This document shows positions 1 through 35,204 of a DNA stretch of 35,204 nt, one piece after another. Numbering within the stretch: the first letter of the stretch is position 1; every line of letters begins with the position of its first letter. The position numbers and the translations under genes are program-made. The DNA comes from a gamma proteobacterium HTCC2207 (GTDB lineage: Bacteria > Pseudomonadota > Gammaproteobacteria > Pseudomonadales > Porticoccaceae), in contig CAJJAU010000086.1 in assembly GCA_905182275.1 (NCBI GenBank), positions 1-35,204 on the forward strand. The letters run 5' to 3'. The notes beneath the pieces are model-generated. The model was not told where the DNA came from and made no database searches. It was given only the letters and a program-made list of their open reading frames with translations.

Positions 1-136
1 CGTAATGGCAGCGCTCAATCTGACTCATGACTTGATTCGTACTCAGGATTCTGCGAAACAAAATAACCAAGCTTCTGGGCTTTTAAGCTCAATGGATTCA
101 AAACTGAATTCAGTGCTAGCTGATTTAACGAATTAA
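1..136 (+). CDS. zapA: Cell division protein ZapA, C-terminal fragment
   Basis: This is an open frame (frame 2) running from the window edge to a TAA at 134-136. It gives the last 44 residues of a protein, beginning VMAALNLTHDLI. An alpha-helical tail containing an ALNLTHDL segment matches the C-terminus of ZapA, the small coiled-coil protein that cross-links FtsZ filaments at the division ring. The call is supported by position: zapA is followed by the 6S RNA gene and fau (ygfA) in many gammaproteobacteria, and both follow here. The N-terminal half is outside the window, so the identification rests on a short piece plus synteny. Confidence 0.75.
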   Translation, partial: VMAALNLTHDLIRTQDSAKQNNQASGLLSSMDSKLNSVLADLTN

Positions 137-201
137 TTTAAATTAGCTAGAAAATAGTGCATATAAATCGTATTTTCGGCTGCTATTTTTTTAACCCTCT
201 C

Positions 202-210
202 TGTTATACT
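202..210 (+). promoter_or_regulatory. Extended -10 promoter of the 6S RNA gene
   Basis: TGtTATACT is an extended -10 element (TG, one base, then TATACT). It would start transcription near 217, exactly where the 6S RNA closing stem begins. No convincing -35 hexamer is seen at the right distance, as is common for extended -10 promoters. Confidence 0.55.
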
Positions 211-216
211 AGTCCC

Positions 217-384
217 TCCTGGGGTGTTTGCCAGCCAAGAAGTCCCTGAGCCGATAATTATTATCCGGCTTCTTTTTGTCATCATTGTTGTGCAATTCCG
301 TGCGTCGGAAAGCCTGATATGTTGCGAGAGTTGCCAACTTGAACTGTTCGGTTCAAGGCCACGTTGGCAGCGGCACCCTGGGGT
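217..384 (+). ncRNA. ssrS: 6S RNA
   Basis: 6S RNA mimics an open promoter and sequesters sigma70 RNA polymerase in stationary phase. The 5' end (from about 217, CCTGGGGTG) pairs with the 3' end (CACCCTGGG, to about 384) to form the closing stem. Two conserved blocks of the family are present: AGTCCCTGAGCCGATA at 241-256, and the CTTGAAC...GTTCAAGG stem near 340-359 followed by GGCAGCGGCA. Its place between zapA and fau is the classical one. Length (about 168 nt) is close to the roughly 184 nt of the E. coli RNA. End points are estimated from pairing and the -10 element. Confidence 0.9.
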
Positions 385-407
385 TTAATTATTGATGAGA
401 GCAATCA

Positions 408-998
408 ATGAATAGCAGCGAGATTCGACAGCAGTTGCGTCTTAAAAGACGGTCACTGACGCTATTACAGCAACAGCAGGCAGCTCGATCTCTGGCTGAC
501 CTAATAATAGAAAGCGCTTTTTTCCAAAAAGCTAATCGTGTTGGTTTATACCTAGCCAATGACGGCGAAATTGATCCCTCAATAATTTTATCCTCAGCTA
601 ATGAACTCAATAAGCAATGTTTCTTGCCAGTTATAGATCCTAAGTCAGCCAACAGCTTATATTTCGCCTCTTTCAACGCAAATACAATATTGCAGCCTAA
701 TCGTTATGGTATCTTAGAGCCTGTCCACGTTGAGTCTGAAATTCAATCAGTAAATAATATGGATGTGCTTTTTATGCCCCTGGTTGGGTTTGACAGACTG
801 GGCAATCGAATTGGTATGGGTGGTGGCTATTATGATCGCACTCTGGCATTCATGAAATTAATAGAAAAGCCGGCACTAACTCTGGTAGGGCTTGCCCATA
901 GTGGGCAGGAAGTCTCTCAGATATCTAGTCAGAGCTGGGATATTCCATTACATCTAATTGCAACTGAGAAAGAAATAATATGCGTAAGACCAAGATAA
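408..998 (+). CDS. fau: 5-formyltetrahydrofolate cyclo-ligase
   Basis: Converts 5-formyl-THF to 5,10-methenyl-THF with ATP, returning folate to the one-carbon pool; cytosolic. The 196-residue protein has the family's C-terminal signature around residues 124-144 (MPLVGFDRLGNRIGMGGGYYDR-type), in which the glycine-rich stretch binds ATP and the YYDR end is near-invariant. Length is typical (about 180-200). It lies directly behind the 6S RNA, as in E. coli ygfA, and may be co-transcribed as the tail of the 6S precursor; that linkage is known from relatives and inferred here. The last 19 bases overlap the start of pyk, which suggests translational coupling. Confidence 0.93.
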   Translation: MNSSEIRQQLRLKRRSLTLLQQQQAARSLADLIIESAFFQKANRVGLYLANDGEIDPSIILSSANELNKQCFLPVIDPKSANSLYFASFNANTILQPNRYGILEPVHVESEIQSVNNMDVLFMPLVGFDRLGNRIGMGGGYYDRTLAFMKLIEKPALTLVGLAHSGQEVSQISSQSWDIPLHLIATEKEIICVRPR

Positions 999-2389
999 TT
1001 TGCACTATTGGCCCGGTCACTGAATCAATTGAAATGCTAGAAAAACTTGCCTCCGCCGGAATGAATGTTGCACGGCTAAATATGTCTCATGGCGATCATG
1101 AATCGCATGCAAAAATCATCCAGTCGATAAAATTACTGAACCAAAAACTCGATCATCCAGTTGCGATTTTGCTCGATACTCAGGGCCCTGAAATACGCAC
1201 CGGCGATATGGCTAATGACCTGCATCTGAATGAGGGCGATACTATATCTATCGTCGCCCGCGGAGCAGAAAATGTTGAAGAATCGTCTATCCACGTTAAT
1301 TATGATGACCTTATTAATGATGTAGATGTCGGTGACATCATCACCGTAGACAATGGTCTAATCAATCTTCAAGTGTTAGAAAAACAAGAACGAGTCATGC
1401 AGGTGAAGGTTATTGATGGTGGTCTGTTAAAGAGTAAGCGTCATGTTAATCTGCCAGGGATTCGAGTAAATCTTCCTGCTATTACCGAAAAAGATCGCCG
1501 CGATATTGAGTTTGGTATGAGTCAAGGCGTTGATTTTATTGCGCTATCTTTTGTCCGAGAGGCTGCAGATATTCATGAACTGCGTGAACTACTTGGTGAT
1601 AGAGCAGATAAAATTAAAGTTGTCGCAAAATTGGAAGACCAAGAAGCCATTACCAATATGGTTGAAATTATCGAGGCTGCCGACGGCATAATGGTAGCGA
1701 GAGGAGACCTTGGTGTTGAAATTCCCCTCGAAGTATTACCTAGAATTCAGCGCCGCATAATCCGTACCTGCGCAGAAATGGGTAAGCGCGTTATTGTCGC
1801 AACCCACATGCTTGAATCTATGATTGAAAATCCAATTCCCACTCGCGCTGAGGTCACTGATGTTGCCAATGCTGTGTACGAAGAGGCTGATGCAATTATG
1901 TTGTCCGGTGAAACCACCGTAGGTAAGTATCCGGTTAAATGTGTGGAGATTTTAGATCGTATTGCGCGCTCTACCGAGAGTAGTAGAGGCCTCTTGTTCA
2001 CAGATAATTTAGAGGTCAAAGAAGATAAGCAGCAGATAGCCAAAGCCGCAGTTACCTTAGCCGAGTCCATTTCGGCAAAAGCGATTATGGTTCCGACTCG
2101 GCGCGGACGTATGGCCAACAGAGTGACCAACTGCCACCCCCAGCAATCTATTATTTGTGCCTTTACTGATAATGATTTGACCAGACGCCAGTTAATGCTC
2201 AACCGTAATGTATTGAGCTATCAAATCGAATTTAGTGAAGATCCCGAACAAACGCTGGCATCTGCCGCCGCTGTTATGTTGACCAGAGATGATTTCTCTC
2301 CTGACGATCCGGTCGTGGTTATTTCTGATGCACTTGCAGGATCAGGTTTTGAAGCGATTCAAATACGCAAAATTTCTGACTTGCTCTAA
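980..2389 (+). CDS. pyk: Pyruvate kinase
   Basis: Catalyses phosphoenolpyruvate + ADP to pyruvate + ATP, the last step of glycolysis. The 469-residue length matches bacterial enzymes (PykF 470). The sequence opens with the diagnostic RKTKIICTIGP. The barrel carries NMSHG (34-38), the active-site lysine K217 and metal ligand E219 in VVAKLEDQEA, and MVARGDLGVEIP (238-249) with the second metal ligand D243. ATHMLESM and the LSGETTVGKYP stretch follow. The C-terminal domain (about 345-469) is the regulatory domain. The start lies inside fau (19-bp overlap). I cannot separate PykA from PykF on sequence alone, so the generic symbol is used. Confidence 0.95.
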   Translation: MRKTKIICTIGPVTESIEMLEKLASAGMNVARLNMSHGDHESHAKIIQSIKLLNQKLDHPVAILLDTQGPEIRTGDMANDLHLNEGDTISIVARGAENVEESSIHVNYDDLINDVDVGDIITVDNGLINLQVLEKQERVMQVKVIDGGLLKSKRHVNLPGIRVNLPAITEKDRRDIEFGMSQGVDFIALSFVREAADIHELRELLGDRADKIKVVAKLEDQEAITNMVEIIEAADGIMVARGDLGVEIPLEVLPRIQRRIIRTCAEMGKRVIVATHMLESMIENPIPTRAEVTDVANAVYEEADAIMLSGETTVGKYPVKCVEILDRIARSTESSRGLLFTDNLEVKEDKQQIAKAAVTLAESISAKAIMVPTRRGRMANRVTNCHPQQSIICAFTDNDLTRRQLMLNRNVLSYQIEFSEDPEQTLASAAAVMLTRDDFSPDDPVVVISDALAGSGFEAIQIRKISDLL

Positions 2390-2421
2390 AGCTAAGGTTA
2401 ATTAATTAAGCTTACAGCGTC

Positions 2422-3936
2422 TTAGCTACCTAGAAAAAAACGATAAGCTTGGTTGTCGGTTTCATCTTCGCACCGATAACCCAGTTCATCTAAAAATCGC
2501 TTAACCTCTAAGCCTTCCTTATGTGACGCTTGAAACCCGACTAAGACTTTGCCAAATGCTGAACCATGATTCCGATAATGGAACATCGATATATTTAAGT
2601 CATCGCCCAGTTCAGTTAAAAAGTTGAGTAATGCGCTAGGACGCTCAGGGAATTCAAATCGAAAAACCTGCTCTTCGCCAACCTGAGGTGAACGCCCCCC
2701 CACCATGTGCCGAATATGTGATTTGGCAAGTTCGCTGTCGGTCATATCCGAGACAGGATAACCGTCCTCACTTAACTCGCTCACTAGTTCGAAACGATCG
2801 TCATCAGAGGTCACTTTGACACCAACAAAAATCTGAGCTTGATCTGAGCTGCTAAAACGATAGTTAAATTCTGAGATAGTCCGCTTGCCCAATGCTTTGC
2901 AGAAATGCTTGAAACTACCGGGTTTTTCATCAAGCGTAACCGCCAGAATCGCCTCACGCTTCTCACCCACTTCGGTGCGCTCTGAGATATAGCGCAGTCG
3001 ATCAAAATCAATATTGGCTCCACACTGAATCGCCAGTAAGGTTTGACCCACAACCCCGTGGTGTTCAACATATTTTTTAAGTCCGGCTGCTCCCATGGCT
3101 CCAGAAGGCTCACAGATCGCTCGCGTATCGTTATATACATCTTTAATCGCCGCGCAGATCTCATCTGTGCTGACCGTAATAACTTCGTCGACTAAGTCTT
3201 TGAGAATTCGAAAGGTTTCTGTGCCTATTTGGCCAACCGCCGTGCCATCAGCAAAAATACCGACCTCTTTGAGCTTTACCGGTTGCCCCGCTTTCATAGC
3301 CGCATCAAGACAGGCCGCATCATCAGATTCAACGGCAATAATTTTAACTCCAGGGCGCACATACTTTACATAGGCAGCGACACCGGCACACAGCCCCCCG
3401 CCGCCCACGGCAATGAAAATTGCATCTAGATCACCCGGCAGCTGACGCAATATCTCCATACCCACAGTACCCTGACCGGCAATAATATCGGGATCATCAA
3501 ACGGATGAATGTAGGTAAGTCCCTGCTCTTCCAATAGCTGATTCGCATGGCCAGCAGCAGTATCATAATTATCCCCAAACAAAACTACATTAGCGCCCCA
3601 ACCACGGACCGCATCGACCTTAATACGCGGAGTTGTCTTGGGCATTACAATGGTCGCTTTGACGCCCATTTTTTGCGCAGCCAACGCCAAACCCTGAGCA
3701 TGATTACCCGCTGAGGCCGCAATGACTCCCGCCGCTAATTGCTCCTTCGACAGATGCCGTAGTTTGTTGTAAGCACCGCGTAACTTAAATGAAAAGACTG
3801 GCTGCAGGTCTTCTCGCTTAAGCAACACCTGATTTTTCAGGCGTTGAGATAATAGCGGCGCTTTATCAACCGGTGTCTCCAGAGCCAAATCGTAGATGCG
3901 AGCATCAAGAATTTTTTTTACGTACGTCTGTGGCAT
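2422..3936 (-). CDS. ilvA: Threonine ammonia-lyase, biosynthetic
   Basis: Deaminates L-threonine to 2-oxobutanoate, the committed step of isoleucine synthesis; PLP-dependent. The 504-residue length fits the biosynthetic form. The PLP lysine is K51 in PVFSFKLRGAYNKL. ASAGNHAQG and a GGGG phosphate-binding loop (AVGGGGLCAG) are present. The C-terminal third (about 330-504) has two ACT-like regulatory domains, which in this family bind isoleucine (inhibitor) and valine (activator), so this is not the short catabolic TdcB type. It is divergent from rpiA, a common pairing in gammaproteobacteria. It converges on pyk with 32 bp between stops and no clear intrinsic terminator. Confidence 0.96.
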   Translation of the reverse strand: MPQTYVKKILDARIYDLALETPVDKAPLLSQRLKNQVLLKREDLQPVFSFKLRGAYNKLRHLSKEQLAAGVIAASAGNHAQGLALAAQKMGVKATIVMPKTTPRIKVDAVRGWGANVVLFGDNYDTAAGHANQLLEEQGLTYIHPFDDPDIIAGQGTVGMEILRQLPGDLDAIFIAVGGGGLCAGVAAYVKYVRPGVKIIAVESDDAACLDAAMKAGQPVKLKEVGIFADGTAVGQIGTETFRILKDLVDEVITVSTDEICAAIKDVYNDTRAICEPSGAMGAAGLKKYVEHHGVVGQTLLAIQCGANIDFDRLRYISERTEVGEKREAILAVTLDEKPGSFKHFCKALGKRTISEFNYRFSSSDQAQIFVGVKVTSDDDRFELVSELSEDGYPVSDMTDSELAKSHIRHMVGGRSPQVGEEQVFRFEFPERPSALLNFLTELGDDLNISMFHYRNHGSAFGKVLVGFQASHKEGLEVKRFLDELGYRCEDETDNQAYRFFLGS

Positions 3937-4066
3937 GGGATATCCAGGTGTGTGGTAATGGCCAATGGTAGTTTGATATCGTCAATTACGCCAGTTTCTT
4001 GTTTTAATTAACGCTAAATTCCATCATACCTAGCAGTATGAATCTGATTTTCTAAACTAATCACCG

Positions 4067-4072
4067 TATAAT
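4067..4072 (+). promoter_or_regulatory. -10 element upstream of rpiA
   Basis: A consensus TATAAT lies 40 bases before the rpiA start. The matching -35 position (about 4044-4049, CTGATT) is weak, so only the -10 is claimed. Confidence 0.4.
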
Positions 4073-4111
4073 TAAAGCTGTCGGCAATTATTTAATAAGC
4101 AGGGGTAATTC

Positions 4112-4792
4112 GTGGATCAGAATCAACTTAAACAGGCCGTCGCTCAAGCAGCTGTAGATTATGTTTTGAGGAAAGTCGACGCAGACAGTATTGTCGGCAT
4201 TGGCACCGGATCAACCGCAAACTGTTTTATCGATCTAATTGCAAAACATAAACATCTTTTTTTGGCTACTGTTGCCAGCTCAGAAGGTTCTGCAGAACGG
4301 CTACGGAGTCACGGTATTGCGGTTTACGAATTAAATGCAGTATCGGAAGTGACTATTTATGTTGACGGTGCTGATGAGGCAAACCCTCACTTGGAGCTAA
4401 TCAAAGGGGGTGGCGCCGCGCTGACACGAGAAAAAATTGTAACCGCGGTAGCCAACGAATTCGTTTGTATTGCTGATGAAAGCAAGTGGGTTAGTCATCT
4501 AGGCGGCTTCCCTCTCCCCGTAGAAGTCATTCCAATGGCGAGAAGTCATGTCGCACGAGAACTCGTTAAACTTGGTGGCGATCCGGTTTGGCGTGAAAAC
4601 GTAGTTACCGACAATGGCAATCTCATTCTTGATGTTCACCATTTACATCCCGTAGGATCTGCCTGTGAACTGGAAGAAAAAATCAATCATATTACCGGTG
4701 TAGTCACCAATGGTTTGTTCGCACTCAAGCCCGCAGACGTGCTATTTTTGGCCACTCAGCAAGGCATTGTTACGCACTATCCAGCTAACTAG
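4112..4792 (+). CDS. rpiA: Ribose-5-phosphate isomerase A
   Basis: Interconverts ribose 5-phosphate and ribulose 5-phosphate in the pentose phosphate pathway. Family motifs are intact: GTGSTA (31-36) for phosphate binding, DGADE (85-89), and [11 protein letters not shown] (98-108) with the catalytic glutamate E107. The length of 226 residues is standard. The start is GTG, chosen because AGGGG at 4101-4105 is a good Shine-Dalgarno at the right distance and the N-terminus aligns with the family ([14 protein letters not shown]). It ends five bases from the convergent DUF2333 gene with no room for a terminator. Confidence 0.96.
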
Positions 4793-4797
4793 TCGAT

Positions 4798-5862
4798 CTA
4801 GCCTTTTGACAGTAATTCTCGCAAGTCGATAATAGCCGCATTGGCACGACTAACATAAGACGCCATGACCAAGGAATGGTTGGCTAACAAGCCAAACCCT
4901 CGACCATTGACGATCATTGGCGAATAGATTGAATGCTGTGTCATTTCTAACTCGCGAATTATCTGCTGGACGCTCGCAAGGGCGTTCTTTTTCTCCAACA
5001 CATCATGAAAATCCACCTCAATGGCCTTTAAGAAATGCACTAATGCCCATGATGTTCCTCTCGCCTCGTAAAATACATTGTCAATTTCCCACCAGCTCGT
5101 TTTGACAGTGATTTCCTGGGGTGAATCGGTAGATTGGCGGGCACCTGTTGCACCGGCAAGATCGGTATTAATTCGCCGCTGCCCAACACTCGCGGATAGT
5201 CGTTGTGACAAACTACCGAGCCGTTTTTCAACCGTACCCAGCCAATAACGTAAATTATCAGCTCGGGTATAGAATTGGGCATCGAACACTTCTCGATCAC
5301 TCAACCGTTTCGCATATCCCTGCAGGTGCTTGCGGCCTTCGGCATACTCACTCTCCGGCCAAGGCGCCGCCCAGCGAACATGATCGACATTAAACCGAGG
5401 CTCCGCCAACGACAAATCATAATCTTCCGTAGACTGAGATTGCGAACGACTAAATGATTCACGCATGGCCTTACTGAGGTCTCTAACCTGTATCAGCACG
5501 CCATACTCCCAGCTGGGTAAATTATCTAACCAAATTGCCGGCGGCATAAGATCGTTACTTAGATAGCCACCGGGCTTATCCAACAAAACATCGACCACGC
5601 CAATAAGTGTATTGGTGGTGGTCACACCCACTACAATTGGCAGCCCTGAATTTGAATCTTTATGTACACTAAACGGTTCTGGTTCATTGCTCCAGTAAAT
5701 TCCCAACACCACTAATAGCATCAGCACTATAGCGCTCAAATAGAGCCCATAACGCAGCCGTTTTGGTGCATTTTTGCCAATGTATTCCTCAGATAATGTC
5801 TCGCCCGCATGACTGAAAACGCGTCGCCAGCCGGCCTTAAACGTGGCAAAAACACCCATCAA
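4798..5862 (-). CDS. DUF2333 family inner-membrane protein
   Basis: A 354-residue protein of the uncharacterised DUF2333 family, found in gammaproteobacteria; function unknown. It has a basic N-terminal tail, one strong membrane segment at about residues 37-57 (LYLSAIVLMLLVVLGIYW), then a long soluble part that should be periplasmic. The family call rests on recalled similarity (GGYLSNDLMPPAIWLDNLPSWEYGVLIQVRD and the WWEIDNVFYEARGTSWALVHFLKAIEVDF segment). Its start overlaps the stop of the upstream PCu(A)C gene by 4 bases (ATGA type), so the two are co-translated. That pairing hints at an envelope role, but no function should be read from it. Confidence 0.75.
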   Translation of the reverse strand: MMGVFATFKAGWRRVFSHAGETLSEEYIGKNAPKRLRYGLYLSAIVLMLLVVLGIYWSNEPEPFSVHKDSNSGLPIVVGVTTTNTLIGVVDVLLDKPGGYLSNDLMPPAIWLDNLPSWEYGVLIQVRDLSKAMRESFSRSQSQSTEDYDLSLAEPRFNVDHVRWAAPWPESEYAEGRKHLQGYAKRLSDREVFDAQFYTRADNLRYWLGTVEKRLGSLSQRLSASVGQRRINTDLAGATGARQSTDSPQEITVKTSWWEIDNVFYEARGTSWALVHFLKAIEVDFHDVLEKKNALASVQQIIRELEMTQHSIYSPMIVNGRGFGLLANHSLVMASYVSRANAAIIDLRELLSKG

Positions 5863-6329
5863 GAATGATCCATCATTGGGCGCAGTACACTTCTTATGTC
5901 TAATATCAGCGAGTGACTCCCACAGTTATCAGTATTCAGCTGAAGTGACACTGTTTGGCCATCAACAAGTCGCCTTTTAACGTTGAAAAACATTAGGTGC
6001 AGAGCACCAGGCTCAAAGCGCACAGTTTTCCCAGCAGCGACCATAACCGTTTTCATCGGTCGCATCTGCATCATGCCATCTGCGTGTAAATGTGCATGGA
6101 ATTCAATTCTCTCGGTAAGCGGTGACTGTGCAGAGACAATCTGGCAGTCGCTACCACTGTTGTTAGTCACGACAAGAAACCCCGCCGTGACTGTTTGCCC
6201 CGGGGGCATGGTACGCAGATATCCGCCAGTCAACGTCAATGACTGTTGCTCAACCGACAAGATTGAGTCAGCAGCCCATAACGGACTTTGGATTAACGAC
6301 AGTAATGCCAAAATAATGAGGTTTTTCAA
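5859..6329 (-). CDS. Periplasmic copper chaperone PCu(A)C
   Basis: PCu(A)C proteins bind Cu(I) in the periplasm and deliver it to the CuA site of cytochrome oxidase. The 156-residue protein has a signal peptide (about 1-19, cut after LWA). The copper site is recognisable: histidines and methionines in EFHAHLHADGMMQMRPM (about 76-92) and HLMFF about 20 residues later, the H-x-M of the family motif. The core GGYLRTMPPGQTVTAGFLVVTN is typical. It overlaps the downstream DUF2333 gene by 4 bases. dsbD, divergent upstream, also serves the periplasm; thiol reduction and copper delivery together would suit cytochrome oxidase maturation, but that link is inference. Confidence 0.88.
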   Translation of the reverse strand: MKNLIILALLSLIQSPLWAADSILSVEQQSLTLTGGYLRTMPPGQTVTAGFLVVTNNSGSDCQIVSAQSPLTERIEFHAHLHADGMMQMRPMKTVMVAAGKTVRFEPGALHLMFFNVKRRLVDGQTVSLQLNTDNCGSHSLILDIRSVLRPMMDHS

Positions 6330-6557
6330 AAAAACGATCTCCTGAACTTAATCAATGAATTCCATAGTCCAACTATAGCATGCCAATAAGTTTCAAATCC
6401 GCGACCTATTCCACAATTTCAGTGATTTATGTGACTAGTATCGGCTTGGCGAAGACATAAAATATCCCGCCACGAAAAATAGGGATACAATCAGGGCGCT
6501 CAGCCGTACAAATGCGCTAAAGTAGGCGTCGTTTATTATAATTTCAGGAATTCACTG

Positions 6558-8324
6558 ATGAAACATTTGCTCTATATTCCATTTCTTGCGTCACTATTGT
6601 TAGCGACTTTAACAACCCACGCACAAAGTAAGTTTATTGGCGATTCAGAGCAACCATCAACATCTAGTCTTATTGTATCCACTAATAGTTTTCTGCCTGT
6701 AGAGCAGGTATATCAGGTAGCCGTTTCTATTGAAGACAGTCAAATCTTGTTTAACTGGTCTATTGAAGACAGTTACTATTTGTACCGTGATCGATTCAAA
6801 TTTAATGCTGTTGATCCAACTACCCAGCTACAACCGCCTTTATTTGAAATCGGCAAGCGTAAATACGACGAATTTTTCGAAGAAGAGCTCGAAGTTTACT
6901 ATGGCCAAACAACCGTAAAAGTCCCTTTCAACGCCGTTCAAGGACAGATGGAAATTCAGATTGAATCTCAAGGCTGTGCTGATGCGGGGCTTTGCTATCC
7001 ACCCTACAAACAATGGCTAACCATTGATGTCGGCAACAATAGTGTGGTCATTAGCGACGTACCTACCACCGCAGCCAAGTTAGCGATGCAGAACACTAAT
7101 TCAGCTCAGCAAAATCAACCGCTGTCACTGCTTTGGGTGCTCGGCTTTGCGCTTGTTGGTGGCATGATCCTCAACCTTATGCCCTGTGTATTTCCGGTAC
7201 TGTCAATCAAGGTACTTAGCTTTACCAACACACACCAGACTCAGCGCCAAAAACAAGCACACGGCCTAGCTTATACCTTAGGGGTAACCTCAACGTTCGT
7301 GGCCATAGCCGCAATCATGCTTAGTTTGCGTGCAGCAGGAGAAGCAGTAGGCTGGGGTTTCCAGCTGCAGTCACCGCTGTTCGTTGTAGTCCTAATTTAC
7401 CTATTTTTCGTGATGGGTATGGCACTTTCAGGTTATCTAGAGATCGGCACTAGCTTGATGTCGATTGGACAATCATCTAACCAAAACGACGGATTATCCT
7501 CTTCATTCATGACTGGAGTACTAGCAACAACAGTCGCTAGTCCATGCACCGCGCCCTTTATGGGACCAGCACTGGGCTTTGCAATTTCTCAGCCTACCTA
7601 TATTGCTCTCCTGGTATTCGCCTTTTTAGGACTCGGGATGGCGCTACCCTTTATAGTATTGACCTGGATTCCAGGGTTGACCTCGAAGTTACCAAAGCCT
7701 GGCGCCTGGATGGATGCTTTTAAACAATTCTTAGCATTCCCACTCTATATGACGGCGGTTTGGCTGCTTTGGGTAGTTGGCCGGCAAACAAGTGTAAACG
7801 TTGTCGCTATCGTCGTGCTTGGCGTGATCTTAGTCACCATGGCCATCTGGTTCACCAAGTTGCGTCAGTCTAGCGGAAAGAAAATTACTGACCTCACATT
7901 GACTAATGTTCTCGCTGCAATCTGCTTAATAACTGCACTGGCAGCACCTGGGCTTACGATTTCAAAAGACAGTGAACCCCCGCGCTGGGAAAATTACTCG
8001 CCGCAACGTCTTTCTGAATTAAATCAAGCTGGCCAACCTATATTTGTTAATTTAACTGCCGATTGGTGTATTACCTGCCTTGCTAACGAGCGAGTAGCCT
8101 TTACCGATCGCTTTTATAAGCTATTACAAGACAACAAGATTACCTATCTCAAAGGTGACTGGACTAATAACGATCCGGAAATAACCAAGCTCCTCAATCA
8201 ATTTCAACGCAGTGGGGTGCCTTTGTACTTGGTCTACCCCGCCGGTAATGGGTCTCCAGAGGTTTTACCGCAAATTTTGCTCGAGAGTACGGTCATTGAA
8301 GCGTTAAATCGGGTTAAATCTTGA
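6558..8324 (+). CDS. dsbD: Thiol:disulfide interchange protein DsbD
   Basis: Carries electrons from cytoplasmic thioredoxin across the inner membrane to periplasmic DsbC, DsbG and cytochrome c maturation proteins. All three redox pairs are visible: C140/C146 in CADAGLC (N-terminal periplasmic domain), C210 in NLMPCVFPVL and C330 in VASPCTAPF (membrane domain, eight or so segments between about 190 and 465), and C504/C507 in ADWCITC (C-terminal thioredoxin fold). A signal peptide covers about 1-22. The length of 588 is close to E. coli DsbD (565). AGGA at 6546-6549 supports the ATG. In Pseudomonas a dsbD copy sits in the same place before aroQ-accBC. Confidence 0.96.
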   Translation: MKHLLYIPFLASLLLATLTTHAQSKFIGDSEQPSTSSLIVSTNSFLPVEQVYQVAVSIEDSQILFNWSIEDSYYLYRDRFKFNAVDPTTQLQPPLFEIGKRKYDEFFEEELEVYYGQTTVKVPFNAVQGQMEIQIESQGCADAGLCYPPYKQWLTIDVGNNSVVISDVPTTAAKLAMQNTNSAQQNQPLSLLWVLGFALVGGMILNLMPCVFPVLSIKVLSFTNTHQTQRQKQAHGLAYTLGVTSTFVAIAAIMLSLRAAGEAVGWGFQLQSPLFVVVLIYLFFVMGMALSGYLEIGTSLMSIGQSSNQNDGLSSSFMTGVLATTVASPCTAPFMGPALGFAISQPTYIALLVFAFLGLGMALPFIVLTWIPGLTSKLPKPGAWMDAFKQFLAFPLYMTAVWLLWVVGRQTSVNVVAIVVLGVILVTMAIWFTKLRQSSGKKITDLTLTNVLAAICLITALAAPGLTISKDSEPPRWENYSPQRLSELNQAGQPIFVNLTADWCITCLANERVAFTDRFYKLLQDNKITYLKGDWTNNDPEITKLLNQFQRSGVPLYLVYPAGNGSPEVLPQILLESTVIEALNRVKS

Positions 8325-8591
8325 TTTTAAAGATTTTATATGCTTTATCAGCGAAATTTCAAGAACTTCGCGCATTTTCAACAAAAAAGCATAATCTTGG
8401 CGCTATTCTGCGGCTAAATGCTGTAAACGTCGTTTAAAAAATCTATAGAAATCAATTTTTCTGTAAAAGTGCAGAAAATAAGCGTTAAATTCCCCTAATT
8501 TCGTCGAAAATCAAATTTTGCCTTTTTACATAGACAGATTATTAGTTTTAGTGCAGACTCTGCCTTTGTCGCTTTTAGAATTGAGAGTCTC

Positions 8592-9032
8592 ATGGCTAAA
8601 TTACTGCTACTTCACGGCCCCAACCTTAATTTACTAGGTACTCGTGAGCCGGAAATATACGGTGGCGAAACCCTACAAACCATCAATCAACGACTCATTG
8701 ATCAGGCCCAGAGTTCCGGTCATCAACTAGATGCTCAGCAAAGTAACGCCGAACATGAGTTAATCCAGAGCATTCACGATGCGGCAGAAGGCGGCGTCAA
8801 CTTTATTATCTTTAATCCCGGCGCCTTTACTCACACAAGTGTTGCACTGCGTGATGCATTGCTGGGTGTGGCCATTCCATTCATCGAGGTGCATCTTTCA
8901 AATGTTCATGCCCGCGAAGAGTTTAGGCATCATTCGTATTTTTCTGATATCGCAATGGGTGTGATTTGCGGTTTCGGTATTCAAAGCTATGAGCTTGCAC
9001 TGCAAGCGGCACTAAATACATTACAACAATAA
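8592..9032 (+). CDS. aroQ: 3-dehydroquinate dehydratase, type II
   Basis: Third step of the shikimate pathway: 3-dehydroquinate to 3-dehydroshikimate. The small type II enzyme (146 residues, normally a dodecamer) shows [18 protein letters not shown] (7-24) with the catalytic R18 and Y23, [10 protein letters not shown] (74-83) and [17 protein letters not shown] (99-115). It heads the aroQ-accB-accC-prmA run, an arrangement conserved in Pseudomonas. The 267-bp upstream gap is AT-rich and presumably carries the operon promoter, but no convincing promoter pair could be fixed. Confidence 0.97.
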
Positions 9033-9052
9033 ACACAAATTGAGAGACCAAC

Positions 9053-9499
9053 ATGGACATCCGTAAAGTTAAGAAGCTCATTGAGCTACTGGAAGAATCG
9101 AACATTAACGAGCTTGAGATAACCGAAGGTGAGGACTCTGTCCGTATCAGTCGAGGTGTTCCGGCAGCTGCATATGCACCACAGCCAATGCTGGCCGCGC
9201 CACTAGCTGCCGCACCCGCTGCCGCTGCCGCTGCCGCTGCGGTTGTCGTCGATGAGCCCATAGCAGGTCACACTATTAATTCACCGATGGTAGGAAGCTT
9301 TTACGCGTCACCAGCCCCGGAGTCTCCAGCCTTTGTTAGTGTTGGCCAAACCGTATCGCCAGGCGATGTTCTGTGTATCATCGAGGCTATGAAAATGATG
9401 AACCAAATCGAAGCCGACAAAGCTGGTGTCATTGGCGCTGTCTTGGTAGAAGACGGCGACCCTATAGAATTTGATCAACCACTTTTCACTATCATTTAA
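9053..9499 (+). CDS. accB: Acetyl-CoA carboxylase biotin carboxyl carrier protein
   Basis: Carries biotin between the carboxylase (AccC) and the carboxyltransferase (AccA/AccD) in malonyl-CoA synthesis for fatty acids. The 148-residue protein has an N-terminal dimerisation segment ([18 protein letters not shown]), an Ala/Pro-rich flexible linker (about 38-64) and a C-terminal biotinyl domain with the modified lysine K114 in EAMKMM. The characteristic thumb insertion of bacterial AccB ([19 protein letters not shown]) is present. The linker DNA is a run of GCTGCC hexamers. It starts 20 bp after aroQ and is followed 20 bp later by accC. Confidence 0.97.
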
Positions 9500-9519
9500 C
9501 AGTACTCGGAACCTGAATT

Positions 9520-10860
9520 ATGTTAGAAAAAGTGCTTATCGCCAATCGTGGCGAAATTGCCTTAAGAATACTGCGAGCCTGTAAAGAGCTCGGCATTAAA
9601 ACCGTTGCTGTTCATTCCAAAGTTGACGCCGCACTCAAGCATGTCAAATTGGCTGATGAAGCTATTTGCATTGGGCCAAACCCATCGGTGCAGAGCTATT
9701 TAAATGTTCCAGCAATAATTAGTGCAATGGAAATTACTGGTGCAGAGGGTGTACATCCCGGTTATGGGTTTCTCGCTGAAAATGCTGACTTTGCAGAACA
9801 AGTCGAGAAAAGTGGTTTTGTGTTTATAGGCCCCACTGCAGATACCATTCGTATTATGGGTGACAAAGTGGCTGCTATTAAAGCAATGAAGGCAGCTGGC
9901 GTTCCTACCGTTCCTGGCTCTGACGGCCCTTTGTCCGACGATCAGGCCGTACTGCGCCAAACCGCCAACAGAATCGGCTACCCGGTTATTATTAAAGCGG
10001 CCGCCGGTGGTGGCGGGCGTGGCATGCGCGTTGTTGAAGATGAAAGCGCCCTAATCAATGCCATCAGTATTACTAAAACCGAGGCGGCAGCCGCATTTGG
10101 TGACGGTACCGTCTACATGGAAAAATTCCTACAGAATCCGCGTCATGTTGAGGTACAGATTCTTGCCGACGGTAAAGGCCATGCGATCCATTTGGGTGAT
10201 CGAGACTGTTCTTTGCAGCGTCGTCATCAAAAAGTATTAGAAGAAGCGCCTGCACCGGGAATCCCCGAAGATGCGCGTCAGGCAGTATTCACAAGTTGCA
10301 TCAACGCCTGCATTCAAATTAATTATCGCGGTGCTGGTACCTTTGAATTTCTTTACGAGGATGGTCACTTTTACTTTATTGAAATGAACACCCGAGTTCA
10401 GGTGGAGCATCCGGTCTCAGAAATGATTACCGGTGTGGATATTGTTAAGGAGCAACTGCTAATAGCCAGTGGGCATGAACTTAGCTTTCAGCAGGAAGAT
10501 ATTATTTTTCGCGGCCATTCCTTTGAATGCAGAATTAATGCCGAGGACCCGGTAAACTTTATGCCTCAACCTGGAACCATCGAGGCCTATCATGCACCTG
10601 GCGGCAATGGTATTCGGGTTGATTCGCATATTTATAACGGATACCGCGTGCCGGCCAATTACGACTCTTTGATCGGCAAGGTCATCACCTATGGTCAGGA
10701 TAGGGAAACAGCCCTTTCAAGAATGCGTATTGCGCTTGATGAAATGGTTATTGAAGGTATCAAAACCAATATTCCTCTGCATGAAGATTTGGTCCGAGAC
10801 CCAGCATTTCAAAAAGGTGGTGTAAATATTCATTATCTTGAGAAAAAGCTTGGCCTATAG
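9520..10860 (+). CDS. accC: Acetyl-CoA carboxylase, biotin carboxylase subunit
   Basis: ATP-dependent carboxylation of the biotin on AccB with bicarbonate. The 446 residues match E. coli AccC (449). Visible motifs are the N-terminal [13 protein letters not shown] (6-18), the ATP-grasp glycine loop GGGGRGM (163-169), K116 (MGDK), and the metal and bicarbonate site E288, N290, R292, E296 in [11 protein letters not shown]. The C-terminal biotin_carb_C domain follows (RINAEDP onward). It is spaced for co-transcription with accB, which in E. coli is autoregulated by AccB. Confidence 0.98.
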
Positions 10861-10905
10861 CCTCTGCCCGACCGGCAGCCTCACACCTAAAGATCGACCT
10901 TAATC

Positions 10906-11793
10906 ATGCAATGGATTCAACTAATTATCCCATGTTCGCGCCAGCTTAGTGGTGACGTTGAGTCCGCAGCATTGGAGGCCGGCGCGCTTTCGGTCACCCT
11001 CCAAGATGCTGCTGATCAACCTATTTTAGAACCCGCTGTAGGCGAAACGCCACTGTGGGATGATTGTGTAATGACCGCACTATTCTCTTCTGAGACAGAC
11101 ACCAAGAGTATTGATGAAAAATTGTCGGTCGCTTTACCCGGCGCGCTTACCAAGCGTTGGCAGCAACTTGAAGACAAAGACTGGTCGCAGGAATGGAAGC
11201 AACATTTTCAACCGCTAAAATGTGGTGACCGCTTATGGATATGCCCTAGCTGGATTGCCCCACCCGACCCTAACGGAGTCAATTTAAGCCTTGACCCAGG
11301 CTTAGCGTTTGGCACTGGCAGCCACCCTACTACACACCTGTGTTTGCGATGGCTAGACCAACAAGACTTGAGCGGCAAGACGGTTATAGACTACGGCTGC
11401 GGTTCTGGTATTTTGGGGATTGCGGCGCTCTTGCTCGGCGCTAAACAAGTCATCGCTGTTGATAACGACCCACAGGCATTGCTAGCTAGTCGCGATAATG
11501 CCCAGCGCAATAATATTGCCGCTGATCGCTTGAAGACCTATCTACCTGAAGACCTTCCCGCCAACCTGTATGCCGAAGTCATGGTGGCCAATATTTTAGC
11601 GGCACCACTAATTTCACTCGCGCCCAAACTATGCGCTATGACCAAACCTAAGGGTCTACTGTGTCTTGCCGGACTTTTAGAAAGTCAGATTACTGCTGTG
11701 TCAGCACCCTATTCCCAACAGTTTAGGTTTTTCTCACCGTCCATTGAGTCCGAGTGGGCGCAGCTCAGTGCGCAAAAATCAGACATCGCCTGA
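10906..11793 (+). CDS. prmA: Ribosomal protein L11 methyltransferase
   Basis: Trimethylates ribosomal protein L11 using S-adenosylmethionine. The 295-residue protein has the N-terminal L11-recognition domain (about 1-60), then LSLDPGLAFGTGSHPTTHLCL (128-147), typical of PrmA, and the SAM-binding motif I DYGCGSGILG (162-171) with the acidic ribose ligand region AVDNDP. ANILA in motif IV is also present. It follows accC by 45 bp, the usual gammaproteobacterial order. Confidence 0.96.
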   Translation: MQWIQLIIPCSRQLSGDVESAALEAGALSVTLQDAADQPILEPAVGETPLWDDCVMTALFSSETDTKSIDEKLSVALPGALTKRWQQLEDKDWSQEWKQHFQPLKCGDRLWICPSWIAPPDPNGVNLSLDPGLAFGTGSHPTTHLCLRWLDQQDLSGKTVIDYGCGSGILGIAALLLGAKQVIAVDNDPQALLASRDNAQRNNIAADRLKTYLPEDLPANLYAEVMVANILAAPLISLAPKLCAMTKPKGLLCLAGLLESQITAVSAPYSQQFRFFSPSIESEWAQLSAQKSDIA

Positions 11794-11860
11794 GCGGTTA
11801 CTGTTTAACGCGCGCAAGCTTCAGATCAACGCAATTTTAACTATTCCTGCATATTTTTTA

Positions 11861-11881
11861 GTTGATCACTTTTTAATCAAC
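11861..11881. repeat. Inverted repeat GTTGAT-N9-ATCAAC before dusB
   Basis: A perfect 6-bp dyad with a 9-base centre lies 51 bases before the dusB start. A further GATCAAC half lies at 11824-11830. It could be an operator or an RNA stem in the dusB-fis leader; the sequence does not decide between these. Confidence 0.35.
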
Positions 11882-11931
11882 CACTGAACGGTTATCATGT
11901 TCGGCTACTAAGTCAGACCGCAGAGACTATC

Positions 11932-12918
11932 TTGTTCAATATTGGCCCCTATGAGATCAAAAACAAAACCGTCCTAGCCCCAATGGCCGGTGTTACTGAT
12001 CTACCTTTCAGACAACTATGCCGTAAAATGGGCGCAGGTTTAGTGGTCTCAGAGATGGTCGCGGCCAACCCCAACACCTGGGCAACCCGCAAGTCTCGAC
12101 AGCGTATACAATTTGGTGATGAACCCGCACCTAGATCAGTTCAGATCGCCGGTTATGATCCGCAAATGATGGCTGATGCAGCACGTTATAATGTGCAGTT
12201 AGGTGCAGAAATCATTGATATCAACATGGGCTGTCCTGCCAAAAAAGTGTGTAAACGAGCTGCCGGATCTGCGCTGTTACAGTATCCAGAACTGGTCAGT
12301 GATATTTTGAAAGCCACGGTTTCTGCAGTAGATGTGCCTGTAACGCTCAAAATTCGCACCGGCTGGGATCGGCAAAATCGCAATGCAGTCACCATTGCCA
12401 AAATAGCCGAAGAGGCTGGTATTGCATCACTTGCGGTTCATGGCCGCACTAAGGCATGCCGCTTTGTCGGCGAAGTCGAGTACGACACCATTGCCCAGGT
12501 TGTCGAAGCGGTATCAATTCCTGTACTAGCCAATGGCGATATTAACGATCCACAAAAAGCGGTTGAGGTACTCAAACATACTGGCGCCGCGGCGGTAATG
12601 ATTGGGCGTGCTGCCCAGGGCAACCCTTGGATCTTTAATCAGATTAATCACTATCTCAAATACTCTCAGCCGCTGGCACCGCCAAGTATGGCAGAGTGCT
12701 CGCGCGTAATGTCTGGACACCTTTTGGCACTGCATGAATTTTATGGTGAAGCTGGCGGCTTGCGTATCTCACGTAAACACATCGGTTGGTATATTAATCC
12801 AATGGCCGGAGGAAAAGACTTCACCAAGCAGTTCAACGCCCTTGAAACTACCGAACAACAGAGGCAATTACTGCAAGACTTTTTCCTCGATTATCGCTCA
12901 GAGGAACAGGTAGCATGA
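11932..12918 (+). CDS. dusB: tRNA-dihydrouridine synthase B
   Basis: FMN- and NADPH-dependent reduction of uridine to dihydrouridine in tRNA. The 328-residue TIM-barrel protein shows LAPMAGVTDLPFRQLC (15-30), the NMGCPAKKVC active-site segment (98-107) with the catalytic cysteine C101, KIRTGWD, and AVHGRTKACRF followed by PVLANGDI and AAAVMIGRAAQGNPWIF. The start is TTG, fixed by alignment of the N-terminus (MFNIGPYEIKNKTVLAPMAG); no ATG lies in frame at that end. It overlaps fis by 4 bases, the standard dusB-fis operon. Confidence 0.96.
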   Translation: MFNIGPYEIKNKTVLAPMAGVTDLPFRQLCRKMGAGLVVSEMVAANPNTWATRKSRQRIQFGDEPAPRSVQIAGYDPQMMADAARYNVQLGAEIIDINMGCPAKKVCKRAAGSALLQYPELVSDILKATVSAVDVPVTLKIRTGWDRQNRNAVTIAKIAEEAGIASLAVHGRTKACRFVGEVEYDTIAQVVEAVSIPVLANGDINDPQKAVEVLKHTGAAAVMIGRAAQGNPWIFNQINHYLKYSQPLAPPSMAECSRVMSGHLLALHEFYGEAGGLRISRKHIGWYINPMAGGKDFTKQFNALETTEQQRQLLQDFFLDYRSEEQVA

Positions 12919-13235
12919 ATACCGAAAAGTCACTGGAATTACAAAAGATCAATCAAGCCATCAATGACGAATACGGCCTAGACCAGAGAACACCCATCAC
13001 CGACACCCAACAATCTCTGCGCCTAAGCGTCGCCACTGCTATGGATCGTTATTTTGATAGTCTAGGTGGTCAAACTACCGTCAATCTTTATGATTTAGTG
13101 ATGACCGAGGTAGAGACGCCGCTGCTAATGGCTGTGCTGGAATACACCAAAAATAACCAAAGTAAAGCCGCTGAAATACTTGGCCTCAATCGAGGCACGC
13201 TGCGCAAAAAACTAAAACAGTACGATCTTTTGTAA
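12915..13235 (+). CDS. fis: DNA-binding protein Fis
   Basis: Nucleoid-associated homodimer that bends DNA and controls rRNA promoters, recombination and growth-phase genes. The 106-residue protein is slightly longer than E. coli Fis (98). The C-terminal helix-turn-helix is clear (about residues 82-101, QSKAAEILGLNRGTLRKKLK), and the preceding LYDLVMTEVETPLLMAVLEYTKNN helix is nearly invariant. It is translationally coupled to dusB. purH starts 15 bp after its stop, so purH may be read through from the dusB-fis promoter. Confidence 0.97.
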   Translation: MNTEKSLELQKINQAINDEYGLDQRTPITDTQQSLRLSVATAMDRYFDSLGGQTTVNLYDLVMTEVETPLLMAVLEYTKNNQSKAAEILGLNRGTLRKKLKQYDLL

Positions 13236-13250
13236 CTACCCGAGGACTTC

Positions 13251-14825
13251 ATGAGCGATCTTAAAAAAGTTTCACGCGCACTTATTAGCGTATCTGATAA
13301 AAATGGCATTGTTGATTTTGCACGCGCACTAAACGCCCTCGGCGTAGAGCTACTTTCGACCGGCGGAACCTTTCGCCTGCTCCAAGAAAATAACATTGAT
13401 GTTACCGAAGTCTCCGATTACACCGGTTTTCCAGAGATGATGGATGGCCGTGTTAAAACCCTGCACCCAAAAGTTCACGGTGGTATTTTAGGTCGTCGTG
13501 GTACCGATGATGCGGTGATGGCAGAGCATTCGATTAAACCTATAGATATGGTTATCGTTAACCTCTACCCGTTCGCAGCCACGGTCGCAGATCCGGACTG
13601 TACATTACCAAACGCTATTGAAAACATCGATATTGGCGGCCCAACAATGGTTCGCTCAGCTGCAAAAAATCATAAAGACGTTGCGATTGTGGTTAATAGC
13701 GGTGATTACGCAACCGTGCTTGAAGAAATGCAGGCCAATGAAGGACAACTTGATTACAACACTCGCTACGCGCTGATGGTGAAAGCCTTTGAACACACTG
13801 CAGGTTATGACGGCATGATCGCCAACCACTTTGGTGCCCGCGATACCGACAACACCGCACGCGATTTTTCTGACACCTTTAATGTTCAGTATTTCAAAAC
13901 CCAAGAAATGCGCTACGGTGAAAACCCCCATCAGAAGGCTGCCTTTTACACCGAAGCTAACCCAACCGAAGCCAGTGTGGCCACCGCCAAACAACTACAA
14001 GGTAAAGAACTCTCGTTCAATAATATTGCCGACACTGATGCTGCCCTAGAATGCGTAAAGCAGTTTGACCAGCCCGCCTGCGTCATTGTCAAACACGCCA
14101 ACCCCTGTGGTGTGTCGGTAGCGGCCGACATCGGTACTGCCTATGATCTCGCTTTTGCCACAGACCCAGAATCGGCCTTCGGCGGCATTATTGCCTTTAA
14201 CCGTGAGTTGGATGCCAAAACTGCAGAAGCTATTTGTGCAAAACAATTTGTTGAAGTCATTATTGCCCCCTCGGTGTCAGCTGATGCTTTGGCTGTTGTT
14301 GCCGCGAAGAAAAACGTTAGGCTGCTAGAGTGCGGCACTTGGGGCGATCAGCGTCCGCAAGACTTTGACTACAAACGCGTCAATGGTGGCCTGCTGATTC
14401 AAGACCGCGACAACGGCATGATTACTGCGCAAGACCTCAAAGTGGTATCCAAAAGAGTACCTACAGCGAGTGAAATGACCGATATGTTGTTTGCTTGGAA
14501 GGTTGCCAAAATGGTCAAGTCTAACGCCATTATTTACGCTAAGAACAACCAAACTGTTGGCGTCGGCGCCGGCCAGATGAGCCGTATTAATAGTGCACGC
14601 ATAGCCGGCATTAAAGCTGAGCATGCAGGTCTTGAGGTCGTCGGAGCAGTAATGGCATCTGATGCCTTCTTCCCCTTCCGCGATGGTATTGATAACGCCG
14701 GACAAGCCGGCATAAGCTGTATTATTCAGCCAGGTGGATCAATGCGTGATGATGAAGTGATCGCCGCTGCCAACGAACACGGCATGGCTATGGTGTTTAC
14801 CGGCATGCGCCACTTTAGGCACTGA
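13251..14825 (+). CDS. purH: Bifunctional AICAR transformylase / IMP cyclohydrolase
   Basis: Performs the last two steps of IMP synthesis. The N-terminal cyclohydrolase domain (about 1-200) opens with [19 protein letters not shown] and contains STGGTF and [12 protein letters not shown]. The C-terminal transformylase domain carries the KHANPCGVS motif (about 276-284) and the [12 protein letters not shown] segment. The 524 residues match the family. In Pseudomonas and E. coli purD follows directly; here purD is 7.4 kb away behind six unrelated minus-strand genes. A terminator closes this operon 16 bases after the stop. Confidence 0.98.
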
Positions 14826-14840
14826 GCATTTTGCCTTCAC

Positions 14841-14873
14841 ACTAAAAAGCCCGCTTTATGCGGGCTTTTTAGT
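14841..14873. terminator. Bidirectional intrinsic terminator between purH and the sulfatase gene
   Basis: ACTAAAAAGCCCG-CTTTATG-CGGGCTTTTTAGT is a perfect 13-bp inverted repeat with a 7-base loop. It has a T-run on either strand, so it can end purH (+) and the convergent sulfatase transcript (-). Confidence 0.92.
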
Positions 14874-14888
14874 GTCTAGTAGTTTTCT

Positions 14889-16304
14889 CTATTCGGCAGG
14901 TGATCCAGCGTCCTGAGCAATGGAGATTTGATGATCCTCTATGACTTGCCATAAAGGGGTATCAACCCAAGTATCATCTAAATAGAACTTTTCCGGCTCC
15001 TCCTCTTTGGGATCCACAATTAAGTTGTAGATTGAGGGATAAGCCATGTTTTGAATCGCATAGCTCTTTTCATCAATCTCTTTGAGTAACATTTTCCAGT
15101 TGCGCCATTTTACGCCGAACAGCTCATTGCCTATATAAATAATGACCGATTCTCTGGCAGATTTCGCTGTCTGGCCGGTGAAGAATTTAGACTGATCAAC
15201 CCCATCCAACACTCTGTCTTGAGGAATATTTCCACCGACAAAGTTGGCTAGTGTTGGGAAAATATCGATCAGATGCACAATATCATTGGACACTTGCCGA
15301 GGAGGAATGTTGCCCGGGTAACGGATCAAAAAAGGCACCCGCAGAGATCCCTCATAGGGCGAGAACATAGTTCCCCGCCACGGCCCGGTAAACCCAAATG
15401 ATCGCTTAATGCCTTCGCGTCCATTGTCTGATGTGAAGATGAAAATTGTATTATCTTTTAACCCAAGCTCGTCAATCTTAGCCAATAACTCGCCAACATA
15501 AGCATCGGTTTGCGCAAGTACATCAGCAAAACTTCCATTGCCGGTTGAGCCCTTAAAATCGGGGTGTGCATCGACGGGTTCATGCGTCTGCGTGTAAGGC
15601 AGATAAGCAAAGAATGGCTGCTGAGTTTTGGCTTTTCGGCGCATAAAATCTAAGGCATGGTCGGTAATTTCTCGATCAACGGTGGCGCGTTTGGCGCGGC
15701 CATAAACCTCGTGTTTTTTTGGCGTCTGGTTGCGCGTGGAGGTCATGATGCGGGTAAATTCCACCCCCGCATCACTCTGAAAACTGTCGCTGTCAGGCCA
15801 AAACGCTTGGTCTGAGGAATTGGGAATACCATACCATTCATCAAATCCTTGATCTGTTGGATAGCGCCCTGCAGCATCACCCAAGTGCCATTTGCCAAAC
15901 ATGCCAGTGGCATAGCCTGTATCTGAAAGCATCTCTGCTAGGGTAATTTCCCACTGAGTAAGACCGTACCAAATGCCCCTGGGCGGCCCCTTGGGTTGCT
16001 GTCGCGTGCGAATACCATAACGTCCTGTCATTAAGGCTGCTCTGGATGGTGTGCACTCAGCCTCAACATTAAAATTGGTTAGCTGAAACCCTTCAGCCGC
16101 GATGCTGTCAATATTAGGCGTTGGCGCGCCACGCAAAACACCCCCACCATAAACACCAATTTCACCATAACCAAAGTTGTCCATCACCACCAAAACTATA
16201 TTTGGCGTTGAAGTGCTTTTTGCAGCCATCGCTGTAAGCGGCAATGACAGCATAAGTATGAACGATAAAGCTAGTTTTCTATGACTGCTAAGACGACCAA
16301 ACAT
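14889..16304 (-). CDS. Secreted sulfatase (arylsulfatase family)
   Basis: Hydrolyses a sulfate ester; substrate not determinable here. A signal peptide (about 1-27, ending TAMAA) exports it. The catalytic motif CTPSR (C84 in this numbering) is the cysteine-type C-x-P-x-R site that is converted to formylglycine. VVMDNFGYGEIG gives the metal ligand D42, GKWHLG is intact, and FTSDNG supplies further metal ligands. The start is the second ATG (16304), because GGAGG lies 5 bases before it; the in-frame ATG at 16316 would place that site inside the gene. Length is 471 residues. It has its own promoter and needs a formylglycine-generating enzyme encoded elsewhere. Confidence 0.9.
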   Translation of the reverse strand: MFGRLSSHRKLALSFILMLSLPLTAMAAKSTSTPNIVLVVMDNFGYGEIGVYGGGVLRGAPTPNIDSIAAEGFQLTNFNVEAECTPSRAALMTGRYGIRTRQQPKGPPRGIWYGLTQWEITLAEMLSDTGYATGMFGKWHLGDAAGRYPTDQGFDEWYGIPNSSDQAFWPDSDSFQSDAGVEFTRIMTSTRNQTPKKHEVYGRAKRATVDREITDHALDFMRRKAKTQQPFFAYLPYTQTHEPVDAHPDFKGSTGNGSFADVLAQTDAYVGELLAKIDELGLKDNTIFIFTSDNGREGIKRSFGFTGPWRGTMFSPYEGSLRVPFLIRYPGNIPPRQVSNDIVHLIDIFPTLANFVGGNIPQDRVLDGVDQSKFFTGQTAKSARESVIIYIGNELFGVKWRNWKMLLKEIDEKSYAIQNMAYPSIYNLIVDPKEEEPEKFYLDDTWVDTPLWQVIEDHQISIAQDAGSPAE

Positions 16305-16364
16305 CTCTACCTCCATTAATTGCCTTCTTATTTAAAAGGTAGCAACCTAAAGAATTGTCTGTTT

Positions 16365-16392
16365 AGTATAGGGTGCGCTTACCAATTAACAA
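16365..16392 (-). promoter_or_regulatory. Sigma70-like promoter of the sulfatase gene
   Basis: Read on the minus strand: -35 TTGTTA (16387-16392), a 16-bp spacer, -10 TATACT (16365-16370). Transcription would begin about 50 bases before the sulfatase start, so this gene need not depend on the upstream hydrolase operon. Confidence 0.6.
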
Positions 16393-16504
16393 TATTAGCC
16401 GATAGGGAGCAATTATTAAGGGACGTTAGCTTTAAAGGATAGATAAACCCATAGCTGCTCAACAAGAGAAATAAAACAGGTGTAGTACAACGGAATGGTG
16501 TCGC

Positions 16505-17407
16505 TTATAAATATTTCAAGAAATAATTGGCTACGCGTTTTTCTATATAGGTGGGGTCCGATTGCCACGCTCTGGCATGCATATCACATGGCGATTTCCA
16601 AAATTCTTTAGGCTCATTGGCTGCCGCATAGTTTCTTTCACCATGGGAAAGTCCAATAAGGCTGTCGCCGGTACAGTGGATAATAAAGACGGGCCTTGGT
16701 GCTATCTTACCCAAAATATCCTCAGGGTTTAGTGTTCCCACATCCATGCCAGTGCGGTACTCCATCATCCCAATAGTGAGGGGTAACAAAGGGAAGGTTG
16801 GCATACCCAAATGCTGCTCCATGATTTCCCCGTAAAGATCTCTTAAGTTCGACCAACCCGCCTCAAACACACCGGCACCTATGCGCGGGTCTTTTTCCAT
16901 TGCCATGATTGAGGTAGCTGCCCCCATTGAGGTACCAAAAATACCGATACTTTTAATGTTTCGCTGCTGTAAATAGTCTACAGCTGCTTTGACATCGCTC
17001 TTTTCAAAGTACCCCATAGACGAAAAAGAGCGCATATTTTGTCCACTATTCCTTAAGTCTAAAGCCAGAATGTTAAAGCCTGCCTGGTGAATAGACTTAA
17101 ACCAGCGCATACCCTCATGCCTGTCAGCGCCATGGCCATGAACGAAAATAATCGCTCTGGTCGCCTTATCTGCTGGCACATACCAAGCGTTTAAAACCAT
17201 ACCATCATCAGAATTAAAAGAAACATCTTCAAAATCCAAGTCTAGCTGTGAGGGGTCACCGCAATAAATGAAGTGTTCTTCACTGCACGTGTAAGAGGGA
17301 TGCATAACATCTGAAGAGAACGTCCAAGCGAGTATAAAAATACCTATGCCCAAAAGACTGAGCAAGCTAGCAGAAGCTACAGTTATTATTTTTTTAATGT
17401 TCTTCAT
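16505..17407 (-). CDS. Membrane-anchored alpha/beta hydrolase
   Basis: A 300-residue serine hydrolase of unknown substrate. Residues 7-30 form a hydrophobic signal anchor, so the enzyme probably faces the periplasm. The fold is clear: the oxyanion-hole segment IIFVHGHGADRHEG (86-99), the nucleophile elbow GTSMGA with S160, and candidate triad members D248 (IIHCTGDSLIG) and H277 (CDMHARAW). ALDLRNSG is typical of the acyl-aminoacyl-peptidase/dienelactone-hydrolase-like group. It starts 13 bp after the upstream membrane protein gene, so the two form an operon. Substrate could be an ester or a peptide; nothing here decides. Confidence 0.85.
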   Translation of the reverse strand: MKNIKKIITVASASLLSLLGIGIFILAWTFSSDVMHPSYTCSEEHFIYCGDPSQLDLDFEDVSFNSDDGMVLNAWYVPADKATRAIIFVHGHGADRHEGMRWFKSIHQAGFNILALDLRNSGQNMRSFSSMGYFEKSDVKAAVDYLQQRNIKSIGIFGTSMGAATSIMAMEKDPRIGAGVFEAGWSNLRDLYGEIMEQHLGMPTFPLLPLTIGMMEYRTGMDVGTLNPEDILGKIAPRPVFIIHCTGDSLIGLSHGERNYAAANEPKEFWKSPCDMHARAWQSDPTYIEKRVANYFLKYL

Positions 17408-17420
17408 TGATATGTCTTAC

Positions 17421-18164
17421 TCAGCCTTTTCGGATGGGACTAAAAATAGAGGTCAAGAAGAATGCCATCATTACTACGTTAAAATAGGTGCCGACGGTCA
17501 GTGCACCATAAGGCACTGCCATATTTGTAGCTAAGGTCGCCAGTAATGGCCCACCCACGAACAAGAGAATCAATGGATTTAAAAAGACTATCCAGCGCGG
17601 ATAATCTGTTTTTGCCAACAGTACCCTCACAAAGATAACTAAAAACGCCAAACCCAGCGGCCAAGTGACCGTATCAGTGACAAAGGTCATGTAGCTAGCA
17701 GCCGCATCAAGTAGCGCTAATGACTCGCTCCCCTGCTGATTAGCAAATTGAACAACAAACCCATACATCCCCCACAATGCATGGTAAGCACCGGCTATTA
17801 TTATGCTAAAAGCGAAAGAAACGGCGGTTAAAGCTGCCCAAAACCGCGAGTAAAACGCTAATTTAATGTATAGATGCCAAGCGCCAAAAAGATAAAATAT
17901 CCCCGCAATAGGCCCTAGAACGCCGGATATGTGCAGCTGCTCCGTCGTCGCCAACAGCACCGCCTTTCTTCCAGGTAACAATGAGTCAACTATCTCGCTG
18001 ACAGCAGGCATTTCACCCCAATGGGCATAAAGTAATAGATCACCAGCAAACATAATAGCTGCCCCTAAAAACCCCAATAACCCTGAGACAACCATGGCTT
18101 TACTGGCAGTAGGTTCTGCAACCATTGACTGTAGATATTTGTCTAACCTTCCCAAAATATGCAC
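17421..18164 (-). CDS. Multi-spanning membrane protein, possibly DUF6796 family
   Basis: A 247-residue integral membrane protein with about six or seven hydrophobic segments (roughly 23-45, 78-97, 100-125, 150-172, 180-200, 218-240). No catalytic motif is recognised. HALWGMYGFV in the third segment region and the DLLLYAHWGE motif recall proteins annotated as DUF6796, but I hold this family name loosely. It is the first gene of a tight pair with the alpha/beta hydrolase. The function is unknown; a role beside a periplasmic hydrolase is only suggested by position. Confidence 0.7.
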   Translation of the reverse strand: MHILGRLDKYLQSMVAEPTASKAMVVSGLLGFLGAAIMFAGDLLLYAHWGEMPAVSEIVDSLLPGRKAVLLATTEQLHISGVLGPIAGIFYLFGAWHLYIKLAFYSRFWAALTAVSFAFSIIIAGAYHALWGMYGFVVQFANQQGSESLALLDAAASYMTFVTDTVTWPLGLAFLVIFVRVLLAKTDYPRWIVFLNPLILLFVGGPLLATLATNMAVPYGALTVGTYFNVVMMAFFLTSIFSPIRKG

Positions 18165-18275
18165 TTTCCCCTCATCTTTTTGTTGATCAGCGCATTAGAT
18201 CATGAGTATTTTTACTTATTTGGCGCGCCAAGCATCAGCCTAACAAATTTACTAACAACTGGTTTGTCCTTAGTT

Positions 18276-19298
18276 CTAGTCTTTTCCATTTGCATAAATT
18301 TCAATTCTATTTCGACCTTGTTTTTTTGCCATATACAAAGCGGCGTCTGCATGCTCAAACAATGAGTCGGCGCCCATTTGAGAGGAAGATATCCCTATAC
18401 TCAGGGTCAATTTTTCTCGCAACCCATTAAAGGGGCGGTTTTCTTTTTCATCAAAAAGCGCTTGCTGGACTCTCTTAGCTATTATTGTTGCTCCAGCTAT
18501 ATCTGTGTGAGGTAAAATTACCGCCATTTCATCACCACCCAAACGTGCAACAAAATCAGTTTTCCTGCGCAGTGTATTCTGTATTATTTGCGCCACCCCA
18601 AGCAAGATGTCATCGCCTTTTCCATGACCATAGTTATCGTTGTAATCTTTAAAATTATCCACATCGATCAAAAGAAAAGACAGCGAATTTTTAGACCTTT
18701 TAGTCTCCGCAATTTGACTACTCAGCTTTTCGTCATAAGCTCTTTTGTTTGGGATCTTGGTTAACGCATCAACATAACTTAGCTCTTTTAGACGTTTATT
18801 TGCTTCATCAAGCTTGGCTATCGTTCCTTGCTTCTCTGTAATATCTAAATGAGTGCCAATCATTCTCTTAGGGACCCCGTCGCTTTCCCATTCAATCACC
18901 TGACCCGTATCATAGACCCAAACCCAATGCCCATCCTTATGCTTCATTCGGGATTCGAACATATAAACGTGGCTTTTTCCTGCCCAAAGCTCTTTTAATA
19001 ACCGATCAGATTCTTCAAGATCCTCTGGGTGTGCCAACTGCATCCACGTTTCAATGCTTACAGGCGATAACTCTTCCAACGTATAGCCAAGAATATTTGC
19101 CCAGCGTTCATTGAAGACGGCTTTTCCAGTTTGAACCTCCCAATCCCATATCCCTAATCCTGTACTGGTAATAACAAACTCGAGTGTTGTCTGGCTCTTC
19201 GCTAAGACATGAGACTGCGCTTCGAGACGTTTGACCTGAGATTGGAGCGACTCTATGGTATTGGCCTTGTTACCAAGGCATTTATTCTTTGCTTCCAT
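18276..19298 (-). CDS. Diguanylate cyclase with PAS sensor domain
   Basis: Makes cyclic di-GMP from two GTP; likely cytosolic, since no membrane segment is seen. Order: a short N-terminal coiled coil (about 12-38), a PAS fold-3 domain with PAC end (about 40-156, LGIWDWEVQTG to GTHLDITEK), a linker helix, then GGDEF (about 170-335). The active site reads GGDEM (254-258), an accepted GGDEF variant, with the metal ligand D212. An intact RxxD inhibitory site (RKTD, 245-248) lies five residues before it, so product feedback is expected. The start is the ATG at 19298, preceded by AAGGA at 7 bases; an in-frame GTG at 19340 is weaker. Confidence 0.92.
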   Translation of the reverse strand: MEAKNKCLGNKANTIESLQSQVKRLEAQSHVLAKSQTTLEFVITSTGLGIWDWEVQTGKAVFNERWANILGYTLEELSPVSIETWMQLAHPEDLEESDRLLKELWAGKSHVYMFESRMKHKDGHWVWVYDTGQVIEWESDGVPKRMIGTHLDITEKQGTIAKLDEANKRLKELSYVDALTKIPNKRAYDEKLSSQIAETKRSKNSLSFLLIDVDNFKDYNDNYGHGKGDDILLGVAQIIQNTLRRKTDFVARLGGDEMAVILPHTDIAGATIIAKRVQQALFDEKENRPFNGLREKLTLSIGISSSQMGADSLFEHADAALYMAKKQGRNRIEIYANGKD

Positions 19299-19537
19299 GC
19301 TGTAATCCTTGTCCAATAATTCGCTACTTCCTGAGTACACATAACATTTTTAGCATGAGCTATCGGAAGTGCCACGTAACTGTGTAAGCAATTTAATTGA
19401 CGCTTTTGGCTTCCGTTCCAAAGTAAAGTGGGCATGCACGCTAATATTCTGAGTAGCCCTACCCTTTTAGTGTAGACCGGTGAGAGAAATTATCAACATC
19501 TGAATAGACGTGCGCAAATACTCCACCGGCAGTACTT

Positions 19538-20608
19538 TTACTGAACGGCAAAATAATTTTGAATTAAATCGCAAAACGCTTCGCGCTGGGCGTCTTGAGT
19601 AACAAAGGAAGTGACTAGTCGCGCAAAAATCTCTTGCTCACCTATTGTGATATTGGGTGGCAAGGTAGTAACGTACCAGTCATAAAATTCAGCACCAGCG
19701 TCTTGCAAGTGCGCTGCCAACCCTTTGGGCATGATAACAAAAAGTTCGTTTGACTCCACTGGCCAGACTAGCCGCAAGCCATCAATAGTATTTATGGTCT
19801 CAGCTAGCTTAGCCGCTTGAGCATTGGCATGTTGAGCTAGTTCAAGCCAGTGGTCGTCTTGTAACCAACCCACCATCTGAGAGCCAAATACTCGGCCCTT
19901 GGACAATAAATGACCACCGCGCTTACGGCGATGAGTAAAGGTCGCGGCTAAGTCTTTGTTGAAAAATATAACCACCTCGGCACACAGCGCACCGCATTTA
20001 GTGGCACCTAAGCAGAGCACGTCCACCCCTGCCTTCCATGACAATTCTGCAGGGGTACACTGCTGGGAGGCCACGGCATTGGCAAATCGCGCGCCGTCCA
20101 TGTGAACGGACAGGCCATTTTTTTCAGCAACTGCACTGAGTGTAGAGATCTCTGCTGGTGTGTAAACCAGGCCCGATTCACTGGCTTGGGTTATGCTTAG
20201 AGCGGCAGCTCGCACATTGTGTGGATAGTCAGTGCCGGTAGTTTGGAAATAGTCTTGTAGGTGTTGAGGGCTAATTTTGCCTTCGCCATTGGAGACCCCA
20301 AGCATTCGCGCACCGCCAGTAAACAGTTCTGGAGCGGTGGACTCGTCAAGAATAATATGGGCGCTATCATGACAGAGGATAGCCTCCCAAGGCTGTACCA
20401 TGCACGACAAAGCCAGAGAGTTTGCCGCTGTGCCAGTCGCTACAAAGTAGGCTTCTAGATCACATTCGAATAAGGTCTTTAACGCCTCTATGGCTTGGTG
20501 GGTCCAGCGGTCATCGCCATAGCCATGGGTGTACTCATTATTAGCCGTGGTTAGCATACCTAGCACCTGCGCAGATGCACCGGTTTGATTGTCACTGCCA
20601 AAATACAT
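19538..20608 (-). CDS. ltaE: Low-specificity L-threonine aldolase
   Basis: PLP enzyme cleaving L-threonine or allo-threonine to glycine and acetaldehyde. The 356-residue fold-type I protein has the PLP lysine K204 in LGATKCGAL, the cofactor aspartate D171 in HMDGARFANAVA, and the N-terminal FGSDNQTGAS typical of this subgroup. ATGTAANSLAL (58-68) is the phosphate-binding stretch. It lies 28 bp downstream of the photolyase gene on the same strand, so the pair is probably co-transcribed. Related beta-eliminating lyases share the fold, but the motifs favour threonine aldolase. Confidence 0.92.
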   Translation of the reverse strand: MYFGSDNQTGASAQVLGMLTTANNEYTHGYGDDRWTHQAIEALKTLFECDLEAYFVATGTAANSLALSCMVQPWEAILCHDSAHIILDESTAPELFTGGARMLGVSNGEGKISPQHLQDYFQTTGTDYPHNVRAAALSITQASESGLVYTPAEISTLSAVAEKNGLSVHMDGARFANAVASQQCTPAELSWKAGVDVLCLGATKCGALCAEVVIFFNKDLAATFTHRRKRGGHLLSKGRVFGSQMVGWLQDDHWLELAQHANAQAAKLAETINTIDGLRLVWPVESNELFVIMPKGLAAHLQDAGAEFYDWYVTTLPPNITIGEQEIFARLVTSFVTQDAQREAFCDLIQNYFAVQ

Positions 20609-20636
20609 TATGTTGCTCCGCTAAAAGTAAGACGCA

Positions 20637-22061
20637 TTAGGCCTCTTCAGGCTGAATTTTAGTTACCGCGAAAGCCGCCAATGCCCGCTCTCTGGACTCT
20701 TTAATGTCCATTATGGGTTCTGGGTAGTTTTCACCAATGTCGACCCCAGCCGCCCTTAGAACTTCTGGGGGTGCCAGCCAGGGTGCATGAATATATTTTT
20801 CAGGCATGTTGGCAAGTTCTGGCACGTAGCGGCGAATGTAGCTGCCCTGCTTGTCGAACTTTTCGCTTTGAGTGATGGGATTAAAAATTCTAAAGAAAGG
20901 CGCAGCGTCTGCACCACAGCCAGCAATCCACTGCCAACCGGCACTGTTACTAGCCAGATCTGCATCAACCAAACAATCCCAGAACCATTGCTCACCGCTG
21001 TGCCAATGAATGAGTAAGTTCTTTACTAAAAATGAGCCCACCACCATACGCACTCGATTGTGCATGTATCCGGTGGTATAAAGTTCACGCATACCTGCAT
21101 CTACTAGTGGGTAGCCGGTTTTTCCCTGCTGCCAAGCTTTTAAATCAGCGTCGGTATTGTCTGCCCACGGGAAAAGATTAAAGCGCACCTGCAGGTTGTC
21201 CGTTGGTAACTTAGGGAAATGGTACAGCAGATAGTAAGAAAATTCGCGCCAACCTAGCTCACTCATAAAGGTGTCTAGGCTCTGCTCGTTAGTGATAAAA
21301 GCGCCCGCTTCTGCGGCGCGATGCCAGGCAATATTGGGAGAGATTTGGCCAAAATGTAGGTACGGCGAAAGTCTTGAAACATTGGCTTTATCAGGGAAAT
21401 TACGCCCTTCTCTGTAGTCTTGTAACTCGTCCATGACAAATTCATCGAGACGATCATGGGCCGCGGTTTCGCTAATGTCCCATCGCGTCGTCATTTGCGT
21501 ATCCCAATTGATTTTAGGCAGCAATTGCAGTTGTTCTAAAGATAGTGACCGCACGCTATTTTGTGCTATCTGAATGTCTTCAGGTACGGGCATTGGTCGT
21601 CTTGGCACGGCAGATGATAAGCACCCCCGACGGTAATAAGGTGTAAATACTTTGTAGGGGGTTCCGTCTTTTTTAAGCACTTGCCAGGGCTCCCAGAGCA
21701 GCGAGCCATTGAAACTTTGTACTTCAAGCCCGTCGTCTTTAAGCGCTATTTTGATAGTCGCATCGCGGGCAATACGCCAAGGCTCATAACAGCGGTTCCA
21801 GGTAATAGCAGCAGCATTAGTTTGTGCTGCTAAATCACGCAGTATAGTCAATGCATCGCCGTGAAAAAGCTGCAGGCTTTGTTTGAGAGAGCTACTTAAA
21901 TCTGCCAAGGCATGGTGTAACCACCATCGGCTAGCGCCGCCCATTTTCCAACTATCGGCGCCGTCATCATCGAGAATATAAACGGGGATAATGTCTCCGC
22001 GCTCGCAAGCAGCACAAAGCGCTGGATTGTCGGCAAGCCTAAGGTCCTGACGAAACCACAT
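20637..22061 (-). CDS. phr: Deoxyribodipyrimidine photolyase (class I type)
   Basis: Repairs UV-induced pyrimidine dimers with blue light, using FADH- plus an antenna cofactor. The N-terminal Rossmann domain begins WFRQDLRLADNPAL. The FAD domain contains TFMSELGWREFSYYLL, the NRVRMVVGSFLVKNLLIHW stretch, and DADLASNSAGWQWIAGCGADAAPFFRIFNP, which holds conserved active-site residues and part of the tryptophan electron-transfer chain. The length of 474 is usual. The start is uncertain: the ATG used truncates the first beta strand, and no ATG, GTG or TTG lies upstream before an in-frame stop (see findings). Confidence 0.93.
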   Translation of the reverse strand: MWFRQDLRLADNPALCAACERGDIIPVYILDDDGADSWKMGGASRWWLHHALADLSSSLKQSLQLFHGDALTILRDLAAQTNAAAITWNRCYEPWRIARDATIKIALKDDGLEVQSFNGSLLWEPWQVLKKDGTPYKVFTPYYRRGCLSSAVPRRPMPVPEDIQIAQNSVRSLSLEQLQLLPKINWDTQMTTRWDISETAAHDRLDEFVMDELQDYREGRNFPDKANVSRLSPYLHFGQISPNIAWHRAAEAGAFITNEQSLDTFMSELGWREFSYYLLYHFPKLPTDNLQVRFNLFPWADNTDADLKAWQQGKTGYPLVDAGMRELYTTGYMHNRVRMVVGSFLVKNLLIHWHSGEQWFWDCLVDADLASNSAGWQWIAGCGADAAPFFRIFNPITQSEKFDKQGSYIRRYVPELANMPEKYIHAPWLAPPEVLRAAGVDIGENYPEPIMDIKESRERALAAFAVTKIQPEEA

Positions 22062-22216
22062 GATGGTTGGTGCGTTAGCATGTTGTAATTCAGCGATGGG
22101 ATGTATCCTCTATGGCGGTTTTTCTTATACAAAAATTACGATGTCAGCGACTATTTAGATTGTTCTTAATAACGTTACCCTACCACAAATTATGTAATCC
22201 GAGCCGCGCAGTCTGT

Positions 22217-22222
22217 TATAAT
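22217..22222 (+). promoter_or_regulatory. -10 element upstream of purD
   Basis: A consensus TATAAT lies 33 bases before the purD ATG. No good -35 hexamer is seen 16-18 bases upstream. Since purD is separated from purH here, it needs its own promoter, and this is the best candidate. Confidence 0.45.
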
Positions 22223-22254
22223 TTTGCCCTCAATTTTTGCTTGGAAATTACACA

Positions 22255-23547
22255 ATGAATGTTCTGGTTATTGGCTCTGGTGGACGTGAACATGCACTGG
22301 CTTGGAAGGCATCTCAATCGTTGACTGTCAGCACCGTTTTTGTCGCTCCGGGCAATGCGGGAACTGCAATGGAGCCCAATCTAGAAAATGTTGTGATCTC
22401 CGTTGCTGACTTTAGTGGGCTGGCTAACTTTGCTGAGAGCAATGACGTTGGTTTAACCATCGTTGGCCCTGAGCAGCCTTTAGTGGATGGCATTGTTGAT
22501 TATTTCCAGTCCCGTGGGTTAGCGATCTTTGGTCCTTCCAGCGGCGCCGCTCAATTAGAAGGCTCTAAGGCTTTCACTAAAGACTTTTTAGAGCGCCAAC
22601 AAATACCCACGGCTAACTATGGCAATTTCACTGAGGTTGGTGCGGCGCTTGAATACTTACAGCAAGTGGGCGCACCCATTGTGGTTAAAGCCGATGGCTT
22701 GGCTGCCGGTAAAGGTGTAATTGTGGCTATGACTATGGCTGAGGCAGAAGACGCGGTGCGTGACATGCTTGCCGGCAACGCCTTTGGTGACGCTGGCAGT
22801 CGCGTAGTCATTGAAGAATTTTTGGATGGTGAAGAAGCCAGCTTTATAGTCATGGTAGACGGTAAAAATGTACTTCCTATGGCTACTAGTCAAGACCATA
22901 AGCGCGCCGGCAATGGTGACACCGGCCCCAACACCGGTGGCATGGGAGCATACTCGCCAGCGCCAGTGGTGGATGATGTGATATATCAGCGGATTATGGA
23001 TGAGGTGATTTATCCAACGGTTAACGGCATGGCTGCGGAGGGCAATGACTACACCGGCTTTTTGTATGCTGGCTTAATGATTATGGCCGATGGAACTCCC
23101 AAGGTCATTGAATATAACTGCCGCTTTGGCGACCCCGAGACTCAGCCGATTTTGCTGCGCTTGCAATCAGATTTAGTAGCACATTGCATGGCGGCATTAG
23201 AGGGCACACTGGATCAACAAGCCACTAAATGGGATCCAAGGCCATCTATTGGCGTGGTTCTGGCTGCAGGGGGTTACCCTGGAAGCTATCGCGGCGGCGA
23301 TGTTATATCCGGTTTATCCGATTTGCCAGATAACTCGAATGAAAAGGTGTTTCATGCCGGAACAAGCATGTCTGATGGCAAGGTTGTGACGAGCGGAGGT
23401 CGTGTACTCTGTGCAACAGCTATGGGCGATACGGTATCTGATGCTCAGGCGCGTGCCTATGAGGTAGCCGCTAAAATTCACTGGGATGGTGTTTATTTGC
23501 GTGATGATATTGGTTGGCGCGCCATTGCTCGCGAGCAAAATAGCTAG
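22255..23547 (+). CDS. purD: Phosphoribosylamine-glycine ligase
   Basis: Second step of purine synthesis: phosphoribosylamine + glycine + ATP to GAR. The 430-residue ATP-grasp enzyme begins MNVLVIGSGGREHALAWK. It carries VVKADGLAAGKGV, GDTGPNTGGMGAYSPAP and the metal site in EYNCRFGDPETQ. The ATG at 22255 is chosen over an in-frame TTG at 22237 because the family begins exactly here. purH is 7.4 kb upstream instead of adjacent. Confidence 0.97.
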   Translation: MNVLVIGSGGREHALAWKASQSLTVSTVFVAPGNAGTAMEPNLENVVISVADFSGLANFAESNDVGLTIVGPEQPLVDGIVDYFQSRGLAIFGPSSGAAQLEGSKAFTKDFLERQQIPTANYGNFTEVGAALEYLQQVGAPIVVKADGLAAGKGVIVAMTMAEAEDAVRDMLAGNAFGDAGSRVVIEEFLDGEEASFIVMVDGKNVLPMATSQDHKRAGNGDTGPNTGGMGAYSPAPVVDDVIYQRIMDEVIYPTVNGMAAEGNDYTGFLYAGLMIMADGTPKVIEYNCRFGDPETQPILLRLQSDLVAHCMAALEGTLDQQATKWDPRPSIGVVLAAGGYPGSYRGGDVISGLSDLPDNSNEKVFHAGTSMSDGKVVTSGGRVLCATAMGDTVSDAQARAYEVAAKIHWDGVYLRDDIGWRAIAREQNS

Positions 23548-23745
23548 TTGTCAGCGACACAAGGGAGCGTAAATACTGAGTGATCAGGCGTTTTTTAGCA
23601 GTGATATTCCTTTCACACCCTATATCCCGTCGCACCTTGGGGTGGTCATTCTTTTGCTGTCGCCTATCTGCGGACATTTTTAACTAGAAAGCAACGCTTA
23701 AAAATAGCTACAATACATGACTATTGAAAAGAGGAGTTTTAAATC

Positions 23746-24390
23746 GTGAATAACCGAAAGTTGTCAGTACTGGATCAATTGATTACTCAAATTGATCACG
23801 GCTTGCGCACGGTATTAGGCGATGCTCCAACTCCAGAGAGAGTTTCACCGGCATTCAATGTGCAAGATACTGAACTCTCTAGCAAAGACCGCGATCATGC
23901 GGTTGCGCTTATGCGCGTTAATCATACGGGAGAGGTCTGTGCTCAGGCGCTCTATCAAGGCCAGGCACTAACCGCAAAGCTACCCGATGTGCGTGAGCAA
24001 ATGAAAGAAGCCGCCGTTGAAGAGGTTGATCACTTGGCCTGGTGCGAAGAACGTATCAAGGATCTTGGTGGCAGCACTAGTCTTTTAAATCCGCTTTTTT
24101 ATGCCGCGTCTTTTGGCATTGGCGCCGGTGCCGGGCTCATTAGTGACAAACTAAGCCTCGGCTTTGTTGCTGCTACTGAAGATCAAGTCTGTAGTCATTT
24201 AAAAACTCATCTTGATCAATTACCCGCAGAAGACTTGAAAAGCAGAGCGATTGTTGAGGAAATGTTGGCTGATGAGGAGCGTCATGCACAGGCGGCCTTA
24301 GATGCTGGTGGTTATAAATTCCCTTCCCCAGTTAAACAGGCAATGACTTTAGTGTCATCGGTAATGACTAAGGGCAGCTATAAAATCTAA
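23746..24390 (+). CDS. coq7: 3-demethoxyubiquinol 3-hydroxylase
   Basis: Hydroxylates 2-polyprenyl-3-methyl-6-methoxy-1,4-benzoquinol in ubiquinone synthesis; membrane-associated di-iron enzyme. The iron ligands are all present in two ExxH pairs: E63 (NHTGEVCA), E93/H96 (EEVDHLAW), E145 ([10 protein letters not shown]), E177/H180 (ADEERHAQ). The 214-residue length is usual for the proteobacterial form. The start is GTG, supported by GAGGAG at 23731-23736. It is the aerobic enzyme, pointing to oxygen respiration. Confidence 0.95.
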
Positions 24391-24542
24391 CCCAAGTGAC
24401 ATAAAGAGCGTTCTTTTTGGTGATTGATAAGAAGCAGCTTAACTGCGCAAGATTCCTTATTCTTGATAAGGACCAATTAACCCACTATTGCATAAAAATA
24501 ATGTAGAATGGCTCGCTGTCATAGCGATTTTGAGCACCCAAA

Positions 24543-24818
24543 ATGAATTTAAATGCGTTAATTCTCGGAATTGCCGTGATTGCTCTTACTTTATTCGGTA
24601 TTACACAGGGCTCAGAACTGAGCAAAAGTGAGTTTGGTCAAAAAGGTACATTTAACGTCAATCAAGCCGGCGCTTCTTGGCAATATCTTCTCGCTCTAGG
24701 ACCCTTGGGAACTCTATCAACATTCAAAATAGTAGAAAACGGTAAAAAGACTATTATTCCTCCAACAAAAGATCTCACCAAGTGCGCTGAAGATCATTCT
24801 AAGAATACCTCATGCTAA
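24543..24818 (+). CDS. Small membrane-anchored protein of unknown function
   Basis: A 91-residue protein I do not recognise. Residues 4-21 form one hydrophobic helix, either a signal anchor or a signal peptide. The rest is polar, with a central YLLALGPLG hydrophobic patch and two cysteines near the C-terminus (CAEDHSKNTSC). It ends inside the next gene (7-base overlap with the start of the glycosyltransferase), a translational coupling that makes it a likely real gene and partner. An envelope-polysaccharide accessory role is inference only. Confidence 0.6.
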   Translation: MNLNALILGIAVIALTLFGITQGSELSKSEFGQKGTFNVNQAGASWQYLLALGPLGTLSTFKIVENGKKTIIPPTKDLTKCAEDHSKNTSC

Positions 24819-25942
24819 ACGCATCCATACTAGGCAATTACTTTAATAAGTCTGATCTTAAATTGGCAATCATGTCATTGATTGGGTTTTTATTTTATGG
24901 ACTGGCAGGACTCGGCGTCATTCTTTTAATGAAGTTCCTTTCCTACTTCGCAATGGGCCGTGACCTAGCCTCGTCTCACGGAATAAGCCAAACCGACTCG
25001 TCTCGTCTCGGTGGGCTAGCTATTACAATTGTAGTTGGTTGCTACCTGTTTGGAATATTAATGCTAACGCCTTATGTGCCTGGCACTATGAGGTCTAATC
25101 AAGATTTCTATCTGTGGCTAGCCATCGCTGTGTGCGCACTTTTGGGGCTAGCAGAAGATATAAAAGCTGACTTTTTAACGCCGTTACTGCGGTTGATCTG
25201 CAAATTTTTAGTCTTTGGAAGCCTACTTTTTTTCTTTCCGGGCTTGATTCCCGTTGCCATCGGCGTTCCTGGATTAGACCAAGCCCTTCAAATTCCCATC
25301 CTTGCATGGTCACTGGTCACCATATTTTGCGTCGGCTTTATTAATGCCTTTAACATGGCAGATGGCGCTAATGGTTTAGTCCCGGGCATCGCCACTGCAG
25401 CTTTTGCCATATTCTTTATTGAGTATGGAAGACCCACCGAAGGATTCTTTTTGTTTGCCTGTCTTATTTTTCTTGTTTTCAATGTTGTATCTGGTTGGTT
25501 TTTCCTAGGAGATATGGGCAGCTATGGCATTGGCGCGATCATTGTTGCTTACAGTTTAAATGGCGTTGCAGCAGGGGAATTTTCAGTATGGTTCATGGCA
25601 TCACTGCTGGCTTATCCCTGTATAGACTTCTTAGTAAGCATATTGAGACGACTAAGGGCCGGCCGGTCTCCTTTTTCAGCTGACAACGACCACCTTCATA
25701 ATCGCATCCATCGGCAATTAAAACGTGTTATCAAATCTCGGGTTTTGTCCAATTCACTTACCGGAATAATGATTAGCGGCAGTTCAGCTGGACTCACATT
25801 ATTCGCTTTTATTAACCAATGGTGGCTAACAAGTAGCCATGAATGGATTATTTTATTTGTCGCTCAGGTTTTGTTATATGGGGTTGTCTTCAAGCTCACT
25901 AATGATGAAAATTCTGCGACTCAATTTGCTGAGCCATTGTAG
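24812..25942 (+). CDS. Undecaprenyl-phosphate sugar-1-phosphate transferase (WecA/MraY-type, GT4)
   Basis: A polytopic membrane protein that should transfer a sugar-1-phosphate from a UDP-sugar to undecaprenyl phosphate, beginning a surface glycan. The 376 residues contain about ten membrane segments. Family motifs are in order: the acidic AEDIKAD (114-120, standing for DDxxD), NAFNMADGANGL (178-189), FLGDMGS (231-237) and DNDHLHNRIHR (291-301, the HxHHR-like loop). The last site differs from WecA (HLHNRIH instead of HIHH), so the donor sugar may differ. mraY is unlikely, as no peptidoglycan genes are nearby. It is coupled to the small gene upstream. No terminator separates it from the convergent lysR (20-bp gap). 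Confidence 0.88.
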   Translation: MLNASILGNYFNKSDLKLAIMSLIGFLFYGLAGLGVILLMKFLSYFAMGRDLASSHGISQTDSSRLGGLAITIVVGCYLFGILMLTPYVPGTMRSNQDFYLWLAIAVCALLGLAEDIKADFLTPLLRLICKFLVFGSLLFFFPGLIPVAIGVPGLDQALQIPILAWSLVTIFCVGFINAFNMADGANGLVPGIATAAFAIFFIEYGRPTEGFFLFACLIFLVFNVVSGWFFLGDMGSYGIGAIIVAYSLNGVAAGEFSVWFMASLLAYPCIDFLVSILRRLRAGRSPFSADNDHLHNRIHRQLKRVIKSRVLSNSLTGIMISGSSAGLTLFAFINQWWLTSSHEWIILFVAQVLLYGVVFKLTNDENSATQFAEPL

Positions 25943-25962
25943 CTATAGGAATTAGTGTAAGG

Positions 25963-26916
25963 CTAACTTACTTCACCATCATGCCGTTCCATCACACCAA
26001 AAATTCTGTCAACTATCCATTGATGTATCGGCGATCCTGACGTTCGTTGGTGCTGTAATAAGACCAACTTAATACTTTCTTCGTGAGGTAACTCCTCCGG
26101 AAAAGGCTTGCTGACAATACGATGTTCTTCACGTTCCATGACCCTACTCTTCTGGGTGGCAACCATCAGGCAATCCGTATCGCAGACGGTTTCCATGGCC
26201 GTTAGTAATTGGTTTGTTACCAAGGCTTTTTCGCGCTTTAAACCCAATTCAGCCAGTGTTCGGTCAAAACGCGCATTGTTTCTGGCACTAACGCGCTTGG
26301 AGATAAGCAGGTAATACTGGACGAAGGGATACTTTAGAATGTCTTCTAGGGTCGTCTTTTCCTTATTTGCTAACGGATGTCCGTGCCTCATCCAAATTGA
26401 AGGCGCATAGTTAGTGAGAGTTCTTGTGGTAATGTCATCGGTAATTCCTCTATCGATATCAATCGCAAAATCTAATGCACCAACCGCCAAATCACCCTCC
26501 ACAGATTCGATGCCGCTTGATACTGAGAGGACCAATCCTGGCGCATCATTAGTGACAACTTTAGTTAATTCAGAGACTAGCGTTATAGCAACGAATTCAG
26601 GTACAGCGATTGAAATTTCTCCTACATAGGTAGCAGGATCAAATGTACCCTGACTCACCATATCCAGAATACTATCCAACAATTGGGGCAAGCGAAGCTG
26701 CATCTCTCTTGCCTTCGGAGTTGGCACTAATTCATTACCTGTTCGAGTGAACAAGGGATCATCGAGCTGATCACGGAGCCTCTGAAGTACTCGGCTCATT
26801 GCCGGCTGACTAATAAACAGTCGAGCCGCAGCGCGAGTGACACTTTTTTCTTCCAAAAGCGCCTGCAAAGAAACCAGTAAATTCAAATCCAGGCGATTCA
26901 GTTTCTGTAAGTTCAT
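25963..26916 (-). CDS. LysR-family transcriptional regulator
   Basis: A 317-residue protein with an N-terminal winged helix-turn-helix (about 8-67; VTRAAARLFISQPAMSRVLQRLRDQL) and a C-terminal periplasmic-binding-protein-like effector domain. The DLNLLVSLQALLEEKSVTRAA and DPLFTRTGNELVPTPKA segments are typical of the NodD/LeuO-like group. A GGAGG at proper spacing supports the ATG. No metabolic gene is divergent from it; instead three tandem small transcription units lie upstream, each with a LysR-sized dyad, and the nearest dyad ends 31 bases before this start. The effector is unknown. Confidence 0.93.
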   Translation of the reverse strand: MNLQKLNRLDLNLLVSLQALLEEKSVTRAAARLFISQPAMSRVLQRLRDQLDDPLFTRTGNELVPTPKAREMQLRLPQLLDSILDMVSQGTFDPATYVGEISIAVPEFVAITLVSELTKVVTNDAPGLVLSVSSGIESVEGDLAVGALDFAIDIDRGITDDITTRTLTNYAPSIWMRHGHPLANKEKTTLEDILKYPFVQYYLLISKRVSARNNARFDRTLAELGLKREKALVTNQLLTAMETVCDTDCLMVATQKSRVMEREEHRIVSKPFPEELPHEESIKLVLLQHQRTSGSPIHQWIVDRIFGVMERHDGEVS

Positions 26917-26946
26917 TCAACCCCTCCAACGTGGTATAACCAAAAC

Positions 26947-26973
26947 GCATAATATCAATGCATACAATGCATT
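26947..26973. promoter_or_regulatory. LysR-type operator candidate, copy A
   Basis: GCAT-N7-ATGCAT-N3-ATGCATT. The first 15 bases are a perfect interrupted dyad (GCAT-N7-ATGC), the size of LysR-type boxes. The second, overlapping dyad (AATGCAT-N3-ATGCATT, perfect here and extended by one C/G pair) runs into the -35 hexamer. Spacing is identical in all three copies. This copy also lies just upstream of the divergent lysR gene, so it could serve autoregulation. Confidence 0.6.
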
Positions 26974-27001
26974 GGAATTATGCCACTTCAAAGCTTATAT
27001 T
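26972..27001 (+). promoter_or_regulatory. Promoter of small RNA A
   Basis: -35 TTGGAA (26972-26977), 18-bp spacer, -10 TATATT (26996-27001); start expected near 27008. The same geometry recurs in copies B and C. Confidence 0.55.
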
Positions 27002-27007
27002 AGTATC

Positions 27008-27139
27008 TAAGTTGTTAAGCAATGATTTAAAAAAGTAATAAAAAGCTTACCGGCACACAGAATTCGCCCTGCGATCCAAACCCCTCTTAATCCTGCATAG
27101 GATTTTTTTAAGGGACCTCACATGAGGTCCCTTTTTTTT
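27008..27139 (+). ncRNA. Candidate small RNA A
   Basis: A transcript of about 100 nt (to the first terminator) or 132 nt (to the second) with no useful reading frame. The 5' part is AU-rich and unrelated in sequence to copy B, but could still form a stem (GTTAAGC with GCTTAC). From 27052 on it is nearly identical to copy B: a short TCGC-YCT-GCGA stem, an apparently unpaired ATCCAAACCCCTCTTA stretch, then two terminator hairpins. The CCCCTC segment is complementary to purine-rich ribosome-binding sites, so a trans-acting antisense role is plausible. The 5' end is estimated from the promoter. Confidence 0.55.
27089..27139 (+). terminator. Double intrinsic terminator of copy A
   Basis: Hairpin 1 is AATCCT-GCAT-AGGATT (27089-27104), running into seven T (27103-27109). 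Hairpin 2 is AAGGGACCTC-ACAT-GAGGTCCCTT (27110-27133), with eight T at 27132-27139. The second is much the stronger. Confidence 0.85.
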
Positions 27140-27180
27140 AACTTTCAAAAAGGCTCTAGAAAACTCGGTATACCAATTTT

Positions 27181-27207
27181 GCATATATAAAATGCATAGA
27201 AGGCATT
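27181..27207. promoter_or_regulatory. LysR-type operator candidate, copy B
   Basis: GCAT-N7-ATGCAT-N3-AGGCATT. The 15-bp GCAT-N7-ATGC dyad is perfect. The second dyad has one changed base relative to copy A. Spacing to the promoter is as in the other copies. Confidence 0.6.
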
Positions 27208-27235
27208 GGATTTATGCCGCCTCAAAACTTACATT
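27206..27235 (+). promoter_or_regulatory. Promoter of small RNA B
   Basis: -35 TTGGAT (27206-27211), 18-bp spacer, -10 TACATT (27230-27235); start expected near 27242. Confidence 0.5.
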
Positions 27236-27241
27236 AGCGTC

Positions 27242-27378
27242 TCTGCCGAACAGTAAAGGTTTTAGCGAGAATATCGCTGTTATCTACGCGGCAAACAGAA
27301 TTCGCTCTGCGATCCAAACCCCTCTTAATCCTGCATAGGATTTTTTTCAAGGGACCTTATCTGAGGTCCCTTTTTTTT
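27242..27378 (+). ncRNA. Candidate small RNA B
   Basis: Sibling of RNA A, about 106 or 137 nt depending on the terminator used. Its unique 5' part can form AGCGA-GAATA-TCGCT (27264-27278), extendable by outer AACAG/CTGTT pairing, so a 5' stem-loop is kept although the sequence differs from copy A. The 3' half is the conserved block with the CCCCTCTTA stretch. No reading frame of note is present. Confidence 0.55.
27327..27378 (+). terminator. Double intrinsic terminator of copy B
   Basis: Hairpin 1 is AATCCT-GCAT-AGGATT (27327-27342) with T to 27347. Hairpin 2 is AAGGGACCT-TATCTG-AGGTCCCTT (27349-27372) with eight T at 27371-27378. The loop differs from copy A while the stem is kept. Confidence 0.85.
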
Positions 27379-27418
27379 ATCTTCCAAAAAATATCTGTAA
27401 TTTTGGCATACCAATTTT

Positions 27419-27445
27419 GCATAGATAAGATGCGTTAAATGCATT
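27419..27445. promoter_or_regulatory. LysR-type operator candidate, copy C
   Basis: GCAT-N7-ATGCGT-N3-ATGCATT. The GCAT-N7-ATGC dyad is perfect; the second dyad carries one change. Same spacing as copies A and B. Confidence 0.6.
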
Positions 27446-27473
27446 AGATTTATGACCTTGGCGGGAATATAGT
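27444..27473 (+). promoter_or_regulatory. Promoter of copy C
   Basis: -35 TTAGAT (27444-27449), 18-bp spacer, -10 TATAGT (27468-27473); start expected near 27480, leaving a leader of about 38 nt before the small reading frame. Confidence 0.5.
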
Positions 27474-27517
27474 GCACGCATTGGAGCAATAAGGCTCTAA
27501 AAAATAAGGATTTTACT

Positions 27518-27631
27518 ATGACACTCGTCTATTTATTGCTCGGTTTCGCCGGCATCACGGGTGCTGCAATTGCGAAAGATGATTTCGCAAAATTTGAAGC
27601 GCCTAACAAAGAGGCTTCTAAGGAACACTAA
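27518..27631 (+). CDS. 37-residue small membrane-like protein of copy C
   Basis: A reading frame too short for most gene callers, starting MTLVYLLLGFAGITGAAIAK and ending KEASKEH. AAGGA at 27506-27510 is a proper Shine-Dalgarno, 7 bases before the ATG. Residues 3-19 form one hydrophobic, glycine/alanine-rich helix; the remaining 18 are charged (KDDFAKFEAPNKEASKEH). It could be a single-span membrane peptide or a secreted peptide cut after AIA. It sits between the copy C promoter and terminator, so it is very likely transcribed alone. I recognise no family. Confidence 0.6.
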   Translation: MTLVYLLLGFAGITGAAIAKDDFAKFEAPNKEASKEH

Positions 27632-27722
27632 CGTCATTCTGCTTGTGGCTCTCAAATTGATAGTCATTAAGCTCTGAAAATAGTTCTAACTAACTCCTCT
27701 TAGTCCTCTTAAAGGATTGTTC

Positions 27723-27749
27723 AAAGGGACCCTATAGGGTCCCTTTTTT
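27723..27749 (+). terminator. Intrinsic terminator of copy C
   Basis: AAAGGGACCC-TATA-GGGTCCCTTT (27723-27746), with T continuing to 27749. A weaker AGTCCT/AGGATT hairpin precedes it at 27702-27718, matching hairpin 1 of copies A and B with one G-U pair. Confidence 0.88.
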
Positions 27750-27806
27750 GTATTCCGCATCCCCTCTTTGCTTAATCTCGGCCATAGATCTATACTTTAA
27801 AGAATA

Positions 27807-27824
27807 GCTGACTGTATAATCAGC
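27807..27824 (+). promoter_or_regulatory. -10 element and dyad in the crp promoter
   Basis: TATAAT (27815-27820) lies 42 bases before the crp start. It is enclosed by a perfect GCTGA-N8-TCAGC dyad, which could be an operator covering the -10. It does not match the Crp box TGTGA-N6-TCACA. Confidence 0.4.
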
Positions 27825-27861
27825 CTAATTAAGTATTAATTCGATTACAAGGATGTATTGA

Positions 27862-28527
27862 ATGATCATTCGTAACCCTACACATATTGAGGACGTGGAG
27901 AATTTTCTGGCGCATGGACATCGCAGACGATATCCAGCAAAGAGTACTATTATTTATGCCGGTGACAAGGCCGACACTCTCTATTATGTTGTCAAAGGTA
28001 CAGTTTGCGTCTTAGTTGAGGACACAAAAAATAGTAAAGAGATGATTGTCGCTTACTTAAATCCAGGAGAGTTTTTTGGTGAAATGGGTCTTTTTGAAGA
28101 TGGTATTCGTAGCGCTTGGATTAGGACCAAGACCGATTGTGAAATCAGTGAAATAGGTTACTTAAAATTTACAGAGCTTTACGAAAAAAACCCGCAATTT
28201 TTGTTCTCAGTAACCAAACAGATTAGCGCAAGACTTCGAAAGACAACTCAAAACGCAAGTAATCTTGCCTTTTTAGACGTCACCGGCAGAATTGCTAGCA
28301 CGTTAAACGATTTAAGTAGCCATAACGACGCAGTCAGCCATCCAGATGGCATGCAAGTTAAAATTACTCGCCAAGAGCTAGCAAAAATTGTCGTGTGCTC
28401 GCGGGAGATGGTTGGACGGGTTCTGAAAGAGCTCCAGCAAACGGGGCTGATTTTAGTTCGAGGAAAAACCATCCTTATTTATGGTCGTACACCGGCTATT
28501 GAACTCCCCAGAAAATATTTTAGGTAA
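27862..28527 (+). CDS. crp: cAMP-activated global regulator Crp/Vfr
   Basis: A 221-residue regulator very close to E. coli Crp and Pseudomonas Vfr. The N-terminal cyclic-nucleotide domain has the phosphate-binding cassette [16 protein letters not shown] (73-88), with R83 and S84 matching the cAMP-contacting pair, and T128/T129 at the dimer helix. The [12 protein letters not shown] hinge and the DNA-reading helix [13 protein letters not shown] (about 179-191) are conserved, so cAMP response and a classical Crp box are expected. The C-terminus is about ten residues longer than E. coli Crp. It converges on trpC with an 8-base overlap. Pseudomonas also has vfr beside trpGDC. Confidence 0.95.
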
Positions 28528-29320
28528 ACATTTCCTGAAGCCTTAACCCTGGATTTTTGCTCCGCATAAACGCCTCTCCGACTAAAAACCCATTAACCTG
28601 CCTGGCGCGCATGTTACTAACATCAGTGCGATTAAGAATGCCGCTCTCAGTAATAACTGTAGTGCCCGACGGAATTTTGTTGAGTAACTGGTAAGTATTC
28701 TCTACAGAAACCTCAAAAGTATGGAGGTTTCGGTTGTTGATGCCAATCAAGGGGCTATTCAAGTGTAAGGCGCGCTCTAACTCTGATTCATCATGCACTT
28801 CTATCAATACATCCATGCCCAGTGAAATTGCAGTTTCGTGCAAGTTGCATAGCTCGCTCTGCGACAAAGCCGACACGATCAGTAAAATACAATCTGCCTC
28901 CATAGCCCGAGCTTCATAGATCTGGTAATTGTCGATGATGAAATCTTTTCGTATTACCGGCAGTGAGCAGGCATTTCGAGCGAGTCTTAAATACTCATTT
29001 GATCCCTGAAAGAAATCAACGTCGGTTAGCACTGAGAGGCAGCAAGCTCCGCCCTGCTGATAGCTGTGCGCAATGAATGCCGGATCAAAATCCTCACAGA
29101 TCACGCCTTTGCTAGGAGACGCTTTTTTAACTTCAGCAATTACTGCAGCATCGCCCGCAGTAATCTTATTAATAATAGCTTGGGTGAAACCTCTTGGTGC
29201 AGAGGCCTGATTAATTTTTTCAACTAGCATAGACTGAGGAGTAATGGCGCTATGCTCAATTATTTCTTCTCGCTTACGCGCTAAAATTTTCTTTAAGATT
29301 GTCGGTGTTTCAGTACTCAT
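28520..29320 (-). CDS. trpC: Indole-3-glycerol phosphate synthase
   Basis: Ring closure of carboxyphenylamino-deoxyribulose phosphate in tryptophan synthesis. The 266-residue TIM barrel is monofunctional, not fused to TrpF as in E. coli. [14 protein letters not shown] (61-74) gives the catalytic K66. [19 protein letters not shown] and [13 protein letters not shown] follow, then the TESGI phosphate loop. It is the last gene of trpE-trpG-trpD-trpC. Its 3' end overlaps that of crp by 8 bases on the other strand. Confidence 0.96.
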
Positions 29321-29343
29321 GATTTTTCTCTCTTAACGCCAGA

Positions 29344-30360
29344 CTAAATATTGTTGGTTAGGTCAACAAGCTGATCAATTTTTGCGCTCGCTGCGCCACT
29401 AGTGATTGACTCTTGTGCCATCACTACACCCTGCTCAATCGAATCTGCGCATCCTGCGACGTAAAGTGCTGCACCAGCATTTAGCGCAATCAAATCCGTC
29501 GCCGCTGGCGCACGGCCATGTAGTGCATCAACAATCATCGCAAGTGATTCTTTGGCGTCATTGACTGATAACCCATGTAGGGATTGTCTTTCACCAAAAT
29601 AATCCTCGGGTAGAAGTACATACTCATTGAGCTGTCCATCCTTGTACTCTGCGACATAGGTTTCAGCAGCAATGCTAATTTCATCTAAGCCATCTGCCGA
29701 GTTAACCACCAGGATATGCTCCGCCCCCAACTGACCCAACACCTCAGCCATTGGCCGACACAGCGCTTTATCGTATACGCCAATTAATTGCCGTTTTACC
29801 CTAGCCGGATTAGTCATTGGCCCAAGAATATTAAAAATAGTGCGCATTCCTAGTTCCTTTCTAGGTCCAATCGCATATTTCATTGCACTATGGTGGGCGG
29901 GCGCAAACATAAATCCGATACTGATCTTGTCAACACAGGTAGCCACCTGCTCAGCACTGAGATTTAAATTTACACCTGCTGCTTCCAGTAAATCTGCAGC
30001 ACCACTTTTACTGCTAACTGACCGGTTGCCATGCTTAGCTACACGACCACCGGCTGCGGCAACAACAAAACTTGAGACCGTCGACACATTGAATAAATTT
30101 GACTCATCACCCCCAGTACCGACAATATCAACAAGATGATCGCCACAGACCTCAACACCGGAGACAAGTTCGCGCATGACTTCGACGGCACCCGTAATCT
30201 CGCCAATACTTTCACCTTTGATTCGCAAGGCAACCAGAAAGGCTCCAATTTGCGCATCGCTAACACCACCAGACATTAGCTGAAGGAAAACGTCATACAT
30301 CTGATCTCGGGTTAGATCCTGCCCATCCACAACTTCTGCTATTGCTTCTTTTATGTTCAT
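29344..30360 (-). CDS. trpD: Anthranilate phosphoribosyltransferase
   Basis: Joins anthranilate and PRPP. The 338-residue protein has the PRPP-binding GTGGD (81-85), the NVST segment (91-94), [18 protein letters not shown] (109-126) and [12 protein letters not shown]. The length is typical of the monofunctional enzyme. It starts 2 bp after trpG and ends 23 bp before trpC, one operon. Confidence 0.97.
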
Positions 30361-30362
30361 TG

Positions 30363-30941
30363 TTATGACTCCAAAAAGTTGCGCAATAAATCATGCCCAT
30401 GTTCAGTGAGAATAGACTCAGGATGGAACTGCACACCTTCAATGGCCAATTGCTTATGTCGAACACCCATAATTTCATCGAGGGAACCGTCTTCATTTTC
30501 AGTCCACGCAGTCACCTCAAGACAGACAGGCAGGCTGCTCTGCTCAATAACCAAAGAGTGGTAACGTGTGGCAACAAAGTGGGCGCTGAGGCCTTTAAAA
30601 ACGCCGGTGTTATGATGGCAGATCCTAGAGGTCTTGCCATGCATCACCTGTTTGGCGCGCACAATTTTACCGCCGAAGGCCTGAGCAATACTTTGATGAC
30701 CTAAACAAATACCCAGGATCGGCAATTTTCCCGCGAAGTGGCTAATTGTGCCAACCGAGATTCCCGCCTCATTCGGTGTGCAGGGCCCAGGAGAAATGAC
30801 TATTTTTTCCGGTGCCAACCTCTCAATGTCGGCTATAGAAATTTCATCATTCCTAACCACCTTTACATCGGCTTTCAATTCGGCCAAGTACTGGACAATG
30901 TTGTAGGTGAAGGAATCATAGTTATCAATCATTAAAATCAT
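30363..30941 (-). CDS. trpG: Anthranilate synthase, glutamine amidotransferase component
   Basis: Supplies ammonia from glutamine to TrpE. The 192-residue class I amidotransferase has the triad C79 (GICLGHQ), H173 and E175 (VQFHPES). [12 protein letters not shown] is conserved. The start overlaps the trpE stop by 4 bases, so both subunits are made together. In many bacteria TrpG also serves as PabA; that cannot be decided here. Confidence 0.96.
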
Positions 30942-32416
30942 TTTTTAGCCCCGCAAACCATTGACGCCGCGCGCATAACAGCCCGGGCCTTATTCATCGT
31001 CTCTTCCCACTCCAATTCAGGGACCGAGTCGGCAACAACACCTCCTCCTGCTTGAACATGGAGCTGGTTATCTTTAATAACCGCAGTGCGGATCGCTATG
31101 GCCATATCCATATTTCCATTCCAACCAATATAGCCAACCGCACCCCCATAAATATTGCGCTTTACCGGCTCGAGTTCATCAATAATTTCCATCGCTCTGA
31201 TTTTGGGCGCACCACTGAGGGTTCCAGCGGGTAAAGTAGCTTTGAGCACATCAACGGCACTCATATCTTGTTTGACCTGACCTACTACGTTTGAAGTGAT
31301 GTGCATGACATGGGAGTAGCGCTCTACCACCATTTTTTCGGTAACCTCAACCGAACCGGCTTGACTAATTCTGCCTACATCATTGCGACCCAGGTCTATC
31401 AGCATAAGGTGCTCGGCAATCTCTTTTGGATCAGCCAACATCTCTTGCTCCAGCAACCGATCATCAGCATCAGTCTCGCCTCTACGGCGTGTGCCTGCAA
31501 TTGGCCTTACCGTGACCTGACCATCCTCCAGTCGTGCCAAAACCTCAGGAGAAGACCCGACAATATGAAAACCATCTAAGTCGAGAAAATACATGTAGGG
31601 CGAGGGGTTTAGTCTACGTAGCGCTCGATAGAGATTAATCGGCTGGTCGTTAAAAGGTGCCGTGAATCGCTGCGAGGGAACTACCTGCATAATATCCCCT
31701 GACAAGGTGTACTGCTTGACCTTCTCTACCGCTTGCTTGTAATTTTCTTTACCAAAACTAGATACAAAAGCCTCTTCACCAAGACCATCACCCTGCAGAT
31801 TCATGGGCGGTAAATCGGGCTTGGGCTCGGCCAGTTTCAACTCGAGTTCGTCTAGCCGGGCTTCAGCATCTGCCAGGGCATTAGGATCTTTAGCATCAAC
31901 ATGCACCACTAACATAATAGTGCCCGAGAGATTATCAAAAATCGCCACTTCATCAGAGGCCATCAACAATATGTCAGGAGTACCCAATTGATCTGGAGGT
32001 GTACTTTTAGATAACCTAGGCTCTACATAACGAACTGTATCATAGCCAAAATAGCCGACTAGCCCACCGGTAAATCTGGGCAAGTCTGGCAAGTCTGGCA
32101 TACTAAAGAGCGCGCGAAAGCGCTCAACCTCTCCCAACGGGTCATCGGTATTACGAGTGACCATTGGCTTTCCGTCTCGAATAATCTCTAGTCGATTGCC
32201 ATACAGTTTAAGTACCGTCGAGGTTTGCATACCAATCAGCGAATATCGCCCCCACTTTTCACCGCCTTGAACAGACTCAAATAGGTAAGAGTTTGGCCCA
32301 AAAGCCAGTTTCAGGTATACGCTGAGTGGGGTTTCCAAATCCGCGAGTACTTCACGCGTGATGGGAATTCTATTGAAATTTTGAGTGGCCAATTTGGCAA
32401 ATATATCGGGGTTCAT
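30938..32416 (-). CDS. trpE: Anthranilate synthase component I
   Basis: Converts chorismate to anthranilate with ammonia from TrpG. The 492-residue protein has the N-terminal feedback region [19 protein letters not shown], equivalent to the LLES tryptophan-sensing site. The chorismate-binding domain carries [35 protein letters not shown] and [14 protein letters not shown] 9-base tandem duplication encodes PDLPDLP in front of [13 protein letters not shown]. Upstream lies a 198-bp gap after rpe with a promoter, but no convincing attenuator. Confidence 0.97.
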
Positions 32417-32548
32417 GACAGCTTCCTAACGTTGTTCTCATTTGGCATACGCAAGTGCACGCGGCACTCAAGGTCAGTTAACCTCGCCAACGGCAAATCC
32501 CAAAATGAACAAACAAAGTGTCTTTCAACGCTATATCCTCAATGAGGT

Positions 32549-32576
32549 TTTATTGTAATCAATATAATGGTGTCAA
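32549..32576 (-). promoter_or_regulatory. Promoter candidate of the trp operon
   Basis: Read on the minus strand: consensus -35 TTGACA (32571-32576), a 16-bp spacer and a weak -10 AATAAA (32549-32554). A CCTCATTGAGG palindrome (32537-32547) follows at the expected start and could be an operator or a 5' stem-loop. Confidence 0.45.
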
Positions 32577-32614
32577 TAAACCTCTGGCGGCTACTTCAAC
32601 CACTGTTGCCTATA

Positions 32615-33292
32615 CTAATCTTGGCGAACGCTTGCCAGTTCAGCTCGGAGCTTAGTAATAATATCAGCGTAATCTGGCTGACTAAAGATGGCTGAACCAG
32701 CAACAAACGTATCAGCACCAGCGGTAGCTATCTCAGCGATATTATTAACACCGACACCGCCATCAATCTCAAGTCGGATATCATGCCCACTGTTGTCGAT
32801 CATGCTCCGCGCTTGCTTTAACTTATCAATCGTTGAGGGAATAAACTTTTGCCCGCCAAACCCTGGGTTCACTGACATTAAGACCAGCATATCCATCTTA
32901 TCCATTACCCATTGAGCTGTATCCAAACCGGTCGCAGGATTAATCACCAATCCCGCTTTACAACCCAAATCACGTATCAGCTGCAGAGATCGATCAACAT
33001 GTGTTGAAGCCTCTGGGTGAAAAGTAATGTAATCAGCACCCGCATCAGCGAACATACGAATCATTTCATCCACTGGGCTAACCATGAGATGGACATCGAT
33101 TGGCGCGGTTACACCATGATCTCGCAGAGCTTTGCACACCATCGGACCAATTGTTAGATTGGGCACAAAGTGGTTATCCATGACATCAAAGTGAATTATG
33201 TCGCCACCTGCCGCAAGCACCGTGTCAACTTCTTCGCCAAGTCGCGCAAAGTTGGCCGCCAAAATAGAAGGGGCAATCAAGTAATCAGCCAT
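32615..33292 (-). CDS. rpe: Ribulose-phosphate 3-epimerase
   Basis: Interconverts ribulose 5-phosphate and xylulose 5-phosphate. The 225-residue TIM barrel has S9, H34 and D36 ([18 protein letters not shown]), H68 (DVHLMV) and D177 ([11 protein letters not shown]), the metal and catalytic residues. NPGFGGQKF is the phosphate loop. It lies upstream of trpE, as in Pseudomonas and E. coli relatives, although gph, common between them, is missing here. Confidence 0.97.
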
Positions 33293-33329
33293 AACACACC
33301 TGTATTTAAATATTCTTGGATTATTTTGA

Positions 33330-33344
33330 CGGTATTATATACCG
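33330..33344. promoter_or_regulatory. Palindrome over the rpe promoter
   Basis: CGGTAT-TAT-ATACCG is a perfect dyad, 37 bases before the rpe start. On the minus strand it contains the likely -10 (TATAAT), so it could be an operator. No factor is known to me for it. Confidence 0.35.
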
Positions 33345-33372
33345 CGATTAAGCTCTGTGGTGAACCCAAGAA

Positions 33373-33412
33373 CAAAAAGGCCGCTCCATATAATAATTAA
33401 GCGGCCTTTTTG
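33373..33412. terminator. Intrinsic terminator between the EF-hand gene and rpe
   Basis: CAAAAAGGCCGCT (33373-33385) and AGCGGCCTTTTTG (33400-33412) pair over a 14-base loop. T-runs occur on both strands. It would end the minus-strand EF-hand transcript and isolate rpe. Confidence 0.9.
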
Positions 33413-33433
33413 TTTATTTTCGAAAGGTATAAA

Positions 33434-33787
33434 TTAATTTTCTTCGTTTAATTTCTCTTCTTCCATCATAGTCTTTTTCTTTTTTCGCATGCCTTTCTTG
33501 TTTTTCATCATTTCCTTTCGCACGGCTTTGCCCGCTTCTTTGGCTTCTTTTTTGCTTATGTAACCATTACCGTCGCTATCCATTTTGTTGAAGCGCTCGC
33601 GACCCTTATCGGCCTGCATGGCAATAAAAGCCTCGTGCTCATCATAGGATACCTGGCCATCTTTATCAGAATCTGCCATTTTGAAAAGTTTGCTCACAGG
33701 CCCGCCTTGCCCGTTACCTTTGTGATGATCAGCCGCCACAGAAAAAGACAGTGTCATGGCCAATACTAAAAATAAATAAGTTCTCAT
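33434..33787 (-). CDS. Secreted EF-hand calcium-binding protein
   Basis: A 117-residue protein with a signal peptide (about 1-19, cut at SVAA-D). Two canonical EF-hand loops follow: D39-S-D41-K-D43-G-Q45...E50 and D70-S-D72-G-N74-G-Y76...E81, with all calcium-coordinating positions filled. The C-terminus is a strongly basic lysine/methionine segment followed by an acidic tail (EEEKLNEEN). It should bind calcium in the periplasm or outside the cell; the partner is unknown. It lies 73 bp downstream of the acyl-CoA ligase gene on the same strand and ends at a strong terminator. Confidence 0.82.
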   Translation of the reverse strand: MRTYLFLVLAMTLSFSVAADHHKGNGQGGPVSKLFKMADSDKDGQVSYDEHEAFIAMQADKGRERFNKMDSDGNGYISKKEAKEAGKAVRKEMMKNKKGMRKKKKTMMEEEKLNEEN

Positions 33788-33860
33788 AATTATCTCCTTC
33801 GTGTGATTTGTCTTTATAAACGATGGTCAACACATTTGGTTGACCACCTAAAAAGACTAA

Positions 33861-35204
33861 CTAGTAACTATAATCTTTAAACTGCTCACGAAGATCTTTT
33901 TTACTGATTTTACCGGTAGCTGTATGAGGGATTTCATCGACGAAAACACAGTCTCCAGGAATCCACCATTTAGCTATCTTTCCCTCCAGAGAGGCAAGAA
34001 TAGAGGCCTTATCCGGAGTGACTCCCTCTGCGGGAATAACGATAAGTAGAGGCCGCTCTGTCCATTTGGGGTCAGCAACACCGATCACTGCCGACTCTTG
34101 AACATGCGGATGCGACATTGCCGCATTTTCAACATCAATAGAGCTAATCCACTCGCCACCAGATTTAATAACATCTTTAACACGATCGGTAATGATGACA
34201 TAACCATACTCATCAATTGAGGCCATATCTCCAGTATCGAACCAACCATCTGCATCTAATGCAGGCTTATCGTCCAAACGATAGTAACCCTCACAAACCC
34301 AAGGACCCTTAACAAGTAATAATCCTGATGCGATGCCATCCCAAGGCAGAGCTTTGTTGTCTGAATCGACAATTTTCATTTCTACACCATAAACAATTCG
34401 ACCGGCACGCACACGATAAGCATCTTTTTCTTCCTCCGTACAATCTTTCATCCACGCCATAGGTTTGTTGTATGATCCTAAGGGACTCATTTCAGTCATA
34501 CCCCAACCAACATGCATGTAAATGCCGTATTCATCCATAGCCTTCATCAGAGATAGCGGGCAAGCTGAGCCGCCAGCCACCACCTTTTTTAAACTCTCTA
34601 CGGTTTTACCTGATTTTTTAAGATAATCCACCAAGGCCAGCCAAACAGTTGGCACACCCAACGAATAAGTCACCTTCTCAGCATTGATGAGCCGCGTTAG
34701 AGTCTCACCATCAGCCATCTTAGGTCCAGGGAATACCAGCGTGCAGCCACTCATAGGGCCGTTATAGGCCGTTCCCCAAGCGTTAACGTGAAACATGGGT
34801 ACGATAGGCATAATGACATCGCTACAAGAGATGTTCATCACGTCGGGAAGAGAGCCAACTATGGAATGCAGCACTGTGCTGCGATGACTGTAAACTACCC
34901 CCTTAGGATTGCCGGTAGTGCCTGAGGTATAGCACATTGAGCTAGCGGTTTGCTCGTTAAGGTCTGGCCACTCAAAGGTATCTTTTTGCCCACTAATAAA
35001 TGTCTCATAACAATGTACATTGGATAGTTGAGTCTCAGGCATATGCGCCTCATCAGTAAGCACCACATAGCCTCTGACAGTTGGAAGCTTGTCTTTTAGA
35101 GACTCTAGCAAGGGAACGAACATAGGGTCGGTAAACACCCACTGGTCTTCAGCATGATTGATAATGAAATCAATTTGTTCAGGGAATAACCGTGGGTTAA
35201 TGGT
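33861..35204 (-). CDS. Acyl-CoA synthetase (AMP-forming), N-terminus beyond the window
   Basis: Activates a carboxylic acid to its CoA thioester through an acyl-adenylate. The frame is open to the window edge ([22 protein letters not shown] at the edge), so the start codon is outside and 447 residues are present. Motifs: the P-loop-like [51 protein letters not shown], and the C-terminal lysine in [13 protein letters not shown]. The sequence resembles medium/long-chain fatty acid and 3-methylmercaptopropionate (DmdB-like) ligases. The acid cannot be fixed by reading alone. Confidence 0.93.

Follow-up and report, generated by a model that had tools for sequence, protein, structure and literature searches.

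What do three tandem units behind a divergent LysR-type regulator gene make, and does the regulator control them? The question is raised by a locus in the 2.0 Mb genome of a SAR92-clade (Porticoccaceae) bacterium. We analysed the locus within the window, which is the whole stretch of 35,204 nucleotides. An earlier note on this DNA had read it as a LysR-controlled, multi-copy locus for small RNAs and a small protein.

The locus and its regulator

The LysR gene is on the minus strand, three divergent tandem units follow (26933–27751), and crp and trpC come next.

25963–26916, minus strand: LysR-type regulator of 317 aa with Pfam HTH_1 and LysR_substrate matches, divergent from the units

The best NCBIfam models for the protein were BsrA, LelA, YidZ, CitR and LeuO, all far under their cut-offs, and the closest solved chains were 2esn, 1uth and 2uyf/2uye. 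The regulator has two cysteines, of which Cys249 is kept in 39 of 39 homologues compared and Cys245 in 30 of 39. This conservation is compatible with redox sensing, which it would permit without demonstrating it.

Operator and promoters

A 50-nt repeat family with three copies, starting at 26933, 27167 and 27405, confirmed the tandem arrangement behind LysR. Each copy contains an operator that is larger than had been described; the repetition stood, but the element comprises four half-sites, GCAT-N7-ATGC-N7-GCAT-N7-ATG.

26947–26982, plus strand: operator A, four half-sites, from a pattern search (consensus over 88 copies)
27181–27216, plus strand: operator B, from a pattern search; nearer operator C than operator A
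27419–27454, plus strand: operator C, from a pattern search
26972–27001, plus strand: promoter A (TTGGAA, 18 bp, TATATT; predicted start near 27008), from a promoter scan

All 15 fixed operator bases are kept in each of the three copies. The spacing, which the earlier note had held to be beyond chance, indeed was: with at most one mismatch there were six operator matches in the window (three sites, both strands) against 0.03 expected, and none of 100 shuffles of the window attained six. A search of the entire 2.0 Mb genome that allowed three mismatches found the sole perfect copies, and the only sites with 0 or 1 mismatch, at units A, B and C; the next-best sites had two mismatches and were scattered. 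Operator A is 30 bp from the LysR start codon, and the first unit's operator is thus within the upstream region of the LysR gene itself.

The 18-bp promoter spacer holds in all three units, with the −35 elements at 26972, 27206 and 27444 and the −10 elements at 26996, 27230 and 27468. Transcription is predicted to start near 27008, 27242 and 27480 in units A, B and C, respectively. A generic promoter scan called only the promoter of A among the units, and its total (3, against a mean of 2.6 in shuffles) was background; the promoter claim therefore rests on conservation. Three terminators were found in the window against 0.7 in shuffles.

The OxyR operator has four half-sites with 7-bp spacers, and the unit operators have the same arrangement. 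The likeness is one of geometry alone, and OxyR was not among the best NCBIfam models or the solved-chain matches of the LysR protein. The recognition-helix stretch of LysR reads QPAMSR(V/I)L in the compared lineages with GCAT half-sites (g1, g2, g8 and g14) and QPAMSKTL or QSAMSKTL in the remaining lineages compared. This co-variation is consistent with LysR reading the operator, and a single ancestral change could also explain it. From position and co-occurrence, we infer that LysR binds these sites.

Units A, B and C

27008–27139, plus strand: predicted non-coding RNA A, about 132 nt (fold z −3.46; 78 bits with covariance model R1, which includes sequence A)
27080–27089, plus strand: C-rich seed ACCCCUCUUA of RNA A, single-stranded in the predicted fold (coordinates by eye)
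27089–27104, plus strand: hairpin AATCCT-GCAT-AGGATT of RNA A, from the predicted fold; precedes terminator A
27110–27139, plus strand: terminator A, from the predicted fold and terminator scan
27242–27378, plus strand: predicted non-coding RNA B, about 137 nt (fold z −3.80; 75 bits with R1, which includes sequence B)
27318–27327, plus strand: seed of RNA B
27349–27372, plus strand: terminator B
27480–27751, plus strand: predicted transcript C, about 270 nt, with a 5′ hairpin, an ORF, a decayed module and a terminator (fold z −4.91; 52 bits with R1, which does not include C)
27518–27631, plus strand: 37-aa peptide MTLVYLLLGFAGITGAAIAKDDFAKFEAPNKEASKEH with one probable membrane helix (by eye) and a charged tail
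27690–27716, plus strand: decayed C-rich module of C
27723–27746, plus strand: terminator C

Units A and B were non-coding, as had been supposed; neither has a plus-strand ORF of at least 20 aa past its predicted start. The 37-aa peptide encoded by unit C (27518–27631) was likewise borne out. The claim of a shared 3′ module held for the three terminators and for A and B, whose 64-nt modules are 94% identical, but the C-rich motif of C has decayed (CTCCTCTTAGTCC), and module C is decaying in close relatives. The three units are not equal paralogues. Overall, A and B are 75% identical across 216 aligned positions. The operator region of B is 84% identical to that of C and 72% to that of A (50 nt). 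The operator of B is thus nearer that of C, and its 3′ module is like that of A. B therefore combines a body of the A kind with an operator of the C kind, which suggests an unequal exchange between A and C.

The RNA module

The constant part of the units is the RNA end, which consists of the unpaired ACCCCUCUUA, a hairpin (hairpin 1), a U-run and the terminator. In 52 type-1 modules, the CCC is invariant, the neighbouring letters are at least 90% conserved, and hairpin 1 is almost invariant. Predicted folds of A, B and two RNAs of genus g2 (fold z of the latter two, −5.2 and −5.1) all leave the C-rich stretch single-stranded.

Across types and genera, hairpin 1 takes differing forms that are still complementary (AATCCT/AGGATT, TCTTTG/CAAAGA, TTCTTG/CAAGGA and TATCCT/AGGATA), in a comparison that also gave spurious stems. 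The compensated changes come only from this comparison between types; within type 1, the hairpin-1 pairs show no variation. Two-sided changes were found in three of the nine pairs of the covariation check, all three in the terminator, and the consensus fold computed from the type-2 alignment (−0.67 kcal mol−1) lacked the two hairpins. The pairing of the g2 5′ hairpin is kept with altered letters in three genomes (GCAAAGG/CCUUUGC; GCAAAGA/UCUUUGC, by eye; and one unrelated stem).

The Hfq gene is present in 18 of 19 genomes searched, including this one. With this gene and long U-tails, the RNA anatomy is of the Hfq-dependent sRNA type, and the RNAs would be expected to bind Hfq. No Rfam family was above threshold at the locus or at the loci of six relatives. 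The sole Rfam family above threshold in the window is 6S RNA, at 213–388.

AAGAGGGG followed by ATG has eight matches in the genome against one for the reversed control, an excess that ordinary ribosome sites would give likewise. The pattern matched in 48 of 48 same-genus genomes, and we rejected it for calling targets since such an excess is expected from ordinary ribosome-binding sites. A riboswitch or attenuator reading of A and B was also rejected, because neither contains a gene ahead of its terminator.

The peptide

The unit-C peptide is under purifying selection. Among 37 same-genus peptide ORFs, chosen by start pattern (which missed three further ORFs) and compared in pairs that are not independent, differences at codon positions 1, 2 and 3 numbered 3257, 773 and 6713. 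Pooled dN/dS was 0.154, and pN/pS in the other two frames was 1.09 and 3.3. Four of the peptides were compared with Pfam and NCBIfam, and none scored above a curated cut-off, DUF1127 and the other known small-protein families included.

Codons 15–20 of the ORF (GGT GCT GCA ATT GCG AAA; palindrome GCAATTGC) are nearly fixed at synonymous sites, in 32–35 of 37 ORFs per codon. Many of the remaining codons, by comparison, vary synonymously. There may be a constraint at the RNA level inside the ORF at these codons.

Conservation in the genus

Of 50 same-genus genomes, 48 contain LysR, and the remaining two have a completeness of 71 and 73%. We read the divergent region at all 48 LysR loci, some of them in part. 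The operator stands ahead of the first unit at every one, with none of 15 positions mismatched in 37 loci, one in 10 and two in a single locus. The type-1 RNA module, ACCCCTCTTAATCC or a close variant followed by the hairpin and terminator, is also present at all 48, a count that includes two loci initially sorted by script as type 2. The arrangement itself is real and conserved.

The composition of the locus varies. At 26 of 48 loci, a unit with peptide and module is followed by a non-coding type-2 unit. The non-coding unit comes before the peptide unit at a further 11, of which the peptide unit's module is recognisable in six and not in five. An ORF and an intact type-1 module thus share one predicted unit at 26 + 6 of the 48 loci, from which the window's own unit C is excluded, its module being decayed. 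The script detected a peptide at 40 of the 48 loci and found none at six intact loci, where the RNA module is retained. Locus L063 is cut by a contig end; at L016 the units are further apart, apparently through an insertion, and the last unit is beyond the analysed stretch.

The earlier note had expected the three-copy structure and its operator spacing in close relatives. The operator is there at 48 of 48 loci, but the A-B-C triplet is found at one, this genome's own, and two units are usual. The broader claim of a LysR-controlled multi-copy locus gained from LysR (48/50), module and operator (48/48) and selection on the ORF; it has to be amended in that the triplet is private and the units are unequal.

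The family and beyond

Within the family, 103 of 112 genomes have a LysR orthologue, and all 14 genera are represented among them. When covariance model R1 was run against related genomes, a check that had been proposed for A, B and C, it found the RNA in 67 of the 112, a figure that includes three rejected matches in g10. By genus, matches were obtained in 48 of 50 genomes of the bacterium's own genus, 3 of 3 of g2, 2 of 2 of g8 and 11 of 14 of g14, besides the three weak ones in g10. The last three follow other genes, neither an operator nor a C-run was seen there, and they were discarded. In g2 the RNA is at three of three LysR loci, where the peptide was not seen.

Genus g14 is mixed and partly speaks against a fixed linkage of LysR and unit. 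Six genomes (G098, G101, G102, G105, G106 and G110; loci L289–L294) have no unit between LysR and trpC, and on this point the claim of LysR control is weakened. Their LysR orthologues are 65–67% identical to that of the window. Five of the six have their R1 matches on other contigs; G102, the sixth, has no match. The g14 genomes with R1 matches have one to three each, several on contigs other than that of LysR. These counter-cases leave our confidence unchanged because the units keep their anatomy away from LysR. Some g14 units (among L126, L127, L129, L130 and L132–L137) carry a second peptide type, MEIVYGAMIFSCVLLAAIATQDFMSS.

In genera g3–g13, the letters of the plan have drifted. We read 17 LysR-proximal regions there, and like peptide ORFs were present in seven (g3, g4, g7, g9, g12 twice and g13) and not seen in ten. 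The sequence before the terminator has a run of at least four C in 13 of 17, CTCCCTC in 3 of 17 and AACCCACC in 1 of 17, and 10 of the 17 regions fit a loose operator pattern. The plan, with drifted letters, thus recurs next to LysR in further genera of the family.

A second model, R2, was built from 13 modules of genera g3–g13. It proved too general, with matches in 68 of 390 order genomes, many to the terminator alone, and was set aside. Among eight full-length R2 matches read, the LysR layout was present only at L247 (family f25). The window's LysR was matched at four of the 30 loci L233–L262, three of them in the family. LysR homologues (E ≤1e-45) occur in 45 of the 390 order genomes, of which 18 are family members. 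Twelve loci outside the family were read: four have a divergent, similar short peptide ORF and then a C- or CU-rich end (f4, f25), three have an operator-like start together with either a terminator or some other short ORF, and in five nothing similar was seen. Homology of the plan beyond the family, in a few other families, is probable from these readings.

With a profile built from 22 peptides, matches were obtained in 17 of the 390 order genomes, 14 of which are family members (of 18 sampled). Of the other three, one is a probable misplaced contig and two are chance-like. The two weak peptide matches, in G209 and G313, are inside open frames of 1099 and 419 aa, respectively, and were rejected. 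The match of both R1 and the peptide in G469 (L140), outside the family, was rejected as well; by eye its unit is nearly that of G107 (g14), and the other 24 genomes of its family have no match. The contig was probably misplaced by a binning error.

Comparison with known systems

The earlier note knew of no described system with this layout. The general plan does have relatives in SgrR–SgrS/SgrT, VcdRP and VtlR–AbcR, but the combination differs. Divergent pairs of a LysR regulator and an sRNA are known in GcvA/GcvB and OxyR/OxyS. SgrR is not a LysR protein, and the regulator here is of LysR type by Pfam and so not of the SgrR family.

In SgrS/SgrT, an ORF of about 40 aa is 5′, the pairing region is downstream, an extra stem-loop precedes the terminator, and some species lack the peptide, according to the available text (PMC4021124). 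The locus studied here shares with it the regulator adjoining the predicted sRNA gene, the order of peptide ORF, putative pairing region, stem-loop and terminator, and the lack of the peptide in some lineages. The seed differs, and the same text describes no tandem array of RNA-only and peptide units (PMC4021124). SgrS was not among the Rfam matches (gathering threshold or E ≤5), assuming that it is present in the Rfam set. VcdRP comprises a 29-aa protein and a distal pairing segment whose seed of four consecutive cytosines pairs at translation initiation sites, as excerpts of its description state (PMC8672173). A small protein and a C-run seed, predicted here for one RNA in most relatives, are the likeness; VcdRP is repressed by CRP and has no LysR neighbour driving it.

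VtlR is a LysR regulator that directly activates sRNAs and a small protein (PMC7486931, in part), and the AbcR motifs are CUCCCA and GUUCCC (PMC5461406, in part). VtlR/LsrB–AbcR1/2 is alike in the LysR control of sRNAs plus a small protein that is proposed here. It differs in that the VtlR sites of A. tumefaciens, of another class, are at three separate genes (abcR1, atu1667 and vrsA), and dual transcripts are not described in the accessible portion of that paper (PMC7486931). AbcR was also not among the Rfam matches (gathering threshold or E ≤5), assuming its presence in the library. LhrC1–5 of Listeria is an sRNA present in several copies, whose CU-rich pairing sites are redundant and which a single regulator controls, as judged from the abstract (PMC4132741). 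It resembles the present locus in its copy number and in the control by one regulator that is proposed here, but the regulator is the two-component system LisRK, the host is Gram-positive, and the abstract mentions no peptide (PMC4132741).

The suhB/mmgR family (RF00519) resembles the module in the shape of its hairpin and subsequent terminator, and weakly matches A and B. It was rejected at 20.1 and 19.9 bits against a gathering threshold of 41, with the CUCCC stretch of the family in an alignment gap. STnc100 (RF02076) was rejected at 28 bits (E 0.0005, whole model) and 23.4 bits (E 0.0036) against 47; the 23.4-bit alignment covers the terminator end alone (model 161–206). In the available part of the open-licence literature on SAR92, HTCC2207, Porticoccaceae sRNAs, and LysR with tandem sRNAs or small proteins, no description of the locus was found, and among the matches listed for HTCC2207, small RNA and metatranscriptome, none names HTCC2207. 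What differs is the combination of one LysR and tandem units sharing an operator, in which some lineages join RNA and peptide and others split them. We place the system, as a probable variant, with regulators that control a dual-function sRNA and assign it to no named family.

Proposed mechanism and alternatives

It is very probable that the units give rise to small regulatory RNAs and to a tiny membrane protein. We consider it likely that Hfq-type sRNAs, with a C-rich seed similar to an anti-Shine–Dalgarno sequence, and an inner-membrane micropeptide are expressed under a LysR activator dedicated to them, in a manner resembling SgrR–SgrS/SgrT, VcdRP and VtlR–AbcR. The activator would respond to a small molecule, bind the four-half-site operator ahead of each unit and switch on a set of short transcripts. 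Each transcript would end in the shared module, in which a C-rich seed (ACCCCU...) lies exposed ahead of a small hairpin, with a U-run and a strong terminator after it. The sRNA would most likely repress mRNAs by pairing of the seed with G-rich Shine–Dalgarno regions. In most relatives, one unit is predicted to encode a conserved membrane micropeptide of 34–40 aa upstream of the module, giving a dual-function RNA whose micropeptide may have a target in the membrane as part of that response. The two jobs appear to be separated in this genome: A and B would be RNA alone, with B a recombinant duplicate, and C would be chiefly a peptide mRNA whose module is decaying.

Three other explanations were weighed. 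The peptide could be the sole product, made from short LysR-run mRNAs, with the 3′ module serving as a double terminator and A and B as decayed copies without an ORF. The C-type units do carry a selected ORF, the module does end in a strong terminator, and hairpin 1 with its U7 could terminate by itself. We nevertheless find this unlikely: throughout the genus, units without an ORF have retained their C-rich letters as well as operator and promoter, several lineages have the RNA with no peptide seen at the LysR locus, and a terminator does not need the near-invariant unpaired ACCCCUCUUA. That retention of the C-rich seed where no peptide is seen also tells against a system like a type I toxin–antitoxin, or a membrane-stress peptide, in which C-rich RNAs restrain the mRNA of a toxic hydrophobic peptide. 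A short hydrophobic peptide beside small RNAs, in many copies and dispersed in some relatives, would suit such a system, but RNA and peptide here share a strand, an operator and often one predicted transcript, and we regard the idea as improbable. Least probable is that the tandem operators are DNA decoys that titrate LysR and that the transcripts are functionless. The operators are the sharpest repeated feature and the genome has no further strong sites, as decoys would have it; selection on both the peptide and the RNA module, and a matching promoter and terminator at every operator, argue against it. LysR-driven sRNAs with a micropeptide remain our preferred reading.

The locus may also stand for an order-wide class of LysR-driven cassettes, of which we found no published account, whose expandable tandem units are the main regulon, with a G-L-x-G-(S/A)-A-I-A-x-D-D micropeptide and an anti-Shine–Dalgarno RNA that are joined, split, lost, multiplied or moved; to us the chances for and against this wider proposal are even. 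If it is true, the splitting of a dual-function RNA into two genes would be observable within one clade. Dual-function RNAs and relays from LysR to sRNA are known from a few model bacteria, and both seem to be combined here in one compact marine locus. The RNA and peptide are below the thresholds of Rfam, Pfam and NCBIfam, and a regulator with a conserved small regulon therefore escapes routine annotation. The natural variants (RNA only, separate units and joint unit) make gain and loss of the coding function testable.

Dispersed copies

A lone degenerate copy of unit A without the operator is on another contig of the closest relative (G042, L118; contig C49, about 3160–3305). It was rejected as an RNA copy; the similar stretch begins at about 27014 and extends beyond the terminator, as in a DNA duplicate, and no operator was found. 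The single-contig genome G095 has ten peptide copies: a tandem group of four adjoins LysR, and the other six are dispersed. The sequence upstream of the dispersed copies differs from that of the LysR-proximal units, and four of the six have an ACCCCC end. Among these six copies (L194 and L196–L200), several have nearly identical flanks by eye, as if a mobile or recombining element had spread them.
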